This document shows, in pieces, positions 1 to 64,000 of a stretch of 64,000 nucleotides of DNA. Source of the stretch: Prevotella sp. (lineage in GTDB: Bacteria > Bacteroidota > Bacteroidia > Bacteroidales > Bacteroidaceae); assembly GCA_017548275.1 (NCBI GenBank), contig JAFZAH010000036.1, positions 62,001 to 126,000 on the forward strand, written 5' to 3'. Both the position numbers and the translations under genes were made by a program. Positions within the stretch are counted from its first letter, which is position 1; each line of letters opens with the position of its first letter. The notes beneath the pieces were generated by a model, which was given only the letters and a program-made list of their open reading frames with translations, made no database searches and was not told where the DNA came from.

Positions 1-10
1 TTGCCCCGTT

Positions 11-56
11 AAGTATCTACTCCCCTCTCCCGTCGGAGAGGGGTCGGGGGTGAGGC
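11..56 (-). repeat. Dispersed GC-rich hairpin repeat (family A)
   Basis: GC-rich hairpin (CCCCTCTCC / GGAGAGGGG) followed by a GGGGGTGAGGC end. The same element, in either orientation, recurs near 1790, 20940, 28720, 33740, 34170, 35190, 35690, 45900 and 54330. Here it lies just beyond the 3' end of surE. Confidence 0.8.
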
Positions 57-61
57 TGACC

Positions 62-832
62 TTACGTAAACCTTTTTTCCAGTTCCTCCATGGCCTCGTA
101 GGCTGTCACATCGATGCGGGTGGGCGTGATGGCCACATAACCGTGGTTGAGTGCCCAGTTGTCGGTGTCGTCGCGGTCGGGCTCATCGTTGGTGTACGAC
201 CCCACCATCCAGAAATAGTCATATCCTCTGGGATGGTGCATTTTCACCACCTCGTTGCCCCATGTGCCGGCTGCCATACGGCAAATCCTCACCCCCCGGA
301 AAGTCTCCGCCACGGGGAAATTCACATTGAGGCAGACACCGTGTGGCAGTCCGTCGTGCAATACTTTCTCTGTGATGCTCCTTATGTAGGGTCTCAGGGG
401 CTCGAAGTCGGCATCCTCTTCGTGGTTGCACAAGGAAAACGCCACCGACGGGATGTATTTCATGCACCCCTCGAGCGTGACGCCCATCGTGCCCGAGTAG
501 TGGGTATTGACCGACCCGTTGTCACCGTGGTTGATGCCCCCGATGACCATGTCGGGCTGCCGCTCGGCGCAAAACTGGTTGAGCGCCAGTTTCACGCAAT
601 CCACGGGTGTGCCGTTGCTCGACCATATCTCCAACCCCTCCTCCTGATGGCGCAGGGTGAGTCTCAGACAATCCACCGCCGAGAAGGCGCAGGCACTACC
701 CGAGCGTGCCGAGTCGGGAGCGCAGACCAATAGGTCTGCCATATCCCTCAACATGTCGATCAGACAGTTGATACCCTTCGCCTGAAAGCCGTCATCATTT
801 GAAATAAGTATTAACGGTTTCTTAATTTTCAT
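62..832 (-). CDS. surE: 5'/3'-nucleotidase SurE
   Basis: SurE removes the phosphate from nucleoside 5'- and 3'-monophosphates in the cytoplasm with a divalent metal. The 256-residue length is usual for the family. The N-terminal SNDDG motif supplies the metal-binding Asp13-Asp14; a Ser-rich loop follows at about residues 41-46 (APDSARSGS), and GGINHGDN carries the expected Asn101 ligand. I chose the ATG at 832 (MKIKKPLILIS) over the one at 856, because it starts right at the first beta strand and the longer form overlaps the probable promoter at 854-861. The gene is divergent from parA. Identification is by motif and is secure; the physiological substrate is not visible here. Confidence 0.95.
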   Translation of the reverse strand: MKIKKPLILISNDDGFQAKGINCLIDMLRDMADLLVCAPDSARSGSACAFSAVDCLRLTLRHQEEGLEIWSSNGTPVDCVKLALNQFCAERQPDMVIGGINHGDNGSVNTHYSGTMGVTLEGCMKYIPSVAFSLCNHEEDADFEPLRPYIRSITEKVLHDGLPHGVCLNVNFPVAETFRGVRICRMAAGTWGNEVVKMHHPRGYDYFWMVGSYTNDEPDRDDTDNWALNHGYVAITPTRIDVTAYEAMEELEKRFT

Positions 833-853
833 AATTTTTTTTGTATTTGCGTG

Positions 854-861
854 CAAAAGTA
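854..861 (-). promoter_or_regulatory. -7 promoter element for surE
   Basis: On the minus strand this reads TACTTTTG, a match to the Bacteroidota -7 consensus TANNTTTG, 22 bases before the chosen surE start. No clear TTTG -33 box is seen, so support rests on the -7 box and position. Confidence 0.5.
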
Positions 862-903
862 CGAAAAAACGTTTAAATAATCGGTTTCTCGCATTAAATT
901 ATG

Positions 904-911
904 TAACTTTG
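904..911 (+). promoter_or_regulatory. -7 promoter element for parA
   Basis: TAACTTTG followed by C matches the Bacteroidota -7 consensus. The parA start lies about 105 bases downstream. The -33 region is weak (TTTC at 885-888). With 854-861 it makes the surE-parA gap a divergent promoter region. Confidence 0.5.
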
Positions 912-1015
912 CAAAAGTTTTTATGCGGACAAGCCATCAAAGATATGCCAAGAAGCAACTATTTGGCTTGTTTGTTTAACAAAATGTAAGGTAAAAGATT
1001 CATATAGATAACCGA

Positions 1016-1777
1016 ATGGGAAAAATCATAGCATTAGCCAATCAAAAAGGCGGTGTAGGAAAGACCACCACAGCCATCAACCTGGCTGCATCGCTGGCCA
1101 CACTCGAAAAGAAAGTGCTGGTCATTGACGGCGACCCCCAGGCTAACGCCTCCAGCGGACTGGGCGTGGATGTGCAAAACGTGGAGACATCCATCTATGA
1201 ATGCATCATCGACGGTATCGACGTGCGCGAAGCCATCTACACCACCGACATCGAAGGGCTTGACATCATACCCAGCCACATCGACCTGGTAGGAGCAGAG
1301 ATAGAGATGCTGAACCTGCCTTCCCGCGAACGGGTCATCAGTAAGATGCTGGCACCGATAAAAGACGAATACGACTATATACTCATCGACTGCTCACCTT
1401 CATTGGGACTCATCACGGTCAACGCACTGACCGCCGCCGACTCGGTCATCATCCCCGTGCAATGTGAGTATTTCGCACTCGAAGGCATCAGCAAACTGCT
1501 CAACACCATCAAAATCATCAAGAGCAAACTCAACGCCCGACTGGAAATAGAGGGATTCCTGCTGACAATGTACGACAGCCGCCTGCGTTTGGCCAACCAA
1601 ATCTACGACGAGGTGAAGCGCCACTTTCAGGAACTGGTGTTCAAGACCGTCATCCAGCGCAATGTGAAACTGAGTGAGAGCCCCAGCCACGGCATCCCCG
1701 TCATTCTCTACGACGCCGATTCGACCGGAAGCAAGAACTATCTAGCATTGGCCAAAGAGATTATTAACAGGAATTAA
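1016..1777 (+). CDS. parA: Chromosome partitioning ATPase ParA (Soj family)
   Basis: ParA is a DNA-binding ATPase whose cycle, driven by ParB bound at parS, moves the newly replicated origin region. The 253-residue protein opens with the deviant Walker A motif KGGVGKTT (residues 11-18), followed by DGDPQ (38-42) and a Walker B strand ending in LIDCSPSLG near residue 120. It lacks the extra N-terminal regulatory domain of plasmid ParA proteins, so it is the short chromosomal type. It is followed after a repeat-filled gap of about 160 bases by parB. Its chromosomal neighbours (surE, DUF5683, mltD, RelA/SpoT) are those usually seen in Bacteroidales. No parS palindrome was found in the surrounding sequence. 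Confidence 0.96.
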   Translation: MGKIIALANQKGGVGKTTTAINLAASLATLEKKVLVIDGDPQANASSGLGVDVQNVETSIYECIIDGIDVREAIYTTDIEGLDIIPSHIDLVGAEIEMLNLPSRERVISKMLAPIKDEYDYILIDCSPSLGLITVNALTAADSVIIPVQCEYFALEGISKLLNTIKIIKSKLNARLEIEGFLLTMYDSRLRLANQIYDEVKRHFQELVFKTVIQRNVKLSESPSHGIPVILYDADSTGSKNYLALAKEIINRN

Positions 1778-1783
1778 AAGTCG

Positions 1784-1920
1784 CCTCACCCCAACCGGCC
1801 TCACCCCCAACCCCTCTCCGAAGGGCGAGGGGCGTGATTACCTCAGAGTAAGGTCGTTAAGGACCTTAAAGCATTAAGGACCTTAATTGTAGTCCCTAAA
1901 CGACCAAACGACCAATTCCC
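1784..1920 (+). repeat. Mosaic of dispersed repeats between parA and parB
   Basis: Contains one and a half copies of the family A repeat (GCCTCACCCC, then the CCCCTCTCC hairpin), then AAGGACCTT phrases with dyad symmetry (about 1855-1885), then a 28-base block built of AAACGACC units (1893-1920). That last block is found unchanged at 20133-20160. Confidence 0.8.
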
Positions 1921-1940
1921 CAAACGACCAAACAACAAAA

Positions 1941-2828
1941 ATGGCAGCAAAGAAAAAATATAACGCATTAGGCAGAGGCCTTGACGCACTTATCTCGACC
2001 GAGGAGGTGCACACACAAGGCAGCAGCACCATCAACGAGGTGGCGCTCGACGACATCGAAGCCAACCCTAACCAACCACGGCGCGAGTTCGACCCAGAAT
2101 CACTGCAGGAACTGGCCAACAGCATCCGTGAATTGGGCATCGTACAGCCCATCACCCTTCGCCAACTGCCTAACGGCAAATACCAGATTGTGGCAGGCGA
2201 GCGCCGTTGGCGCGCCTCGCAACTGGCAGGCATCAACAGCATCCCCGCCTACATCCGCACCATCGACGACGAGAGCGTCATGGAACTGGCACTGGTGGAA
2301 AACATCCAGCGCGAAGACCTCAACGCCATCGAGATAGCCTTGGCTTACGCCCATCTCATGGAGAAAGAGGGCATGACACAGGAGCGGGTGGCCGAGCGTG
2401 TGGGCAAGAGCCGTGTGGCGGTGACCAACTACCTCCGCCTGCTGAAATTGCCCGCCGAGGTGCAGATAGCCATGCAGAAGCGCGAGATAGACATGGGTCA
2501 CGCCCGTGCCTTGCTCTCACTCGACAGTCCCTCCATGCAACTCAAGGTATTCCGCGACATCCAGAAGAGCGGAGCCTCCGTGCGCCAAGTGGAGGAGATG
2601 GTGAAACGCATCAAGAATGGCGAAACAGCCAAACAACGCTCGAAAGCCAGTGGCAAAAGCAACCTGGCAGAGGAGTTTGACATGCTGAAAGACCGTCTGG
2701 CCACGTTCCTCGGCGCAAAAGTGTCGCTCAACATCAATCCCGACGGGAAAGGCAAGATTAGCATCCCCTTCGCCAACGAGGAGGAATTGGAGCATATCAT
2801 GCTCATGTTCGACAAAATGAAGCGATAA
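1941..2828 (+). CDS. parB: Chromosome partitioning protein ParB
   Basis: ParB is the CTPase and parS-binding protein that loads onto DNA as a sliding clamp and stimulates ParA. The 295-residue protein has the N-terminal segment NALGRGLDALI typical of chromosomal ParB (Spo0J/Noc superfamily). The ParB nuclease-like domain contains NPNQPR and the arginine-rich CTP-binding box GERRWRAS (residues 86-93). A helix-turn-helix follows near 145-170 (ERVGKSRVAVTNYLRLLKLP), and a linker leads to a C-terminal dimerisation region. The next gene begins one base after its stop codon, so parB is probably co-transcribed with the DUF5683 gene. Confidence 0.96.
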   Translation: MAAKKKYNALGRGLDALISTEEVHTQGSSTINEVALDDIEANPNQPRREFDPESLQELANSIRELGIVQPITLRQLPNGKYQIVAGERRWRASQLAGINSIPAYIRTIDDESVMELALVENIQREDLNAIEIALAYAHLMEKEGMTQERVAERVGKSRVAVTNYLRLLKLPAEVQIAMQKREIDMGHARALLSLDSPSMQLKVFRDIQKSGASVRQVEEMVKRIKNGETAKQRSKASGKSNLAEEFDMLKDRLATFLGAKVSLNINPDGKGKISIPFANEEELEHIMLMFDKMKR

Positions 2829-2829
2829 G

Positions 2830-3561
2830 GTGAGACGGTTGTTGACAGGCATATTGACCCTCGTCCTCGCCATTGTGGCGGTCCAGACAGCGACAGCGCA
2901 GCAAGCAGACAGCCTAACGGTTGACTCCACTTTCATCCTGCCTGACATGTTCGCTGACACTATCCGTCTGGGCGAAGGCCGCCCGACACGCCACAAGGAA
3001 CGGTTGGATCTGGCCACCCCTGACTCGACTGTCAAGAAAGGACGCGACTGGGCCACATGGCGCCCTAATCCGAAAAAGGCTCTCTGGTTGGCGGTGGTAT
3101 TGCCCGGAGCGGGACAAATCTACAACCGCAAATACTGGAAATTGCCCATTATCTACGGAGGGTTCGTAGGCAGCATCTATGCCATGCGATGGAACAACCA
3201 GATGTACCGCGACTATTCGCAAGCCTACCTCGACATTATGGACGATGACCCCAACACGCAGAGTTACAACCAGTTTCTGCATCTGGGCATGACCATCGAC
3301 AGTTCCAACGAGGCCCGCTTCATAACGCTGTTCAAAAAGAGAAAAGACTACTACCGCCGTTACCGCGACCTGAGTTTTTTCGTGCTCGTGGGCGTATATG
3401 CCCTCTCTATCATCGACGCATACGTTGACGCGTCGCTCTCGGAATTTGACATTTCCGACGACCTCAGCCTGCGCATCTCACCAGCCGTCATCAAAGACGA
3501 CCTCTACCGGAACCCCGTGAAGGGAAGCGGCCTGGGAATACACTGCGCACTGACGTTTTAA
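2830..3561 (+). CDS. DUF5683 family membrane protein
   Basis: A 243-residue exported or membrane protein with no known biochemical role. It starts with GTG one base after the parB stop, which suggests translational coupling. An N-terminal signal peptide (VRRLLTGILTLVLAIVAVQT, cleaved after ATAQ) is followed by a short linker and the core of the DUF5683 family: ALWLAVVLPGAGQIYNRKYW, then a hydrophobic glycine segment, then a second hydrophobic segment near residue 185-200. The PGAGQIYN motif is the family signature. Its position between parB and mltD is a conserved Bacteroidales arrangement. Function cannot be inferred beyond the cell envelope. Confidence 0.85.
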   Translation: MRRLLTGILTLVLAIVAVQTATAQQADSLTVDSTFILPDMFADTIRLGEGRPTRHKERLDLATPDSTVKKGRDWATWRPNPKKALWLAVVLPGAGQIYNRKYWKLPIIYGGFVGSIYAMRWNNQMYRDYSQAYLDIMDDDPNTQSYNQFLHLGMTIDSSNEARFITLFKKRKDYYRRYRDLSFFVLVGVYALSIIDAYVDASLSEFDISDDLSLRISPAVIKDDLYRNPVKGSGLGIHCALTF

Positions 3562-3600
3562 CCAGAATTCAAAAAATAACAAAAGTTTACCAAGAAAGTA

Positions 3601-5301
3601 ATGAAGAAAAGTATCAGAAGCCTGATGGTCGGCCTGTTTTTAGGCTGTACTTGCGCATCCTACGCGCAATACTATGAAGACGACTCAGAAATCATCTTCA
3701 CCGACGAACGAGGCAAGAAAGAGACGATTGAATTTCCACCTACAATGAACCCGATGTACAGTGAACTGGACAGTCTGCTGTCATCATACCACGCTATGAC
3801 CTATCTGGGTCTTGACGAGACCTGCGACCCTGAATCCTATAGCCCTGAATACGGCCGCGAAGTGTATATCGACCGGTTGCAGCGCATGTCAACCATCATT
3901 GAGATGCCCTACAACGAAATCGTGCGCCGATTCATCGACCGCTATGTGCGCATGCGCCGTCAGGTAAGCGCCATGCTGGGAGCATCCAACTTCTACATGC
4001 CCATCTTTGAGCAGGCTCTCGAGTCATACGGAGTGCCCCTCGAACTGAAATACTTGCCCGTGATTGAGTCGGCCCTCAATCCGAAAGCCGTGTCGAGAGC
4101 AGGCGCCACCGGACTGTGGCAGTTCATGCTCGCCACCGGCAAGCAATACGGACTGCGCGTCAACTCATTGGTTGACGACCGCCGCGACCCCATCCGCTCG
4201 TCATACGCCGCAGCACGCTATCTGCGCGACCTGCACCGCATCTTCAACGACTGGACACTGGCTCTGGCTGCCTACAACTGCGGTCCGGAGAACGTGAACC
4301 GCGCCATCCGCCGCTCAGGTGGCCAGCGCGACTATTGGAAAATTTACCCCTATCTGCCCGCCGAGACCCGCGGATATGTGCCGGCATTCATCGCCGCCAA
4401 CTATATCATGACCTACTACTGCGAGCACAATATCTGCCCCATGAGCGCCTCGTTGCCCGAGCACACCGACACCATCGTGGTGACGCGCGACCTGCCCATG
4501 CGGCAGATAGCACAAGTGTGCGACGTGGACATCAATATGCTGCGCGAACTCAATCCCCAATACCGGCGCGACATTATCAACGGCAACAGCGAGCCCGCAA
4601 CGCTCCGTATGCCCATCGCAGCATGCAACAAGTTCGCAGAAAATGAGCAGTCTATATACAGTTCACGCTCCAGTTATGCCTCGAGCCACCGCCGCGAAGT
4701 GGAAGTAAACGAGACTCGCAGCGGACGCAGCAGCAGCCGTAGCGAGAACAGCAGCACAGAGAACAGCCGCTCGGCATACTCTAACAATTACACTTCGTCG
4801 GGCAGCAGCAGCCGTTACGGACGCAGCGGACGTAACCATCAGACGGCTCCCACACCGCCGCCTCCTGCCAGCAAGAAGAGCAAGAACCAGAAGGCGCCCA
4901 CCCCACCGCCACCTCCTGCCAGCAAGAAAGGCAAGAACAACAAGGCTGCCACACCGCCGCCTCCACCACCTTCAAGCAAGAAAGGCAAGAACAATAAGGC
5001 TGCCACACCGCCGCCTCCACCCGCCAAAGGCAAGAACAGTAAACAGGAAGCACCCGCCAAGAACAACAAACAACAGGCTGCTCCCGCCAAGAACAATAAG
5101 CAGCAAGCCGCACCCGCCAAAAACAACAAGCAGCAAGCCGCTCCCGCCAAAAACAACAAGCAGCAAGCCGCACCCGCCAAAAACAATAAGCAGCAAGCCG
5201 CACCTGCCAAAAACAATAAGCAAGCCGCTCCCGCCAAAAACAACAAGCAACAGGCCAAGGCCGCACCCGCTCCGGCAAAAGGAAAAGGCAAGAAGAAGTA
5301 A
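3601..5301 (+). CDS. mltD: MltD-like membrane-bound lytic murein transglycosylase with LysM-like domain and repetitive tail
   Basis: Lytic transglycosylases cleave the MurNAc-GlcNAc bond of peptidoglycan to give 1,6-anhydro ends. The signal peptide (residues 1-22) ends in SYAQ. The SLT domain spans roughly 130-250, with the catalytic glutamate at Glu156 in VIESALNP, then AGATGLWQFM and LALAAYNCGPENV, all family hallmarks. A LysM-like segment near 300-345 (MRQIAQVCDVDINMLRELNP) would bind glycan. The last 150 or so residues are a Ser/Arg-rich linker, four Pro-rich units (PTPPPPPASKKGKN type) and seven near-identical ten-residue APAKNNKQQA units, strongly basic. The tail is unusual for the family and its DNA is a tandem repeat. 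The core identification is secure; the tail's role is unknown. Confidence 0.92.
   Translation: MKKSIRSLMVGLFLGCTCASYAQYYEDDSEIIFTDERGKKETIEFPPTMNPMYSELDSLLSSYHAMTYLGLDETCDPESYSPEYGREVYIDRLQRMSTIIEMPYNEIVRRFIDRYVRMRRQVSAMLGASNFYMPIFEQALESYGVPLELKYLPVIESALNPKAVSRAGATGLWQFMLATGKQYGLRVNSLVDDRRDPIRSSYAAARYLRDLHRIFNDWTLALAAYNCGPENVNRAIRRSGGQRDYWKIYPYLPAETRGYVPAFIAANYIMTYYCEHNICPMSASLPEHTDTIVVTRDLPMRQIAQVCDVDINMLRELNPQYRRDIINGNSEPATLRMPIAACNKFAENEQSIYSSRSSYASSHRREVEVNETRSGRSSSRSENSSTENSRSAYSNNYTSSGSSSRYGRSGRNHQTAPTPPPPASKKSKNQKAPTPPPPPASKKGKNNKAATPPPPPPSSKKGKNNKAATPPPPPAKGKNSKQEAPAKNNKQQAAPAKNNKQQAAPAKNNKQQAAPAKNNKQQAAPAKNNKQQAAPAKNNKQAAPAKNNKQQAKAAPAPAKGKGKKK
4846..5265 (+). repeat. Tandem coding repeats in the mltD tail
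   Basis: Two arrays inside mltD: about four copies of a 48-54 base unit coding for Pro-rich plus KKGKN segments, then seven copies of a roughly 30-base unit coding for APAKNNKQQA. One unit lacks a Gln codon. The near-identity of the units suggests that copy number can change. Confidence 0.85.
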
Positions 5302-5354
5302 GACCGTGTAAATCGAGGCGACCGACCTGTTAATATCAAGAAAGGCAACAGTGT

Positions 5355-7724
5355 ATGGAAGAACTTAAGCCCGCCTATGACCAGGAGAAAGAGACCGCCG
5401 AGGAGAAGATGGTCAACGATGCCTTCCAAGAACTGCTCAACTCCTACATCTCATCTCCGCACAGGAAGAAATTAGACATCATCACCAAGGCATTCAACTT
5501 CGCCAAGAAAGCACATCAAGGAGTTCGACGCCTTTCGGGTGAGCCATACATCATGCATCCCATCTCCGTAGCCATGATAGCGTCGAAAGAGATGGGACTG
5601 GGTTCGACGAGTATCTGTTGCGCACTGCTTCACGACGTGGTGGAAGACACCGACTACACGGTCGATGACATAGCCAATATCTTCGGCGAGAAGATAGCAC
5701 AAATCGTTGACGGACTGACCAAAATCTCAGGCGGCATCTTCGGCGACCAGGCATCGGCACAGGCCGAGAACTTCAAAAAACTGCTGCTCACGATGAGCAC
5801 CGACATCCGCGTCATCCTCATCAAGATCTGCGACCGTCTGCACAACATGCGCACGCTCAGCAGCCAGCCCGCCAACAAACAATACAAGATAGCCGGAGAG
5901 ACCATCTACCTCTACGCGCCGATCGCCAACCGACTGGGACTTAACAAAATCAAAAACGAACTGGAAGACCTCAGTTTCCGCTATGAACATCCCGACACTT
6001 ATGCCGACATCAAGCGCAAACTGGCGAAGAAATCCAAATCGCTCGACGAACTCTTCGAGAACTTCACCAAACCCATCCGTGAAAAACTCGACGAGATGGG
6101 TATCAACTACATCATCAAGGGCAGGGTGAAATCGCCCTACTCCATTTGGACGAAGATGCAAAAGAAGCACGTCACCTTCGACGAGATTTATGACATCCTG
6201 GCGGTACGCATCATCTTCACCCCGCAAAACCCCAAGAAAGAGAAAGACGAGTGTTTCAGCATCTATTTGGCTTTGCAGGAATTATACACCGCCCACCCCG
6301 ACCGTTTCCGCGACTGGGTGAGCACGCCAAAAGCCAACGGCTATCAGGCTCTGCATCTGACATTGATGTCGACGTTGAAATCAGAAGAGAATCTGCCCAA
6401 CACCAATGACAACGAAGCGCAATGGGTCGAGGTACAGATACGCTCAGAGCGCATGAACGAGATAGCCGAACAGGGATTTGCAGCCCATTGGAAATACAAA
6501 GACAAGAACAAAGAAGGACAAACGGCCGACGAGCAAGACAACAACGCCGACGATGACGAAGATTTGCAGGAAGGAAGCGAGTTGAACGGCTGGTTGCGCA
6601 CCATCAAGGAGATTCTCGACGACCCGCAACCCGACGCGATGGACTTCCTCGATGCCATCAAACTCAATCTCTTCGCGTCAGAGATTTTCGTGTTCACGCC
6701 GAAAGGAGAAATCAAACGCCTGCCCTTGGGGTGCACCGTGCTCGACTTCGCTTTCTCCATCCACACGTTCCTCGGAAGCCATTGCATCGGCGCAAAGGTC
6801 AACCATAAACTCGTGCCGCTGAGCCACCGCCTGTCAAGCGGCGACCAGGTGCAGATTCTCACCTCCAATTCGCAGCATGTGGAACCCAACTGGCTCGAAT
6901 TCGCCACCACGGCAAAGGCAAAGGCAAAGATTGAAGCCGTCTTGAGAAAATACGGACGCGAGAAACAGAAAAACGGAGAAGACATCCTGACGGCATTCTT
7001 GGAAAAGAACGGATTGCAAATGACCACCTCGGTGATGGACAAACTGTGCGCGTTCCATGACATGGCCAAGCACGACATGTTGCTTGAAGCCATCGGCGAG
7101 CGGCGCATTCTGCTCAGCGACAAGGACATCGAGATGCTCCTCCAGAAAAAAGGCGGCGGATGGCGAAAATATGTGCCCTTCCTCAGCAGCGGCGACAGCA
7201 AAAAGAAAGACCAAGAAGGACAGAAGGGACAGAACGACCCCAACGGCCTCATCACCGTGGACAAGAGTTTCAACCGCAAGAAACCTATTTTTATCACCGA
7301 AAACAATATCCACCGCTATATCTTCCCGGTTTGTTGCCATGCTATTCCCGGCGACGACACGCTCGGGTTTATCGACAACAAAAACCACATCGAGATACAC
7401 AAGCGCGACTGCCCGGTGGCAACAAAACTGAAATCCAGTTACGGCAACCGTATCATCGACGCCAAATGGGACATGCACAAGGTGATGCTCTTCGACGCGT
7501 CGATACAGATACGCGGCATCGACCGTATAGGACTGCTCAACGAGGTGACGCAGGTGCTCTCACGGCAGATGAGTGTCAACCTGCGCAAGGTGGTCATCTC
7601 CAGCAATGACGGCATCTTCGACGGCACCATCGACATGCGCGTCCATGACCGAGAAGACGTGAAGGCCATCATCATCAACCTCAAGACCATCCAAGGACTG
7701 CAAGAGATACTGCAAATAAGGTAA
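5355..7724 (+). CDS. RelA/SpoT family (p)ppGpp synthetase/hydrolase
   Basis: A long RSH enzyme of 789 residues that makes and probably degrades the stringent-response alarmones. Domains in order: HD hydrolase with the intact HDVVED motif (about 93-98), which suggests hydrolysis is retained as in SpoT/Rel; RelA_SpoT synthetase with KGRVKSPYSIWTKM (near 256) and AVRIIF; an acidic low-complexity insert (ADEQDNNADDDEDLQEG) near 395-415; a TGS domain from about 445 (FVFTPKGEIKRLPLG); a helical/conserved Cys region with HRYIFPVCCHAIPGD; and a C-terminal ACT domain from about 715. The gene follows mltD by 53 bases in the same direction. Whether synthetase or hydrolase dominates cannot be decided from sequence alone, so no gene symbol is given. 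Confidence 0.95.
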   Translation: MEELKPAYDQEKETAEEKMVNDAFQELLNSYISSPHRKKLDIITKAFNFAKKAHQGVRRLSGEPYIMHPISVAMIASKEMGLGSTSICCALLHDVVEDTDYTVDDIANIFGEKIAQIVDGLTKISGGIFGDQASAQAENFKKLLLTMSTDIRVILIKICDRLHNMRTLSSQPANKQYKIAGETIYLYAPIANRLGLNKIKNELEDLSFRYEHPDTYADIKRKLAKKSKSLDELFENFTKPIREKLDEMGINYIIKGRVKSPYSIWTKMQKKHVTFDEIYDILAVRIIFTPQNPKKEKDECFSIYLALQELYTAHPDRFRDWVSTPKANGYQALHLTLMSTLKSEENLPNTNDNEAQWVEVQIRSERMNEIAEQGFAAHWKYKDKNKEGQTADEQDNNADDDEDLQEGSELNGWLRTIKEILDDPQPDAMDFLDAIKLNLFASEIFVFTPKGEIKRLPLGCTVLDFAFSIHTFLGSHCIGAKVNHKLVPLSHRLSSGDQVQILTSNSQHVEPNWLEFATTAKAKAKIEAVLRKYGREKQKNGEDILTAFLEKNGLQMTTSVMDKLCAFHDMAKHDMLLEAIGERRILLSDKDIEMLLQKKGGGWRKYVPFLSSGDSKKKDQEGQKGQNDPNGLITVDKSFNRKKPIFITENNIHRYIFPVCCHAIPGDDTLGFIDNKNHIEIHKRDCPVATKLKSSYGNRIIDAKWDMHKVMLFDASIQIRGIDRIGLLNEVTQVLSRQMSVNLRKVVISSNDGIFDGTIDMRVHDREDVKAIIINLKTIQGLQEILQIR

Positions 7725-7727
7725 AGC

Positions 7728-7756
7728 CCCCACCCCATCCCTTCCCGGGGAGGGAA
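7728..7756 (+). repeat. Dispersed CCCTCCCC-type hairpin repeat (family B)
   Basis: GC-rich short hairpin directly after the RSH stop codon (CCCCACCCCATCCC, then CCCGGGGAGGG). Related copies lie near 15475, 18075, 27085, 33985, 42340, 54410 and 62455. It could double as a transcription barrier but has no T-run. Confidence 0.6.
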
Positions 7757-7855
7757 TTGTCAAACCCTTCATTCATCAAGTAACATCATAACTCATTTTG
7801 AGAGACTGTTCATGCCCTTGGAATGGGCTCCTAATCTATTAAAACCATATTGTCT

Positions 7856-8833
7856 ATGCAACGTTTCGTTTTTACCTTATTATTATATATCGGTGTGCTT
7901 GGCGTTTACGCTGCCAGACCATACGACAACCCCGACACGCTCGTCGTGGCGCGCGACGGCACAGGGCAGTTCCGCACCGTGGGCGAAGCCGTCGAGGTGT
8001 GCCGCGCGTTTATGGATTACCACAAGGTCATCTTCGTGAAATGCGGTGTGTATAAGGAAAAACTCATCATCCCCTCGTGGCTCGACAACATCGAGATATT
8101 GGGCGAGGATGTCAACCAGACCGTCATCACCTACGACGACCATGCCAACATCCGACTGGCGGGCACCGAGCAGGGTATGGGCACCTTCCGCACCTACACG
8201 CTGAAGGTGGAGGGCGACGCCATCACGCTGAAAAACATCACCATCGAGAACAATTCCGCACGGTTGGGACAAGCCGTGGCGCTACACACCGAGGGCGACC
8301 GCATCCGCATCATCGGTTGCCACCTGCTGGGACATCAGGACACTGTCTATACGGGCAAGGCGGGCACACGCCTCTATTTCCGTGACTGCTACATCGAGGG
8401 TACCACCGATTTCATCTTCGGACCCTCCACCGTATGGTTTGAGAACTGCGAGATACACAGCCGCATCAACTCCTACATCACAGCCGCATCAACCCCGCAG
8501 GACATCCCATACGGCTATGTGTTCAACCGCTGCCGCCTGACAGCCGACGAGGGCGTCAACAAGGTCTATCTGGGTCGTCCGTGGCGCCCCTACGCCTATA
8601 CCTTGTTCATGAATTGCGAGATGGGCGGGCACATCCGTCCCGAAGGTTGGCACAACTGGGGCAACACCGCCAACGAGCAGACCGCCCGCTATTTGGAATA
8701 CAACAACAGCGGTACCGGGGCTCCCACCACGCAGCGCGTTCCCTGGAGCCGCCAACTGACCAAGAAAGAGGCCGCACAAATCACCCCCGAAACCATTTTC
8801 GGCTTCGGAGCGCAAAAGTTTGAGTATCAGTGA
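7856..8833 (+). CDS. Secreted pectinesterase (carbohydrate esterase family 8)
   Basis: Pectin methylesterases remove methyl esters from homogalacturonan, preparing plant cell-wall pectin for lyases. The 325-residue protein has a short signal peptide (MQRFVFTLLLYIGVLGVYAA) and a right-handed beta-helix fold. Active-site motifs are intact: GHQDTVYTG near 159 (Gln and Asp), DFIFG near 185 (Asp nucleophile) and LGRPWRPYA near 240 (substrate Arg and Trp). I chose ATG 7856 over an in-frame TTG at 7850. It stands alone; no polysaccharide-utilisation susC/susD pair or other pectin enzyme is in the window. The product is likely periplasmic or surface-exposed. Confidence 0.93.
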   Translation: MQRFVFTLLLYIGVLGVYAARPYDNPDTLVVARDGTGQFRTVGEAVEVCRAFMDYHKVIFVKCGVYKEKLIIPSWLDNIEILGEDVNQTVITYDDHANIRLAGTEQGMGTFRTYTLKVEGDAITLKNITIENNSARLGQAVALHTEGDRIRIIGCHLLGHQDTVYTGKAGTRLYFRDCYIEGTTDFIFGPSTVWFENCEIHSRINSYITAASTPQDIPYGYVFNRCRLTADEGVNKVYLGRPWRPYAYTLFMNCEMGGHIRPEGWHNWGNTANEQTARYLEYNNSGTGAPTTQRVPWSRQLTKKEAAQITPETIFGFGAQKFEYQ

Positions 8834-8931
8834 TTAAGGGATAATTTATTAGGCTAATGGGCAAATTGATTTAATGGGGCTAATAAAGCGGGACTGCCTG
8901 GCTTTTTAGGAGGGCCTTCCCCATGATTTTA

Positions 8932-9372
8932 TCATTTTTTTAAATGAAAACAATTTGAATATTCCGTGCTTATCAATTCCATATTTGTTTTTCTTATTTT
9001 GTACCTGAATCTATACGTATTATCACACCCTTTTCTATACAATGTCCTTTTTATCTTCCATTTTTCTTTTCTATAATTTTCATTCTCCTTTAAAAATATG
9101 GCTTTCTCTACCTTATAAATATGGGGTATCTGAAAAATATCTTCTGCAAATAAAACCCAACTATCATTTACTTTTTTTTCTAAAGATATAGATATAATGA
9201 CCTTTTCCTCGCAATTTTTTCTGAAATTAAAAGTAATTTCATCGTGTATGGCATACTCTGTTTTAATAGAATCAATTTCTAAACATGGTACTGCGGACTG
9301 AGCGTTTGCGTAGTATACAAAGCCTTGTAATACAAGAAGTACCAAGTATTTAATTGTTGTCAGGCCGCTCAT
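8932..9372 (-). CDS. Small exported hypothetical protein
   Basis: Unrecognised. With the ATG at 9372 the protein has 146 residues and begins with a signal peptide (MSGLTTIKYLVLLVLQGFVY, cleaved near NAQS); an in-frame ATG at 9420 would add 16 polar residues. The mature part looks like an all-beta domain: alternating hydrophobic strands such as TEYAIHDEITFNF and KVIISISLEKKV, two Cys near the ends (CLEID, KNCEEK) and a basic middle. The DNA is clearly more AT-rich than its neighbours, which may mean recent acquisition. It is convergent with the pectinesterase gene. No function is proposed. Confidence 0.65.
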   Translation of the reverse strand: MSGLTTIKYLVLLVLQGFVYYANAQSAVPCLEIDSIKTEYAIHDEITFNFRKNCEEKVIISISLEKKVNDSWVLFAEDIFQIPHIYKVEKAIFLKENENYRKEKWKIKRTLYRKGCDNTYRFRYKIRKTNMELISTEYSNCFHLKK

Positions 9373-9548
9373 GCGATCCAACTCCTTGTCATTGCTGCCA
9401 TATGTCGTTTTTTTCCTCATAGGTTTGAGTTATTCCTCATTGTGGTGAATAATAAGTAGATGTGGCTATCTTTATCCCCTCAACACAATCTATTCTGTTC
9501 GCATAATAAGGATCGTCGTAACGACAATCTTTTCAAAAGGCTATATTT

Positions 9549-9896
9549 TTATGACAGTCCGTCGAGTTGGGCTTTGAGGGCTTTCAACTCATCGCGCACA
9601 ACGATAAGACTGTCAATGATGCGGGCATTCTGGTCGCTGCCGTCGCGGTTCTCATTCAGCATTTTACGGGCAGCGGCAATCTTGAAACCGCGCACCTTCA
9701 CGAGATTATAAATAAGACGTATCTGCTCAATATCCTTCTCGGTATATTGACGCACTTTATTGCCCGTGGTTTTCGGTTTGAGATGCGGAAACTCCGTCTC
9801 CCAATAGCGAAGCAGGCTCTCCTTCACGTCGAACATCTCGGCCACCTCCTTGATGGAGTAATACAATTTCAGATTCTTCTCGTTCTTTGCTGCCAT
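9549..9896 (-). CDS. MerR family transcriptional regulator
   Basis: A 115-residue MerR-type DNA-binding protein. The winged helix-turn-helix is at residues 11-80: YYSIKEVAEMFDVKESLLRYWE followed by RQYTEKDIEQIRLIYNLVKVRGF. The C-terminal 30 residues form a short dimerisation helix (IIDSLIVVRDELKALKAQL). There is no effector-binding domain or conserved Cys pair, so no ligand can be assigned. The minus-strand -7 box TAATTTTG at 9935-9942 lies about 40 bases upstream of the start. Small MerR proteins of this kind are common in Bacteroidales; the target genes are unknown. Confidence 0.88.
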   Translation of the reverse strand: MAAKNEKNLKLYYSIKEVAEMFDVKESLLRYWETEFPHLKPKTTGNKVRQYTEKDIEQIRLIYNLVKVRGFKIAAARKMLNENRDGSDQNARIIDSLIVVRDELKALKAQLDGLS

Positions 9897-10277
9897 AAGT
9901 TTCTAAATACGAAATCTTTTACCGTTGTCGGATGCAAAATTAAAGGTTTTTCTGTTAATACCCAAGTGAGAAGGATAAAAATATTTGCGCTACCCGATTT
10001 AGGGGCTTGGATTATGCCCGATAAATAAGGCATACATGAAACCCTTATAGAGCATTATAACACTCTGTTGGGCATAGCATAATGCACATTATGGTCACCA
10101 ACCATCTTTCCATCCGAGGTTTCTTGTATGTTCACAATACTGTTTTTGGAACTTTATTGCAAACTTTACAGCCAAATCTAACAAAACAAATCTACTTTTG
10201 GAGCGAAAGTCTGCAGCTTTCTTTGCAAATCCAATAATTCTTATTACCTTTGCACCACATTCAAAAAGTCATTTGAT
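9897..10277. other. Intergenic region with two divergent promoters
   Basis: Holds the minus-strand MerR -7 box (9935-9942) and the plus-strand ATPase promoter (10222-10252). The stretch between shows no convincing gene, repeat or hairpin; an ORF crossing 9567-10028 on the plus strand is only the complement of the MerR gene. Confidence 0.6.
10222..10252 (+). promoter_or_regulatory. Promoter of the DUF234 ATPase gene
   Basis: TTTG at 10222-10225 and TACCTTTG at 10245-10252 are separated by exactly 19 bases, the Bacteroidota sigma-ABfr consensus spacing. The start codon follows 25 bases later. Confidence 0.8.
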
Positions 10278-11714
10278 ATGGAGCAAGTACAAGACATCTT
10301 GATTGGCCGTGAAGCGGAAATAAAACATTTAGATGCGATCGTATCATCCAAGGAAGCGGAGTTAGTAGTTGTATATGGGCGCAGACGTGTAGGCAAGACC
10401 TTTCTTGTCAACACCTACTTTGATGACAAGTACACCTTCAAATTGACAGGTCTCGCCAAGAAGGGCAAGCGCGAACAGCTGGCAAGTTTTACAACATCGC
10501 TCAACAGGTATGCCAATGGCAAAAAATACACAAAGCCTCGCACATGGTATGAGGCTTTTGACAAACTACGAGATTTGTTGGAAACTGTACAAACAGACGG
10601 AAAACGTGTCATATTCATTGACGAGTTACCTTGGATGGATTCCAGAGGAGGCAATCTTGTCTCTGCCTTGGAACATTTTTGGAACGACTGGGCAGTAACT
10701 CAGAATGACATCATTCTGATTGTGTGCGGTTCAGCCACCTCATGGATGACGAAAAAGATTCTGAAGAACAGAGGCGGACTGCATAACAGAGTGACGCAGA
10801 AACTCTATATTCGTCCGTTTACGCTGGCTGAGTGCAGGCAGTATCTTGACAGCCGTGGTATATTGATGGAGGACAAGGAGATAGCCGAGTGCTATATGAT
10901 AATGGGAGGAATACCTTTTTATTTGAAAAACATCCGGCGCGGAGCCAGTCTGTCGCAGAATGTGGATGAGATGTTCTTTGTTGAGAAAGGTCGCCTTGAT
11001 GACGAGTTCAATGCCCTGTATGCCTCTTTGTTCGACAAATCAGAGAACTATATTAAGGTTATCTCTGCTTTGAGTTCAAAGAACAAGGGACTGACAAGGG
11101 ATGAATTAATAAAGGCGACAAAGATGGAGAGCGGTGGTGAATTCACCACCATCTTGCAAGACCTTATCGACTGTGACTTCATCCGCTGCTATCATAGTTA
11201 TGGAAACAAGTCTAAGATGAGCATCCACCAGTTGATAGACCCGTTCTCTCTTTTCTACTATAAGTTTATCAAGAAGTATGGAGGCACGGACAAGCCTTTC
11301 TGGCAATACCAAATAGGAACCCGACAGCATGACACTTGGGCAGGATTGGCTTTTGAACAACTATGCCTAAACCATCACAAACAAATAGAGCAGGCTTTGG
11401 GAATAGCTGGGGTAATCACCAATGTGTATTCATGGACAACGCCCCAAGCCGCAGAGGAAAAAGCACAGATAGATCTCATCATAAAAAGGGCAGACAAGGT
11501 TGTCAACGTATGTGAGATGAAATTCTATGACGGTGACTATTCCATGATGAAGAAAGACTATGACAACATTGAGCGACGAGTCAGGGCTTTCCGTGCAGCA
11601 AACAATGTACGAATGGCTATCCACCCGGTTCTTGTCACCACCTTCGGATTGGCAAACAATCAGTATAGCAGTATATTCCAAAATACTGTAACCCTAAAAG
11701 ACTTGTTCATGTAA
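10278..11714 (+). CDS. AAA-family ATPase with DUF234/PD-(D/E)XK-like C-terminus
   Basis: A 478-residue ATP-binding protein of the archaeal-type ATPase / DUF234 group, whose role in bacteria is not established. The N-terminal AAA module has Walker A in VVYGRRRVGKTF (about 32-43) and Walker B in RVIFIDELPWMD (about 113-124), then VCGSATSWM as sensor 1. A helical lid and a winged-helix-like region (TRDELIKATKMESGGEF) follow. The C-terminal third contains IDLIIKR and then VNVCEMKFY, the spacing of a PD-(D/E)XK nuclease core (Asp, then Glu-x-Lys). It is a single gene with its own strong promoter between AT-rich non-coding stretches; lower GC than neighbours suggests acquisition. A defence or genome-maintenance role is only a guess. 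Confidence 0.85.
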   Translation: MEQVQDILIGREAEIKHLDAIVSSKEAELVVVYGRRRVGKTFLVNTYFDDKYTFKLTGLAKKGKREQLASFTTSLNRYANGKKYTKPRTWYEAFDKLRDLLETVQTDGKRVIFIDELPWMDSRGGNLVSALEHFWNDWAVTQNDIILIVCGSATSWMTKKILKNRGGLHNRVTQKLYIRPFTLAECRQYLDSRGILMEDKEIAECYMIMGGIPFYLKNIRRGASLSQNVDEMFFVEKGRLDDEFNALYASLFDKSENYIKVISALSSKNKGLTRDELIKATKMESGGEFTTILQDLIDCDFIRCYHSYGNKSKMSIHQLIDPFSLFYYKFIKKYGGTDKPFWQYQIGTRQHDTWAGLAFEQLCLNHHKQIEQALGIAGVITNVYSWTTPQAAEEKAQIDLIIKRADKVVNVCEMKFYDGDYSMMKKDYDNIERRVRAFRAANNVRMAIHPVLVTTFGLANNQYSSIFQNTVTLKDLFM

Positions 11715-11886
11715 ACTGGCATGAAGAATGGAACAGAGGATTATTCGGGTATTCGTATTCGAAAAAAATTCCTTCGTGTCTATTCGCACCATTCTTGTTC
11801 GGACATAAAAAACCGTTTATAGCATGCTGGGAATGAATGGATGTTTCGAGCACACTATAAACGGATAATGACATTCAACGATGATT

Positions 11887-12021
11887 TTATTTCACAATCA
11901 CTTTCTTTGTGGTTCCATCGCTGTAACGGACGATGTTGATGCCAGGTAGCGGCGCATCGATCTGATGACCACCAATCGTATAACGCGTTATCTCTATGGT
12001 ATCATCGCCATAAACATTTCG
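11887..12021 (-). pseudogene. Relic of a surface-protein C-terminal (sorting-like) domain
   Basis: Reading from 12021 down to the TAA at 11887-11889 gives 44 residues that match the usual end of Bacteroidales surface proteins: RYTIGGHQIDAPLPGINIV, then a Gly/Thr turn, then KKVIVK and stop. Upstream in frame there is a stop codon at 12022-12024 and no start, so only the C-terminal module of a former gene remains. The same type of ending is seen on the intact Fn3 protein at 33448 (GVYINNGKKVIIK). Confidence 0.7.
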
Positions 12022-12099
12022 TCACACTCGAGGGGATGATTACGCTCGTCAAGCAATAGGACAAAGATACAAAAAAATATCAATACATCAAATAATTAC

Positions 12100-12610
12100 G
12101 CGCCTTTTTCTGACATAAGAACTTTTTTATACATAAAGACATAAGAACATATATCTTATGACATAAAGACTTTTTTAGACATAAAGACATAAGAACATAA
12201 ATATCTATTCATGGTCTATTCATGGTCGTTTATGGCAATTTGTGTTAAGTTCTTATGTACTTTTGTACTTTTGTCTAAATAACGTGAGTTCGACGAATTT
12301 TTAAGTAGTCGCCTTTGGCGAGAACCAACGGTCGACGTGAGAAGCGGAAGTCAAATTTTACAAATTTAAGCCAAATCTTTCAAAAGTTTTACATTAGGTA
12401 CTATCAGATTTGAATAATATTTGAAAGATTTCTGCCATGGAGTGGCACAAAAAAAGAAACAAATAAATTCATCGAACTGACGTTAAATATCTATTCATGG
12501 TCAATTTATGGTCGTTTATGGCAATTTGTGTTTAGATTTTATGTACTTTTGTACTTATGTCGAAATAATATGTTCTTGTGTCCTTGTGTTCTTATGTCTA
12601 AATAACATGT
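12100..12610. repeat. AT-rich block with a ~90-base direct duplication
   Basis: Segments 12199-12286 and 12485-12573 are near copies; the first 48 bases (AAATATCTATTCATGGTC, then GTTTATGGCAATTTGTGTT) differ at only a few sites. Flanking phrases ACATAAGAACAT (12110-12200) and their complement ATGTTCTTATGTC (12570-12600) make the block an imperfect inverted repeat at larger scale. No ORF of note lies inside. Confidence 0.75.
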
Positions 12611-12649
12611 ACTTTTGTCCTTATGTCTAAATAACATGTACTTTTGTCC

Positions 12650-12805
12650 GCATCGAAGGTACTTTCACTCGGAAATGAAAAAGAAAAGACGTTTTTTCCT
12701 TTTCATTTCTCTCGTTTATTCGTACCTTTGACTGCGTCGAAGGTACTTTCGCTCGGAAAAAGCACAAAAAGTTTGCTTTTTCTCTCGCTTAATCGTACCT
12801 TTGCA
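12650..12805 (+). promoter_or_regulatory. Tandemly duplicated promoter unit ahead of alaS
   Basis: Two successive units share the layout GTCGAAGGTACTTTC(A/G)CTCGG, a short A/T-rich palindrome, then CTCTCG...CGTACCTTTG. The first -7 box ends near 12730; the second is TTTG at 12772-12775 with TACCTTTG at 12796-12803 (20-base spacing), about 40 bases before the alaS start. Confidence 0.75.
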
Positions 12806-12842
12806 CCATATTTTTGAAAAAGAATAACAGTATCAATAATTT

Positions 12843-15461
12843 ATGATGACAGCAAACGAAATCCGCGACTCCTTCAAGAAGTATTTTGAGTCGAAAGGAC
12901 ACGCCATTGTGCCCTCCGCACCGATGGTTATCAAAGACGACCCCACACTGATGTTCACCAACGCCGGCATGAACCAATGGAAAGACGTGATACTCGGCAC
13001 CCGCGACCCCGAACCGCGCCGCCGGGCCGACTCACAGAAATGCCTGCGCGTGAGCGGCAAGCACAATGACCTGGAAGAGGTAGGCCATGACACCTATCAC
13101 CACACCATGTTTGAGATGTTGGGTAACTGGAGTTTCGGCGACTACTTCAAAGAGGGTGCCATCGACATGGCATGGGAATATCTGGTGGATGTGCTCCACC
13201 TCGACCCCAAAGACCTCTATGTGACCGTGTTTGAAGGTTCCAAGGAGGAGAATCTGGAGCGCGATGACGAGGCTGCCGGCTACTGGGCCAAGCACGTGCC
13301 CGCCGACCATATCCTCAACGGCAACAAACACGACAATTTCTGGGAGATGGGCGACACAGGTCCCTGCGGCCCCTGCTCGGAGATACACCTTGACTCACGT
13401 ACCGACGAGGAGAAGGCGAAAGTGCCCGGCCGCGAACTGGTCAACAAAGACGACCCGCAGGTCATCGAGATATGGAACCTCGTGTTCATGCAGTTCAACC
13501 GCAAGGCCGACGGCTCGCTGGAGAAACTGTCAATGAACGTCATCGACACAGGTATGGGCTTTGAGCGTCTGGTGCGCGCCATTCAGGGCAAACACTCCAA
13601 CTACGACACCGACATTTTCCAGCCGTTCATCCTTGAGATATCCCGTCTGTCGGGCATGAACTACGGCGAGAAGGAAGAGACCGACGTGGCCATGCGTGTC
13701 ATCGCCGACCATCTGCGCGCCGTGGCGTTCTCTATCGCCGACGGACAACTGCCGGGCAACGCCAAGGCCGGTTATGTCATCCGCCGCATCTTGCGCCGTG
13801 CCGTGCGCTATGCATACACCTTCCTCGGACAGAAAGAGGCGTTAATTTTCAAACTCATCCCCACGCTCGTGGCGGAGATGGGAGCCTCCTATCCCGAACT
13901 GCCCGCACAGCAGCAACTCATCAGCCGCGTCATCAAGGAAGAGGAAGACGCATTCCTCCGCACGCTTGACAAGGGTATCGCCCTCCTGGGCAATGCCATG
14001 GACGCGCTGAAGGCAGAGGGCAAGACCGAACTCGACGGTGTACAGGCGTTCCGTCTGTTCGACACCTACGGTTTCCCGCTCGACCTGACCCAACTCATCT
14101 GCCGTGAGAACGGTCTGACCGTCGATGAGAAACAGTTCGACGAGGAGATGCAGAAGCAGAAAGCCCGCGCCCGCAACGCCGCCGCCGTGGAAAGCAGCGA
14201 CTGGACCGAATTGCAGGAAGGCGAGCAGCAATTTGTAGGTTATGACTATACGGAATACACCTGCCATATCCTGCGCTACCGTCAGGTGACACAGAAGAAG
14301 CAGACCTTCTACGAACTGGTGTTCGACTATACGCCGTTCTATGGCGAGATGGGCGGCCAGACTGGCGACCGCGGCGTCATCTGCAATGAGCAGGAGACCA
14401 TCGACATTATCGACACCAAACGCGAGAACGGGCAGAGCATCCACATCGTGAAGCAACTGCCCAAAGACCCCGCAGCCGAGTTCATGGCATGTGTCGATAC
14501 CGACCTGCGCGACGCTTCCGCCGCCAACCATACCGCCACCCACCTGTTGCATCAGGCACTGCGCGAGGTATTGGGCACTCACGTGGAGCAGAAAGGCTCG
14601 TTTGTCAGTCCCGACCTCTTGCGTTTCGACTTCTCTCACTTCCAGAAAGTGACCGACGAAGAGTTGCGTCAAGTGGAGCGTATTGTCAATGACCTCGTGC
14701 GTCAAGACCTGCCTCTCGACGAGCACCGCGACACTCCCATCGAGGAAGCGAAGAAACTCGGTGCGATGGCACTCTTCGGTGAGAAATACGGTGACAAGGT
14801 GCGCGTGGTGCGCTTCGGCGACAGTTGCGAACTCTGTGGCGGCATCCATGCAAGCAGCACAGGCCGCATCGGATTCTTCAAGATTGTGGCTGAGAGCAGC
14901 GTGGCTGCTGGCATCCGTCGTGTGGAAGCCAGAACCGGCAAGAACTGCGAGGAACTGATTTATCAGTTGGAAGACGGTCTGAAAGCCGTCCGCAACCTGT
15001 TCAACAATGCCAAGGACCTGCAGGGTGTCATCAAGAAATACATCGATGAGCATGACTCGATGAAGAAAGACATCGAGGCATTCCAAGCCCAGGCCGTGGA
15101 GCGCGCTAAAGACGCGTTACTGTCAAAAGCACAAGAGATAAACGGCATAAAGGTCATCAGAACTATTCTGCCGATGGAAGCCCAGGGAGCGAAAGACCTG
15201 GTGTTCAAAATCCGTCAAGCCGTGCCTGAGCGTCTGCTCTGCGTCGTCGGCACTACAGGCGGCAAACCCACCCTGAACGTGATGCTGAGCGACGACATGG
15301 TGAAGGACCTCGGACTGAATGCCGGCCAACTTGTGCGCGAGGCAGCCAAACTGATACAAGGCGGCGGTGGCGGCCAACCACACTTCGCCACGGCAGGCGG
15401 CAAGAACCCCGACGGGCTGTCCCCGGCCATCGACCAAGTCATCAAATTGGCAGGATTGTAA
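12843..15461 (+). CDS. alaS: Alanine-tRNA ligase
   Basis: AlaS charges tRNA-Ala with alanine in the cytoplasm and hydrolyses mischarged Ser/Gly-tRNA. The 872-residue length is normal. The class II catalytic core is at the N-terminus ([20 protein letters not shown], then [20 protein letters not shown] and [12 protein letters not shown]). The editing domain carries [11 protein letters not shown] near 563-572 and the paired CELCGGIH near 661. The C-Ala domain at the end is Gly-rich ([14 protein letters not shown]). Two adjacent ATG codons (12843, 12846) are both possible starts. The tandem promoter unit just upstream is the likely control element; no T-box or other leader is seen. Confidence 0.98.
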
Positions 15462-15469
15462 TACGAGAA

Positions 15470-15592
15470 TAACCCCCTCCCCTACCCATTAAGAAGGGAG
15501 GGGGCTCCTCCCCTAAGGGAGGGGGCTCGTTCATCGGGAACCAGCGGTCGGCAGCAGAAGGGAAAGTTAATTGCATTCCCGACGAACAAGGA
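15470..15592. repeat. Family B repeat followed by a 65-base inverted-repeat element
   Basis: 15470-15526 is a doubled GGGAGGGGGCTC hairpin repeat. 15527-15592 begins TCGTTCATCGGGAACCAGCG and ends with the near-complement TTCCCGACGAAC, so it has inverted ends. A related copy lies at 52871-52935. Farther on (15612-15660) are ATCTCCTT phrases that recur near 36750 and 37230. Confidence 0.7.
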
Positions 15593-15672
15593 ATCAGTAT
15601 TAGAACATACGTCTTTTATCTCCTTCTATCTCCTTTTATCTCCTTCTATCTTCCCTCAAAAACATTATACCT

Positions 15673-16929
15673 ATGAAACGAATTATCCTTTTGACCATCG
15701 CCATTCTTACCTGTATAGGCATGTCGGCCATAGACATCAAAATACTGAAAAAGGACCGTGCTGCCGTTGATGGCGTTTATTACCAGTTTAACGCGAAGAA
15801 AGAGACAGCCATCGTGGTGAAACATCCCGACGGCTATATTGGCGACGTGATTATCCCGGAGAAAGTGGAGAAGGACTCCGTCACCTATTATGTGGAAGAA
15901 ATCGCCTCGGGCGCCTTCTCAGGCAGTGTAGGAATGTCATCGATAGAGATACCGCGCACTGTGGAGAAAATCGGTCAGGGAGCCTTCGCCGACTGTGCCT
16001 CACTCCGTGAGATTACGATACCCGACAATATCAGTGAACTGCCATCGGATTTGTTCAAGGATTGCGCCTCGCTGACAGAAATCCATCTGCCTGCCGGTCT
16101 GAAAAAGATGGGCAGCGGTGTCTTCCGCGGTTGCAAATCATTGGAGTCGTTTGAGTTTCCCTCGACCATCGATGTCATCCCCGACGACACATTCGAGGGG
16201 TGCAGTAACCTTATCTACATCAACATCCCCATAAGCGTGAAAAAAATAGAGCACGACGCCTTCGCCGACTGCAGCAGCATGGAGACCATCGAGATACCAT
16301 CGGGCGTGAAAGAGATTGGCAGCGGCGCCTTCCGCAACTGCACCTCGCTGCGCCATTTCACCTTCCCCGGGAGCGTGAAGAAAATAGAGTCGAATATGTT
16401 TCGCGACTGTTCGTCGCTCACCTCGGTCATCATCCCCAACTCCATTCATGAGTTAGGTCACGACGCATTCCGCGACTGCCACAGTCTGGACAGCATCTAC
16501 TTGCCCAACTCCATCAAGAAAATCGGTTCGGCTGCCTTTAGAGGGTGCAGCAGCCTGCGCCGACTCAATCTGCCGGTGGGACTGAAAGAGATTGATTCCG
16601 ACATGTTCCGCGATTGCACATCGCTGCTCGACATCACCTTCCCCAATGCCTTGAAAGAGATTGGCAGCAGCGCCTTTGAAAGTTGCTCTTCGCTGCAGGA
16701 GATAACCATTCCCGTCACTGTCAAGAGCATCGGCGGTTCGGCTTTCGACAAATGCGCCAGCCTGACCGATGTCTATGTCTTGAGCGTCACTCCCGTGAAA
16801 ATCAGCGGCAGCACTTTCGCCAAATCCACCCTGAAAGGAGGAACACTGCATGTGAAACGGAGCGCCAAAGACAACTACACGAGCGATAAGCAGTGGAAGA
16901 AATTCACAAACATCAGCGGGGATTTGTAA
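15673..16929 (+). CDS. BspA-type leucine-rich repeat protein
   Basis: A 418-residue exported protein. The signal peptide (MKRIILLTIAILTCIGMSA) is followed by an N-terminal strand region (DGVYYQF...VVKHPDGYIGDVIIPEKV) and about 13 LRR_5/BspA repeats of 23 residues with the pattern IPxxVKxIGxxAFxxCxSLxxI. The final 50 residues (VYVLSVTPVKISGSTFAKST) cap the solenoid. No C-terminal sorting domain is present, so it is probably periplasmic or held at the surface in another way. Such proteins bind host matrix or other bacteria in oral Bacteroidota; here the ligand is unknown. A second LRR protein is encoded at 51477-52721. Confidence 0.9.
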   Translation: MKRIILLTIAILTCIGMSAIDIKILKKDRAAVDGVYYQFNAKKETAIVVKHPDGYIGDVIIPEKVEKDSVTYYVEEIASGAFSGSVGMSSIEIPRTVEKIGQGAFADCASLREITIPDNISELPSDLFKDCASLTEIHLPAGLKKMGSGVFRGCKSLESFEFPSTIDVIPDDTFEGCSNLIYINIPISVKKIEHDAFADCSSMETIEIPSGVKEIGSGAFRNCTSLRHFTFPGSVKKIESNMFRDCSSLTSVIIPNSIHELGHDAFRDCHSLDSIYLPNSIKKIGSAAFRGCSSLRRLNLPVGLKEIDSDMFRDCTSLLDITFPNALKEIGSSAFESCSSLQEITIPVTVKSIGGSAFDKCASLTDVYVLSVTPVKISGSTFAKSTLKGGTLHVKRSAKDNYTSDKQWKKFTNISGDL

Positions 16930-16934
16930 AACTG

Positions 16935-17095
16935 ATTAATTCGTATAAGATTAAACAACGGATTTCACGAGATTTACGGATCCGAATGAGAGATAAGAAC
17001 ACTAAACCCTAAACTCTAAACCCTTTCAATAAAGGATTTCACGGATTCGAATGAGGGATAAGAACACTAAACCCTCGACCCTAAACTCTCACATT
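16935..17095. repeat. Phrase repeats (GGATTTCACG, ACTAAACCCTAAAC) around the DUF4923 gene
   Basis: Two half-copies of a phrase string, one at 16960-17015 and one at 17030-17090, each with GGATTTCACG, GAATGAG, GATAAGAACACTAAACCCT. Complementary phrases (GGGTTTAGGGTTTAGG, GATGAAATCCG) occur after the gene at 17975-18040, so the lipoprotein gene is framed by inverted copies. Confidence 0.7.
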
Positions 17096-17218
17096 TCGTA
17101 TTTGTTTTCTGCCGTTTCGTTGAAAAATACTGAAAAAAAAAGATGAAATGTCAGTTTTTTCGAAATAATTGTTTATTTTTGCCAAAACAATCATACAACC
17201 ATTAAAAACATAGTTATT

Positions 17219-17851
17219 ATGAAGAAAATCAAAACATTAGTTGTGGCAGCGGCAACCGTGGTGTTGTCAGGCTGCGGAGGCGGTGATATCCTGACAGGTG
17301 TGCTTGGCGGATTGACCGGCACCGACGGTAATACTATCTCAGGTCTCGGCAATGTGATTATGTCAGTGCTGGGTGCCAACCAAGTGAGCGAGGCCGGACT
17401 GGTAGGCTCATGGCGCTATACCAATCCGGGCGTGGCTTTCACCAGTAGCAATGTGCTGGCTCAGGCTGGCGGTGAAGTGGTGGCCCAGCAGATTGAGAAC
17501 AAACTGCTCAGCGTGTACAACAGCGTAGGCATCAAGTCGTCGAACACTTATTTCACTTTTGCCCAGAACAAACAATTTGAGGGCAAATTGCTCGGCACAG
17601 GTCTCTCTGGCACTTATACTTATGACCCCTCTTCGGGTGCCATCAACATGAAGACAGCATTGCTCGGCATCAACATCAACGGTTATATTACCGGCACGAC
17701 CAACGGCATCTCACTGCTCTTCGAGGGTAAGAAACTGCTCACCCTGCTTCAGACAGTGGCTTCGCTCAGCGGCAACGGCACACTGAGTGCTATCGGTGAC
17801 CTGAGCACCAACTACAACGGTCTGCGCATGGGCTTTGACATGAGCCGCTAA
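17219..17851 (+). CDS. DUF4923 family lipoprotein
   Basis: A 210-residue lipoprotein with a short signal peptide and lipobox VLSGC (Cys19), then a Gly-rich linker (GGGDILTGVLGGLTGTDG). The rest matches the DUF4923 family, a lipocalin-like barrel found mainly in Prevotella and relatives: GLVGSWRYTNPGVAFTSSN near 62-80, FTFAQNKQFEGKLLGTGLSG near 118-137, and NYNGLRMGFDMSR at the C-terminus. The lipid anchor implies the inner or outer membrane; no biochemical function is known for the family. A -7 box TATTTTTG at 17174-17181 lies 37 bases before the ATG. The gene stands alone between phrase repeats. Confidence 0.88.
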   Translation: MKKIKTLVVAAATVVLSGCGGGDILTGVLGGLTGTDGNTISGLGNVIMSVLGANQVSEAGLVGSWRYTNPGVAFTSSNVLAQAGGEVVAQQIENKLLSVYNSVGIKSSNTYFTFAQNKQFEGKLLGTGLSGTYTYDPSSGAINMKTALLGININGYITGTTNGISLLFEGKKLLTLLQTVASLSGNGTLSAIGDLSTNYNGLRMGFDMSR

Positions 17852-17867
17852 ACTTCAAAAATAACGA

Positions 17868-18106
17868 ATCAGACGGATTCTTATTTAGGACTACGTATTT
17901 CACGAATTAAACGAATAGTGTAATTACCTGGTTATCAGGAACTAATTCGTTCAATTCGTGAAATTCGTAGTTTAAATGGTTTAGGGTCGAGGGTTTAGGG
18001 TTTAGGGGTTTTAACCCTAATTCGAATCGATGAAATCCGTCGTCTTAGGAGGCTTTCGTTTATTCCAGTAACTACTCCCTCCCCTCGGGGAGGGTCAGGA
18101 AGGGGG
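17868..18106. repeat. Phrase repeats and family B hairpin between DUF4923 and the helicase gene
   Basis: AATTCGTGAAATTCGTAG-type phrases form an imperfect inverted repeat (17890-17970), followed by GGGTTTAGGGTTTAGGGG (about 17995) and then a family B hairpin CCCTCCCCTCGGGGAGGG at 18071-18090. The two flanking genes converge here, so hairpins may stop both transcripts. Confidence 0.65.
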
Positions 18107-19528
18107 CTATTCCGTCTGCGTCTTGGGCCAGTTGACAAGGAAGAGGGTGTCAGTGGCGCGGGTGAAAGCGGTGTAGAGCCAATGGATGTAATCGTTGGTG
18201 AGCATGTCGTCGGTCATGTAACCTTGGTCAACATATACGTGCTCCCACTGTCCGCCCTGCGCCTTATGACAAGTGACGGCGTATGCGAACTTGATTTGCA
18301 GGGCGTTGTAATAACTGTCATCGCGTATTTTCTTCATCCGCTCGGCTTTTTGCGCCACATCGGCATAATCTTCCTGCACGGCGGCAAACAACTGATCGCT
18401 CTGCTCACGGGTCAAGGCGGGCGCCTCGGTGGTAAGCGTATCGAGCATCACCGTGCACGACAATTCGTAATCATCGTAATCGGGAAACGAGAGGATGGCG
18501 TCAGCGAAATGAAAGCCGTAGAGTTCGCGCTGATGGCGCACGCGCAGCACCCGCATCCGGTCACCGTTGGCGATAAACGGGAAGGGTGCCTTCTCCTGCT
18601 CCGACCAATAATAGTTGTTGCGCACCACCATCAGACTGTCGCCCGTGGATAGTTGCTCCTCGCGCCCGAGCACGGTGTTGCGGATGCCGTGGTTGTAGAT
18701 ATTGGCGCGTTTGTTGCTGCGGGTGATGACGATGGTCTCATCCATGCCCACACGGCTGTAACTGCTGTTAAGCGACTCTATCAGTTCGTCGCCCGGCACC
18801 ATGCGGATATCTGCGAAGCCATGAAAACGGATTCTCGGCAACTGCGTCATCTCATCTCGGGTAATCATCTGGCGCACGACGGTGGCATTGTAGAGGATGC
18901 CCGACTGTTCGGACTGACGCAGCACCTGATTGAGGTCGCTCTCATAGACCTTCATCCCGTAGCCATGCAAGACATCCGCCAACAAGGCGGGCGATTCCTC
19001 CTCGCCTACAGGCGGCAACTGCGCGCGGTCGCCTATCAGCACCATGCGGCAGTTCTGCCCACTATAGACGTATTTGACCAGGTCGTCGAGCAACCGCCCG
19101 CTGCCGAATGCCGCCTCACCGTAGGAGTCGTTGGCTATCATCGACGCCTCATCGACCATCACCAACAAATCGTGATATTGGTTGAAATTGAGTTGAAACC
19201 CCGTCATCTCGCCCGTGAACGTCTCCTGCCGATAGATGCGCCGATGGATGGTATAAGCATCATGACCGCTGTTGAGCGAGAACACCTTCGCCGCCCTGCC
19301 CGTGGGTGCCAAGAGCAGCAACTGCTGTTTCAACGCCGTCAACGCCCGCACAATGGCACTGGCCAATGCCGTCTTACCTGTTCCGGCGCTGCCGCGCATC
19401 ACCATCACAGCCATGGGGTCACGGTCAGTGAGGAAGTCACAGAACGTGCGTATGGCCGCATCCTGCTCAGGCGTCGGCTCAAATGCGAAGGCCTGTAGTA
19501 TTTGGTGTTTCAGTTCTTGAGCAATCAT
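18107..19528 (-). CDS. RecD-like superfamily 1 DNA helicase
   Basis: A 473-residue ATP-dependent helicase related to RecD2/AAA_30 proteins. Walker A is GSAGTGKT (residues 46-53), motif Ia LLLLAPTGRAAK follows, and motif II is MVDEASMI near 130. Motif III is IGDRAQLPPVG. The C-terminal UvrD_C_2 region contains YAVTCHKAQGGQWEHVYVDQ and a final WLYTAFTRATDTLFLV, the motif VI arginine segment. It is much shorter than RecD2 and lacks the N-terminal tandem HhH part, as is common for these stand-alone Bacteroidales helicases. A role in DNA repair or recombination is likely by family; the partner proteins are unknown. Confidence 0.9.
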   Translation of the reverse strand: MIAQELKHQILQAFAFEPTPEQDAAIRTFCDFLTDRDPMAVMVMRGSAGTGKTALASAIVRALTALKQQLLLLAPTGRAAKVFSLNSGHDAYTIHRRIYRQETFTGEMTGFQLNFNQYHDLLVMVDEASMIANDSYGEAAFGSGRLLDDLVKYVYSGQNCRMVLIGDRAQLPPVGEEESPALLADVLHGYGMKVYESDLNQVLRQSEQSGILYNATVVRQMITRDEMTQLPRIRFHGFADIRMVPGDELIESLNSSYSRVGMDETIVITRSNKRANIYNHGIRNTVLGREEQLSTGDSLMVVRNNYYWSEQEKAPFPFIANGDRMRVLRVRHQRELYGFHFADAILSFPDYDDYELSCTVMLDTLTTEAPALTREQSDQLFAAVQEDYADVAQKAERMKKIRDDSYYNALQIKFAYAVTCHKAQGGQWEHVYVDQGYMTDDMLTNDYIHWLYTAFTRATDTLFLVNWPKTQTE

Positions 19529-19565
19529 TTTATGCTATGGATGATAGTATTTCAGAAATTATGTG

Positions 19566-19573
19566 TACTTTTG
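19566..19573 (+). promoter_or_regulatory. -7 promoter element for the 19638 gene
   Basis: TACTTTTG followed by C matches the -7 consensus, about 65 bases before the GTG start at 19638. No good -33 TTTG is found at the right distance. Confidence 0.5.
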
Positions 19574-19637
19574 CAAGCGGTTGGCACACAACGGCTGACA
19601 AAAGTAATCATTATTTTTCACTTCAGCAACTATTCGC

Positions 19638-20114
19638 GTGAGAATTAAGCGCAATCATATCCTGATAATCTGTGTCGTGGCTTTGGCTGTGGCATGTATT
19701 TGGAGTGTGAGCCGTCCCATGCGGTTCCAGCGGCAATGCGAGGAACGGGAAACTGTCGTGAAAGAGCGATTGCTGAAGATACGCCAAGCCGAGGAGCGCT
19801 ATCTCCAAACCCAAGGTGAATATGCGCCCGACTTCGCCACGCTCATCCAAGGTGGTTATCTGGCCGACTCGTTGCAGTATGTCCCCTACTCCGACGGCGA
19901 GACGTTCGATCTGGCTGCCTCGGCGGCCATCACCCGTTCGGGCAAGGTCATCCCTCTCATGCAGTGCGGCGCGCTCTATCATCAATACCTCAAAGGGCTC
20001 GACGACAACAGCATCGGCAATCTGACCGAAGCAGCCGACGCGGCAGGCAGATACCCGGGACTGAAAATCGGTGACCTGACCCAAGACAACGGCAACAGCG
20101 GGAACTGGGAATGA
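19638..20114 (+). CDS. Membrane-anchored hypothetical protein, pseudopilin-like N-terminus
   Basis: A 158-residue protein of unknown function that begins with GTG; no better upstream start was seen. A single transmembrane helix (HILIICVVALAVACIWSV, residues 7-24) is followed by a basic, charged helix (RQCEERETVVKERLLKIRQA) and a compact domain containing YLQTQGEYAPDFATL. That order, membrane helix then a KIRQAEERY / QGxYAPDFxxL segment, resembles pseudopilin-like Bacteroidales proteins found next to DUF3822 and rsmD. The next gene follows by about 60 bases, so an operon with DUF3822 and rsmD is plausible. The similarity is only to general layout. Confidence 0.75.
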   Translation: MRIKRNHILIICVVALAVACIWSVSRPMRFQRQCEERETVVKERLLKIRQAEERYLQTQGEYAPDFATLIQGGYLADSLQYVPYSDGETFDLAASAAITRSGKVIPLMQCGALYHQYLKGLDDNSIGNLTEAADAAGRYPGLKIGDLTQDNGNSGNWE

Positions 20115-20132
20115 AAAAGGATGGGGAGGGGC

Positions 20133-20160
20133 TCCCTAAACGACCAAACGACCAATTCCC
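20133..20160 (+). repeat. 28-base exact copy of the block upstream of parB
   Basis: Identical to 1893-1920 and built from AAACGACC units. In both places it ends 17-20 bases before a start codon (parB, DUF3822), which would place it in the 5' untranslated region. Confidence 0.85.
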
Positions 20161-20177
20161 AAAACAACCAAAAAAAC

Positions 20178-20930
20178 ATGAAACAACTTATCATCCGCAT
20201 CAGCGAACAATCCATGGCATTTGCCACCGCCCACTACGACGAGGCGGACAAGATAGAATTTGAGCCGTTTCATCTGCGCAACGGCATCTCCGCCGCAGCC
20301 AATCTGCGCGAGGCGTTCAAGTCGTCACCGTTACTGTCGCGCCATTACGACCATGTGGAAGTGATGGTCAACAGTCCGGTATTGCTGGTGCCGCTCGATG
20401 AGTTTCAGGAGGAAGAGGCGCCGGTGCTCTATCGTCACACCTACTTGGGGCATGATGACGAAGACATTGCTCACGTCATCATCGCCGAACTGTATAGCGT
20501 GGCTGTGTTCGCGCTGCAAAAAGACCTAAAGACTGTGGTCGAGGACCATTTCACCGACATCCATTATCAGCCGGTCAGCCTGCCCGTATGGCGTCATCTG
20601 CGCATCGAGGCCAACAACGGGCAGCGCAAGAAACTATTTGCCTATTTCCACGACAAACAGGTGGAGATGTTCTACAGTTGGCAAAACCGCGTGAAGTTTT
20701 ACAACACCTTCCAGACAGCCGAAGAATACGACTCGCTCTATTATCTGCTTTATGTGTGGCGCCAGACTGGACTGAATGCTGAGACCGACGAGTTGCGTCT
20801 GGTCGGAGAGATACCCCATGAGGAGTGGCTCACCGAGCGTTTGCGCCATTTCCTGAGAAATGTCAGTGTCATCAACCCGTCCGACAACCATACTAAGGAC
20901 ATGCCCTACGACATGGGGCTGATGGAATAA
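20178..20930 (+). CDS. DUF3822 family protein
   Basis: A 250-residue cytoplasmic protein of the DUF3822 family, which in Bacteroidota is almost always encoded just before rsmD. The start MKQLIIRISEQSMAFA was chosen because the longer in-frame form (from 20121) reads through the AAACGACC repeat. Visible features are the N-terminal strand pair (LIIRISEQSMAFATA), SSPLLSRHYDHVEVMVNSP, a DDEDIAHV segment, and a C-terminal EYDSLYYLLYVWRQTGLN region. The fold is ASKHA-like in related families, but no nucleotide motif can be claimed here. Function is unknown; linkage to a 16S rRNA methyltransferase is the only functional hint. Confidence 0.85.
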   Translation: MKQLIIRISEQSMAFATAHYDEADKIEFEPFHLRNGISAAANLREAFKSSPLLSRHYDHVEVMVNSPVLLVPLDEFQEEEAPVLYRHTYLGHDDEDIAHVIIAELYSVAVFALQKDLKTVVEDHFTDIHYQPVSLPVWRHLRIEANNGQRKKLFAYFHDKQVEMFYSWQNRVKFYNTFQTAEEYDSLYYLLYVWRQTGLNAETDELRLVGEIPHEEWLTERLRHFLRNVSVINPSDNHTKDMPYDMGLME

Positions 20931-20937
20931 ATAAAAA

Positions 20938-21120
20938 GCCTCACCCCCAACCCGGCCTCACCCCCAACCCCTCTCCAAAGGGCGAGGGGAGTAGATAGCC
21001 CAATAATGGAGCAGTATTGTCTGAACTCCTGAACTTCTGAACTTCTGAACTCCTAAGTATTGGCTTTAACTTCCTTAACTTCTTTAACTTCTTTAACTTC
21101 CACTTCAAAACTCCTTCCCC
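20938..21120. repeat. Family A repeat plus TTCTTTAAC / CTTCTGAAC phrases
   Basis: 20938-20999 carries one and a half family A copies. 21015-21055 is four CTGAACTTCTGAACTTC units, and 21065-21105 is four TTAACTTCTTTAACTTC units. The TTAACTTC phrase recurs near 23165 and, inverted, near 54240. Confidence 0.8.
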
Positions 21121-21136
21121 TCCAAAACTTAAAAGA

Positions 21137-21709
21137 ATGCGTATCATCACCGGAAAATACAAAGGCCGTCATTTCGACATACCGCGCTCGTTTAAGGCGC
21201 GGCCCACGACCGATTTCGCCAAAGAGAACATTTTCAATGTGCTCAACGGTTACATCGATTTCGACGGGGCCATGGCCTTGGACCTCTTTGCCGGAACCGG
21301 CAGCATCTCGTTGGAACTGCTCTCACGCGGTTGCAGCCAGGTCATCAGCGTCGAGGCCGACCGCGACCACTGCGCCTTCATCCGCCAATGCTTGCAAAAA
21401 CTGGGCACCGACGATGTGACGCTCATCCGTGGCGACGTGTTCCGTTTCGTGCGCTCATGCCGCCAACAGTTCGACCTTATTTTTGCCGACCCCCCCTATG
21501 CTTTGGAGCAATTGGAGAGCATCCCGTCGCTCATCTTCGAGCACGGATTATTGAAAGAAGACGGTATTCTGGTATTTGAGCACGGAAAGCGCAATGACTT
21601 CAGCGCCGACCCGCATTTTGTGGAGCACCGCGCCTACGGCAGCGTCAATTTCTCGCTGTTCAGAGCATCGGCGCAAACAGACGGACAAACGACTCCCACA
21701 GACGTTTGA
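21137..21709 (+). CDS. rsmD: 16S rRNA (guanine966-N2)-methyltransferase RsmD
   Basis: RsmD transfers a methyl group from SAM to N2 of G966 in the small-subunit rRNA. The 190-residue protein has RIITGKYKGR at the N-terminus, RPTTDFAKENIFNVL (about 22-36, substrate binding), the SAM-binding motif I DLFAGTGSISLELLSRG (about 49-65) and the catalytic DPPY tetrad near 118-121. It closes the DUF3822 cluster. Its last 50 bases overlap the 3' end of the convergent cardiolipin synthase gene, so transcription from both sides must read into the other gene. The extended C-terminus (ASAQTDGQTTPTDV) is encoded in that overlap. Confidence 0.93.
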   Translation: MRIITGKYKGRHFDIPRSFKARPTTDFAKENIFNVLNGYIDFDGAMALDLFAGTGSISLELLSRGCSQVISVEADRDHCAFIRQCLQKLGTDDVTLIRGDVFRFVRSCRQQFDLIFADPPYALEQLESIPSLIFEHGLLKEDGILVFEHGKRNDFSADPHFVEHRAYGSVNFSLFRASAQTDGQTTPTDV

Positions 21710-23084
21710 GGAAACTGCGCTCCTTGATTTCCTTCACCTCCTCGAGCGGCACTGAATGACGCATATCTTCCTCAAACACCTCTTTCAATCGCAGCGCCAT
21801 TGTCCGGTCATAGAAAAACACATTCGACTCGAAATTATTCTCAAAACTACGGAAGTCGATGTTCGTCGAACCGCACGAACACAGACTGTCGTCGCATATC
21901 AGCAATTTCGAGTGGTTGAACCCCTCCTTATATAAATAAATCTTCACCCCGTCATCGGCAGCCTGCATCAGAAACGAACGGCTCGCCCACTTCACCACTT
22001 TGGCATCGGCTTTCATCGGTATCATCAGCCTCACATCCACACCCGACTGGGCACACGAGCGCATGGCGAAGAGCACCGTCTCGGTAGGCAGGAAATAGGG
22101 GGTGGACATATACACGTATTTCTTCGCGTTGTGCAGGATGCTCACGTAGCCGTGCATCATCTCCGGCGACTCGCTCGTAGGGTTGCTGGTGACTATCTGC
22201 GCCAGACAGTTGTTCACGATGCTTCCGTCAAACTCCGGATAGAACGAACGGTCGGATATGAGTGTGCGGTCCACGAAGTACCAATCCACGAGGAAGGCAC
22301 ACTGTATGCCATAGACAGCGCCGCCGTGTATGCGCAGATGAGTGTCGCGCCAAGGCTGCACCTTCGTGCCTTTCACATAGCGCTGTGCGATATTCATGCC
22401 GCCGATAAAACCTACCTTGCCGTCGATGACGCACAGTTTGCGGTGATTACGGTAATTCACCTTGCTTGTGAATGCCGGGAATTTCACGGGCATGAACGCG
22501 TGCACGTCAATACCCGCCTCGCGCATCCGCTCAAAGAACGCCGACGGCACTTTCCAGCACCCCACATCGTCGTAGATGACCCGCACCTCGACTCCTTCCT
22601 CCGCCTTGGTAATGAGCGCGTCGCTGACCAGATAGCCCAGCGGGTCGTCCTCGAAGATATACGTATCGATATGAATATGGTGCTTCGCCTGTGCAATCTC
22701 GCTCAACAATGCGGGGAAGAACGTGTAACCGTCTGTATAGATATCTACCTCGTTGTTTTTGAAAGGCAGCGACCAACCGTTGCTCGCAAATAGACGGATA
22801 AGGTTGCGGTAATCCCCGGGCAACTGCAAACTGCGCTGCTCTACAAACCCCAGCATCGAGCGGTGAGTCAACTGGTCCAGGCTCTGCTTGCTGATGTAAC
22901 GCTCGCGACGGGTGTTCTGGCCGAAAAAGAAATAAAGGATGACGCCGATGACCGGCAGGAAGACCAATGCCAACAACCAGACCAACGCCTTCGCCGGCTG
23001 ACGGTTGTCCATCAGCATGGCAATGATGGTACCCAAGGTCACCACCACATAAACGACGAATATTATCCAGTGTATGTAGAGCAT
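21660..23084 (-). CDS. cls: Cardiolipin synthase (phospholipase D family)
   Basis: Cls condenses two phosphatidylglycerol molecules, or a related pair, to cardiolipin at the inner membrane. The 474-residue protein has two N-terminal membrane segments (IIFVVYVVVTLGTIIAML and KALVWLLALVFLPVIGVILY) and then two PLD phosphodiesterase motifs: HRKLCVIDGKVGFIGG near 215 and HSKLLICDDSLCSCGSTN near 390. In the second motif the Asp and following Ser/Cys fit the HxKxxxxD pattern. Length and layout match bacterial ClsA/ClsB-type enzymes of the PLDc_N group. It converges on and overlaps rsmD by 50 bases. Confidence 0.93.
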   Translation of the reverse strand: MLYIHWIIFVVYVVVTLGTIIAMLMDNRQPAKALVWLLALVFLPVIGVILYFFFGQNTRRERYISKQSLDQLTHRSMLGFVEQRSLQLPGDYRNLIRLFASNGWSLPFKNNEVDIYTDGYTFFPALLSEIAQAKHHIHIDTYIFEDDPLGYLVSDALITKAEEGVEVRVIYDDVGCWKVPSAFFERMREAGIDVHAFMPVKFPAFTSKVNYRNHRKLCVIDGKVGFIGGMNIAQRYVKGTKVQPWRDTHLRIHGGAVYGIQCAFLVDWYFVDRTLISDRSFYPEFDGSIVNNCLAQIVTSNPTSESPEMMHGYVSILHNAKKYVYMSTPYFLPTETVLFAMRSCAQSGVDVRLMIPMKADAKVVKWASRSFLMQAADDGVKIYLYKEGFNHSKLLICDDSLCSCGSTNIDFRSFENNFESNVFFYDRTMALRLKEVFEEDMRHSVPLEEVKEIKERSFLKRLWESFVRLFAPML

Positions 23085-23089
23085 TTGTG

Positions 23090-23190
23090 AAACCTCCCCC
23101 TCTCCCCCTCCGAAGGAAGGGGAAACCTACTTGAGGTCAGATATTTGAGATTTGATGTTTATGATAACTTCTTTAACTTCCTAATAATGC
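23090..23190. repeat. Repeat phrases upstream of cls
   Basis: A family B-like run (CCTCCCCCTCTCCCCCTCC) is followed by TTGAGGTCAGATATTTGAGA, a TTGAG phrase string in the complement sense of CCTCAAA repeats near 57755 and 63340, and by AACTTCTTTAACTTCC. Confidence 0.6.
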
Positions 23191-23214
23191 GAACGCTGTG
23201 AGCGGTATCTCCCT

Positions 23215-24906
23215 TTACATACCCTTGAGCAGCGGGTCATTGGAACCCTCGTCGCTGAAATCGGGGATAATTTTGTTCAGATAGGCCAGTTCGTTGATAG
23301 CGAAATCGCTGTTTTCAGGCTCATCGAGCATTTTCTTGAGTATAGTGCGCACCTCCAAATAACTCTCCCGCTCAATGAGCAGATACACCTTGCGGCGACG
23401 GAGGAAATGGTAGAAGTTGCGCACATTGCTGTCGAGCAGCGGCCCTTCTTCCTCGTCATCCTCCTGATTTCCCTCCAACTCGCTGATTAGGCTGTCCACC
23501 ATGTGCTCGGCGCGGAAGTCGTGCGAATTGACCATGCTGTTGACCATCTCCGTCGTATAGGTGATGCGCCGCAGGGGTGAGGTGAAGTCCAGGTAATACA
23601 TCGCGCGGTCATATTGGCGCAGTTCGCTGTAGCAGAACCCGATGAGGTAGCACACCTCAAAGAATGTCTCTTTCTGACTGTTGCGCAGTTTGTGGAAATC
23701 CTGCATCAGTCGCCCAAATGCGCGCTCCAGATAGACCAACGCCTCGGCGTAGCAGTCGTTTCCGAACAACCGGCGGCCGTGATACAGGTCTTTCGCCAAC
23801 GACTCCTGCGTAAACTCCCACACCAACTTCTGCTCGTCGGTCAGCGAGTCAGTATCGTCAGCCTTCCCCTTCTCTATCGCCTCTTTCCACATATAACGGA
23901 ACTCGTCGTTGCGCTGTTTGTCGCTCACTTGGTCGATGGCGATAAGCACCGACACGGTCTGCGGCAGATTGGCTTGCTGACCGAAATGCACCCGATGAAA
24001 ACTCGCCGACAGGGGTTCTATGGTCATGGTCAGACGGTAGTAGAGCGTCTTGTCGTCGCCCCCGTGATTGCTCAGCATCACCATCATCGTGCGCTGCTCT
24101 TTGATGCCAGGTTCAGTGTAGGTCACCACAGCCGTGGCGCGGGCTGCCTTGCTGATTTCCCCGATGACCAACTGACGTGGCGACAGATTCGCTGCGAAGT
24201 CATCCACGATGGTCATTCCACCCATCGAGCCTTCCATGATGCTGATAGCCTTGATATCCATGCCTTTCAGGCCGAAGGCTCTCATGGCGATGTCTTTCAG
24301 GATAACCCGTGTGCTGTCCTCGGCGGGGTCGCGCACACCCTCCTCAAACACGTGGGTCATCTCCATCTCTCTCAACAGCGACATCTCGTGTCCCCATGCC
24401 ATCGCAGCCCGCTCCACATCGTGCTCCGGCGATTTGTCGGCATTCTGCAGTTCCTTGAAACGGCGGTCAAACGCGTTTTGCCAACTGAACATCGACTGCA
24501 TGGCACGGGCCAGAGTATCGCGGGAATTATACCCCGTCAGCAGCACACCCGACATGGCGTGCACATCCACCTCGTTTTTCTCTTCATTAGTGGAATAGAC
24601 GATGCGCTCGCACTCGCTGTTCAGGTTGCACTGGTTGCAGATATGCCTCACCAGTTGCAGGTTATCGGCCGAGGTGTTATAGAAAAAGAGGTACATCAGG
24701 CGGACATAGGGGGTATCCTTTTCTATACGGATACGGAAATGCCCGTTCTGATAGTCGAAAGCCACCACCCGCTCGTCCTGCTCGTCTTCCCAGCGAAAGT
24801 CACAGTTCATCTGCGTGAGCGTCTGGCTTACCAGCCGCTCTCGTTCTTTCATGTCGGTGGTCAGACTCACCGTTGCTTTCCGTTTGAATATATCGTGTAT
24901 TTTCAC
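23215..24906 (-). CDS. Large uncharacterised protein with TPR-like C-terminal part
   Basis: Unrecognised 563-residue cytoplasmic protein without signal peptide or membrane segment. The first 130 residues look like a YbjN/secretion-chaperone-type alpha/beta domain (VSQTLTQMNCDFRWE, then FRIRIEKDTPYVRLMYLFFY and ADNLQLVRHICNQCNLN). A charged middle follows. The last 170 residues are helical with TPR-like pairs (YAEALVYLERAFGRLMQDF, then YLIGFCYSELRQYDRAMYYL) and an acidic linker (ELEGNQEDDEEEGPLLDSN). The gene is single, between cls and dnaG, in the same direction as both. Similar proteins seem confined to Bacteroidales, but that is memory rather than a search. A scaffold or chaperone role is only a guess. 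Confidence 0.8.
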   Translation of the reverse strand: MKIHDIFKRKATVSLTTDMKERERLVSQTLTQMNCDFRWEDEQDERVVAFDYQNGHFRIRIEKDTPYVRLMYLFFYNTSADNLQLVRHICNQCNLNSECERIVYSTNEEKNEVDVHAMSGVLLTGYNSRDTLARAMQSMFSWQNAFDRRFKELQNADKSPEHDVERAAMAWGHEMSLLREMEMTHVFEEGVRDPAEDSTRVILKDIAMRAFGLKGMDIKAISIMEGSMGGMTIVDDFAANLSPRQLVIGEISKAARATAVVTYTEPGIKEQRTMMVMLSNHGGDDKTLYYRLTMTIEPLSASFHRVHFGQQANLPQTVSVLIAIDQVSDKQRNDEFRYMWKEAIEKGKADDTDSLTDEQKLVWEFTQESLAKDLYHGRRLFGNDCYAEALVYLERAFGRLMQDFHKLRNSQKETFFEVCYLIGFCYSELRQYDRAMYYLDFTSPLRRITYTTEMVNSMVNSHDFRAEHMVDSLISELEGNQEDDEEEGPLLDSNVRNFYHFLRRRKVYLLIERESYLEVRTILKKMLDEPENSDFAINELAYLNKIIPDFSDEGSNDPLLKGM

Positions 24907-24949
24907 TTTTTTCTGGTTTATTGGTTCACCCCTTTATAAATGATTTCCT

Positions 24950-25068
24950 GACACTCTCCCCCTGCCTCCTGCCACCCCCTCCAACTTAGAGAAGAAAGTG
25001 ATTACCTCAGAACCTCAATCCTCAACGTCCCATGTTCAACGTTCAACGTTCAATGTTCAACGTGCCAC
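24950..25068. repeat. TTGAAC / GTTCAACGTTCAA repeat forming the dnaG 3' end
   Basis: Between 25015 and 25062 the sequence cycles through ACGTTCAACGTTCAATG-type units; read on the minus strand it contains the TGA that ends dnaG. The same family lies at 53345-53465, where it ends the DIP1984 gene. Confidence 0.75.
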
Positions 25069-27072
25069 CCGTCTCCCCACTTTCGAACCGAGCAGGTTGC
25101 GCAGTTCGCTCATCTCTTTGATATCCTTCAGCACCTGTGTCATCTTCTCCGCGTCGCCGGCGGCCAGACTCAGGTCACGTCGTAGTGACATGAGCCGTTG
25201 CTCCACCCAGTTCTGCTTGAAATCGAGCACCAGATGCTTTGCCAAGTTCCGCAGATACTCTTCCGTCGGGTTCAACTTCAAATGCTCGGTGAAGATGCCG
25301 TCGTCGGCGGTCAGGCGCGCCGCCAGGCTGCTCACCTCGAAATCGGAATGATGGTTGAAGTATGTCATCGCCACAAACCCTTGCTCGCCGGCATGAGTCA
25401 CCGCCTCTTGCAGGATGCGCTGATACAGCGGGTTGGTGAACTCCAGATGGTCGCCCTCCAGGTCGTAATAGATGTATTGTGCCACCGTCACGTCTATCGT
25501 CTGGTTGTCGTCGGTCTCCACATTGTGGAAGATGACCGTCTCGCCGTGTCTGACCACCAGTTGGATGAGCATCTCCTCTATCTCCTGCACCTTCTGCGTC
25601 TGCTCCTTGGGTTGCAATCGCTGTTGGGTCTGCGGAGGTTGTTGGGCCTGCGCGGCTCTCGCCTCGCGCTCCGCCTCTTTGCCCTTCTCATCCACTTCTT
25701 GGCGGATGAATTTGTTCATCGACGTGATGAGCGTCTGTTCGGCGATGCCTATCCTTCGCGAGCACTCCTGTATGTAGGTGGCACGGATGATGGGGTCTTT
25801 GATGACGGAGATGCTCTTCACGATGCTGTTCACCGCCTCGCTGCGCTTGATGGGGTCGCTCACGCCATCGAGCAGCACACGCGTCTTAAACTCGATGAAG
25901 TCGGTCTGGTGGTCGGTGATGTACTTGCGGAAATCGGCAGCCGTATGCTTCCGGGCAAAACTGTCGGGGTCTTCCTTGTCGGGCAGCAGCAGCACTTTGA
26001 TGTTCATGCCTTCGGCCAACAGCATATCCGTGCCTCGCATGGCCGCGTGGATGCCCGCCTCGTCGCCGTCGTAGAGCAGCACGATGTTCTGTGTGAAGCG
26101 ACGCAGCAGTTTTATCTGATGCACGCTGAGCGCCGTGCCCGAGTTGGCCACCACGTTCTCAATGCCGCATTGGTGCATGGAGATGACGTCGGTGTAGCCC
26201 TCCACCATATACACGCAGTCTTCCTTCACGATGGCGCGCTTGGCCTGGAAGATGCCGTATAATTCGTGGTCCTTATGATAGATGTCGGAGTCGGGCGAGT
26301 TGACGTATTTTTGCGCCACGCCTTTGGTGCGCGAGTCGAGCAGGCGTCCGCCGAAGGCCGTCACCTTGCCGCCCACGCCTATCCAGGGGAAGATGACGCG
26401 ACCCGAAAAACGGTCCAGGAGTTGGTTTTGTTCCTGCCCCGTCGTTTCGGGAGCGTCGGTGCCATGCTCACCATTGCCGTCGCGGCGGTCGGGTTGGGTC
26501 GTTCGCTCAAAGCACAGCCCTGTCTTTATCAGAAATTCGGGTTTATAGCCCGCTTTGAGTGCCGCCTGTGCCATGGCGTCGCGCTGTTTGGGGGCAAAAC
26601 CGAGTTGGAAGCGCTCGATGATATCGTCGCGGAACCCGCGCGAACGGAAATACTGCATGCCAATGGCGCGCCCGTCAACGTCATCATGCAGAATTTTGGA
26701 GAAATACTTCGCCGCCCACTCGTTGATGATGAGCATCGACTCGCGTTCGCTCTGCTGGCGGCGCTCATCGTCGGTCTGTTCGCGTTCCTTTATCTCGATA
26801 TGGTATTTGTTGGCCAGCCACCGCAACGCATCAGGATAGGTCATCTGCTCGTGCTCCATGATAAAGTTCACGGCATTGCCGGCTTTACCGCAGGAGAAGC
26901 ATTTATACACCCCTTTTGCGGGAGAGACCGAGAACGATGGTGTGCGGTCGTCGTGGAAAGGGCACAATCCTTTGTAACTCGTACCGCGCTTGCGCAGCGA
27001 CACGAAGTCGGAGACCACGTCAACGATGTTGACCGCGTCCATGATTCTGTCTATTGTTGCCCTGTCTATCAT
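25057..27072 (-). CDS. dnaG: DNA primase
   Basis: DnaG lays RNA primers at the replication fork. The 671-residue form from ATG 27072 starts MIDRATIDRIMDAVNIVDVV, the standard beginning; the longer in-frame form from 27093 would add residues coded by a family B repeat. The zinc-binding domain has Cys37, His40, Cys58 and Cys61. The Toprim core is visible in YMVEGYTDVISMHQCG, LSVHQIKLLRR and VLLYDGDEAG. After it comes a Gln-rich linker near 440-465 (AQQPPQTQQRLQPKEQTQ), then a helicase-binding C-terminal domain. The stop codon lies in the TTGAAC repeat, so the last few residues (RRVAR) abut repeat DNA. The gene is divergent from rmuC. Confidence 0.96.
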   Translation of the reverse strand: MIDRATIDRIMDAVNIVDVVSDFVSLRKRGTSYKGLCPFHDDRTPSFSVSPAKGVYKCFSCGKAGNAVNFIMEHEQMTYPDALRWLANKYHIEIKEREQTDDERRQQSERESMLIINEWAAKYFSKILHDDVDGRAIGMQYFRSRGFRDDIIERFQLGFAPKQRDAMAQAALKAGYKPEFLIKTGLCFERTTQPDRRDGNGEHGTDAPETTGQEQNQLLDRFSGRVIFPWIGVGGKVTAFGGRLLDSRTKGVAQKYVNSPDSDIYHKDHELYGIFQAKRAIVKEDCVYMVEGYTDVISMHQCGIENVVANSGTALSVHQIKLLRRFTQNIVLLYDGDEAGIHAAMRGTDMLLAEGMNIKVLLLPDKEDPDSFARKHTAADFRKYITDHQTDFIEFKTRVLLDGVSDPIKRSEAVNSIVKSISVIKDPIIRATYIQECSRRIGIAEQTLITSMNKFIRQEVDEKGKEAEREARAAQAQQPPQTQQRLQPKEQTQKVQEIEEMLIQLVVRHGETVIFHNVETDDNQTIDVTVAQYIYYDLEGDHLEFTNPLYQRILQEAVTHAGEQGFVAMTYFNHHSDFEVSSLAARLTADDGIFTEHLKLNPTEEYLRNLAKHLVLDFKQNWVEQRLMSLRRDLSLAAGDAEKMTQVLKDIKEMSELRNLLGSKVGRRVAR

Positions 27073-27079
27073 AATTATC

Positions 27080-27150
27080 AGCCCCCTCCCCATCCCTCCC
27101 CGGGGGGAGGGCGTGATTAGCGGGGTTATCTCTTGCCCCTTGCTCCCTTT
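27080..27150. repeat. Family B repeat and GCCCCTTGCTCC phrase upstream of dnaG
   Basis: CCCCCTCCCCATCCC with a CCCCGGGGGGAGGG hairpin and the GGCGTGATTAG tail, then TCTTGCCCCTTGCTCCC, a phrase that recurs near 28910, 33915 and 59420. It lies in the dnaG 5' untranslated region. The -7 box TAATTTTG of dnaG (minus strand, 27166-27173) follows. Confidence 0.7.
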
Positions 27151-27220
27151 TAATCAGTCGCTCTGCAAAATTAGGGAAAAATTTTGAGAAACAGATATAA
27201 CCCGTATAAAAAAACTTTCG

Positions 27221-27228
27221 TATTTTTG
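27221..27228 (+). promoter_or_regulatory. -7 promoter element for rmuC
   Basis: TATTTTTG followed by C fits the -7 consensus and lies 25 bases before the rmuC start. No clear -33 box is found. Confidence 0.5.
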
Positions 27229-27252
27229 CAGAAACATTCATTTATAGCCATC

Positions 27253-28779
27253 ATGAACATTATCATATCTGTCATCTGCCTGATTCTCGGAGTCGTCATC
27301 GGCTATCTGGCAGCCCACAGCAAGAACGCCAGTCTCACCACACAGACGAAAATGCAACAAGAGCGCATCGATGCCATGCGGCAAAGGATGCAAGAGCGCG
27401 ACGACAGCATCAGCGGCCTGACACAGGAGCGCACCACTCTGCTTGCCCGGCGCGATGTGCTCGAATCGCAAGTGCAAACACTCACAGGCGACATCGAGGA
27501 GCAAAAACAACTCTTCGACGACCAACTGTCACGGCTCAAAGAGCAGATGCAACAGGCGGAACGGCGCTATGAGGAGCAGTTGCAGCAGACCGAGCAGCGA
27601 TACAACAACCTGATGCAGAAAGCCGAGGAACGGCAGAAGGAGTCAGAGCAACGGCAAGCCACGCTCATACGCGAGCAAATCAACTCCGCGTCGGAATCCA
27701 TCCTCAAAAAACGCGCTGAAGAACTGTCGGCCAACAACCAAGAGCAGATGGCCACCATCCTCACTCCCCTGCAAGAGCACCTCAAGCAGATGCGCGAGGC
27801 CGTGGAGCGCAGCGACCGCGAGCACACCACGAGCATGGAGCGCCTCGACGCCTCTATCAAGGCCAACCTCAAACAAGCGAAAGAGGTGGGCGAAAGAGCC
27901 GACAAACTGGCACAGGCACTCATGAGCGAGAACAAGACACAAGGCAACTTCGGCGAACTGCGCCTGCGCACCATCCTCGAGAGCATGGGATTGGAAGAGG
28001 GCGTGCAGTTTGAGGAGCAGACCACACTGCGCGACGACAAGGGGCAGGCCATCGTCGGCGAGGACGGCGGGCAGCGCATGGTGCCCGACATCGTCCTCCA
28101 CTTCCCCGACGAGCGCGACGTGATTATCGACTCGAAGATGTCGCTCAAAGCCTTCGAGGAGTATTTCAACACCGAGACCGAGAGTGCGAAGGAGGATGCG
28201 CTCAAACGCCATGTGGCTTCGGTGCGCGCCCACGTGAAGGAACTGGCGCATAAGAAATACAACCGCTACGTGCGGCAGGGCCACGGCCGGCTCGACTTCG
28301 TGGTCATGTACGTTTATAGCGAAAGTGCACTGCAACTGGCGCTTACCAATGAACCCACGCTCTGGAACGAGGCCTATGAGCAGGGGGTGGTCATCTCTGG
28401 CAGCCAAAACCTCTACATGATGTTGCGTGTGCTCGAAATGACATGGCGGCAGGTGCGACAGGCGGAAAACCAAGAGGAAATCATGAACACCGCCAACGAA
28501 CTGGTCAACCGTGTGCAACAGTTCTACGAACGGTTTATCGCCGTCGATGAGCAACTGACGAAGACCCGCAACGCATTCGACCAACTGAAAAACACCACCT
28601 CACCTTCAGGTCAGGGCATCATCACCTCCGCCAACAAACTGCTGAAATTCGGCGCACAGGAAAACCCCAAGCGCAAAATGCGGTTGCCAAGAATTGAAGA
28701 GGAAAAAGACATAAAAAGCCTCACCCCCGACCCCTCTCCAAAGGGCGAGGGGAGTGATTACCTCAGAGGTGAGAGGTGA
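27253..28779 (+). CDS. rmuC: DNA recombination protein RmuC homologue
   Basis: RmuC limits recombination between inverted repeats in E. coli and has a nuclease-like core. The start MNIIISVICLILGVV gives a single N-terminal membrane anchor (residues 1-22), followed by a long coiled coil to about 180 (MQQERIDAMRQRMQERDDS onward) and the RmuC domain. Family motifs include QGNFGELRLRTILESMGLEEG near 240 and RDVIIDSKMSLKAFEEYF near 295, where the ID-x-K pair recalls a restriction-nuclease core. The last 20 or so residues (from SLTPDPSPKGEG to the stop) are translated family A repeat and are not part of the family. An upstream in-frame extension from 27184 was rejected because it spans the promoter. 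Confidence 0.94.
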   Translation: MNIIISVICLILGVVIGYLAAHSKNASLTTQTKMQQERIDAMRQRMQERDDSISGLTQERTTLLARRDVLESQVQTLTGDIEEQKQLFDDQLSRLKEQMQQAERRYEEQLQQTEQRYNNLMQKAEERQKESEQRQATLIREQINSASESILKKRAEELSANNQEQMATILTPLQEHLKQMREAVERSDREHTTSMERLDASIKANLKQAKEVGERADKLAQALMSENKTQGNFGELRLRTILESMGLEEGVQFEEQTTLRDDKGQAIVGEDGGQRMVPDIVLHFPDERDVIIDSKMSLKAFEEYFNTETESAKEDALKRHVASVRAHVKELAHKKYNRYVRQGHGRLDFVVMYVYSESALQLALTNEPTLWNEAYEQGVVISGSQNLYMMLRVLEMTWRQVRQAENQEEIMNTANELVNRVQQFYERFIAVDEQLTKTRNAFDQLKNTTSPSGQGIITSANKLLKFGAQENPKRKMRLPRIEEEKDIKSLTPDPSPKGEGSDYLRGER

Positions 28780-28965
28780 GAGATTACCTTGGCATTGACG
28801 TTAAGGTCCTTAACGACCCTAACGGGCAAGGAGGGGAGGGCGTGATTAGTGTAGTATTCTCTCACCCCTAACCTCTTACCTCTCACCTCTTATTGGTAAT
28901 CTCTTGCCCCTTGCACCCTGCCCCTTGCCCCTTAAGGCTCTTCCCTATTCGCACACTATTGTCTA
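28716..28965. repeat. Repeat cluster after the RmuC domain
   Basis: A family A copy (28716-28765) is read through as the end of rmuC. It is followed by GAGAGGTGAGAG phrases, AAGGTCCTTAACG phrases, a family B fragment, the complement TCTTACCTCTCACCTCTT and a TTGCCCCTTGCACCCTGCCC run. The two GAGAGGTGAGAG / CTCACCTCTTA strings can pair as a stem of about 15 bases over a 90-base loop. Confidence 0.75.
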
Positions 28966-29017
28966 AACTCCTACACTCCTTCACTCCTAATTCCATTATA
29001 AAAAATTATCAAAATAT

Positions 29018-29048
29018 TTTGCCGTTTTGTAATAAATTGTTATATTTG
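29018..29048 (+). promoter_or_regulatory. Promoter of the Fn3 surface protein gene
   Basis: TTTG at 29018-29021 and TATATTTG at 29041-29048 with exactly 19 bases between, the consensus Bacteroidota arrangement. It predicts a 5' leader of about 285 bases before the ATG at 29339. Confidence 0.8.
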
Positions 29049-29151
29049 CACCCAAATATACCGTATTTCCAACCGACAGGGGCTTAATATTGCCATTGTC
29101 GGGGTAAATGAATGTTTCAACTATACCTTTTATTATTAATAATAAGGAGTT

Positions 29152-29268
29152 ATGGAAAGTAGTAAAAACAGGGATTTAAAAATGGCTTCAACAAGAGCCG
29201 TTATTTCGGCGCCAACGCTGATTTCAGGCATTTGGCGTATCATGACTCTCCGTTTTAACTATGCATAA
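29152..29268 (+). CDS. Possible 38-residue leader ORF
   Basis: Small ORF starting MESSKNRDLKMASTRAVI and ending WRIMTLRFNYA, inside the long leader of the surface-protein gene. AAGGAG ends two bases before its ATG, unusual in Bacteroidota, which rarely use Shine-Dalgarno sequences. It is basic and has one Trp; no known family is recognised. It could be a regulatory leader peptide, a short protein, or chance. Conservation of the amino-acid sequence in relatives would decide. Confidence 0.4.
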   Translation: MESSKNRDLKMASTRAVISAPTLISGIWRIMTLRFNYA

Positions 29269-29338
29269 TTCCATTCATCAATCCCCAAGACATCAATAAG
29301 AACCTATTTTTTTTATTTATTAACTAATTTATAACACT

Positions 29339-32300
29339 ATGGGAAAAAGAAAATTACTTTACCTGCTGCTAATGGCATTCCTATTGCCACTGACAGCATC
29401 TGCCCAGCAAGCGATTCCATACTCCTATGGATTCGAGGACAACAACCTTGACACTGACGGTTGGACAACGGTTGATTGTCATGCGAATTCGAAAATCATT
29501 TCCAATGCCAAGCAGAATGGCTCCTATGGTTTTCGATTCTATTACACAACGACACCGCCCCAGTACCTTATCTCTCCGGAGTTGACCGGTACTGACCGTG
29601 GCGTGGAGGTGTCATTCTCGTACAAACAGGGTGGCTCCTCTTATCATGAGTCATTCCAAGTGGGTTATTCCACCACCACAGCCGATGTGACTGCTTTCAC
29701 ATGGGAAACCGAGTTAACGACAACTGACACCAGTTGGCATGTTTATGAGGCGTCTTTCCCCGCCGGCACGAAATATGTGGCAGTGAAATGCACATCTGAC
29801 GACCAGTTATATCTCTACCTCGACGACTTCTCATTTGAGGCACCGGCATCTTGCCCGAAACCGACAAGTCTCGCTGCCAACAATGTTGAAGCAAGAAGCG
29901 CCATCATCAGTTGGACCAGCGATGCCGACGGATTCAACCTCCGTTTCAAGGCTGCCAATGATAATGAATACACCGTGGTAGAGGGTGTTACCAACCCCTA
30001 CACACTCGAGGACCTGACTCCTGAGACCCAGTACGCTGTGTCGGTGCAGGCTGTATGCAGCGCCGAAGAGCAGAGTACCTGGACAGCAGATGTAACTTTC
30101 ACCACTCCCGAAGCATGTCCCAAACCCACAAGTTGGGCTCAACCCATTACTACCGCACCCACACAATTGCAACTCGGATGGGTAGCAGGCTCAGACGAGC
30201 AAGACACATGGGAAGTGGCATATACCGATGATGCGAATTATACGACAAACAATACTCCTGACGAGTCATGGCAGTATGTCACTGTAAACCAGACAAATGT
30301 TACCGTCACTGATTTGGAACAAAATACAAAGTATTGGTTTGCCGTACGTGCCGTTTGCTCCGCAAAAGAAAAGAGTGCATGGCATGGCCCAGCATGGTTA
30401 CAAACTGAGAAACTCTATCCCGAGCCCACAGAGGTGGAAGCAGATAATATCACTGCTAAATCTGCCGACATCTCCTGGACCAAAGGTCGCGACGAGAAGA
30501 AGTGGAACCTCCGCTACCGTCCTGTAAAAGAAGTTGAGATTGGCGACGATGCCATCGAATGGACCTTTAACGGTTCACTGGGCGACTGGACCTCTGTTGA
30601 CAACGACGGCGACGGATACGAATGGGATGCAGAAACATTCGGTGATTATGGTGTTATTGGTTCCGCAAGTTACGTCAACAATGTTGGTGCGCTGTCCCCC
30701 GACAACTGGCTCATCTCTCCGCAGATCGACTTGGGCGGCACACTCGTTGTCAGCGCCTTTGGTATTGATGCCAATTACCCGTCTGAGGTGTTCGCTATCT
30801 ATGTGTCAACTACCGATACCAATCCTTCGAGTTTCACAAAGGTTGCCGGTGACTTCACTGCCACTGCTTCAGCGACGAATTACACGGCCGACCTGAGCGC
30901 TTATTCAGGTAAAGGTTATGTGGCCATCCGCCACTACAACTGCTCCGACTGGTACTGGCTCGTTATTGATAAGATCTCGTATTCGGCTACAGCCATTGAA
31001 GAGGAGCCTTGGATTGAAGAGAACGGAATCACCGAGAACCCCTACACGATCACCGGACTCACACCCGAAACCGACTATGAGGCACAGGTGCAAGGCGTCT
31101 TTGGCGATACTTCCGACGCAGTGAGTGAATGGTCAGCAAGCGCTGAGTTCACCACACTTGATATCAAACCCGCCGACGTTGCTGTTACACCCGCTGCCAC
31201 CACAGCAGAACTCACATGGAACGGTTCATCCTGCTCATACGATGTACGCATCGGTACCGTTGACCCGGATGCTGCCATGATCGAGACTGAGTTGAAATAT
31301 GACGATGGAGAGTATCAAGGTGGTATCGGAACAGGCGGAGGCCAATTCTATTGGGCTTCTGTGTTCAATGGTGTAGCATCTATTTCTAAGGTTTCTGTCT
31401 ATGACGGCAATTATCCAATGACCGGTACTGTCACCATTTACAATGGCGGCACCAACGCACCGGAAGGCAACCCCGTGGCAGAAATGGATATTGAACTTAC
31501 AGGTGCTGGCGCATTCGTAGACGTCACCTCCAGAGACGCCATCGAACTCGATCCCTCTAAACCCACATGGGTTGTTGTCTATAACGAAAGCGGAGGGACA
31601 TATCCTGCCGCTTATTCTACCGCAGCCGATGCCAATGGCCGTTGGGTAAGTATGGACGGTTCAAGTTGGTCGGATGTACAAAGCGCCGTGGCAAGTGTCG
31701 GTTCATGGATGATCCGCGTCACTGCCCTGGCTGCCGATCCTGACGCTATTATCTGGAATGAGACCGCTTCTACCAGCGAGACATCTTACACCTTCGAAGG
31801 TCTGGATCCTGAGACAAGTTACGTCGCTGAGGTACGCGCCAACTGCGAAGAAGATGATGAGATTTCTGATTGGGTAAGAACATCATTCACCACGCTTAAT
31901 GCTGAGACTCCTGTTTCCGATATCGTGGCTGAGAACATCACCAAGAGTTCTGCCGACATCGACTGGACTGCCAACGGCGCTGAAGAGGAGTGGAACCTCC
32001 GCTACAGAAAGACCTTCGGAACCAAATGGGGCTTCGAAGACGGAATGGGAGACTGGTTCACAGTTGACGCCGACGGCGACGGATATGGTTGGAACTTGGC
32101 TTCTGAAATCGGTTTGACCGCACACAACGGTCAGGATATGGTTTACTCGCAGAGTTATGACAACAATGTCGGTCCATTGACACCTGACAACTGGCTCGTA
32201 TCACCCGAGGTGACGCTCGGCGGAACATTGACATTCTGGGCGAAAGGACAGGATGCAAGTTGGGCTGCTGAAAACTTCGGTGTGTTCGTAACCACTACGA

Positions 32301-33448
32301 GCATGGATGAAGACAGTTTCAACGCTTCCGCCTTCACTCAGGTAGATGCTGATGTGACCGCCACCGGCGAATGGACGCTCTACACCTTCGACCTGTCCGG
32401 CAGTGGCACAGGCCGCTTCGCCATCCGCCACTATGAATGTACGGATATGTATTTCCTCGATGTCGACGACATCACTTACATCAGCCCCGATGACGTGGAA
32501 GAGGAGTGGACCGTCGTTAACGGCATCACCGAGCATCCTTACACCATCGAAGACCTGGAAGAAGATACCGAGTATGAGGTGCAGGTACAGAGCGTATTTG
32601 GCAAAGAGACCAGCGACTGGTCAGAGTCATGCATCTTCACCACTCCGCTTGAACTGATTGTTCTCGACAACGACTACAACCAGGCTGAGGGCGAGACCAA
32701 CACTGACCTGCTGGAAGCAGCCAAGGGCAAGACCGTAGACTTCACCATCAGCGGACGTACTCTCTATAAGGACGGTTCATGGAACACCATCGCACTGCCG
32801 TTCGTCCTCTTGGAAGAGGATATTGAGAACTCACCGCTGGCTGGCGCCACCATCAAGACCGTCGATCCCGAGACCAGTGTCATTGAAGGCACTCACGTCA
32901 CACTCAACATGATTGACTATAAAGACTGGTGTGAATACTATGATTTTAATTATAATCTGTTGTATCCCTCTTATCCTTACTTCGTGAAGTGGAATGATGG
33001 TGAAGACATCGTTGACCCGACCTTCAGAGGCGTATCTATCTATCAGTCAGAACCTGGCATCTGGGCTTTGAATGAAGAAGAGTCCATCATTGGTTACGGA
33101 TTGTTCAGTTCCATCATGCTGCAGCCCGCATCTCAACTTGAAGAGGATGAGTCGCCCATCTACTACATGGGTGCTGACAACAAACTGAAGTTCACCGGTA
33201 AACAACGTCTGCTCAACGCATTCCGCGCAGGATTCTCATTCGAGACACCTGAAGACGCTGGCGCACTCGAATTCACCATCAACTTCGGTGACGAGACCAC
33301 CACAGGTATCGCTGAAATCGACGGTGCCGACAGCAAGGTGAACACCGCTCATGAGGGTATCTACAACCTGCAGGGTGTGAAACTCAACAGCATGCCGAAG
33401 CAGAAGGGTGTTTATATCAACAACGGTAAGAAAGTCATTATCAAATAA
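29339..33448 (+). CDS. Large surface protein with fibronectin type III and choice-of-anchor J/cleaved-adhesin domains
   Basis: A 1369-residue exported protein. The signal peptide (LLYLLLMAFLLPLTASAQ) is followed by an N-terminal adhesin-like domain (YSYGFEDNNLDTDGWTTVDC), then alternating Fn3 modules (for example ISWTSDADGFNLRFKA, TPETQYAVSVQAVCS) and at least two more choice-of-anchor J domains, each with WTSVDNDGDGYEW or WFTVDADGDGYGW and SPDNWLISPQIDLGGTL. After about residue 1100 a different domain follows. The end, GIYNLQGVKLNSMPKQKGVY then KKVIIK, is the usual C-terminal domain of Bacteroidales surface proteins. Probably secreted and surface-held, with an adhesion or substrate-binding role; no protease or hydrolase motif was recognised. 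Internal modules about 1.5 kb apart are close paralogues. Confidence 0.88.
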   Translation: MGKRKLLYLLLMAFLLPLTASAQQAIPYSYGFEDNNLDTDGWTTVDCHANSKIISNAKQNGSYGFRFYYTTTPPQYLISPELTGTDRGVEVSFSYKQGGSSYHESFQVGYSTTTADVTAFTWETELTTTDTSWHVYEASFPAGTKYVAVKCTSDDQLYLYLDDFSFEAPASCPKPTSLAANNVEARSAIISWTSDADGFNLRFKAANDNEYTVVEGVTNPYTLEDLTPETQYAVSVQAVCSAEEQSTWTADVTFTTPEACPKPTSWAQPITTAPTQLQLGWVAGSDEQDTWEVAYTDDANYTTNNTPDESWQYVTVNQTNVTVTDLEQNTKYWFAVRAVCSAKEKSAWHGPAWLQTEKLYPEPTEVEADNITAKSADISWTKGRDEKKWNLRYRPVKEVEIGDDAIEWTFNGSLGDWTSVDNDGDGYEWDAETFGDYGVIGSASYVNNVGALSPDNWLISPQIDLGGTLVVSAFGIDANYPSEVFAIYVSTTDTNPSSFTKVAGDFTATASATNYTADLSAYSGKGYVAIRHYNCSDWYWLVIDKISYSATAIEEEPWIEENGITENPYTITGLTPETDYEAQVQGVFGDTSDAVSEWSASAEFTTLDIKPADVAVTPAATTAELTWNGSSCSYDVRIGTVDPDAAMIETELKYDDGEYQGGIGTGGGQFYWASVFNGVASISKVSVYDGNYPMTGTVTIYNGGTNAPEGNPVAEMDIELTGAGAFVDVTSRDAIELDPSKPTWVVVYNESGGTYPAAYSTAADANGRWVSMDGSSWSDVQSAVASVGSWMIRVTALAADPDAIIWNETASTSETSYTFEGLDPETSYVAEVRANCEEDDEISDWVRTSFTTLNAETPVSDIVAENITKSSADIDWTANGAEEEWNLRYRKTFGTKWGFEDGMGDWFTVDADGDGYGWNLASEIGLTAHNGQDMVYSQSYDNNVGPLTPDNWLVSPEVTLGGTLTFWAKGQDASWAAENFGVFVTTTSMDEDSFNASAFTQVDADVTATGEWTLYTFDLSGSGTGRFAIRHYECTDMYFLDVDDITYISPDDVEEEWTVVNGITEHPYTIEDLEEDTEYEVQVQSVFGKETSDWSESCIFTTPLELIVLDNDYNQAEGETNTDLLEAAKGKTVDFTISGRTLYKDGSWNTIALPFVLLEEDIENSPLAGATIKTVDPETSVIEGTHVTLNMIDYKDWCEYYDFNYNLLYPSYPYFVKWNDGEDIVDPTFRGVSIYQSEPGIWALNEEESIIGYGLFSSIMLQPASQLEEDESPIYYMGADNKLKFTGKQRLLNAFRAGFSFETPEDAGALEFTINFGDETTTGIAEIDGADSKVNTAHEGIYNLQGVKLNSMPKQKGVYINNGKKVIIK

Positions 33449-33466
33449 TTCAAGGAGGATATAATT

Positions 33467-33667
33467 ATGAAACGTAAAGAATCAGATATGTTGAAACAAG
33501 CATATATCAGCCCTGAAGTCAAAGAGACTGAACTTCTGACCGAAGGTGAGACCATGTACATCAAGTACAGTGGCGGTGGCGACGACGTCGATATCGACGA
33601 AGAAGAAGACGATAGCGACGATAATCCCCGCGCACGTAAACACACTATCTGGGACTACGACTTCTAG
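33467..33667 (+). CDS. Small acidic peptide downstream of the Fn3 protein
   Basis: A 66-residue protein, 18 bases after the Fn3 stop, with RBS-like AAGGAGG 13-19 bases upstream of its ATG. It begins MKRKESDMLKQAYISPEVKE and has a Gly-Gly-Gly-Asp-Asp hinge followed by a run in which 11 of 14 residues are Asp or Glu, then a basic/aromatic end (ARKHTIWDYDF). The segment YISPEVKETELL fits a pattern of short Bacteroidales peptides (YI.P....ve) often found next to surface or secreted proteins. No signal peptide. A strong terminator follows at once, so it shares the transcript of the Fn3 gene. Function unknown. Confidence 0.7.
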   Translation: MKRKESDMLKQAYISPEVKETELLTEGETMYIKYSGGGDDVDIDEEEDDSDDNPRARKHTIWDYDF

Positions 33668-33689
33668 AATCTCAATAGGTCTAATATTT

Positions 33690-33726
33690 CCCCCCGCCAC
33701 AACACATGGCGGGGGGATTTTTTTTT
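33690..33726 (+). terminator. Rho-independent terminator after the Fn3/peptide operon
   Basis: CCCCCCGCCA and TGGCGGGGGG form a 10-bp stem over a 7-base loop, followed by A and nine T residues. It ends the transcript of the 33467 peptide. Confidence 0.92.
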
Positions 33727-33732
33727 AAAAGC

Positions 33733-34060
33733 CTCACCCCCGACCCGGCCTCACCCCCGACCCCTCAACAAAAAAAGCCTCACCCCCACCCCCTCTCCGA
33801 CAGGAGAGGGGAGTGATTACCTCAGAGGTAAGTGGTAAGAGGTTGGAGGTGAAAGATCACCTTGGCATTGACGTTAAGGTCCTTAAGGTCTTTAAAGTCC
33901 TTAACGGCTTTAAGGAGCAAGGAGCAAGGGGCAAGAGATTACCATTAAGAGGTGAGAGGTTGGAGGTGAGAGGTAAGAGATTACTCCACTAATCACTCCC
34001 TCCCCTCGGGGAGGGACGGGGAGGGGGCTAATTCTCCTAGGAGGGTTGGGGAGGGGGCTT
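33733..34060. repeat. Dense cluster of dispersed repeats
   Basis: Contains three partial family A copies (33733-33825), GGTAAGAGGTTGGAGGTGA phrases on both sides, AAGGTCCTTAAGGTC phrases (33865-33905), an AAGGAGCAAGGAGCAAGGG phrase (33912-33935) and two family B copies (33985-34060). No ORF in this stretch has coding character. Confidence 0.8.
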
Positions 34061-34082
34061 ATATAATTGCACAAATCCCCCG

Positions 34083-34117
34083 AAATGTGCACAATCACCC
34101 TCCGATTGTGCACATTT
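34083..34117. promoter_or_regulatory. Perfect 14-bp inverted repeat upstream of etfB (putative operator)
   Basis: AAATGTGCACAATC, seven bases, then GATTGTGCACATTT: a perfect dyad with smaller palindromes (TGTGCACA) in each arm. It ends 12 bases before the TTTG -33 box. A further half-like TTGCACAAAT lies at 34067-34076. The position fits an operator for a regulator of the etfBA-acyl-CoA dehydrogenase genes. Confidence 0.75.
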
Positions 34118-34129
34118 TGCACGCTTTAT

Positions 34130-34160
34130 TTTGCCACACGATAAAAAATGTGTACTTTTG
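34130..34160 (+). promoter_or_regulatory. Promoter of the etfB operon
   Basis: TTTG at 34130-34133 and TACTTTTG at 34153-34160, separated by exactly 19 bases. The leader to the ATG at 34316 contains family A repeat material (34168-34290). Confidence 0.82.
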
Positions 34161-34167
34161 CAGCCGA

Positions 34168-34290
34168 AAAAGGCCTCACCCCCTCTCCAAAGGAAGAGTG
34201 TTGAAGTATTGTAACCACTCCCCCTCCCCCTTCGGGAAGGCTCAGGATGGTGAGCACCGCTCGGGAAGGACGGGGCGAGGGTGAGGCCCT
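34168..34290. repeat. Repeat mosaic in the etfB 5' leader
   Basis: GGCCTCACCCCCTCTCC start and GAGGGTGAGGCC end are inverted family A ends about 90 bases apart; between them is a family B-like CCCCCTCCCCCTTCGGG with GATGGTGAGCACCGCTCGGG, a string repeated inverted near 54350. The whole leader could fold as one long hairpin. Confidence 0.7.
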
Positions 34291-34315
34291 TATTTGTATT
34301 TTATATTTATATTTT

Positions 34316-35188
34316 ATGGCATTAAAGATTGTTGTGCTGGCCAAGCAAGTGCCAGACACCCGTAATGTGGGCAAGGACGCCATGACTGCCGAAGGCACCG
34401 TCAACCGCGCCGCTCTGCCCGCTATCTTCAATCCCGAAGATTTGAACGCCCTGGAACAGGCACTCCGTCTCAAGGAGCAGCACCCAGGCTCTACTGTAGG
34501 CATCCTCACGATGGGTCCTCCCCGTGCAGGTGAGATTATCCGTCAAGGACTCTATCGCGGCGCCGACACCGGATGGCTGCTCACCGACCGCCTCTTCGCA
34601 GGCGCTGACACTTTGGCCACCTCATACGCTCTGGCCACCGCAATCAAGAAAATCGGCGACGTGGACATCGTCATCGGCGGACGTCAGGCCATCGACGGCG
34701 ACACCGCACAGGTGGGTCCGCAGGTTGCCCAAAAACTGGGATTGAACCAAGTGACTTACGCTGAGGAGATTCTCAAGATAGAAGACGGCAAAGCAACTAT
34801 CCGCCGACACATCGACGGTGGCGTGGAGACCGTGGAGGCACCCCTGCCCGTGGTCATCACCGTCAACGGAAGCGCCGCTCCCTGCCGCCCCTGCAATGCC
34901 AAACTCGTGATGAAGTACAAACGTGCCACATGTCCCATGGAACGCCCCTCTGAAGGCACCGCATACGACTTCCTCTACGACGAGCGCCCCTACCTGACAC
35001 TGAACCAGTGGTCGGTGGCCGACGTGGATGGCGACGTGAACCAGTGCGGTCTGGCCGGCTCGCCCACTAAGGTGAAGGCCGTGAAGAACATCGTGTTCCA
35101 GGCGAAGGAGTCGAAAACTTTGACGGCTTCTGACGCAGACATCGAGGGAATGATCAAAGAATTGTTGGAAGAAAAGATAATAGGATAG
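34316..35188 (+). CDS. etfB: Electron transfer flavoprotein beta subunit
   Basis: EtfB with EtfA carries electrons from acyl-CoA dehydrogenases, here presumably the one at 37287-39017. The 290-residue protein starts MALKIVVLAKQVPDTRN, the standard beginning; an upstream in-frame extension to 34247 is repeat-derived and was dropped. Family motifs: VGILTMGPPRAGEIIRQGL near 60-80, the AMP-binding region (VDIVIGGRQAIDGDTAQVGP near 117-136) and AEEILKIEDGKATIRR near 150. Together with EtfA it would bind AMP and FAD in the cytoplasm. Downstream the operon is broken by a DUF559 gene before etfA. The perfect dyad and consensus promoter upstream point to regulated expression. Confidence 0.95.
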   Translation: MALKIVVLAKQVPDTRNVGKDAMTAEGTVNRAALPAIFNPEDLNALEQALRLKEQHPGSTVGILTMGPPRAGEIIRQGLYRGADTGWLLTDRLFAGADTLATSYALATAIKKIGDVDIVIGGRQAIDGDTAQVGPQVAQKLGLNQVTYAEEILKIEDGKATIRRHIDGGVETVEAPLPVVITVNGSAAPCRPCNAKLVMKYKRATCPMERPSEGTAYDFLYDERPYLTLNQWSVADVDGDVNQCGLAGSPTKVKAVKNIVFQAKESKTLTASDADIEGMIKELLEEKIIG

Positions 35189-35232
35189 GCCTCACCCCCA
35201 ACCCCTCTCCAAAGGGAGAGGGGAGTAGATAG
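35188..35232 (+). repeat. Family A repeat between etfB and the DUF559 gene
   Basis: GGCCTCACCCCCAACCCCTC, then a CTCTCCAAAGGGAGAG hairpin and GGGGAGTAGATAG, beginning at the etfB stop codon. Confidence 0.8.
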
Positions 35233-35255
35233 TCAAGAATTGAAGACCGACGATA

Positions 35256-35645
35256 ATGGACGATAAGCCAAAGCCTTACGGATATGAGACTGCAGCACCA
35301 GACAGATACGTCATTCTGAAAGATTTCGCCAAGAAAAACAGGCGAGAGATGACAGAAAGCGAGACAATACTTTGGAACGCCCTGCGTAACAGTATTCAAG
35401 GTTTCAAATTCAGAAGGCAACATCCTATAGGTGACTTTATCGCAGACTTCATTTGCTTATCACAAAAGACAGTAATCGAGGTTGACGGCGGCTATCATAA
35501 CGCTGACGAACAACAACGAGAAGACCAGTTTCGGACTGACTACCTACAGAAAATGGGATTTCGGATAATCCGTTTTACCAATGAAGAGGTCAACACGGAT
35601 TTGAAAAAGGTTATCCTAACAATTAAAGAAGAATTAAACAAATAA
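35256..35645 (+). CDS. DUF559 (Vsr-like endonuclease fold) protein
   Basis: A 129-residue protein of the DUF559 family, related in fold to the very-short-patch-repair endonuclease. Key motifs are present: MTESETILWNALRN near 35-48, FKFRRQHPIGDFIADFIC near 51-68 with the Asp expected for metal binding, KTVIEVDGGYHN near 72-83 (Glu-Val-Asp-Gly-x-x-His), and GFRIIRFTNEEV near 105. Catalytic Asp/Glu residues are intact, so the nuclease may be active. It sits between etfB and etfA, with a family A repeat on its left and another copy inside the etfA start. Such genes are often found as single insertions beside repeats; the biological role is unresolved. Confidence 0.9.
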   Translation: MDDKPKPYGYETAAPDRYVILKDFAKKNRREMTESETILWNALRNSIQGFKFRRQHPIGDFIADFICLSQKTVIEVDGGYHNADEQQREDQFRTDYLQKMGFRIIRFTNEEVNTDLKKVILTIKEELNK

Positions 35646-35651
35646 ACCAAT

Positions 35652-36743
35652 ATGAATACACAAGACAACAAGCAAAACACGGGAGTATCCACTCCCCTCT
35701 CCCCTCGGAGAGGGGCCGGGGGTGAGGCCGTTTTTGTATATTGTGAAATCGAAGGCACTCTGGTACAGGAAGTATCTCAAGAGTTGCTGACCAAAGGCCG
35801 CAAATTGGCCAACGAACTGGGCGTTGAACTGCATGCCGTGGTTATCGGAACAGACATCAAAGACAAGGTGGAAGAGCAGATTCTTCCCTACGGCGTGGAT
35901 AAACTGTTCGTGTTCGACGCACCCGAACTGTTCCCCTACACCTCCGCACCCCACACCGACATCATGGTGAACCTCTTCAAGGAGGAGAAACCGCAAATCT
36001 GCCTTATGGGCGCAACCGTCATCGGACGCGACCTCGGACCCCGCGTGTCATCGTCGCTCACCAGCGGACTGACCGCCGACTGCACCCAACTGGAAATCGG
36101 CTCCTACGAGGACAAGAAAAACAACAAGGTGTATAACAACCTGCTCTACCAGATACGTCCCGCTTTCGGCGGTAACATCGTGGCGACCATCGTCAACCCC
36201 GACCACCGTCCGCAGATGGCTACCGTGCGCTCAGGCGTCATGCAGAAAGCCGTTTACGAGGGCGACTGCCGCAAAGAGGTGGTTTATCCCGAGGTGGGTA
36301 AATACGTCGGTCCCGAGGCTTTCGTGGTAAAGGTGCTCGACCACCATGTCGAGGCAGCCAAGCACAATCTGAAGGGTGCTCCCATCGTGGTGGCCGGCGG
36401 CTACGGCATGGGCTCGAAAGAGGGTTTCGACATGCTATTCGACCTGGCGAAGGTGCTCCACGGCGAGGTGGGCGGCTCACGCGCAGCCGTCGATGCAGGT
36501 TTCTGCGACCATGACCGTCAGATAGGTCAGACAGGTGTGACCGTGCACCCGAAGGTGTACATCGCCTGCGGCATCAGCGGCCAGATTCAGCACATCGCCG
36601 GCATGCAAGACTCCGGCATCATCATCAGCATCAACTCCGACCCCGACGCTCCCATCAACCGCATCGCCGACTACGTCATCGTCGGCACCGTGGAAGAGGT
36701 CGTCCCGAAATTGATTAAGTATTATAAGCAGAATTCGAAGTAA
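35652..36743 (+). CDS. etfA: Electron transfer flavoprotein alpha subunit
   Basis: EtfA binds the FAD through which electrons leave the flavoprotein. The 363-residue protein begins seven bases after the DUF559 stop. The usual family start VFVYCEIEGTLVQEVSQELL appears only from residue 27; before it, residues 13-26 (STPLSPRRGAGGEA) are a translated family A repeat. The FAD domain is intact: ADYVIVG near the end, GQTGVTVHPKVYIACGISG near 295-313 and QHIAGMQDSGIIISINSD near 317-334, with VVAGGYGMGSKEGF near 245. The reading frame stays open through the insertion, so the protein is probably made with an extra N-terminal segment, or starts at a non-ATG codon beyond it. Confidence 0.94.
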   Translation: MNTQDNKQNTGVSTPLSPRRGAGGEAVFVYCEIEGTLVQEVSQELLTKGRKLANELGVELHAVVIGTDIKDKVEEQILPYGVDKLFVFDAPELFPYTSAPHTDIMVNLFKEEKPQICLMGATVIGRDLGPRVSSSLTSGLTADCTQLEIGSYEDKKNNKVYNNLLYQIRPAFGGNIVATIVNPDHRPQMATVRSGVMQKAVYEGDCRKEVVYPEVGKYVGPEAFVVKVLDHHVEAAKHNLKGAPIVVAGGYGMGSKEGFDMLFDLAKVLHGEVGGSRAAVDAGFCDHDRQIGQTGVTVHPKVYIACGISGQIQHIAGMQDSGIIISINSDPDAPINRIADYVIVGTVEEVVPKLIKYYKQNSK

Positions 36744-36744
36744 T

Positions 36745-36800
36745 ATATTAAAGGGAGACAGAAGGAGATAGTTGAAGATAAAAGAAGATAAAAGACAATA
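36745..36800. repeat. GGAGATA / GAAGATAAAAG phrase repeat after etfA
   Basis: Units such as AGAAGGAGATAGTTGAAG and ATAAAAGAAGATAAAAG. They are the complement-sense partners of the ATCTCCTTCTATCTTC phrases at 37230-37275, so the four-helix-bundle gene is flanked by inverted copies. Confidence 0.75.
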
Positions 36801-36853
36801 GTAAACAGGTTATATAATTTTGTAATCAGAATATTGAAGGTTCCAATTAGACA

Positions 36854-37228
36854 ATGACGCGGAATTTTGATGATATTGTTGCATGGCAGAAAGCACATCA
36901 GTTTGTAATGATGGTATATCAAGCAACGAAGTGCTATCCTGAAGATGAAAAATACGGACTGTGTTCGCAGTTTCGTCGTGCGGCAGTATCTATCGCGGCA
37001 AATATCGCAGAAGGGTATAAAAAATTGAGCAAACAAGATAAACTCCGTTTTTTCAATATCTCACAAGGTAGTTTGGAAGAATGCAGGTATTACTGCATCT
37101 TGTCACGTGATCTTCATTATATAGACGACGATATATATCAGCAACTGAATCAAGCCATACTTAACACCAGTCTTTTGCTTAACGCTTACATCAAAGGAGT
37201 GGTGAACAATAATGGCATCCAAGACTAA
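36854..37228 (+). CDS. Four-helix-bundle protein (23S rRNA intervening-sequence protein family)
   Basis: A 124-residue protein of the TIGR02436/S23 family, four antiparallel helices with a basic face. Recognisable motifs: FDDIVAWQKAHQFVMMVYQA near 5-24, YGLCSQFRRAAVSIAANIAE near 40-59 followed by GYKK, and SLEECRYYCILSRDL near 77-91. In other bacteria members are encoded inside rRNA intervening sequences or next to small mobile elements (the related Avd protein serves retroelements). Here it separates etfA from the acyl-CoA dehydrogenase gene and is flanked by inverted phrase repeats, which suggests an inserted unit. AT-richer than its neighbours. Function unknown. Confidence 0.88.
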   Translation: MTRNFDDIVAWQKAHQFVMMVYQATKCYPEDEKYGLCSQFRRAAVSIAANIAEGYKKLSKQDKLRFFNISQGSLEECRYYCILSRDLHYIDDDIYQQLNQAILNTSLLLNAYIKGVVNNNGIQD

Positions 37229-37229
37229 T

Positions 37230-37275
37230 GTCTTTTATCTCCTTCTATCTTCTTTTATCTTCCTTTATCTCCTAA
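37230..37275. repeat. ATCTCCTTCTATCTTC phrase repeat before the acyl-CoA dehydrogenase gene
   Basis: Four to five TTTTATCTTCC/TTTTATCTCCT units. Translated in frame they give a false signal-peptide-like string (VFYLLLSSFIFLYLL), which should not be taken as part of the enzyme. Related units lie at 15612-15660. Confidence 0.75.
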
Positions 37276-37286
37276 TAAATTTAACC

Positions 37287-39017
37287 ATGGCAAATTATTA
37301 TTCTGACCATCCCGAAATCGCGTTCTATCTGAATCATCCGTTGATGGAGCGCATCGTAGAACTCAAAGAGAAGGGCTACGAAGACAAAGACAAGTACGCC
37401 GACGCCCCCGTCGATTTGGGCGACGCCATCGAAAACTATAAGCAGATTCTCGACATCACGGGCGACGTGGCTGCCAACATCATCGCACCCAACTCGGAGA
37501 GCGTGGACCTCGAAGGACCGCACCTCGAGAACGGACGCATGATTTACGCCTCGAAAACCTTCGAGAACCTTGACAACACCCGCAAGGCAGGACTCCACGG
37601 CGTTTCTATGCCCCGCCGCTACGGTGGTCTGAACCTGCCCAACGTAGTCTTCTCCATGCTCTCAGAGGTCATCTCCGCCGCTGACGCCGGTTTCCAGAAT
37701 ATCTGGTCGCTCCAGTCGTGTATCGACACTCTGTATGAGTTCGGTTCCGAGGAGCAGCGCCAGAAGTACATCCCCCGCGTTTGTGCAGGCGAGACCATGT
37801 CGATGGACCTGACCGAGCCCGACGCAGGCTCTGACCTGCAGCGCGTGATGCTCAAAGCCACCTACGACGAGAAAGAGGACTGCTGGCGCCTGAACGGCGT
37901 GAAGCGCTTCATTACCAACGGCGACTCCGACATCCACCTGGTGCTGGCCCGCTCTGAGGAAGGCACAAAAGACGGCCGCGGACTGTCGATGTTTATCTAC
38001 GACAAACGTCAGGGCGGTGTCAACGTGCGCCACATCGAGCACAAACTCGGTATCCACGGCTCACCCACCTGCGAACTGACCTATAAGAACGCTAAGGCCG
38101 AACTCTGCGGTTCGACACGTTTGGGCCTCATCAAGTATGTGATGTCGCTGATGAACGGCGCCCGTCTGGGCATCGCCGCACAAAGTGTGGGTCTGTCGCA
38201 GGAGGCCTACAACGAAGGTCTGGCCTATGCAAAGGAGCGCGCACAGTTTGGCGAGAAAATCATCAACTTCCCCGCAGTCTATGACATGCTCGCTCGCATG
38301 AAGGCGAAACTCGACGCCGGCCGCTCACTGCTTTACACCACAGCCAGTTACGTGGATATATACAAAGCACTGGAGGACATCGCACGCGACCGTGCCCTTA
38401 CTCCCGAGGAGCGTCAGGAACTGAAGAAATATCAGCGGCTGGCCGATGCCTTCACCCCGCTGGCTAAAGGTATGAACTCGGAGTATGCCAACCAGAACGC
38501 TTACGATGCCATCAGCATCCACGGCGGTTCGGGCTTCATCATGGAGTACAAATGCCAGCGCCTCTACCGCGACGCACGTATCTTCTCCATCTACGAGGGT
38601 ACGACACAGTTGCAGGTGGTGGCAGCCATCCGCTACATCACCAACGGCACCATGCTGGCCAACATCAAGGAAATGGCCGAGACACTGAACGCCGCTGCCG
38701 ACCTGCAGCCGCTGGCCGACCGTGTGAACGCGCTCATCCCCGTGTATGAGGACGCTCTCGCCTACGTGAAGGGACTCGGCAACCAGGCCGCTCAGGACTT
38801 CCTGGCACGCCGCCTCTACGACATGACTTGCGAACTGGTGATGTCGCTGCTTATCCTCGCCGACGCGACGAAAGCACCCGAGTTGTTCACCAAGTCTGCC
38901 AATGTGTACGTGCGCATGGCTGAGGAGAACGTTCTCGGCAAGGCCGCCTACATCAAGGCCTTCCACGCAGAAGACCTGGAGAGTTTCAAGGCCGCAGAGC
39001 CCGAGACTGAGGAATAA
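37287..39017 (+). CDS. Acyl-CoA dehydrogenase
   Basis: FAD enzyme that introduces a trans-2,3 double bond into acyl-CoA, passing electrons to EtfAB encoded just upstream. The start MANYYSDHPEIAFYL gives 576 residues, longer than classical ACADs (about 380) because of N- and C-terminal extensions, as in AcdA/FadE-like long forms. FAD/substrate motifs: MDLTEPDAGSDLQRV near 198-212, KRFITNGDSDIHLVLARSE near 227-245, and the C-terminal catalytic Glu in RIFSIYEGTTQLQ near 440. A final helical part (AYVKGLGNQAAQDFLARRLY onward) matches the ACAD C-terminal domain. The gene completes the etf cluster. Substrate chain length cannot be inferred. Confidence 0.93.
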   Translation: MANYYSDHPEIAFYLNHPLMERIVELKEKGYEDKDKYADAPVDLGDAIENYKQILDITGDVAANIIAPNSESVDLEGPHLENGRMIYASKTFENLDNTRKAGLHGVSMPRRYGGLNLPNVVFSMLSEVISAADAGFQNIWSLQSCIDTLYEFGSEEQRQKYIPRVCAGETMSMDLTEPDAGSDLQRVMLKATYDEKEDCWRLNGVKRFITNGDSDIHLVLARSEEGTKDGRGLSMFIYDKRQGGVNVRHIEHKLGIHGSPTCELTYKNAKAELCGSTRLGLIKYVMSLMNGARLGIAAQSVGLSQEAYNEGLAYAKERAQFGEKIINFPAVYDMLARMKAKLDAGRSLLYTTASYVDIYKALEDIARDRALTPEERQELKKYQRLADAFTPLAKGMNSEYANQNAYDAISIHGGSGFIMEYKCQRLYRDARIFSIYEGTTQLQVVAAIRYITNGTMLANIKEMAETLNAAADLQPLADRVNALIPVYEDALAYVKGLGNQAAQDFLARRLYDMTCELVMSLLILADATKAPELFTKSANVYVRMAEENVLGKAAYIKAFHAEDLESFKAAEPETEE

Positions 39018-39036
39018 ACAGGCTATCCCCTAATAT

Positions 39037-39077
39037 AATAGCCACGGATGCGCAAATGCACATCCGTGGCTATTTTT
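39037..39077 (+). terminator. Rho-independent terminator after the acyl-CoA dehydrogenase gene
   Basis: AATAGCCACGGATG and CATCCGTGGCTATT pair perfectly (14 bp) over a ten-base loop, and T residues follow. The A-rich left side could also serve the convergent queE transcript. Confidence 0.92.
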
Positions 39078-39088
39078 GATTATTGATA

Positions 39089-39150
39089 AGATCTAGAGTA
39101 TCTAGAGTTTCTAGATTTTCTAGAGATTCTAGAAATTCTAGAAATTCTAG
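39089..39150. repeat. TCTAGAAAT tandem phrase repeat
   Basis: Seven to eight near-copies of a 9-10 base unit centred on CTAG (TCTAGAGTA, TCTAGATTT, TCTAGAAAT). It starts 12 bases after the terminator and ends just before the queE stop codon. CTAG is usually rare in bacterial DNA, which makes the array stand out. Confidence 0.8.
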
Positions 39151-39152
39151 GA

Positions 39153-39737
39153 TTACCTGATTCCCGTCATTTTGTGGGTCTGAAGTGACAGGCGCCAACG
39201 GGGATGGTTGAGGATATAGTCTATGCAGCGGGCGGTGATGGCGCGGTTGCGCTCATTGTCGCCCGTATCGCATGGTTGTAGAAAATAATGACCGGCCTCG
39301 ATGCCATAGGCAGGGTCATCGGGTAAAGGTTCTTCTCCGAACACCGCCTTCACCTCATCGGCTTTTTTCAAAACCGGAAGACCCGCCTTGCCCACAAAGG
39401 CAGCCTTCGGACTGACCGTCACCCAATCGACATTTTCCGGCAAGGGACGTGTGCCGTTGGTTTCCACAGCCACCTCCTTTCCGGCGGCATGCAGTTTCTC
39501 TACCAGCGACGCGGTAAGTTGCAGGGCAGGTTCGCCGCCCGTCACCACCACCCATGAGGTGGGGTATTTTGCGGTCTCTATGACGATTTCCTCCTCACTC
39601 ATCTCGGTAAACGACGCATGGTCGGTGTCGCAAAAGTCACACACCAGATTGCACCCGGACAGCCGGACGAACACCGCAGCCCTACCCGTGTGGAATCCCT
39701 CACCCTGCAAGGAGTAAAATATCTCGTTGACCCTCAT
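39153..39737 (-). CDS. queE: 7-carboxy-7-deazaguanine synthase
   Basis: QueE is a radical-SAM enzyme that contracts the pterin ring of 6-carboxytetrahydropterin to 7-carboxy-7-deazaguanine on the way to queuosine. The 194-residue protein has the start MRVNEIFYSLQGEGFHTGRA typical of the family and the 4Fe-4S motif CNLVCDFC (Cys29, Cys33, Cys36; CX3CX2C), then VVVTGGEPALQ near 63-73 and VETNGTRPLP near 90-99. The C-terminus with HPRWRLSLQTHKMTGIR is also diagnostic. It is downstream of queD in the same direction, so the two probably form an operon. Confidence 0.95.
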   Translation of the reverse strand: MRVNEIFYSLQGEGFHTGRAAVFVRLSGCNLVCDFCDTDHASFTEMSEEEIVIETAKYPTSWVVVTGGEPALQLTASLVEKLHAAGKEVAVETNGTRPLPENVDWVTVSPKAAFVGKAGLPVLKKADEVKAVFGEEPLPDDPAYGIEAGHYFLQPCDTGDNERNRAITARCIDYILNHPRWRLSLQTHKMTGIR

Positions 39738-39766
39738 CGTTTTCTTTCTTTACAATAGTTTTTCCA

Positions 39767-39843
39767 GAAAGAAATTGGAAAAATGAAGTCAGAAATTACA
39801 ATTCATTGATTGGATAATTATTTAAATTATTCCAATTTCTTTC
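39767..39843. repeat. 14-bp perfect inverted repeat between queD and queE
   Basis: GAAAGAAATTGGAA at 39767-39780 and TTCCAATTTCTTTC at 39830-39843, 49 bases apart in AT-rich DNA. Could be a hairpin in the queD-queE transcript or a tiny inserted element. No preQ1 riboswitch signature is recognised. Confidence 0.7.
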
Positions 39844-39858
39844 CGAAACATCCTTTTA

Positions 39859-40194
39859 CTAATCGTCTTCCTCGTAAATCGCGATATTGCCGGCGCTCTC
39901 CTCCACAACGACTTTCCAACAAGTGTCTATCTGGTCGCAAATCCATTTAGCCAAGTTTTCCGCCGTGGGATTGAAGGGCAACAGTTCATTGAGGTTGCCG
40001 TGGTCGAGATAGCCGTGGATGCGCCGTTTTATCTCCGAGAAATCCACCACCATGCCGTTGCTGTCGAGTTCGCGCGAACGGCAATAGACCGTCACCGTCC
40101 AGTTGTGGCCGTGCAGTCCCGTGCATTTGCTCTCGTAGGGCAGGTCGAGGCGGTGACAACCCGCTATCTCCATCTTTTTAATGACGTGATACAT
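39859..40194 (-). CDS. queD: 6-carboxytetrahydropterin synthase
   Basis: QueD converts dihydroneopterin triphosphate to 6-carboxy-5,6,7,8-tetrahydropterin, the substrate of QueE. The 111-residue protein starts at ATG 40194 (MYHVIKKMEIAGCHRL); a longer frame to 40272 overlaps the promoter. Zinc ligands His14, His28 and His30 and the catalytic Cys24 are present (CHRLDLPYESKCTGLHGHNW), as are VVDFSEIKRRIHGYLDHGNLN near 52-72 and the Glu at the end of the active site (VVVEESAGNIAIYEE). The acidic tail EEDD ends the protein. The minus-strand promoter lies at 40240-40273. Confidence 0.95.
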   Translation of the reverse strand: MYHVIKKMEIAGCHRLDLPYESKCTGLHGHNWTVTVYCRSRELDSNGMVVDFSEIKRRIHGYLDHGNLNELLPFNPTAENLAKWICDQIDTCWKVVVEESAGNIAIYEEDD

Positions 40195-40239
40195 ATCAAA
40201 TAACATTAGTAGATACAAGAGACGTACTTGTTTCCGCTG

Positions 40240-40273
40240 CAAAATTAGGGAAAAAAGCACAATTATCGGCAAA
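40240..40273 (-). promoter_or_regulatory. Promoter of queD-queE
   Basis: On the minus strand TTTG (40270-40273) precedes TAATTTTG (40240-40247) by 22 bases, slightly long for the consensus. The start codon is 46 bases downstream. Confidence 0.6.
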
Positions 40274-40339
40274 AAACAAGACCGTGATCACTTTTTTTCT
40301 ATGGTTTGCGAGAAAAATGAGCGATTTTCAACGAAAAAG

Positions 40340-40370
40340 TTTGGCAATAACAGAAAAAGACGTACCTTTG
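40340..40370 (+). promoter_or_regulatory. Consensus promoter with no protein gene downstream
   Basis: TTTG at 40340-40343 and TACCTTTG at 40363-40370, 19 bases apart, a perfect consensus. The only downstream signal in this direction is a terminator at 40444-40477; the next gene (40540-41499) is on the other strand. Confidence 0.8.
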
Positions 40371-40376
40371 CAATGG

Positions 40377-40477
40377 AATACAATTCCAACATTAACATTT
40401 GAACCCTCCAGGGGAGGTTCCCCCCTCCCCAACCTCAATCCCCAGGGGCGCACTTATGTGCGCCCCTCCTTTTTTTT
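40377..40477 (+). ncRNA. Putative small RNA of about 100 nucleotides
   Basis: Predicted from a consensus promoter and an intrinsic terminator only 100 bases apart with no ORF of note between them. The RNA would contain a first hairpin (GAACCCTCC with GGAGGTTC, one bulged C), a pyrimidine-rich single-stranded stretch (CCCCCTCCCC) and the terminator stem. Part of the middle resembles family B repeat text, so it may be repeat-derived. It converges on the hipT-like gene. No known RNA family is recognised. Transcription start assumed about 7 bases after the -7 box. Confidence 0.6.
40444..40477 (+). terminator. Rho-independent terminator of the putative sRNA
   Basis: AGGGGCGCAC and GTGCGCCCCT form a perfect 10-bp stem with a TTAT loop, followed by CC and eight T residues. 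Confidence 0.92.
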
Positions 40478-40539
40478 ACTATCCTACCCTACCAAAGAGA
40501 GGGCAGAGGGCATATCATCCAATCCTTGATTGATGCAGG

Positions 40540-41499
40540 TTATTTGTTGTGTTCATCTAACCGATCAATTCGACTGTTTAGCAGAAACCAATAGTCAGCC
40601 TTCATCTTTTCAGGCAGAAAAGATTGATTGATAAGAGCATTCCATTTAGGAAGATTGCCTTTCACACGCTCTATCAGTTTCTCTGCCACGGCAGCAGAGA
40701 TACCACTTTGAGTGATCGCATCCATGAAATTATGACGGTCGAACCCCTTTTTATCGCCACCTACCACAAAACTCATTGCCATCTCTTCGGTATCCTCTGG
40801 ATCGGCCAACAATACAGCCAGCAGATCGTATGCTGGAGCCAAAGCATACTCTCCATTTCCGGTATCAATCAAAGAGAAATTCTTGCAATGCATGTCAGAG
40901 TTGCCGGTAATCCATGAAAACAAGACAATTTCCCAAAAACGCTGAACATCCAGCATGGGAGCCGAAGAATACTTCTTAATAATTCCTGCCAATTGTTGGT
41001 AGGTTCCGTTGTACTTATGCTCAGTGAGACGATTGGATAACTGGCACATATCCAACATCGAAATCTTTTCGCCCTTTCGTCCACGGTCCATCCTGATGGT
41101 CAGATATCCCAACTCACCATCAGCAAGACGGATAAGCGTATGACGGGCAGTACGAATACCGGCGGCCTCAGCCATCTTCATCGTGAGATCTTCCAATTCT
41201 GGCAGACAAGGGTATCGTTTGCTCTGCGGTTTGAAGATATACTTGCCCCACAGACCTACGATGGTAAATTTGGCTGGCTCGTTCTTTCCTCCACGGTTCA
41301 CATCTAATGACATCTTGGCCTGCACGCCTGTGACAGAAGTACTAGTGCGAATGACTTGACGGGCCAGTTCCGACATATTGGCACGCGTATAGGGAAGAAG
41401 AGGTGCCGTTTTGCTGCCAAAAAACCTACGAGCGCAAACGGGATGAAAGTCCACCTGACCTTCTTCCATTTCCCGATAACAATACAAACACTTACTCAT
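40540..41499 (-). CDS. hipT: HipA-type serine/threonine kinase (HipT-like toxin)
   Basis: The kinase part of a split HipBST-type toxin-antitoxin system; HipA/HipT enzymes phosphorylate aminoacyl-tRNA synthetases and stop growth. The 319-residue protein lacks the N-subdomain 1 that full HipA has; the neighbouring small gene supplies it. The first 26 residues have CxxC and HxxC pairs (CLYCYREM, then HPVCARRFFG), a possible zinc knuckle. Kinase motifs: STSVTGVQAKMSL near 52-64 (the SGVQPK loop, with Ala for Pro), KYIFKPQSKRYPCLPELE, GNSDMHCKNFSLI near 198-210 (catalytic Asp, Asn) and APAYDLLAVL (metal Asp). Its start overlaps the upstream gene by 8 bases, which points to coupled translation. Confidence 0.9.
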   Translation of the reverse strand: MSKCLYCYREMEEGQVDFHPVCARRFFGSKTAPLLPYTRANMSELARQVIRTSTSVTGVQAKMSLDVNRGGKNEPAKFTIVGLWGKYIFKPQSKRYPCLPELEDLTMKMAEAAGIRTARHTLIRLADGELGYLTIRMDRGRKGEKISMLDMCQLSNRLTEHKYNGTYQQLAGIIKKYSSAPMLDVQRFWEIVLFSWITGNSDMHCKNFSLIDTGNGEYALAPAYDLLAVLLADPEDTEEMAMSFVVGGDKKGFDRHNFMDAITQSGISAAVAEKLIERVKGNLPKWNALINQSFLPEKMKADYWFLLNSRIDRLDEHNK

Positions 41500-41815
41500 T
41501 GTCTAAAGGTTTTACGCTAATGTTTCCGATACAGTCTTTGCAACAAGCCATCAAGAGGGACATCCTGTCGCGAGGATCAATCTTCCACGACGACGATGCG
41601 ATATCCAAGAGCCAACCTTCAGGAATGAGTCCGTCGAAAACAGGAAACATCATTTCTTTATCATACATCTCATCCGTCAGAGGCATGGTGGGACTTATTG
41701 CGACAGCATTAGGTCTGACAAGAAATTCCTTGTCATAGGAGAAATGGAAACCCTCCTCATCTTCAGTTAAGATACCGCAGAAGACATCATCGACATAAAT
41801 ACCCGCCTGCTTCAT
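41492..41815 (-). CDS. hipS: HipA N-terminal-domain protein (HipS-like)
   Basis: A 107-residue protein equal to the Couple_hipA/N-subdomain 1 of HipA: AGIYVDDVFCGILTEDEEGFHFSY, then FLVRPNAVAISPTMPLTDE and FPVFDGLIPEGWLLDI, then DRMSLLMACCKDCIGNISV. In the HipBST system of enteropathogenic E. coli this separate piece, not HipB, is the antitoxin that neutralises the kinase. It overlaps the hipB-like gene by 4 bases and the kinase gene by 8 bases. The assignment as antitoxin is by analogy. Confidence 0.88.
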   Translation of the reverse strand: MKQAGIYVDDVFCGILTEDEEGFHFSYDKEFLVRPNAVAISPTMPLTDEMYDKEMMFPVFDGLIPEGWLLDIASSSWKIDPRDRMSLLMACCKDCIGNISVKPLDNE

Positions 41816-42012
41816 ACCATATCAGTTTTTACCGGTCCGAGATGTTCCCCAAACAGAGCAAGCACATCGTTTACTTTGTCCATTCTCAATGTCTGCTTAC
41901 CTTGTTCGAGATCCCTCACAAACCTAAGACCCACTCCTGCCCTCTCTGCCAATTCTACCTGAGTAAGGCCGTTTTTATTCCGTTTTTGCTTAATATGCTC
42001 TGATAAATTCAT
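41812..42012 (-). CDS. hipB: XRE-family helix-turn-helix regulator (HipB-like)
   Basis: A 66-residue Cro/CI-type DNA-binding protein, the first gene of the three-gene module. The helix-turn-helix is at residues 8-58 (IKQKRNKNGLTQVELAERAG, then VGLRFVRDLEQGKQTLRMDK, then VNDVLALFG). The short tail (EHLGPVKTDMV) resembles the HipB end. It would bind the TTATACCCG half-sites upstream and repress its own operon, as HipB does with its operators. Confidence 0.9.
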   Translation of the reverse strand: MNLSEHIKQKRNKNGLTQVELAERAGVGLRFVRDLEQGKQTLRMDKVNDVLALFGEHLGPVKTDMV

Positions 42013-42016
42013 AATA

Positions 42017-42112
42017 ATTATACCTTAACGGGTGCAAAGATAAGCAATTACCAAAAATAATATATCATTTCGGGTATAACTTTTAATAAAATCGCTAAAA
42101 TTATACCCGAAA
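42017..42112. promoter_or_regulatory. Control region of the hipBST module with a 12-bp inverted repeat
   Basis: TTTCGGGTATAA at 42068-42079 and TTATACCCGAAA at 42101-42112 form perfect 12-bp arms with 21 bases between; a third half-site TTATACC lies at 42018-42024. A minus-strand -7 box TATCTTTG is at 42035-42042, between the half-sites. The outer arm overlaps the last codons and stop of mutY. Confidence 0.78.
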
Positions 42113-43201
42113 AGGTGTATTATCAACTATCTCCAGCAACTTTTCTACCAACCGCGGCACGGCATAACGGTCTATTTCGCTTTCGGGAATCCAGATATAA
42201 TCCTCAGGCAATACAGGCCGTTCATCTGTCTCCCACAGATAAAAATCTGCCAAAAGAATTCGGTGGGTGAGCACGTGCTTCACATTTTGCCGCAAAAGGA
42301 GAGCCTTCCCCGTAAGAGCCTCCAGAACCTCCCCCGTACCTCCTCCCAAGGAGGGGGACACAGATGGCGTATCGTGTGGTGAGGAGTAATCATTCCCTCC
42401 CCCTCGGGGGAGTTGGTGGGGGGCTTCCATAACCACCGGTTCCCACAACCCCTGCCAGATGTCGCCCGCACCGCGCCTACGAATGGCGGTCATGCCCTGG
42501 CAACGGATGTAAATATATATAAGGCACCGCGTCTGTATCTTCATCTTTTTCTCTTTCACAGGCAACTGCCCTACCCTGCCCTCACGCAATGCCACACACG
42601 ATTCCGCCAAGGGACAATCCGCGCAACGCGGCGACGACGGTGTGCACCATGTGGCGCCGAAATCCATCATCGCCTGATTGTAATCGGCGGCACGGTCGCG
42701 GGGCAGGAGTTCGGCCGACAGCGCCGCGAACACTTTCTTCCCTTCCGTGGTATTGACAGGGGTGTCGATGCCGAAATGACGGGCCAGCACCCGGTAAGCG
42801 TTGCCGTCAATGGCTGCAGCAGGCAAACCGAAGGCAAACGAGCCGATGGCGGCTGCCGTATAGTCGCCCACGCCCTTCAACGAGCGGATGCCCTCTATTG
42901 TACGGGGGAAGCCGCCCATCGCCACTATCTGGCGTGCCGCGGCATGGAGATTGCGCGCCCGGCTGTAGTAGCCGAGTCCCTGCCAAAGGCGCAGCACCTC
43001 GTCCTCATCGGCTTCAGCCAACGCCTCGACTGTCGGGAAACGGCGCATGAAACGCTCCCAATAAGCCATGCCCTGCTGGATGCGCGTCTGTTGCAAGATG
43101 ACCTCGCTCAGCCAAATGGGATAAGGGTCTCTCGTCTCGCGCCAAGGCAATGTGCGCCCGTGACGCGCGTACCAATCTAATAATGTCGCTGTAAAATCCA
43201 T
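42101..43201 (-). CDS. mutY: A/G-specific adenine glycosylase
   Basis: MutY removes adenine opposite 8-oxoguanine. The start MDFTATLLDWYARHG gives 366 residues. Features in order: PWRETRDPYPIWLSEVILQQ near 18-37 with the catalytic Glu; the helix-hairpin-helix SLKGVGDYTAAAI near 108-120; the catalytic Asp in AAIDGNAYRVLARH near 129-142; the 4Fe-4S cluster CTPSSPRCADCPLAESC near 186-202 (CX6CX2CX5C); and a C-terminal NUDIX-like domain that checks for 8-oxoG, ending in LPEDYIWIPESEIDRYAVPRL. About residues 259-291 are translated family B repeat (HQLPRGGGNDYSS onward), inserted in frame in the NUDIX-like part. The stop codon lies inside the hip operator arm. Confidence 0.94.
   Translation of the reverse strand: MDFTATLLDWYARHGRTLPWRETRDPYPIWLSEVILQQTRIQQGMAYWERFMRRFPTVEALAEADEDEVLRLWQGLGYYSRARNLHAAARQIVAMGGFPRTIEGIRSLKGVGDYTAAAIGSFAFGLPAAAIDGNAYRVLARHFGIDTPVNTTEGKKVFAALSAELLPRDRAADYNQAMMDFGATWCTPSSPRCADCPLAESCVALREGRVGQLPVKEKKMKIQTRCLIYIYIRCQGMTAIRRRGAGDIWQGLWEPVVMEAPHQLPRGGGNDYSSPHDTPSVSPSLGGGTGEVLEALTGKALLLRQNVKHVLTHRILLADFYLWETDERPVLPEDYIWIPESEIDRYAVPRLVEKLLEIVDNTPFRV
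42335..42430 (-). repeat. Family B repeat inside mutY
   Basis: CCTCCCAAGGAGG hairpin and CCCTCCCCCTCGGGGGAG hairpin with GAGGAGTAATCA between. It corresponds to residues of about 259-291 of MutY and keeps the frame. Confidence 0.8.
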
Positions 43202-43376
43202 CGTTATCCTAATAACGGCGCACAACGTGCGATTATTGCATGAGAAAAGGGGCAGAAACAGCACTTTTCACCGCCTGTTGCGTTATATTTGAAATAAAAT
43301 GCGTACCTTCGCAGCGGAAAAGTTACACTTTGACAGTTTTAGAACAATAATCATCACAAAACGTAGCGAAAACAGT

Positions 43377-44675
43377 ATGATTTGGAACGAGAACATAGAA
43401 TGTATGGACCGCGAGCAATTGCGCGAGATACAGAGCAGCCGACTGGTGAAAATGGCGGAATATGTGTATCACAACACACCCTTCTACCGTAAGAAATTTC
43501 ATGAGATGGGGCTGGAACCGGGCGATATACGCAGTATCGACGATATCGTGAAACTGCCCTTCACCAACAAACTCGACCTGCGCGACAATTATCCCTTCGG
43601 ACTCGCGGCCGTGCCCATGAGCCAGATTGTGCGTATTCACGCCTCGTCGGGAACGACAGGCAAACCCGTGGTGGTGCTCTACACTCGCCGCGACCTCGCC
43701 ATGTGGGCTGAGGCCATCTCGCGCGCATTCAGCGCCTATGGTGCCACCAAAGATGACATCTTCCAGGTGTCATACGGCTACGGACTGTTCACCGGTGGTC
43801 TGGGCGCGCACGACGGTGCCACCAACATCGGCGCGAGTGTCATCCCCATGTCATCGGGCAACACCCAGAAACAAATCACGCTGATGCACGATTTCGGGGC
43901 GTCGGTGCTCTGCTGCACACCTTCTTACGCCATGTTCCTCGGCGAGGCCATGCGCGACTGCGAATGGCCGCGGCGCGATTTCAAACTGCGCGTCGGTGCT
44001 TTCGGCGCTGAGCCGTGGACCGAGGAGATGCGCCAGAAACTGGAGTCACTGCTTGGCATCAAGGCATACGATATCTACGGACTGAGCGAGGTGGCTGGTC
44101 CTGGCGTGGGCTATGAGTGCGAATGCCAAAACGGTACACACCTCAACGAGGACTATTTCTACCCGGAAATCGTCGACCCCAAAACCGGCGAACCCCTGCC
44201 CGAAGGCACTTACGGTGAACTGACCTTCACTCACCTCACCAAGGAGGGCATGCCCCTGCTGCGCTATCGCACACACGACCTCACCGCCCTGCATTATGAC
44301 AAATGCGAATGCGGACGCACGCTGGTGCGCATGGACCGCATCCTGGGCCGTTGCGACGATATGCTCATCATCCGCGGCGTCAACGTGTTCCCGTCGCAAA
44401 TCGAGGCGGTCATCCTCAGTCTGCCGGAGTTTGAGCCGCACTTCCTCCTCACCGTCGACCGTATCAACAACACCGACACCAGCGAACTGCAAGTCGAGGT
44501 GAAAGAGGAGTATTTCACCGATGCCATGTCAGAGATGGTGGGACTTCAGCGCAAACTCGAGTCAGAATTGCGCAGCGTCATCGGTCTGGGATTCAAGGTG
44601 CGCCTGGTAGAGCCGAAAGGCATAGAGCGTTCCACCGGCAAGGCCAAGCGTGTGATTGACAAGAGAAAACTGTAA
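43377..44675 (+). CDS. paaK: Phenylacetate-CoA ligase family enzyme
   Basis: An AMP-forming ligase that activates phenylacetate or another aryl acid as a CoA thioester. The 432-residue protein begins MIWNENIECMDREQLREIQ, typical for the family. The P-loop-like ATP motif is HASSGTTGKPVVVLYT near 88-103, followed by FQVSYGYGLFTGGLGAHDGA, AYDIYGLSEVAGPGVGYEC near 223-241 and GELTFTHLTKEGMPLLRYRT near 280-299. The C-terminal mobile domain has ILGRCDDMLIIRGVNVFPSQ and ends KAKRVIDKRKL, with the catalytic Lys. In Bacteroidales such genes often sit by indolepyruvate oxidoreductase; here there is none, so aryl-acid fermentation is only suggested. Confidence 0.93.
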   Translation: MIWNENIECMDREQLREIQSSRLVKMAEYVYHNTPFYRKKFHEMGLEPGDIRSIDDIVKLPFTNKLDLRDNYPFGLAAVPMSQIVRIHASSGTTGKPVVVLYTRRDLAMWAEAISRAFSAYGATKDDIFQVSYGYGLFTGGLGAHDGATNIGASVIPMSSGNTQKQITLMHDFGASVLCCTPSYAMFLGEAMRDCEWPRRDFKLRVGAFGAEPWTEEMRQKLESLLGIKAYDIYGLSEVAGPGVGYECECQNGTHLNEDYFYPEIVDPKTGEPLPEGTYGELTFTHLTKEGMPLLRYRTHDLTALHYDKCECGRTLVRMDRILGRCDDMLIIRGVNVFPSQIEAVILSLPEFEPHFLLTVDRINNTDTSELQVEVKEEYFTDAMSEMVGLQRKLESELRSVIGLGFKVRLVEPKGIERSTGKAKRVIDKRKL

Positions 44676-44689
44676 ATAGGGGCGTATTT

Positions 44690-44745
44690 CCTGAGTACTC
44701 CGAGTATTCTGACTCCGAGTTTTCCGAGTTCTCCAACATCCATCG
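44690..44745. repeat. CTCCGAGTATTC phrase repeat after paaK
   Basis: Five units of the type TGAGTACTCCGAGTATTC/TTTCCGAGTTCTCC. Another private-phrase array between a stop codon and the next start. Confidence 0.65.
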
Positions 44746-44770
44746 ATAAAATCACTAAACCCTCAATAAC

Positions 44771-45874
44771 ATGAAAACAATGAGACTATTACTGCTGACA
44801 GCCCTCTGCATCGTGGCAGGCGCAGCAAACGCACAAAAGATTACGGTGCTGGACACCGACGGGACCCCCATTCCCTACGCTTCCGTCATGACACAAGATG
44901 CCAAATTCATCGGCATCACTGACCTCAACGGTGTATTGGCCGATGCGAAAGGACACAAACACATCAGCATCACCCATGTGGCATATAAGACGAAAGAAGT
45001 GGATGTGGCTACGCTCAGCGACGGATGCGTTACCCTCGAAGACTCCGACTTCAGTCTGGACGAGATTACCGTCTCGCCCAAACCGTTCGTCTATGTGCAG
45101 ACCTATTACCGTGCCATCTTCTACGACGACAAGGACGGTGTCATGTACTACCGCGCCGGACTGACCGACAATGTGCTGGACCGACAGAAGAAGGAAAACA
45201 AGGCCAAGACTCGCCATATTTCAAAAGCCTTCGTGGGTGTCGTGAAGACCCTGGTCAACATGTTGCTAGGTGGCATCTTCGACAGCCAGAGCGAGCTCAG
45301 AGTCAAGAAATATGAGGACATTCTCATCAGAAATGGAAAGAGCGTGAACCTGACCATCGACGAGGTGTCGCCCGGCAACAAAATCATCAGAGACACCTTT
45401 GGCATCGTAGGATCCATCACCGACGACCCGACTGCCGGTCAACGCCACTTCGCATACGACTCTCATCAGATATATCTACACAAATTGCAGGTTTCCGGCA
45501 ATGAAAAGAAGATGAAGAAACAAGAGGCCAGAGAAGAAAAAAAGAAAAACCGCAAGGATGCTGACTTTGCCATATACCGCATTGATGAGGACGGCAACTA
45601 TCTGCCGGAGGATTTCGTCATGTTGCAATATTTAACCGATTACGACTCTGTGGAAAAAGACGGATCGCTGAACCATGAGTTTTCCCTCGTTCAAGTCTTC
45701 TCCATCGAGCGCGCCTACGTGACAAAAGAAGAGGCGAAACAAATCAAGAAAGACAATAAACTGGAAAAATCGTACCAGGCCATCCAGCAGTTTGAGCGGC
45801 AGAACAAGATTCCCGACCTGCCAGAGGCCGTACAGCAGAAACTCAACGAACTGTGGAAAGTAGATAAAGATTAA
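44771..45874 (+). CDS. Exported protein with CarboxypepD_reg-like domain
   Basis: A 367-residue periplasmic or outer-membrane protein of unknown function. The signal peptide (MRLLLLTALCIVAGAANAQ) leads into a single carboxypeptidase-regulatory-like/DUF4480 domain (ITVLDTDGTPIPYASVM, then GITDLNGVLADAKGHKHISI and HVAYKTKEVDV), as found at the start of many TonB-dependent receptors, but no barrel follows. The mature part contains SDFSLDEITVSPKPFVYVQT and YYRAIFYDDKDGVMYYRAGL, a region with many Lys (KKMKKQEAREEKKKNRKD near 250) and a helical end. It directly precedes a receptor gene by about 260 bases, so the two may work together in the envelope. Confidence 0.82.
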   Translation: MKTMRLLLLTALCIVAGAANAQKITVLDTDGTPIPYASVMTQDAKFIGITDLNGVLADAKGHKHISITHVAYKTKEVDVATLSDGCVTLEDSDFSLDEITVSPKPFVYVQTYYRAIFYDDKDGVMYYRAGLTDNVLDRQKKENKAKTRHISKAFVGVVKTLVNMLLGGIFDSQSELRVKKYEDILIRNGKSVNLTIDEVSPGNKIIRDTFGIVGSITDDPTAGQRHFAYDSHQIYLHKLQVSGNEKKMKKQEAREEKKKNRKDADFAIYRIDEDGNYLPEDFVMLQYLTDYDSVEKDGSLNHEFSLVQVFSIERAYVTKEEAKQIKKDNKLEKSYQAIQQFERQNKIPDLPEAVQQKLNELWKVDKD

Positions 45875-45892
45875 AAGACTCGCCCAGCCTCA

Positions 45893-45960
45893 CCCCCAAC
45901 CTCTCCAGCCTCACCCCCAACTCCTCTCCCGTCGGAGAGAGGAGTTGGGGGTGAGGCTCT
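45893..45960. repeat. Family A repeat pair forming a long hairpin
   Basis: GCCTCACCCCCAACTCCTCT then GTCGG then GAGAGAGGAGTTGGGGGTGA: arms of about 22 bases pair almost perfectly. A partial additional copy precedes. It lies after the stop codon of the 44771 gene and may stop transcription, though no T-run follows. Confidence 0.8.
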
Positions 45961-45978
45961 TTGGAACCGAGGCTGTTT

Positions 45979-46061
45979 TTTGTCGAAAGCAACCTGCCGT
46001 TTTGTCGAAGACGGTAAAATGATTTGTCCATTTGTCGAAACATTCACGGCGTTTCGTCGAA
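45979..46061 (+). promoter_or_regulatory. Four helically spaced TTTGTCGAA direct repeats (putative activator site)
   Basis: TTTGTCGAA starts at 45979, 46001 and 46031, and TTTCGTCGAA at 46052: spacings of 22, 30 and 21 bases, close to two, three and two helical turns. The array ends 6 bases before the -33 box of the receptor promoter. Confidence 0.65.
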
Positions 46062-46067
46062 AATCAG

Positions 46068-46098
46068 TTTGAGGATATTCCGCCACACATTACCTTTG
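46068..46098 (+). promoter_or_regulatory. Promoter of the TonB-family receptor gene
   Basis: TTTG at 46068-46071 and TACCTTTG at 46091-46098, exactly 19 bases apart. The start codon follows 32 bases later. Confidence 0.85.
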
Positions 46099-46130
46099 CA
46101 GCAGAAAAACAAATAAAAGCAAAGAAAGAC

Positions 46131-48635
46131 ATGAAAAAGATTGTTTCAATTATCGGCATGATGCTGCTTATCACACTTTCAGCAGCAGCCCAGACAACAA
46201 CCATCAAAGGCGTGCTCACCGACTCTATCAGCGGCGAGACTGAACCTTTTGCCACCGTGCGTGTATTTAAGGATAACAACATGGAAAAACCCGTGGCCAT
46301 GTCGGCCACTGACCTCGACGGCAACATCAAACAGGAAGTGGAAGGCGAAGGCGAATTTGTCATCACCTTCTCCGCAGTCGGCAAAAACACTGTCAGCCGT
46401 AAACTGACTCTTGGCGAAAACGCCGACATCGACCTCGGTGTGGTCTATATCACCGACGACTCGAAGATGCTCGAAGGTGTGGAGGTCGTGGCCCACAAGA
46501 CCCTGGTCAAGATGGAAACCGACAAGATGAGTTACAACGTGCAGGATGACACCGAGTCGAAATCTGCCACGGTGCTCGACATGCTCCGCAAAGTGCCCAT
46601 GGTGACTGTTGACGGTCAGGATAACATTAGTGTCAACGGTACATCGAGTTTCAAGGTCTATGTCGACGGCAAACCCAACGTGATGATGTCGTCGAACCCC
46701 TCGCAAGTGTTCAAGTCAATGCCCGCTTCCGTCGTGAAGAGCATTGAGGTGGTGACCAATCCCGGCGCGAAGTACGACGCTGAGGGTGCCGGTGGTGTGC
46801 TCAACATCATCATGAACAAGCAGAACCCCATGGCACAAGAGTCACTCAACGGCTACAGCGCCACTGCTCGTATGCAGGTCAGCACCAAGGGCGTCGGGGC
46901 TGGTCTGTTCGCCAATGCCCAGCAGGGCAAACTCTCTGTGGGCGTCAACGGATTCTACACCAAATCGAAGAATGAGACTGAAGTGGAGATGACACGCGAG
47001 CAATACAGCGACTTCGGCACCATGACCACCAAGTATTACCAGGATGGCACGACCAAGACACCTTTCCTGATGGGTAGCCTGACATTAGGCTATGAACTCG
47101 ACCCGATGAGCAGCCTCAATGCCACATTCAGCGTCAACTCGTTCAACATGAAGAATACCGGCCACCCTGTCACCACCATGAGCGGCGGCATCTACGGCGA
47201 CGGTTTCAGTTACGGCAACGAGATGATTGCGAAAAACAAGCGTACATCATTTACTGCCAGCGCAGACTACTCACGTTTCTTTAATGCCGAGCACACAAAA
47301 CTGCTCACACTGACCTACCAGTTCACACAAAGTCCCACTAAGAGTCAGAACGAGACGATTTTCGACGCGGTCAACACCGAGGAAGGCAACCCCTTCGACG
47401 TTCAGGCAAACCGTTACACCGACAACCGCGAGAAATCGACCGAGCACACCGTGCAGGTGGATTACACCACTCCCCTCTCGGCCACACAGACGCTCAACAC
47501 AGGTGTCAAATACCTGAACCGCAACAACTCATCCGACTCAAAATACTACCTCAACGACGTGTACAACGATGCCATGAGCATGGATTACCTCTACAAAAAC
47601 AATATTCTGGCAGGGTATGCCGAGTTGGAGTCGAAATGGGGCACTAAATGGAGCACAAAAGCCGGTCTGCGCTATGAGCACACATGGCAGGATGTGGAAT
47701 ACAAGAAAGGCAACGGAGAAGACTTCTCGAAAGACTACGGAAGCCTCGTGCCCTCAGCAAGCCTCTCCTACTCGCTCGCTCCTACGCAGAACCTCGGTCT
47801 GACCTACAACATGCGTATCTCACGCCCAGGTATCTCCTATCTGAACCCTTACATCGACCGCAGCAGCCCCACCCAACTGACTTACGGTAACCCCGACCTC
47901 GACGTGGAGAAGACACACAACGTGCAACTGGTCTATAACTCTTTCTCACAGAAATTCATGATGAACGCCACACTGCGCTACAGTTTCTGCGACAATGCCA
48001 TCGAGCAGTACAGTTTCTACGACAGCAGCAACCTGCTCAACACCACTTACGGCAACATGATGAAACGTCATCAATTGGGACTCAACCTCTATGCCAACTA
48101 CTCGCTGACCACCAGCACACGACTCATGCTCAACGGCGGCGTCACCTATGCTGACATGAAGAGCAAAGCCCTCGACACCAGCAACAGCGGATGGCAAGGC
48201 AACTTCATGGTCGGTTTGCAGCAGAAACTGCCTTGGGACGTCAACCTCAACGTCAACTACATAACCAGCACGAAGAGTTACACCCTGCAGGGATGGAGCA
48301 CCGGTTTCAACCTGATGATGGGAACTCTCTCGAAATCTTTCCTCAACGACAAAGTGACGGTCAGCGTCGCTGCTGTCACAGGACTGAACAAGGGCGGAAA
48401 ACTCAACCTCGACTCCTATTCAGAGGGTAAGGACTTCGTCAGCAAACAGGCCATCGGCGTGAACATCAGCCAGTTGGTGCTCAACGTCAGCGTCACACTC
48501 GGCAACAACAAACGTCAGATGTCACGCATGCACCAGACAAAGGTCACAGACGACTACATCGAGCGCCAGAGCACCGAGGAGCAAATCAACGGCCAAGGCG
48601 GCATCGGCGGCGGCAACATGGGCGGCGGATTCTAA
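46131..48635 (+). CDS. Outer membrane beta-barrel receptor (TonB-dependent family, CarboxypepD_reg plus plug)
   Basis: An 834-residue outer membrane protein. The start MKKIVSIIGMMLLITLSAAA begins the signal peptide; an in-frame extension to 46032 runs back through the promoter and was rejected. A CarboxypepD_reg-like domain (IKGVLTDSISGETEPFATVR, DLDGNIKQEVEGEGEFVITF) is followed by a plug (VLDMLRKVPMVTVDGQDNIS, then VYVDGKPNVMM and GAKYDAEGAGGVLNIIM) and a large barrel ending in a Gly-rich tail (GGIGGGNMGGGF). The barrel type is the outer membrane beta-barrel family 3 rather than SusC, and no SusD partner follows. Ligand unknown. The phased repeats upstream suggest specific regulation. Confidence 0.9.
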   Translation: MKKIVSIIGMMLLITLSAAAQTTTIKGVLTDSISGETEPFATVRVFKDNNMEKPVAMSATDLDGNIKQEVEGEGEFVITFSAVGKNTVSRKLTLGENADIDLGVVYITDDSKMLEGVEVVAHKTLVKMETDKMSYNVQDDTESKSATVLDMLRKVPMVTVDGQDNISVNGTSSFKVYVDGKPNVMMSSNPSQVFKSMPASVVKSIEVVTNPGAKYDAEGAGGVLNIIMNKQNPMAQESLNGYSATARMQVSTKGVGAGLFANAQQGKLSVGVNGFYTKSKNETEVEMTREQYSDFGTMTTKYYQDGTTKTPFLMGSLTLGYELDPMSSLNATFSVNSFNMKNTGHPVTTMSGGIYGDGFSYGNEMIAKNKRTSFTASADYSRFFNAEHTKLLTLTYQFTQSPTKSQNETIFDAVNTEEGNPFDVQANRYTDNREKSTEHTVQVDYTTPLSATQTLNTGVKYLNRNNSSDSKYYLNDVYNDAMSMDYLYKNNILAGYAELESKWGTKWSTKAGLRYEHTWQDVEYKKGNGEDFSKDYGSLVPSASLSYSLAPTQNLGLTYNMRISRPGISYLNPYIDRSSPTQLTYGNPDLDVEKTHNVQLVYNSFSQKFMMNATLRYSFCDNAIEQYSFYDSSNLLNTTYGNMMKRHQLGLNLYANYSLTTSTRLMLNGGVTYADMKSKALDTSNSGWQGNFMVGLQQKLPWDVNLNVNYITSTKSYTLQGWSTGFNLMMGTLSKSFLNDKVTVSVAAVTGLNKGGKLNLDSYSEGKDFVSKQAIGVNISQLVLNVSVTLGNNKRQMSRMHQTKVTDDYIERQSTEEQINGQGGIGGGNMGGGF

Positions 48636-48679
48636 TCCACCTCGCACCCAAAGACACGACACACCTTTATACAAACAAT

Positions 48680-48737
48680 CACCATACAACACATCGGCGG
48701 AGGCTCGCAAAGAGTCTCCGCCGATGGTTGTATGGTG
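48680..48737. terminator. Long hairpin after the receptor gene (no T-run)
   Basis: CACCATACAAC and GTTGTATGGTG enclose a GC-rich stem (CGGCGGAG / CTCCGCCG) with a CTCGCAAAGAG end loop. The inner 43 bases (48691-48733) are repeated exactly at 53097-53139. It may act as a Rho-independent-like barrier, but with no T-run it is better regarded as a hairpin repeat. Confidence 0.6.
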
Positions 48738-48808
48738 ACACGACGGAGTCTTTTCGGTGATTCATCGTTTTTTTCTTCATAAAACTGCGCATACTGAAAA
48801 AAAATATA

Positions 48809-48816
48809 TATCTTTG
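48809..48816 (+). promoter_or_regulatory. -7 promoter element of the structured leader
   Basis: TATCTTTG followed by C, a good -7 box; the upstream side is T- and A-rich without a clear TTTG. It predicts a transcript that begins near 48823 and runs about 380 bases to the XRE start at 49205. Confidence 0.6.
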
Positions 48817-48822
48817 CACTTG

Positions 48823-49140
48823 TTCTATGACCGAAGTCCGCCAATGGGCAGGAAACAGGGATTAGAACCTATATATAGAAAAGGCGTTTATCACGCGCTT
48901 TGTGTTTGACTCTTCGGAATCTGGCAGTTCCCAAAATGTCAATCTTTTAACAAAGCAACGGTAGATGCTCATGGGATATGTAATATCTCAACCACATGAC
49001 ATGAGCCTGATTCGGGTCTTCATATCATAAGAGTATATACATATCGGCGTGGGCTTCGGCGTTGCTCGTTCTGATTGACAGGGCCATGCCAGAGCCTCGA
49101 AGAGTGGGACGGGTGACTGAATGAGGTTCCCACGCTTCTT
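48823..49140 (+). ncRNA. Putative structured RNA / long 5' leader upstream of an XRE gene
   Basis: About 320 bases without an ORF of note and with several paired segments. GCGTGGG at 49047-49053 pairs with CCCACGC at 49129-49135, and inside it CTTCG (49054-49058) pairs with CGAAG (49098-49102); T-rich TTCTTTTATA follows the outer stem. Upstream are AAAGCGCGTGATAAACGCC-like dyads (GGCGTTTATCACGCGC near 48883) and GGGATATGTAATATCTC. A further stem CAGAGT/ACTCTG at 49166-49189 lies just before the XRE start. My impression is that this text recurs upstream of small XRE genes in Prevotella; I cannot verify that here and no Rfam family is claimed. Confidence 0.5.
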
Positions 49141-49204
49141 TTATATATCAGCATTTCTTTTTTTCCAGAGTGTCGGGAGCCAACTCTGACAATATGTGTC
49201 AAAG

Positions 49205-49423
49205 ATGGTTATAGGACAATTGATACGGCAGGAGTTACAGAAACAAGAGCGAACCGTAACATGGTTCGCCCGAAAACTGAACTGCAACCGCCAGAATGTC
49301 TATGACATTTTCAGGCGGACAAACATCGACACCGATTTGCTGATGCGTATCTCCATCGTCTTACATGTTGACTTCTTCAAAATCTACAGCCAACAGTTGG
49401 AATCCACCACATCTGTACAATAA
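49205..49423 (+). CDS. Small XRE-family DNA-binding protein
   Basis: A 72-residue protein consisting of a single Cro/CI-like domain: IGQLIRQELQKQERTVTWFA, then RKLNCNRQNVYDIFRRTNID and TDLLMRISIVLHVDFFKIY. The middle helix (NRQNVYDIFRR) is the recognition helix. I chose ATG 49205 over a GTG at 49196. It lies at the end of a long structured leader and about 160 bases before a three-gene operon for exported proteins. It may regulate that operon or itself. No toxin partner is adjacent, so a toxin-antitoxin role is not supported. Confidence 0.88.
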   Translation: MVIGQLIRQELQKQERTVTWFARKLNCNRQNVYDIFRRTNIDTDLLMRISIVLHVDFFKIYSQQLESTTSVQ

Positions 49424-49486
49424 TATGATACAGTACTGTATAAACATCAGATACGGCACTTATCAAATTGTTTGCAAGGAATGCCA

Positions 49487-49494
49487 TATCTTTG
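49487..49494 (+). promoter_or_regulatory. -7 promoter element of the exported-protein operon
   Basis: TATCTTTG followed by C, 92 bases before the ATG of the barrel protein at 49586. A TTTG at 49471-49474 is too close (12 bases) for a consensus -33. Confidence 0.55.
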
Positions 49495-49585
49495 CAACAT
49501 ACCAATTTATAACTATCTAGAAAGATATAATTAAACCTTTATTTAATATTCCGATACCTATTTATCTAATCTAAAGTTCATCATT

Positions 49586-50203
49586 ATGAAAAAAGTATTT
49601 TTTATTTTTGTTTCATTATTCTTATTTAGTTATTGTGCAATGGCACAGGAAAAAGTTCAAAGCATCAACATCGGTTTTTCTCCGTATGGCATGACTCATG
49701 CGAAAATCAGTTTGAGCGACGAGAAATACAAATATGATTATAAATCATATTGGAATGTGAACGCCGCCTTCGAGAAACAATTGTATGGCGTCCTGTCTTT
49801 GACTGAACTGTCATACTCAAAAGCAAAGTTTGACGAATACGATTTGAAGGGCACATCAGATTGGTTCAATCCCGCACAAGAAGAAGACCTCAGTGCCTAT
49901 TCACTTACTCAGTATATCGGATGGACTCTCAATCCGAATAAACGGGTGCAATTCCCAATGTACTTGGGTGTCGGTTTTGAAAGTTTACAGGGTGGTGCTT
50001 TGCACAACTTGCTCTTTGACATAGCAGCCAAGGCAAGGGTAAAATTCTACATCACAGACGCAATTGGTGTCTATGTGGGGGCTACAGGAAAAATCGGTTG
50101 GGGTAGTAAACACGCCTCGGAATCCGACTCTTCAAGCAAAACGTACTACTCAGTGAGTGGTTCTACGCTCTACTTTGACGCTGGCGTACTCATCGGCATC
50201 TAA
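49586..50203 (+). CDS. Small outer membrane beta-barrel protein
   Basis: A 205-residue protein with a signal peptide (MKKVFFIFVSLFLFSYCAMA) and a mature part of about ten amphipathic strands (for example WNVNAAFEKQLYGVLSLTEL, QFPMYLGVGFESLQGG, ITDAIGVYVGATGKIGWGS). The final strand LYFDAGVLIGI ends in a hydrophobic residue, not the classical Phe. This is the layout of the OmpW/porin-fold outer membrane beta-barrel family. It is the first gene of a tightly packed operon (12 and 7 bases to the next two genes). The DNA is AT-richer than the flanking housekeeping genes. Function unknown. Confidence 0.8.
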   Translation: MKKVFFIFVSLFLFSYCAMAQEKVQSINIGFSPYGMTHAKISLSDEKYKYDYKSYWNVNAAFEKQLYGVLSLTELSYSKAKFDEYDLKGTSDWFNPAQEEDLSAYSLTQYIGWTLNPNKRVQFPMYLGVGFESLQGGALHNLLFDIAAKARVKFYITDAIGVYVGATGKIGWGSKHASESDSSSKTYYSVSGSTLYFDAGVLIGI

Positions 50204-50215
50204 TTATATACAGTT

Positions 50216-51469
50216 ATGAATATGAAGAGAGTATTGTTAATACTACAACTGCTTTTGCTATGCGGTACAGGTTTCGCACAGGAAAAGCAATTTAACGAAG
50301 CCCTGAGCCGCGGAAGGAGCCCCCGTTCTTTTTATTGTTACACGAACGATAAAGGCAAGGGAATATCTTTGGATAAATTAGAGAAATACGCTAAAAGCAA
50401 AAACTATCTGATCGGGGAATACACCACGAAAGAGATTAAACGATTTGGCGACTGGGATACAGCAGTTGAAAAGTTTTATTTCCTTCCCGCCAGTGAATAC
50501 CCCGCCTATGTATTTGAACATGCTAATGGTAACTCTAACTACAAATATGAAAATTTGAAAAACGGGGCTTCCTATTGGTATTATAACCCTTATAGAGGCG
50601 CATTTGAAAAGGAGCCAGATGCATTTTGGTCGGGCTCCTTTGAAAACGGAATGATTTCGGGAAAAGGAGTTACTTTCGATTATAATATAGAAAAAATGGA
50701 ATATTTCTATTATTGTGAAGGAGAGTTTCAACAAGGACTTCCGATAGGTAAAACCGTGATAAAACGATTCAAACGTGACGTTTCGCATCCTGACAAAGTA
50801 TCTTTCGAAAAATGGTCCGATGTCACAGTAGGCAGGCTCAGCGACGGCATGGCAAGTTTTTCTGCTTCAGACGGGAAATGGGGATTTGTCAACTCAAACG
50901 GAGAGGTGGCAATAGCCCCCACATACGACTCCGTTGTCAAAAGTTTCTCCAACGGCAAGGCTGAGGTGGTTTCTAACGGTAAGGAAATCATCATCGGAAA
51001 GAGTGGCAATTATCTCGACCTGACCAGCAGGCAGAAACAACTTGACGCTCAGCAGAAAGCAAAGGAACAGCAGGAAGAGTTGAAACGCCAGCAAGAGGAA
51101 AGACGCAAAGAATTAGCCCGCCGGCAAGAGGAAGCAGAACGGCAGCGCCGGGCAGCGGAAGCAGAAAAAATCCGCTTGGAGAAGTTCAAGAATTGTATGC
51201 CAGGCGACCGCGTCTTCTACAGTCAGGAATGGGAACACACCGAAAGATTCTTATTGTTTTTTGAGGACAAGCACAGTTATACCATGCGTGTCGTATGTTT
51301 CGTAGAGCAGAACATCAACAATGGCGAACGTCTCCAAATCCGCGTCGGAAGTGTAGAATCAAGCAACAGCAGTTACTACTCCACACCTAAGATTGACGGC
51401 ATAGAATATCGTAAAGGCGATGTGTTGTGGATAAAGCCGCTGAAAGATAACCGTTGGCAGATAGAATAG
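50216..51469 (+). CDS. Exported protein with MORN-like, WG-repeat and coiled-coil regions
   Basis: A 417-residue protein with signal peptide (VLLILQLLLLCGTGFAQ). The N-terminal half has a MORN-like strand pair (WSGSFENGMISGKGVTFDY, then YYCEGEFQQGLPIGKTVIK). Next comes a WG-repeat region (KWGFVNSNGEVAIAPTYDSV near 223-242). Residues 270-325 are a charged coiled coil (QQEELKRQQEERRKELARRQ and similar). The end is a small beta domain (GDRVFYSQEWEHTERFLLFF). The combination is not one I recognise as a known system. It is the middle gene of a three-gene operon with a barrel protein and an LRR protein, so the three may form an envelope complex, but that is inference. Confidence 0.8.
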   Translation: MNMKRVLLILQLLLLCGTGFAQEKQFNEALSRGRSPRSFYCYTNDKGKGISLDKLEKYAKSKNYLIGEYTTKEIKRFGDWDTAVEKFYFLPASEYPAYVFEHANGNSNYKYENLKNGASYWYYNPYRGAFEKEPDAFWSGSFENGMISGKGVTFDYNIEKMEYFYYCEGEFQQGLPIGKTVIKRFKRDVSHPDKVSFEKWSDVTVGRLSDGMASFSASDGKWGFVNSNGEVAIAPTYDSVVKSFSNGKAEVVSNGKEIIIGKSGNYLDLTSRQKQLDAQQKAKEQQEELKRQQEERRKELARRQEEAERQRRAAEAEKIRLEKFKNCMPGDRVFYSQEWEHTERFLLFFEDKHSYTMRVVCFVEQNINNGERLQIRVGSVESSNSSYYSTPKIDGIEYRKGDVLWIKPLKDNRWQIE

Positions 51470-51476
51470 CCCGTTT

Positions 51477-52721
51477 ATGATGTACAAAAAAGAAAAAAGG
51501 TTAGTGCTCATCGCACTATTAGTATTAATCAGTTGGCAGAAGGCTTTTGCTATAGCGGGGCCTTTTGCCAAATTCCACTATTTCAATCTGCCTGACGGAG
51601 GAGCCGTTATTTGTGGTATCGACGAAAAGACAAGGACTGCTCGTATTGCGAACAGTGTCGTCACCCGTTACACCGACCGGGGCGGTGTGTCTTTCACCAA
51701 AACCATAGTACAAGGTGCCAAAGGCGACGTCAGTCTTCCTGCCGAAGTAGAAGTGTATTTTCGTGACGACTTATACGATACAAAGAGTTATGTGGGCAGG
51801 TTTACCTTAGTCGCCCTCAACGGTGGCGCCTTTCAGGGTTGTGGCGAATTAACCTCCATCACACTGCCGCCTACAATCAAAAATATCGACGACAATGCTT
51901 TTGGTGGATGTTCAAATCTCATAACCGTGAATCTGCCGGCAACAATCGACAGAATCACACTCAGTTGCTTTAATGGTTGTAATAGCTTGAGAGCCGTCAA
52001 TATCGCCTCTGGAGCAGGCGTAAAATACCATTCTTTCGACGGGATATTGTGTCAGGATGATCATGTCATCTTCTGCCCTAAGGACTATCAAGGCACCGTC
52101 CGCATACCCTCGAAGATGAGGACTATCAATAAGGAAATTTTCAAAGACCACAACGGAATCACAGACGTACTAATTGAAAACGGTGTGCAGTCTATCATGG
52201 ATGCTGCATTCAAAGGTTGCACATTGATGAGCAGTGTTGTCATACCCTCTTCTGTTAAAACACTTGGTTATGAATCATTCCAGGGATGTACCATGTTGGA
52301 AACAGTTCAAATGAGTGAGGGCCTGACAGACTTGGGAGCCCGCTCCTTTGCGGATTGTTCGTCACTTAAAACAATATCCATACCTGCGGGTATTGAATAT
52401 ATCCGACCGGGGGCTTTTAATAATTGTTTCAGTTTAGAAAGAGTGACTTTTGCCAATGGTAACAAGTCTATAGGCACCGATGCCTTCTCGTTCTGCTCTT
52501 CTCTGAAAGAAATCAATCTTCCCGCATCAATGGAAGTAATAAACGAGAAAGCGTTCATGGGATGCGAATTGCTTGAGAAAGCCGTGTTAAACCCGCAAAT
52601 AAAAACACTCGGACGATACGCATTTTGCGGGTGCTCCAATCTCACCTCCATCAATGTTCCCAAACAAGCCAAGGTATATGAGGACACTTTCATGGAGTGT
52701 TACAGCCTGAAACGTCCGTGA
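51477..52721 (+). CDS. BspA-type leucine-rich repeat protein (operon end)
   Basis: A 414-residue exported protein with signal peptide (KRLVLIALLVLISWQKAFA). Its N-terminal 110 residues resemble those of the 15673 LRR protein only loosely (YFNLPDGGAVICGIDEKTRT). From about residue 120 there are 11 or so LRR_5/BspA repeats (ALNGGAFQGCGELTSITLPP, NAFGGCSNLITVNLPATI and similar). One atypical segment without the pattern (FDGILCQDDHVIFCPKDYQG near 185-205) is a variant repeat. It ends in a capping CYSLKRP. No sorting domain is seen. It starts 7 bases after the WG protein stop. Confidence 0.88.
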   Translation: MMYKKEKRLVLIALLVLISWQKAFAIAGPFAKFHYFNLPDGGAVICGIDEKTRTARIANSVVTRYTDRGGVSFTKTIVQGAKGDVSLPAEVEVYFRDDLYDTKSYVGRFTLVALNGGAFQGCGELTSITLPPTIKNIDDNAFGGCSNLITVNLPATIDRITLSCFNGCNSLRAVNIASGAGVKYHSFDGILCQDDHVIFCPKDYQGTVRIPSKMRTINKEIFKDHNGITDVLIENGVQSIMDAAFKGCTLMSSVVIPSSVKTLGYESFQGCTMLETVQMSEGLTDLGARSFADCSSLKTISIPAGIEYIRPGAFNNCFSLERVTFANGNKSIGTDAFSFCSSLKEINLPASMEVINEKAFMGCELLEKAVLNPQIKTLGRYAFCGCSNLTSINVPKQAKVYEDTFMECYSLKRP

Positions 52722-53450
52722 CAGAACAGACCACTCACGTTTGCTTTTCTTCATATTTTCATTCTTAGTGAATAATTGTTTCGGCGGGGGCTCCTTGCGG
52801 GTCTCCGCCGATGTGCTATCTACATGTCAAGACATGAAAGCATCATTCGCCCCACGCCATTAGACACTAATCGTTCATCGGGAACCAGCGATTAGCGACC
52901 GAATGGAAAACCAATTGCAATCCCGATGCAGTGAATATCAGCATTTGTAATGCGCTTTTCTCGGATTGAAAATCCTTATACTCGAGGTATCGGGATTGCA
53001 AATCCCGATAAACGAGTTGAATACTTTAAATTTGCAAGAAATTTGTGCAAATTTAAAATCCGATTTTAAATTTGCAAGGAATAGCGACAATAAATCACAT
53101 CGGCGGAGGCTCGCAAAGAGTCTCCGCCGATGGTTGTATAAGATGCCGGCAGAAGTCATAGTCAGTCGGGTGGTAGTGCGATGTGCGACGTGCAGACTCG
53201 GACCCTAAAAATCATTCTCTAGGTACAAGTCATTGCTACATGCTGATATGCTGGGCATGCACCTTGCGAAAAAAAACTCGCCCCAAGTGACCTAGATTGC
53301 TTATCCAAGCGGGTTCCGACTCGCCCTACGCCTCTCTGCCGGCAATGGGTACGTGGAACATGGAACGTGGAACATTGAATATTGAATGTGGTATGAGATA
53401 TTGCAAATCTAATGTTCAACGTTCAACCTTCAATGTTCAACGTAGAAAGT
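52722..53450. other. 730-base non-coding stretch with several hairpin and phrase repeats
   Basis: From left to right: a diverged hairpin at 52783-52811 (GGCGGGGGCTCC / GGTCTCCGCC), the TCGTTCATCGGGAACCAGCG element at 52871-52935, GGGATTGCAAATCCCGATA and AAATTTGCAA phrases (52955-53085), the 43-base hairpin copy at 53097-53139, and an unidentified conserved-looking block at 53219-53340. The end is the TTCAACGTTCAA repeat. No credible gene. Confidence 0.75.
53097..53139. repeat. Exact second copy of the 43-base hairpin
   Basis: Identical over 43 bases to 48691-48733, including the loop. It sits in a different context (not after a gene), so it is a dispersed element, not just a terminator. Confidence 0.85.
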
Positions 53451-53909
53451 TCAACCTTCAATTAATTCCGTTGTAAAGTTGAGTGTCTGAATCTTCAGGT
53501 CCAACTTACGCAAAGCCTCCGACAATTTGTCAATCTGTTTGCGCAGGGGTTTCACCTCGATGGTTGCCACCGTCTTGATTTCAGTGCGCGAATAGCGGTT
53601 GTTGAGTTGTGACGCATTGTTCGACAGGTTTCTCAGGAAGTCCACACGCATCTTCAGCACATCGCGCTCCGCATTCAGTTGGGTGATGGTTTTTCCGTCT
53701 TCTGCGGTCTGCATATTCGTGGCATTGATACGGAATATCAGCGTCTCCAACTGATCGAAACAGCCGTTCAGTTCGGCCATCAGTTCTTTCGGGTCCTCGG
53801 TCGGTTGTTCACCTTCCTGAACCTTGATGTTGTTGAGCAATCTCACTTTCAGTTGCTCTATCCGCGCCTGCAAATCCTTGCGCAGACTCAATGCTTCTGC
53901 TAATTTCAT
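53451..53909 (-). CDS. DIP1984 family protein
   Basis: A 152-residue helical protein of the DIP1984/septicolysin-like family, whose function is not known. Visible segments: MKLAEALSLRKDLQARIEQLKVR at the N-terminus (the family signature, here given in part), GEQPTEDPKELMAELNGCFDQ near 38-58, a LIFRINATNMQT segment and LNAERDVLKMRVDFLRNL near 82-99. It is almost all alpha-helix with coiled-coil periodicity. The stop codon falls in the TTGAAGGTTGAAC repeat, so the last residues (LIEG) may be repeat-defined. It is likely co-transcribed with the small 53957 gene upstream (gap 47 bases). Confidence 0.85.
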   Translation of the reverse strand: MKLAEALSLRKDLQARIEQLKVRLLNNIKVQEGEQPTEDPKELMAELNGCFDQLETLIFRINATNMQTAEDGKTITQLNAERDVLKMRVDFLRNLSNNASQLNNRYSRTEIKTVATIEVKPLRKQIDKLSEALRKLDLKIQTLNFTTELIEG

Positions 53910-53956
53910 GATATATTCGGTTTTAAGTTTCAGATTCTACCGCAAAATCGGTTTTC

Positions 53957-54226
53957 TCACTCCTCCATCTGCCATTCGCTGTCGCGAGAGTCGCGCCATG
54001 CGCCCTGACCGGGATTGAGGTCAGGCAAAGTGGCGAGTGTGGGGTCTATCTGCAGCGCCTCCTCAACAGAGATGCAGTCGAGGTTGTCATCAGACACTTG
54101 TTCGTCGCCAAAGCCCTGCCAGTCGCAGTCGCCGTCTAAAGACACGGAGAGGATGACCGACTCACCATTGATTACTTCACGGGTGGTGATAAAAGGCCGC
54201 CAAAAATCTACTTCTGTTATTTTCAT
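53957..54226 (-). CDS. Small acidic hypothetical protein
   Basis: An 89-residue protein without signal peptide, rich in Asp and Glu. It opens MKITEVDFWRPFITTREVIN and contains ESVILSVSLDGDCDWQG, EEALQIDPTLATLPDLNPG and a Trp-rich acidic end (WRDSRDSEWQMEE). The first 60 residues look like a small mixed alpha/beta fold. It lies upstream of the DIP1984 gene in the same direction, 47 bases apart, so the two probably share a transcript. No family is recognised; it resembles immunity-type proteins only in size and charge. Confidence 0.7.
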   Translation of the reverse strand: MKITEVDFWRPFITTREVINGESVILSVSLDGDCDWQGFGDEQVSDDNLDCISVEEALQIDPTLATLPDLNPGQGAWRDSRDSEWQMEE

Positions 54227-54235
54227 ATAAAGTTA

Positions 54236-54402
54236 GGGGGAAGTTAAAGAAGTTAGGGAAGTTAAGAGTTAAAGCCAATAGATTACTATTTAGGAATGTA
54301 GACAATACAGCTCCATTAGTGGGCTATCTACTCCCCTCGCCCTTTGGGAAGGCTACGGGGGGCGAGCATCGCTCGGGATGGAGGGGTTGGGGGTGAGGCT
54401 TT
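54236..54402. repeat. GAAGTTAAAG phrases and family A repeat after the MscS gene
   Basis: 54236-54270 has AAGTTAAAGAAGTTAGGGAA phrases (complement of the TTAACTTC family at 21065). 54325-54402 is a mosaic family A copy with the GCGAGCATCGCTCGGGATGG string also seen, inverted, near 34240. Confidence 0.75.
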
Positions 54403-55590
54403 TTAAGGGAGGGACGGGGTGGGGGCTTGGGGCTCCATCAATTGCTCGTAGATAACCAGGCCGAATTCTTGTGCCATGGCGTATGCCCAGGAGAGGATGT
54501 CATAGAGTTGGTGCTCGTAGGTGACCCACTCCTTGTCTTTGAGGAAGAAATAAAACTCCACGGGCAGTCCTGTGCTCGTGGCCTCTAACTGGCGCACCAT
54601 CAGCATCATGTCGGTGTTCACCTCCTCACGCGCGGCAATGTATCGCTCCATGTACCGCCGATAGAGGTTCAGGTTGATCTGGTCGCCCTTCACTTCTTTT
54701 TCCGTGCAGTAGCCTTTTTTCACCAGACTGGTCTTGAGTGCATCGTCTGCCACGCGGATGCTGCGGAAATCGATATAAATCAACCGTTTGACCCGTCGCC
54801 CGTCGCCCTGTTGCATACCTATCCAGTTCTGAAACGAGTCATCGACCAGCGTCTTGGGCGAAACGGTCACGATGGTATTGTCGAAATTGCGTATCTTCAC
54901 CGTGGTGAGCGTCATCTCTTCCACAGTGCCATTAGCGCCCGCCTTGGGAACGGTAATCCAGTCGCCCTTGTTAAGCATGTCATTGCTCGTAAGCCGTATG
55001 CCCGCCACCAGACCCACGATGGTATCTTGGAAAACGAGCATGAGGATGGCGGAGGTGGCACCCAGTCCCGCGATGATGGCGAGAGGATTGCGGTTGATGA
55101 TGATGGAGATGACGATGATGACTGCGATGAAGATGATGATGATCTTCAGCACACCCATGAACGTATGAAGATACTGCTGTGTCGAAGAGCGGCGCTGATG
55201 CTCCAAATACTTGAAGGAATCGAGGAACACCACTATCGTTTTCACCGACATGATGGTGATGTAAATGGCTGTGATGCGCTTCAAAATCTCCTGTACCACC
55301 GGAAACTCATAAAACACCCACGGCAGCAGTTGCCACACCACGATGGCGGGCACGATATTGCTCGCGGAGACGAGCACACGGCGGTTAAAGATGACATTGT
55401 CCCATTTGTTCTCCGTCCGCCGGGTCAGTTTCCCCACCAAAGGCACGATTTTACGGCAGAGATAGCCAGCGGCCCATGCCAACAGCACGGCTATGATGAC
55501 CAGTGCCACGAAACGCACCACGGTGGCTGCCGACTCGCTCATGCCCCATGAGGAGAGCAGGTCTTCGACAAATATCTTGATTTTCTCCAT
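54403..55590 (-). CDS. MscS-type mechanosensitive ion channel
   Basis: A 395-residue small-conductance mechanosensitive channel that releases solutes on osmotic down-shock. Membrane segments at the N-terminus (VVRFVALVIIAVLLAWAAGY; IVPAIVVWQLLPWVF; ITAIYITIMSVKTIVVFL; VLKIIIIFIAVIIVISII) precede the pore helix PLAIIAGLGATSAILMLVFQ near 165-185. The cytoplasmic beta domain follows (GDWITVPKAGANGTVEEMTL, TVVSPKT-like NTIVTVSPKTLVDDSF). The start MEKIKIFVEDLLSSWG at 55590 shares TGATG with the dacB stop, so translation is coupled. The C-terminal tail (QAPTPSLP) is coded by a family B repeat. Confidence 0.92.
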   Translation of the reverse strand: MEKIKIFVEDLLSSWGMSESAATVVRFVALVIIAVLLAWAAGYLCRKIVPLVGKLTRRTENKWDNVIFNRRVLVSASNIVPAIVVWQLLPWVFYEFPVVQEILKRITAIYITIMSVKTIVVFLDSFKYLEHQRRSSTQQYLHTFMGVLKIIIIFIAVIIVISIIINRNPLAIIAGLGATSAILMLVFQDTIVGLVAGIRLTSNDMLNKGDWITVPKAGANGTVEEMTLTTVKIRNFDNTIVTVSPKTLVDDSFQNWIGMQQGDGRRVKRLIYIDFRSIRVADDALKTSLVKKGYCTEKEVKGDQINLNLYRRYMERYIAAREEVNTDMMLMVRQLEATSTGLPVEFYFFLKDKEWVTYEHQLYDILSWAYAMAQEFGLVIYEQLMEPQAPTPSLP

Positions 55591-56894
55591 CAACGGCACA
55601 ATAATTCGCAAATCTTATTCTGGAACTCGCGCCCGTCGGACGATTTCGCCACACCTTGGTTGATGATGGCGAACACGATTTTATGTCCGTTCGACGCGGT
55701 GAGGTAGCCGGCGAGTGAACTCACACCAGTGACCGTGCCGGTCTTGGCATGCACATTACCCTCGGCGCGGGTGCCTTTCATGCGGCTTTTCAGCGTGCCG
55801 TCAACACCTGCGATAGGAAGCACGGGGTAGAGATGGGAATAGATTTCAGGTTTCTCGGCGGCATAGCGCAACAGCCGCACCAGCAGTTCGGGGGTAACAT
55901 AGTCGTAAGGCGACAGTCCGCAACCGTCGGCGAACGAATAACGCTCGGAAGGCAGACCCAACCGGCCCACAAGACGTTTCATGGCATTGGCGGCTTTCTT
56001 GGCGGTGCCGGGCTTTCCCTCTCCGGCGGCTATCTGGTAAAAGACAGACTCGGCATAGAGGTTATTACTGTCTTTCATCATCTTTTGCAGCACAGTATCA
56101 AACGAGGTGCGGTGCACGGCTATCTGTGTCACGCCCTGCGGTGTGCGCCCTTCGGTCACGCTGCCGGTGATGACGATATCGCGCTGACGCAGCAACTGAA
56201 ACAGCCGCTCTGCGAAATTGTCTTTTCTGTCAACAAGCAGTGCGGAGAGTTTGGGATTGTCATCGTCCCAACTCCATCCCGACCCGGTCAGGATATCGTC
56301 TTTCATGCTCTTATCGGCCACTATATTACCCTCAATGCGCCTAATGCCTGCAGAGCGCACGGCATTGGCGAAATCAGTCAGGTCGTCGGCCGAGAAGGTC
56401 GGGTCCATCGTTCCCGCACAATAGATGTTGCCGCGGAGCACGCCCTCGTCATCGACCTGACCCTTGTAATAGAGGTAGGTGCGGAACTGATAATTTCCGC
56501 CCAACATATCGAGTCCGGTGATGGAGGTGACCAGTTTCATGGTCGAGGCGGGACGCATACGGTGATGGTCATTGTGGCGGTAAACCACCTTCTGGTCAGT
56601 CATGTCATACACCAACAGTCCCAACTGCGTGGTTTTCAGCAGTTCGCTCTGCATCATGCGGTCCAGACCGTTGCTCACACGCCGAGCCCAGTCCGACGAT
56701 GACATCACCATGTCATTATCGGTGTTGAAATTGTCGTTTCCCGTCACGACCGGCTGGTCGATGACTTCCACCTGCGATTCATACGGACCGTAATCATTGG
56801 TGTATCGGTCCAGTTCTTCCTCAGTCAGTTGTGCGTTTGCAGGCATGACGGCCAACATCAGTGCCGCTGCCGTATATATCCATTTATTTTTCAT
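55590..56894 (-). CDS. dacB: D-alanyl-D-alanine carboxypeptidase/endopeptidase (PBP4-like, S13)
   Basis: DacB trims or opens peptidoglycan cross-links in the periplasm. The 434-residue protein has a signal peptide (MKNKWIYTAAALMLAVMPANA). Penicillin-binding motifs are intact: PASTMKLVT near 117-125 (SxxK), SNN near 276-278 (SxN) and HAKTGT near 384-389 (KTG). The S13-family insert between the first two motifs is present but short (GNIYCAGTMDPTFSADDL). An acidic N-terminal region (EEELDRYTNDYGPYESQV) precedes the catalytic domain. It is followed by mscS through a TGATG overlap, an arrangement that couples wall turnover with an osmotic safety valve. Confidence 0.94.
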   Translation of the reverse strand: MKNKWIYTAAALMLAVMPANAQLTEEELDRYTNDYGPYESQVEVIDQPVVTGNDNFNTDNDMVMSSSDWARRVSNGLDRMMQSELLKTTQLGLLVYDMTDQKVVYRHNDHHRMRPASTMKLVTSITGLDMLGGNYQFRTYLYYKGQVDDEGVLRGNIYCAGTMDPTFSADDLTDFANAVRSAGIRRIEGNIVADKSMKDDILTGSGWSWDDDNPKLSALLVDRKDNFAERLFQLLRQRDIVITGSVTEGRTPQGVTQIAVHRTSFDTVLQKMMKDSNNLYAESVFYQIAAGEGKPGTAKKAANAMKRLVGRLGLPSERYSFADGCGLSPYDYVTPELLVRLLRYAAEKPEIYSHLYPVLPIAGVDGTLKSRMKGTRAEGNVHAKTGTVTGVSSLAGYLTASNGHKIVFAIINQGVAKSSDGREFQNKICELLCR

Positions 56895-56923
56895 ATCTTT
56901 TTTGTCTATATTACCTGTTCTAC

Positions 56924-57012
56924 GGCGCCCCGAAGGGGCAACCTACTCATAGCCCAAGGCAACGCCTTGGGTTAATCGGGAAACAAGGCGTGCGCCCTGA
57001 AAGGGCAAAAGC
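56924..57012. repeat. REP-type palindromes, left of the transposase gene
   Basis: Three short palindromes in a row: GCCCCGAAGGGGC (56927-56939), CCCAAGGCAACGCCTTGGG (56953-56971) and GCCCTGAAAGGGC (56994-57006). The pattern GCCC-stem / CCCAAGGC-stem / GCCC-stem recurs right of the gene in the opposite sense and twice near 60388-60573. Confidence 0.85.
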
Positions 57013-57013
57013 C

Positions 57014-57469
57014 TCAGTCGGACAACACATATCTTTCGTCATAATCAATATTATATAACTTCAAAAATTGCAAATACTCGTCATGGAACGACACATTCTT
57101 ATGATGCTCATGTTGATTGTTCACGTATGCCACGGTTTTATCTACTACCGACTGGCTGACGGAAAATGCGGCATAACCGCCTTGCCATGCGAAATGCTCA
57201 TATTGCGGAGATATTGTCTTGAGCCATCTGCTACTGTTGCGTTTCATTTCCTCCACTAGATGTGACACTGTTTCATTTCTCGACAATAAACACACTACAT
57301 GGACATGATCGCCAATGCCGCCAACCCTGACAACTTGGCATCCCGTAGCATTGACCAACTGGCCGATATAGTTATGAACACGTTCCAAATGTTCGTCGGC
57401 TATCCTCGGGCTGGTTGTCTTGATGTGGAACACCACATGAAGGTATATCTTGCAAAGAGATTGAGCCAT
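57014..57469 (-). mobile_element. REP-associated tyrosine transposase (RAYT, IS200-like, TnpA_REP)
   Basis: A 151-residue HUH-family single-strand transposase. The start is LCKIYLHVVFHIKTTSPRI; the HUH motif is GDHVHVVCLLSRNE near 53-66 (His-x-His); the catalytic tyrosine is probably in KTVAYVNNQHEHH near 115-127; WQGGYAAFSVS near 96-106 is a family block. It lacks any accessory gene, typical of RAYTs, which are domesticated relatives of IS200/IS605. Tripartite palindromes flank the gene on both sides in inverted orientation. In other bacteria RAYTs bind and cleave REP palindromes; here the matching palindromes are present in the same 4 kb. Whether the enzyme is active is unknown, but the motifs look intact. 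Confidence 0.88.
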
Positions 57470-57483
57470 CGATTCTTATGCTT

Positions 57484-57568
57484 TTGCCCTTTCAGGGCGT
57501 TTTTTGATTGGCACTATACTCCCCAGGGCGTTGCCCTGGGCTATGAGCAGATTGCCCTTTCAGGGCGT
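57484..57568. repeat. REP-type palindromes, right of the transposase gene
   Basis: GCCCTTTCAGGGC (57486-57498), CCCAGGGCGTTGCCCTGGG (57522-57540) and GCCCTTTCAGGGC (57554-57566). Same three-part order as at 56924 but inverted, so the gene sits between two head-to-head elements. The rest of 57470-57770 holds no gene; it contains CTCCATACTT duplicated phrases and the nadB promoter. Confidence 0.85.
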
Positions 57569-57727
57569 TAGGGAAATCTCCATACTTTCTGAAAGTCTCC
57601 ATACTTACACAGAGATTGCATGTGACTACGGACATGCTCTCCGCTTTTAAGAGATGCAAAAATATAAAAAATAGGCCGAAACACAAAAAATATCCCCATC
57701 ATTTTAGTATTTCCCATTTTTATTAAC

Positions 57728-57735
57728 TACTTTTG
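57728..57735 (+). promoter_or_regulatory. -7 promoter element for nadB
   Basis: TACTTTTG followed by C, about 36 bases before the nadB ATG. The leader contains the CCTCAAACCTCAAACC phrase (57753-57768) just ahead of the start codon. The -33 box is weak. Confidence 0.6.
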
Positions 57736-57770
57736 CAACATCATCAAAACCTCAAACCTCAAACCAAGAT

Positions 57771-59357
57771 ATGATTTACAAATACGATTTTCTCGTCATC
57801 GGCGCAGGTGTTGCCGGCATGAGTTATGCGCTGAAAGTGGCGCGTGCCAAGAAAGGCAAGGTTTGTCTCATCTGTAAAACCACACTCGAAGAGGCCAACA
57901 CCTCTTTCGCACAGGGTGGCGTGGCGTCGGTCACCAATCTCGCCGTAGATGATTTCGACAAGCATATCGAGGACACCATGATCGCGGGCGACTACATCAG
58001 CGACCGCGCCGCCGTGGAGCAAGTGGTGCGCAATGCACCCGAGCAGGTCATGGAATTGGTCAAATGGGGTGTCAATTTCGACCGTAATGAGAACGGCGAT
58101 TTCGACCTCCACCGCGAGGGAGGGCACTCCGAGTTCCGCATCCTCCACCATGCCGACGACACGGGAGCCGAGATACAACGCGGACTGATGGCTGCCGTGC
58201 GTGCATGCCCCGACATCATCGTCAAAGAAAATCACTTCGCCGTGGAAATCATCACACAGCACCATCTGGGCGCCCGCGTGACACGACGCACCCCCTACAT
58301 CAACTGCTATGGCGCATACGTGCTCAACCCCGACACGCAGAAGGTGGACACCTATCTCAGCAAAGTGACGCTGATGTGTACCGGCGGTTGCGGGGCGGTC
58401 TATCAGACGACTTCTAACCCCGTCATCGCCACGGGCGACGGCATCGCCATGGTCTATCGTGCGAAAGGAACGGTGGCCGACATGGAGTTCGTGCAGTTCC
58501 ACCCCACGGTGCTCCACTCCCCCACTGAGACTCATCCCGCTTTCCTCATCACCGAGGCCATGCGCGGATACGGTGGCATACTACGTCTGCCCAACGGCGA
58601 GTCGTTTATGGAGAAATACGACGAGCGGCTGTCGCTCGCACCGCGCGATATCGTGGCACGCGCCATCGACAAGGAGATGAAGATTCACGGCATCGACCAT
58701 GTGTGCCTCGATGTCACCCATAAGGACGCGGAGGAGACAAAACACCACTTCCCCAACATCTACCAGAAATGCAAATCGATGGGTATCGACATCACCACCG
58801 ACTACATCCCCGTGCGGCCCGCGGCCCACTATATGTGCGGCGGCATCAAGGTGGATTTGAACGGCTGTTCAAGCATCGACCGCCTCTATGCCATCGGTGA
58901 ATGCTCCTGCACAGGTCTGCATGGCGGCAACCGATTGGCCAGCAACTCGCTCATCGAGGCGGTGGTCTATGCCGACAAAGCCGCCAAGCACTCGCTCGAG
59001 CATTTCGAACTCTACGACTTCAACGACAAGGTGCCTGAGTGGAACGACGAGGGCACGATGTCGAACGAGGAGCAGGTACTCATCACGCAGAGTGTGAAAG
59101 AGGTGGGAGAAATCATGTCGAACTACGTGGGCATCGTACGTTCCGACCTGCGTCTGAAACGCGCCTGGGACCGTCTCGACATGTTGTACGAGGAAACGGA
59201 AAACCTCTTCAAGCGCGTCAAGGCAAGCAAGGATATCTGCGAACTGCGCAACATGATCAACGTGGGCTATCTTATCACCCGTATGGCCATCGAGCGCAAA
59301 GAGTGCCGCGGCCTCCACTTCACCATCGACTACCCCGTACACGCATACGACAAGTAG
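57771..59357 (+). CDS. nadB: L-aspartate oxidase
   Basis: NadB oxidises L-aspartate to iminoaspartate, the first step of de novo NAD synthesis; FAD is the cofactor. The 528-residue protein has the dinucleotide motif DFLVIGAGVAGMSYAL near 6-21, then AQGGVASVTN near 48-57, HREGGHSEFRILHHADDTG near 111-129 (active site His/Arg), QFHPTVLH and RGYGGILR near 245-270, and HYMCGGIKV near 350 followed by ECSCTGLHGGNRLASNSLIE. The Cys-rich ECSC is usual in this family. The helical C-terminus is complete. nadA and nadC are not in the window, so the pathway is completed elsewhere. NadB is related to fumarate reductase, but NadB motifs dominate. Confidence 0.93.
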   Translation: MIYKYDFLVIGAGVAGMSYALKVARAKKGKVCLICKTTLEEANTSFAQGGVASVTNLAVDDFDKHIEDTMIAGDYISDRAAVEQVVRNAPEQVMELVKWGVNFDRNENGDFDLHREGGHSEFRILHHADDTGAEIQRGLMAAVRACPDIIVKENHFAVEIITQHHLGARVTRRTPYINCYGAYVLNPDTQKVDTYLSKVTLMCTGGCGAVYQTTSNPVIATGDGIAMVYRAKGTVADMEFVQFHPTVLHSPTETHPAFLITEAMRGYGGILRLPNGESFMEKYDERLSLAPRDIVARAIDKEMKIHGIDHVCLDVTHKDAEETKHHFPNIYQKCKSMGIDITTDYIPVRPAAHYMCGGIKVDLNGCSSIDRLYAIGECSCTGLHGGNRLASNSLIEAVVYADKAAKHSLEHFELYDFNDKVPEWNDEGTMSNEEQVLITQSVKEVGEIMSNYVGIVRSDLRLKRAWDRLDMLYEETENLFKRVKASKDICELRNMINVGYLITRMAIERKECRGLHFTIDYPVHAYDK

Positions 59358-59362
59358 CGTTC

Positions 59363-59451
59363 AGGGGCAAGGAGCAAGGAGCAGGGGGCAAGAGATTAGT
59401 TCTCCATTCGTGGAGTATTCTCTTGCCCCCTGCTCCTTGCTCCTTGCCCCT
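59363..59451. terminator. 33-bp perfect inverted repeat between convergent nadB and an esterase gene
   Basis: Arms at 59363-59395 and 59419-59451 are exact complements over 33 bases with a 23-base loop, built from GGGGCAAGGAGCAAGGAGC phrases seen singly at 28910 and 33915. As it lies between convergent genes it could stop both transcripts, but there is no T-run. Confidence 0.75.
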
Positions 59452-59457
59452 AATTAC

Positions 59458-60264
59458 TTACTTATACGCGTTCTTCAAATCTTCCTTTGTGATGCTGATG
59501 GTTTTGTTCACGGGGCGGCCGGAGTCAGCCAGGGAGTGTGAGAAGAGCCAGTCGTAGGTCTTCTGTAGGTAGAACATACGCGCCAATGCGCCATGCGACG
59601 AGCCGGCAAACCAATCATACCGCAAACGGCTGTCAACATGGGCGGCTTTCATGCCGTTCACCACTTTTTTCGACTCATTCACCGATACGGCCTTGTCGGC
59701 GGTGCCGTGGATAATCCACAGCGGAGCATCGCCCATCTTAGTGTAGTCGCGCAGGGTGCTGCCGCCGCAAAGCGCCATCGCCGCTGCCACACGTTCGGGA
59801 TAGGTGCCCACATAGTCGAGGGTGCCGTATCCGCCCAGACTCATGCCCAGCACATAAATACGCTCGGGGTCGGCGGCGCAGTTGTCCATCACCCAGTCGA
59901 GCACATCATTCAGTTTCTTCGGGTCCCATGCCCCGCCGGGATTCTGCGGTGCCACAATCAGAGCCGGTATGTTCATGCCCCTCTCGATGGCGTCGAGGGT
60001 GCCATAGCGGAGCACACGTTTCATGTCGCGACCGCACAGCGAACGGCCATGCAAAAACAATATCACGGGATAATAATGCTCGTCCTCGAAACCCTCCGTC
60101 TGCCAGACGGCCTCATAACCTTTTGGAACGCACATCCAAAACGGATAGCCGCCCTTGATTTCGCTCCGCAACACCGACATATTTTTCGTCTGTGCCGACA
60201 AGTTGCCCGACCCGAAAACAAGCGCCACGCAAGCGATGAAAATACTGATAAATAGATGTTTCAT
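59458..60264 (-). CDS. Secreted alpha/beta-hydrolase (esterase, PHB-depolymerase/CE1-like)
   Basis: A 268-residue serine esterase with signal peptide (KHLFISIFIACVALVFGSG). Fold motifs: YYPVILFLHGRSLCGRDMKR near 63-82 (oxyanion hole), MNIPALIVAPQNPGGAWDPK near 97-116, the nucleophile elbow VLGMSLGGYG near 141-150 (Ser), and a likely catalytic Asp in IHGTADKAVSVNES and His in SSHGALAR. This layout matches feruloyl/xylan esterases and related phospholipase-like enzymes of Bacteroidota. Substrate is unknown; together with the pectinesterase at 7856 it might point to plant polysaccharide use, though the two are far apart. Confidence 0.88.
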   Translation of the reverse strand: MKHLFISIFIACVALVFGSGNLSAQTKNMSVLRSEIKGGYPFWMCVPKGYEAVWQTEGFEDEHYYPVILFLHGRSLCGRDMKRVLRYGTLDAIERGMNIPALIVAPQNPGGAWDPKKLNDVLDWVMDNCAADPERIYVLGMSLGGYGTLDYVGTYPERVAAAMALCGGSTLRDYTKMGDAPLWIIHGTADKAVSVNESKKVVNGMKAAHVDSRLRYDWFAGSSHGALARMFYLQKTYDWLFSHSLADSGRPVNKTISITKEDLKNAYK

Positions 60265-60387
60265 GGTGCAAAATTACCACAGTCACGACGAAACCCCAAT
60301 TGTTTTTTGTTTTTTTATCTTTTATTGGAAAAACTAAATGAACCGGTAAAAACAAGATTTCTTTTTATTTGTGTCCGGTAAAAAGCA

Positions 60388-60573
60388 GCCTGCAGGGCCA
60401 AACTGCACATAGCCCAGGGCAGCGCCCTGGGGATAGACGTTTGTGTAGCCTTCGCCCTGCAAGGGCAAAAGCATTGATTGTCAACTGCTTTTGCCCTTAC
60501 AGGGCGAAGATTTTCTTACAACGATTTACCCAAGGCGTTGCCTTGGGCTGTGTGCTCGTTGCCCTTCCGGGGC
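60388..60573. repeat. Two head-to-head tripartite REP elements
   Basis: First element: GCCTGCAGGGC (60388-60398), CCCAGGGCAGCGCCCTGGG (60413-60431), GCCCTGCAAGGGC (60454-60466). Second: GCCCTTACAGGGC (60493-60505), CCCAAGGCGTTGCCTTGGG (60529-60547), GCCCTTCCGGGGC (60561-60573). The inner ends (GGGCAAAAGCA / TGCTTTTGCCC) also pair. Same family as the palindromes flanking the transposase gene 3 kb away. Confidence 0.88.
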
Positions 60574-60686
60574 GAAGACAAGTCGAGCGCAACCAACTCC
60601 GACATAGCAGAAATTGGTAGAGAGCACCAGATATTAGTGTAGGAAAAACTTTTTCTTCATCATCGGACATTCTTTCGGTAAATAAA

Positions 60687-60718
60687 TTTGGTTATTCATT
60701 CTCTTTGCACTACCTTTG
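60687..60718 (+). promoter_or_regulatory. Promoter of the histidine-degradation genes
   Basis: TTTG at 60687-60690 and TACCTTTG at 60711-60718 with 20 bases between. The ftcD ATG follows 29 bases later. No operator-like dyad was recognised. Confidence 0.8.
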
Positions 60719-60746
60719 CCACAGATATAACCTTAAACACTTACTT

Positions 60747-62450
60747 ATGAACAACGACAAGAGAATCGTGGAATGCGTCCCCAATTTCAGCGAGGGACGC
60801 GACATGAACGTTATCCGGCAAATTACTGACGCTGTGGAAAGCGTGGAGGGAGTGAAACTGCTCAATGTGGACCCGGGCGAGGCAACCAACCGCACGGTGG
60901 TGACCTTCGTAGGCGCACCCGAGGCGGTCTGCGAGGCTGCTTTCCGCGCCGTGGGCAAGGCGGGCGAGGTCATCGACATGCGCCGCCATCACGGAGCACA
61001 CCCCCGCATGGGAGCCACCGACGTGCTGCCCCTCATACCCGTGAGCGGCATCACCCTGGAGGAATGCGCCGCACTGGCACGCAAACTGGCCGAGCGCATC
61101 GCCGCAGAGCATCGCATCCCCTGTTACTGCTATGAGGCATCGGCATTCAAACCTGAGCGAAAAAACCTCGCCGTTTGCCGCGCAGGAGAATACGAGGCAC
61201 TGCCCGAGAAACTGGCCAACCCTGACAAGGCGCCCGACTTCGGCGCACGTCCCTATGACGAGGGGGTGGCCCGCACGGGTTGCACCGTGGTGGGCGCACG
61301 CGACTTCCTCATCGCCGTCAACTACAATCTCAACACCACCTCAACCCGCCGCGCCAACGCCATCGCCTTTGACGTGCGCGAGAAAGGCCGTCCCAAACGC
61401 GAGGGCAACCCCATCACCGGCAAACCGATGAAGGATGCCGACGGCAAGACCATCATGATACCCGGCACGCTGAAAGCCACCAAAGCCATCGGATGGTACA
61501 TCGACGAATATGGCATCGCGCAAGTATCGATGAACATCACCGACATCAACGTGACACCGCTGCACAAGGCCTTCGACGAGGTGTGCCGCTGTGCGCAAAA
61601 CCGTGGCATACGCGTCACGGGAACCGAGATTGTGGGACTGATACCCAAGCGCACGCTCATCGAGGCCGGCCGCTATTTCCTCGAGAAACAACACCGCTCA
61701 ACGGGTATCCCGGAAGAAGATATCATCAACATCGCCATACACTCCATGGGACTCTCCGACCTGCGCCCCTTCAATCCGCGCGAGAAGGTCATCGAGTTCC
61801 TCATGGAAGACGACAAGAAGGCCGACCGGCTGGTGGACCTGACTGTCAAGGGGTTCGCCGAGGAGACCTCGCGCGAGTCGCCCGCTCCCGGCGGTGGCAC
61901 CATCTCGGCTTATATGGGTGCATTGGGCGCCGCTCTGGGCACGATGGTGGCCAACCTCTCCAGTCACAAGGCGGGATGGGATGACCGTTGGGCCGACTTC
62001 AGCCGATATGCCGACCGCGGACAAGCCATCATGACCCGTCTGTTGGAACTGGTGGACGAGGACACGCAAGCCTTCAACCGCATCATGGCCGCCTTCGGGC
62101 TACCGAAAGTCACCGAGGCCGACAAAGCTGCCCGCAGCGAAGCCATCCAAGCCGCCACGCTCTATGCCACGGAGGTGCCGCTGCAGACGATGAAAGCCTC
62201 GTACGAGGTGTTTGACCTCTGCCGTGCCATGGTCGAGGAGGGCAACCCCAACAGCCTGTCCGACGCAGGGGTGGGCGCACTGGCTGCACGAGCCGCAGTT
62301 CTCGGAGCCGGCATGAACGTGAAAATCAATGCCGCCTCGCTTAAAGACCGTGTCAAGGCCGAAGCACTCATCGCTGAAGCCGAAGCACTCATTGCCCAAG
62401 CCAACGCCGCCGAGCACGACATCACCGAAAAAGTTTTTGCAAAGTTATAA
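60747..62450 (+). CDS. ftcD: Glutamate formimidoyltransferase fused to formimidotetrahydrofolate cyclodeaminase
   Basis: The fused enzyme moves the formimino group from formiminoglutamate (from histidine breakdown) to tetrahydrofolate and then releases ammonia to give methenyl-THF. The start MNNDKRIVECVPNFSEGRDM was chosen over a frame to 60705, which includes the promoter. The N-terminal transferase has DVLPLIPVSGITLEECAALA near 92-111 and the active-site His in RRHHGAHPRMGATD near 79-92. The C-terminal cyclodeaminase (from about 365) has ESPAPGGGTISAYMGALGAA near 375-394 and an ALAARAAVLGAGMNVKINAA end. The fusion is also known in animals. It precedes hutU and would be part of a hut-type operon. 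Confidence 0.95.
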   Translation: MNNDKRIVECVPNFSEGRDMNVIRQITDAVESVEGVKLLNVDPGEATNRTVVTFVGAPEAVCEAAFRAVGKAGEVIDMRRHHGAHPRMGATDVLPLIPVSGITLEECAALARKLAERIAAEHRIPCYCYEASAFKPERKNLAVCRAGEYEALPEKLANPDKAPDFGARPYDEGVARTGCTVVGARDFLIAVNYNLNTTSTRRANAIAFDVREKGRPKREGNPITGKPMKDADGKTIMIPGTLKATKAIGWYIDEYGIAQVSMNITDINVTPLHKAFDEVCRCAQNRGIRVTGTEIVGLIPKRTLIEAGRYFLEKQHRSTGIPEEDIINIAIHSMGLSDLRPFNPREKVIEFLMEDDKKADRLVDLTVKGFAEETSRESPAPGGGTISAYMGALGAALGTMVANLSSHKAGWDDRWADFSRYADRGQAIMTRLLELVDEDTQAFNRIMAAFGLPKVTEADKAARSEAIQAATLYATEVPLQTMKASYEVFDLCRAMVEEGNPNSLSDAGVGALAARAAVLGAGMNVKINAASLKDRVKAEALIAEAEALIAQANAAEHDITEKVFAKL

Positions 62451-62590
62451 AAGCCCCCTCCCCATCCACCCCCTCCATGCTCCCCAGTTTGTCGGGGGAA
62501 GGCAACCCCTCGGGGAGGGCGTGATTACTTAACTGATAGCAAACTATCTTAGTTCTCCCCCTCGGGGGAGTTAGAGGGGGGCTTTCACCA
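62451..62590. repeat. Family B repeats between ftcD and hutU
   Basis: Two complete copies: AAAGCCCCCTCCCCATCC to GGGGAGGGCGTGATTA, and TTCTCCCCCTCGGGGGAG to GAGGGGGGCTTTC. They fill the entire gap of 155 bases between the genes except the last 15 bases before the hutU start. If both genes are co-transcribed the RNA would carry these hairpins. Confidence 0.8.
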
Positions 62591-62605
62591 TAAACCTTAA
62601 ATTCC

Positions 62606-64000
62606 ATGACCAAAGAACAATTTCAACAAGAGATAAGACTCGGCATACCCGACTATCTGCCCGAGCCGAAAGCGTATGACCCAGAGATTAACCATGCGCC
62701 GAAACGCAAAGATATCCTCAACCCGGAGGAGAAAAAACTGGCACTGCGCAATGCCCTACGCTATTTCCCGAAGCACCTGCATAAAGAACTGGCGCCTGAG
62801 TTTGTCAAAGAACTGAAAGACTACGGGCGCATCTACATGTATCGCTACCGCCCGTCGTACGACATCTACGCCCGGCCGATAGACGAATACCCCGCCCGCT
62901 CGCGTCAGGCTGCCGCCATCATGCTCATGATACAAAACAACCTCGACCCGAAAGTAGCGCAGCATCCCCACGAACTGATAATCTACGGCGGAAATGGTGC
63001 CATCTTCCAAAACTGGGCGCAATACCGGCTGGTGATGAAATATCTGAGCGAGATGACCGACGAGCAGACACTCGTGATGTACTCGGGCCATCCGCTGGGA
63101 CTCTTCCCTTCGCACCGCAACGCGCCGCGCGTGGTGGTGACCAATGGCATGGTGATACCCAACTACTCGAAACCCGACGACTGGGAGCGCGACAATGCCC
63201 TCGGCGTGAGCCAATACGGACAAATGACCGCCGGCTCGTATATGTATATCGGTCCGCAAGGCATCGTACACGGCACCACTATCACAGTGATGAATGCCGG
63301 AAGAATGGTTGTCAAGAAGAGACAAGAGGCAAGCAAACCTCAAACCTCAAATCTCAAATCTCAAACCTCAAACCTTCTGTTCGTGTCATCCGGACTGGGC
63401 GGCATGTCGGGCGCTCAGCCCAAAGCGGGCAATATAGCCGGTGTGGTGAGCGTGGTGGCGGAAATCAACCCCAAAGCCGCCGAGAAACGCTACGAGCAGG
63501 GATGGGTGGATGAACTGCACACCAACCTCGACGAACTGATACCCGCCATCCGCAAGGCGAAGGACGAAGGACGGGTGGTGTCGATGGCTTATGTGGGCAA
63601 TGTGGTCGATCTGTGGGAACGCCTTGCCGATGAGGATATCCAAGTGGACCTCGGAAGCGACCAGACATCGCTTCACAACCCGTGGGCCGGCGGTTACTAC
63701 CCCGTAGGACTGACCTTGGAGGAATCGAAACGCATGATGGCCGAGGAACCGGAACGGTTCAAGGAACAGGTGCGCGCCTCACTGCGCCGACAGGTGGCAG
63801 CCATCAACCGTCTGACAGCCCGTGGCATGTATTTCTTCGACTACGGTAACGCATTCCTTTTGGAGTCAAGCCGTGCCGGTGCCGACATTCTGCGTGAGGA
63901 CGGACGGTTCCGCTATCCCTCCTACGTGCAGGATATCATGGGACCGATGTTCTTCGACTACGGTTTCGGTCCCTTCCGGTGGGTGTGCACGTCGGGCGAC
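62606..64000 (+). CDS. hutU: Urocanate hydratase, 5' part (runs off the window)
   Basis: HutU hydrates urocanate to imidazolone propionate with an NAD cofactor, the second step of histidine breakdown. The frame opens at ATG 62606 (MTKEQFQQEIRLGIPDYLPE) and stays open to the last base, 465 codons, with no stop. Family motifs: KELAPEFVKELKDYGRIYMY near 63-82, NGAIFQNWAQYRLVMKYLSE near 132-151, SGHPLGLFPSHRNAPRVVVT near 163-182, SQYGQMTAGSYMYIGPQGIV near 207-226 and LFVSSGLGGMSGAQPKAGNI (NAD-binding region). Between the last two, about residues 244-254 (SKPQTSNLKSQTSNL) are translated CCTCAAA repeat. This is the longer Bacteroidales-type HutU. The 3' end is outside the window, with hutI and hutH likely beyond. 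Confidence 0.93.
   Translation, partial: MTKEQFQQEIRLGIPDYLPEPKAYDPEINHAPKRKDILNPEEKKLALRNALRYFPKHLHKELAPEFVKELKDYGRIYMYRYRPSYDIYARPIDEYPARSRQAAAIMLMIQNNLDPKVAQHPHELIIYGGNGAIFQNWAQYRLVMKYLSEMTDEQTLVMYSGHPLGLFPSHRNAPRVVVTNGMVIPNYSKPDDWERDNALGVSQYGQMTAGSYMYIGPQGIVHGTTITVMNAGRMVVKKRQEASKPQTSNLKSQTSNLLFVSSGLGGMSGAQPKAGNIAGVVSVVAEINPKAAEKRYEQGWVDELHTNLDELIPAIRKAKDEGRVVSMAYVGNVVDLWERLADEDIQVDLGSDQTSLHNPWAGGYYPVGLTLEESKRMMAEEPERFKEQVRASLRRQVAAINRLTARGMYFFDYGNAFLLESSRAGADILREDGRFRYPSYVQDIMGPMFFDYGFGPFRWVCTSGD
63334..63372 (+). repeat. CCTCAAA phrase repeat inside hutU
   Basis: Five units of the type CCTCAAACCTCAAATCTC. The same phrase lies just upstream of nadB (57753-57768). It is read in frame as KPQTSNLKSQTSN. 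Confidence 0.8.

Follow-up and report, generated by a model that had tools for sequence, protein, structure and literature searches.

A subclass 1.2 type Y1 transposase of Prevotella and a three-stem repeat as its probable partner

Subclass 1.2 of the TnpA-Y1 transposases was named in the survey of Quentin et al. 2018 (PMC6006769), whose Table 1 characterizes it by the motifs DH[IV]H, WQ and YxxxQxxHH, a length of about 150 aa, a low copy number, and an occurrence in Bacteroidetes and Cyanobacteria. In the parts of the survey that deal with this subclass, REP is listed as 'no', and its genes are described as generally lacking typical terminal structures; for subclass 2.6 of Bacteroidetes, the same parts mention 'atypical secondary structures' and a different Y motif. 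No prior report of repeats for subclass 1.2 was found in the literature searched, which lies mostly outside subscription journals. The repeats of the REP enzymes treated in PMC8266576 carry a GTAG, which is indispensable in E. coli and matters less in two others, according to the passages that address this point. PINSR, an intergenic repeat of the Prevotella intermedia group, is described in the relevant section of PMC4755523 as 188 bp long, present in 177-184 copies, and devoid of terminal inverted repeats.

In the window (the whole 64,000-nt stretch of Prevotella sp. DNA analyzed here), a Y1 HUH transposase gene of the subclass 1.2 type occupies positions 57014..57469 of the minus strand and encodes 151 aa, with no internal stop. 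It is bracketed by two three-stem units, both matched by a covariance model: a type B unit on the left (56921..57015, minus strand; C36:118921-119015), with the central palindrome CCCAAGGC, and a type A unit on the right (57477..57572, plus strand; C36:119477-119572), with the central palindrome CCCAGGGC. The stems of the left unit lie at 56927-56939 (outer), 56953-56971 (central), and 56994-57006 (inner), and those of the right unit at 57486-57498 (inner), 57522-57540 (central), and 57554-57566 (outer). The two sets are inverted copies of each other, with 46-nt arms that are 87% complementary and 25-nt arms that are 92% complementary, and their central stems differ by a compensated change. 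The description of an intact HUH transposase between two inverted three-stem sets, given in the initial annotation, is confirmed together with its coordinates by the open reading frame (ORF), the PF01797 match, the hairpins, and the complementary arms.

A gene-less inverted pair at 60381-60579, 2.8 kb from the gene element, had been overlooked. It comprises a left unit of type A (60381..60475, minus strand; C36:122381-122475) and a right unit of type B (60484..60579, plus strand; C36:122484-122579), with 8 nt between the two matches; like the gene element, it is made of one type A half and one type B half. An end resembling a terminal inverted repeat, with one mismatch to TTGGTGTCCGSTWAAA, adjoins it (60368..60383, plus strand; C36:122368-122383), and no matching end was found among the TTGGTGTCCGSTWAAA matches on the other side of the pair, nor was a terminal repeat seen by eye at the gene-bearing copy of the window. 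At up to two mismatches, the window matches the 13-nt GCCC hairpin 8 times, one palindrome being counted on both strands, against 1.66 expected, and none of 100 shuffles reaches 8. Folded as single-stranded DNA, all four sets of the window beat their shuffles (z -2.9 to -3.6). An Rfam search of positions 56800-60800 gave no match. The neighbors of the gene, which we presume from their sequences to be dacB-like and nadB-like, have no other tnpB-sized ORF between them in the ORF list of the window.

The unit consists of a hairpin P, a central palindrome C, and a second hairpin P, with the consensus GCTTTTGCCCTTnCAGGGC, 20-27 nt, CCCAGGGCnnnGCCCTGGG, about 11 nt, and TTGCCCTTTCAGGGC. Aligned as half-units, it reads GCTTTT-GCCCTTnCAGGGC, 20-27 variable nt, CCCAGGGCnnnGCCCTGGG, a link of about 11 nt, and TTGCCCTTTCAGGGC. 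Pairing is kept in 98.4% of the 378 cells of this alignment, and changes on both sides occur in 18 cells (outer stem, 14; central stem, 4), against 6.6 in shuffles, the 21 half-units from six genomes having been chosen by the unit pattern itself, which favors the structure; the inner stem is invariant and, hence, uninformative on pairing. The columns before the inner hairpin, GCTT-T, are invariant in the 21 aligned units, from which the GTAG or CGTC foot of known REPs is absent. The spacer between paired unit matches measures 7-20 nt in 21 covariance-model pairs, being 8 nt in the own genome and most commonly 19 nt in the genomes G045 and G042, and larger spacers also exist (L248). Long ORFs contain 25 of the 107 units, versus 63% of the bases in the same loci. 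Inverted units, a short spacer, and mainly intergenic dispersal, by which a REPIN is recognized, are all found here.

The 151-aa protein matches the Y1_Tnp model PF01797 with 74.3 bits (cut-off 23) and the NCBIfam model of the IS200/IS605 family with 49.6 bits, under the curated cut-off of 55; the NCBIfam REP_Tyr_transpos model does not report it at E 0.001. Its motifs are DHVH (aa 54-57), WQ (95-96), the catalytic Y115, Q119, and HH (122-123), and both HUH histidines, W95, Y115, Q119, H122, and H123 are among the residues invariant across 13 aligned sequences. The best PDB matches to its AlphaFold model (pLDDT 87, pTM 0.74) are ISDra2 TnpA (E 3.7e-8) and IS608 TnpA, the REP transposase complex 4er8 being matched more weakly (E 4.3e-5), with TM-scores of about 0.6 for the matches of the model. 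Because of the kept catalytic residues and these fold matches, the enzyme probably acts on hairpins of single-stranded DNA. The protein can be filed under TnpA-Y1 subclass 1.2 (class 1, the IS200 side) only on the basis of its motifs, length, and phylum: the motifs DH[IV]H, WQ, and YxxxQxxHH are all present, and it resembles the subclass, as presented in the parts of PMC6006769 cited above, in these motifs, its length of about 150 aa, its low copy number, and its origin in Bacteroidota.

The initial annotation had labeled the enzyme a RAYT, which is apt in so far as it designates an HUH transposase with cognate-like repeats; a class-2 RAYT is ruled out by the Y motif YVNNQHEHH, which fits YxxxQxxHH in place of the absent YxxNP, and by the failure of the REP_Tyr_transpos model. 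That model is passed by a different Y1 protein of G028, whose class-2 type gene is flanked by a different repeat with CGGGCGCACACGGAGGTACGCCCC (L114, G028:C6), neither a P nor a C palindrome of the three-stem unit being found in that locus. Other Y1 proteins of G028, G009, G033, and G034 are of other types (judged by eye for G033 and G034), that of G009 scoring below the cut-off of the REP-associated transposase model; G014 also has a PF01797 match.

Known IS200/IS605 elements carry one hairpin near each end. The present enzyme is akin to those of ISDra2 and IS608 in fold and catalytic residues, but its element differs from theirs by three palindromes per end, a single gene copy, and the lack of an adjoining tnpB-sized ORF. 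Instead of the multi-copy, near-identical insertion sequences with hairpin ends that define subclass 1.1, one PF01797 gene is found in the whole own genome (3.22 Mb, 56 contigs, 87% complete).

Exact copies of the central palindrome number 17 in this genome, and three further places have one mismatch; the reversed pattern, used as a control, gives 0 exact matches, and 3 at up to two mismatches, which equals the number of two-mismatch places found. The 20 palindrome places correspond to the gene element, eight complete gene-less pairs (one in the window and seven elsewhere), and two degraded single copies, and the covariance model yields at least 26 matches, including the sequences used to build it. 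The genome-wide census proposed in the initial annotation reveals a unit repeated as inverted pairs. A census of the exact GCCC-loop hairpin returns 3 matches in the own genome, all at the gene, because the loop varies, which is why the central palindrome and the covariance model were used instead.

Within the genus, a protein search finds homologues in 14 of 60 genomes, with at least 43% identity in nine, which are termed gene-bearing here, the 51 others being termed gene-lacking. The exact central palindrome is present in 18/60 genomes (reversed-pattern control, 0 in 60/60), and units are detected by the covariance model, whose counts per genome are lower bounds, in at least 22/60. The highest palindrome counts are those of G042 (77) and G045 (72), the latter a genome in a single contig; of 40 G045 loci read, 32 contain an inverted pair. 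At least two palindromes are present in 8/9 gene-bearing versus 8/51 gene-lacking genomes (Fisher P 3.9e-5, with the gene's own two sets counted and with species that are not independent). A stricter comparison, requiring at least four palindromes in gene-bearing (7/9) and at least two in gene-lacking genomes (8/51), gives P 4.5e-4, and P 1.4e-3 once the own genome is left out (6/8 versus 8/51), the same non-independence applying; this weakens P and keeps the direction, so that our weighting of the explanations was left unchanged. Co-occurrence of gene and unit is clear, though not strict.

Copies beyond the gene's own two sets exist in seven of the nine gene-bearing genomes. The two others are G006, with only the gene's own two palindromes, and G025, whose gene is the most distant of the nine and which has 0 exact palindromes and at least 4 units by the covariance model. 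Ten gene-lacking genomes contain the exact palindrome, in 37, 19, 19, 10, 9, 4, 4, 3, 1, and 1 copies; the genome with 37 is a draft of 92% completeness, and one of those with 19 is 99% complete. A profile search at E up to 0.1 finds no gene in nine of these ten, and the tenth, G051, combines one palindrome with a 32% homologue. The initial annotation expected the unit to be present elsewhere in the genome, as it is, and not to be frequent in relatives without the gene, an expectation partly at odds with the 8/51 gene-lacking genomes that have at least two palindromes, and up to 37.

Complete units flank the gene on both sides in 6 of the 13 other genus loci examined, which come from four genomes, and L059 has a complete unit on one side and a partial set on the other. 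At the contig-end loci L061, L064, L066, L074, and L082, flank readings are dependable for one side only; L061 shows a central palindrome pair about 140-280 nt beyond one gene end, and no set within 260 nt of the other side. Of four named-record genomes, Bacteroides xylanisolvens XB1A yielded three places in the pattern search, including one at the gene, and the three others yielded none. Some loci display particular arrangements. In G059:C9 (L063/L079), the homologous gene is split over two frames, and in G042:C11 (L075/L081), there is a second, internally shortened gene copy, both still being bracketed by unit sets. Two gene elements with equal match scores and very similar flanks lie 2 kb apart in G045 (L156, G045:C1:3304000-3309000), the first within CTGAAG-type ends and the second with such an end on one side only. 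Distant homologues (26-35%; L066-L070, L076, L078) have, by eye, their own, different palindrome arrays beside the gene.

The insertion site can be compared between relatives. Among 18 relatives read, dacB and nadB are still neighbors in seven, where the stretch between them is estimated at -34 to 607 bp and contains no P-type hairpin; in the window, it measures 876 bp and contains four. In the 11 others, dacB does not occur within 1.5 kb. Conversely, among 31 loci with close homologues of the transposase, a dacB-like gene is near one and nadB near none, within the flanks examined. The gene element was, therefore, gained at the dacB-nadB site, or moved.

The inverted flanks accompany the gene well beyond the genus. 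When 84,980 species genomes were scanned with a single conserved peptide pattern of the alignment as the seed, at least 590 matches resulted, of which the best 80 were studied. These best 80 come from Bacteroidota and from records labeled Verrucomicrobia, Planctomycetes, Fibrobacteria, Pyrinomonadaceae, and others; metagenome bins account for many of them, and named strains include Haloferula and Verrucomicrobium. All 80 have the HUH motif, 77 have YxxxQxxHH, and none has YxxNP. Their 350-nt flanks are inverted copies (score of at least 30) in 71/80, versus 12 of 1685 control placings, the remaining nine of these best 80 being below the threshold. Likewise, 44 of the best 80 have at least two GC-rich hairpins in the 160 nt on each side (8/1685 controls), and 12 have at least three (0/1685 controls), the control placings overlapping within the same loci and, thus, not being independent. 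A control with mismatched pairs of flanks was dropped, since palindromes are common to different loci. Flank similarity tracks protein similarity, with a Spearman coefficient of 0.416, versus a permutation maximum of 0.137 and 0.072 for flanks 600 nt away. Inverted flanks are, then, found in most relatives, and the strict three-stem form in a minority. The finding is genuine, and it reaches further than the window alone could have shown to the initial annotation. From its 'Bacteroidota-type REPIN system with three-part unit', the three-stem units arranged as REPIN-like inverted pairs are retained, and the confinement to Bacteroidota and the class-2 RAYT are abandoned, relatives existing also in records labeled Verrucomicrobia, Planctomycetes, and others.

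In three respects, these data depart from subclass 1.2 as published in the parts of PMC6006769 that describe it: inverted repeats flank the gene in most of the best 80 of at least 590 relatives, two or more strict hairpins lie on both sides in more than half of them, some genomes holding up to 77 palindromes, and relatives occur in phyla besides Bacteroidetes and Cyanobacteria. The resemblance to RAYT/TnpA-REP systems with their REPINs lies in a low-copy HUH transposase accompanied by palindromes, intergenic inverted pairs, and flanks that change with the enzyme; the differences are a class-1 motif instead of YxxNP, the foot GCTTTT instead of GTAG, three palindromes per unit, and REPINs that lie in part within MITE ends with target duplications. 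To PINSR, as described in the section of PMC4755523 cited above, the repeat can be likened, by description only, as an intergenic repeat of similar length in the same bacterial family.

The reading we favor, with a moderate degree of confidence, is that of a REPtron-like system, in which a low-copy subclass 1.2 Y1 transposase is associated with a cognate three-stem repeat, and whose REPINs also ride in MITEs. The hairpin sets are probably the cognate repeats of the enzyme, and the gene-less inverted pairs would be REPIN-like, non-autonomous derivatives; the whole would work like a RAYT-REPIN pair without being a class-2 RAYT. The enzyme would act on the three-stem repeat by binding the P hairpins on single-stranded DNA, together with their 5' foot GCTTTT, Tyr115 would nick beside these hairpins, and the segment between two opposed units might be excised or copied. 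Gene-bearing and gene-less forms could then spread by this Y1-driven movement, mainly to intergenic sites. As a second layer, which the sequences indicate, a DDE transposase appears to have multiplied the REPINs as MITE cargo.

This second layer is visible around the gene-less pairs, which are often enclosed by terminal inverted repeats of short length. The own genome has TTGGTGTCCGSTAAAA at these ends, G045 and G042 have CTGAASTTTCGCA among others, and G059 has ATGATTATCCGCA. Target duplications of 7-9 bp surround part of the pairs. Among the 23 pairs with both ends, 13 are edged by direct repeats of 6 bp or longer, where shuffled partners predict 0.31, and 11 by repeats of 7 bp or longer (0.10 expected); the four G059 pairs with ATGATTATCCGC have no direct repeats at their edges, and, among the three own-genome pairs with both ends, a duplication is present at L025 (9 bp, perfect) and absent from L019 and L021. 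In a second test, which covered 53 pairs of seven further genomes, direct repeats of at least 8 nt were present in 8 of the 23 pairs with terminal repeats by score (1.1 expected) and in 5 of the 30 pairs without (1.3 expected), two of these five (L136, L253) having weak terminal repeats after all. Target duplication is not known from HUH Y1 transposases, and part of the spread of the gene-less pairs is, therefore, due to DDE-type transposition. The gene-less copies in question are MITE-like by their ends and duplications, and unlike MITEs in that their REPIN-like core also exists around the Y1 gene and in places that lack such ends. Either the Y1 enzyme or hitch-hiking in MITEs may have produced most of the present copies.

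The own-genome terminal repeat TTGGTGTCCGSTWAAA has 44 matches at up to two mismatches (control, 9) and also occurs without the unit, its family having several short MITE-like interiors, for example, of about 120 bp in L032. No autonomous insertion sequence with this terminal repeat was recognized in the loci examined. An IS30-family transposase gene (L037 1559-2518, G000:C42; NCBIfam 252.8 bits) seems, by eye, to interrupt the left terminal repeat of a MITE-REPIN copy.

Taken further, the duplications could mean that the gene-less pairs are only MITE cargo of DDE transposases, the Y1 enzyme being irrelevant to their present distribution. This explanation, which we consider unlikely, would account for the 13/23 pairs with direct repeats, for the terminal repeats of at least five kinds (by eye) around the same core, for the own-genome end found on at least one side of 8/8 complete gene-less pairs, and for the gene-lacking genomes with many units. 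Nevertheless, a core found in several terminal-repeat contexts must have moved between them; more than half of the 53 paired units of the second test have no terminal repeat by score, gene-bearing loci are seldom inverted past the outer hairpin (7/78; control, 9/2224), and gene and unit co-occur.

The locus might also be an ordinary IS200-type insertion sequence, with hairpin ends, internally deleted copies, and no domesticated repeat system. One gene copy facing eight gene-less pairs in the own genome, three stems per end rather than one subterminal hairpin, the lack of another tnpB-sized ORF between dacB and nadB, and the scarcity of matches on plasmids (6/72556 records) and phages (1/50697 records) make this improbable, even though the protein is of the class-1 type, the gene stands at differing places in relatives (dacB homologue near 1/31, nadB near 0/31), two equal-score copies lie close together in G045, and the second copy in G042 is internally shortened. 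It is more improbable still, to the point of being hardly credible, that the palindromes are transcription terminators or mRNA-stabilizing stems that flank the gene by chance: GC-rich stems lying mostly outside long ORFs would suit such a role, but the stem order and inverted orientation are kept on both sides of the gene in many species, and the unit has spread to many places as pairs.

Starting again from the REPtron-like system, a broader proposal can be put forward more tentatively, at a little under even chances: the whole of subclass 1.2 may constitute a second, independent domesticated branch of Y1 enzymes, in which class-1 enzymes keep three-stem REPINs in Bacteroidota and several other phyla, these REPINs having repeatedly been packed into DDE-type MITE ends, with two unrelated transposases multiplying one repeat. 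What is new is a probable repeat partner for a subclass previously recorded without one. If the hairpin sets are the substrate of subclass 1.2, a RAYT-like domestication would have occurred on the IS200 side too, and the enzyme-repeat pair would be testable with defined oligonucleotides. Whether another transposase can sustain REPINs could be examined in those gene-lacking genomes that hold many units.

The window also holds a second dispersed hairpin family, CCCCTCTCCnnnnGGAGAGGGG, which lies outside the three-stem unit and counts 8 matches at up to two mismatches (0 expected), at 22-43, 1811-1832, 20968-20989, 28731-28752, 33790-33811, 35202-35223, 35694-35715, and 45921-45942. Similar stretches are seen by eye in other loci of the own genome.
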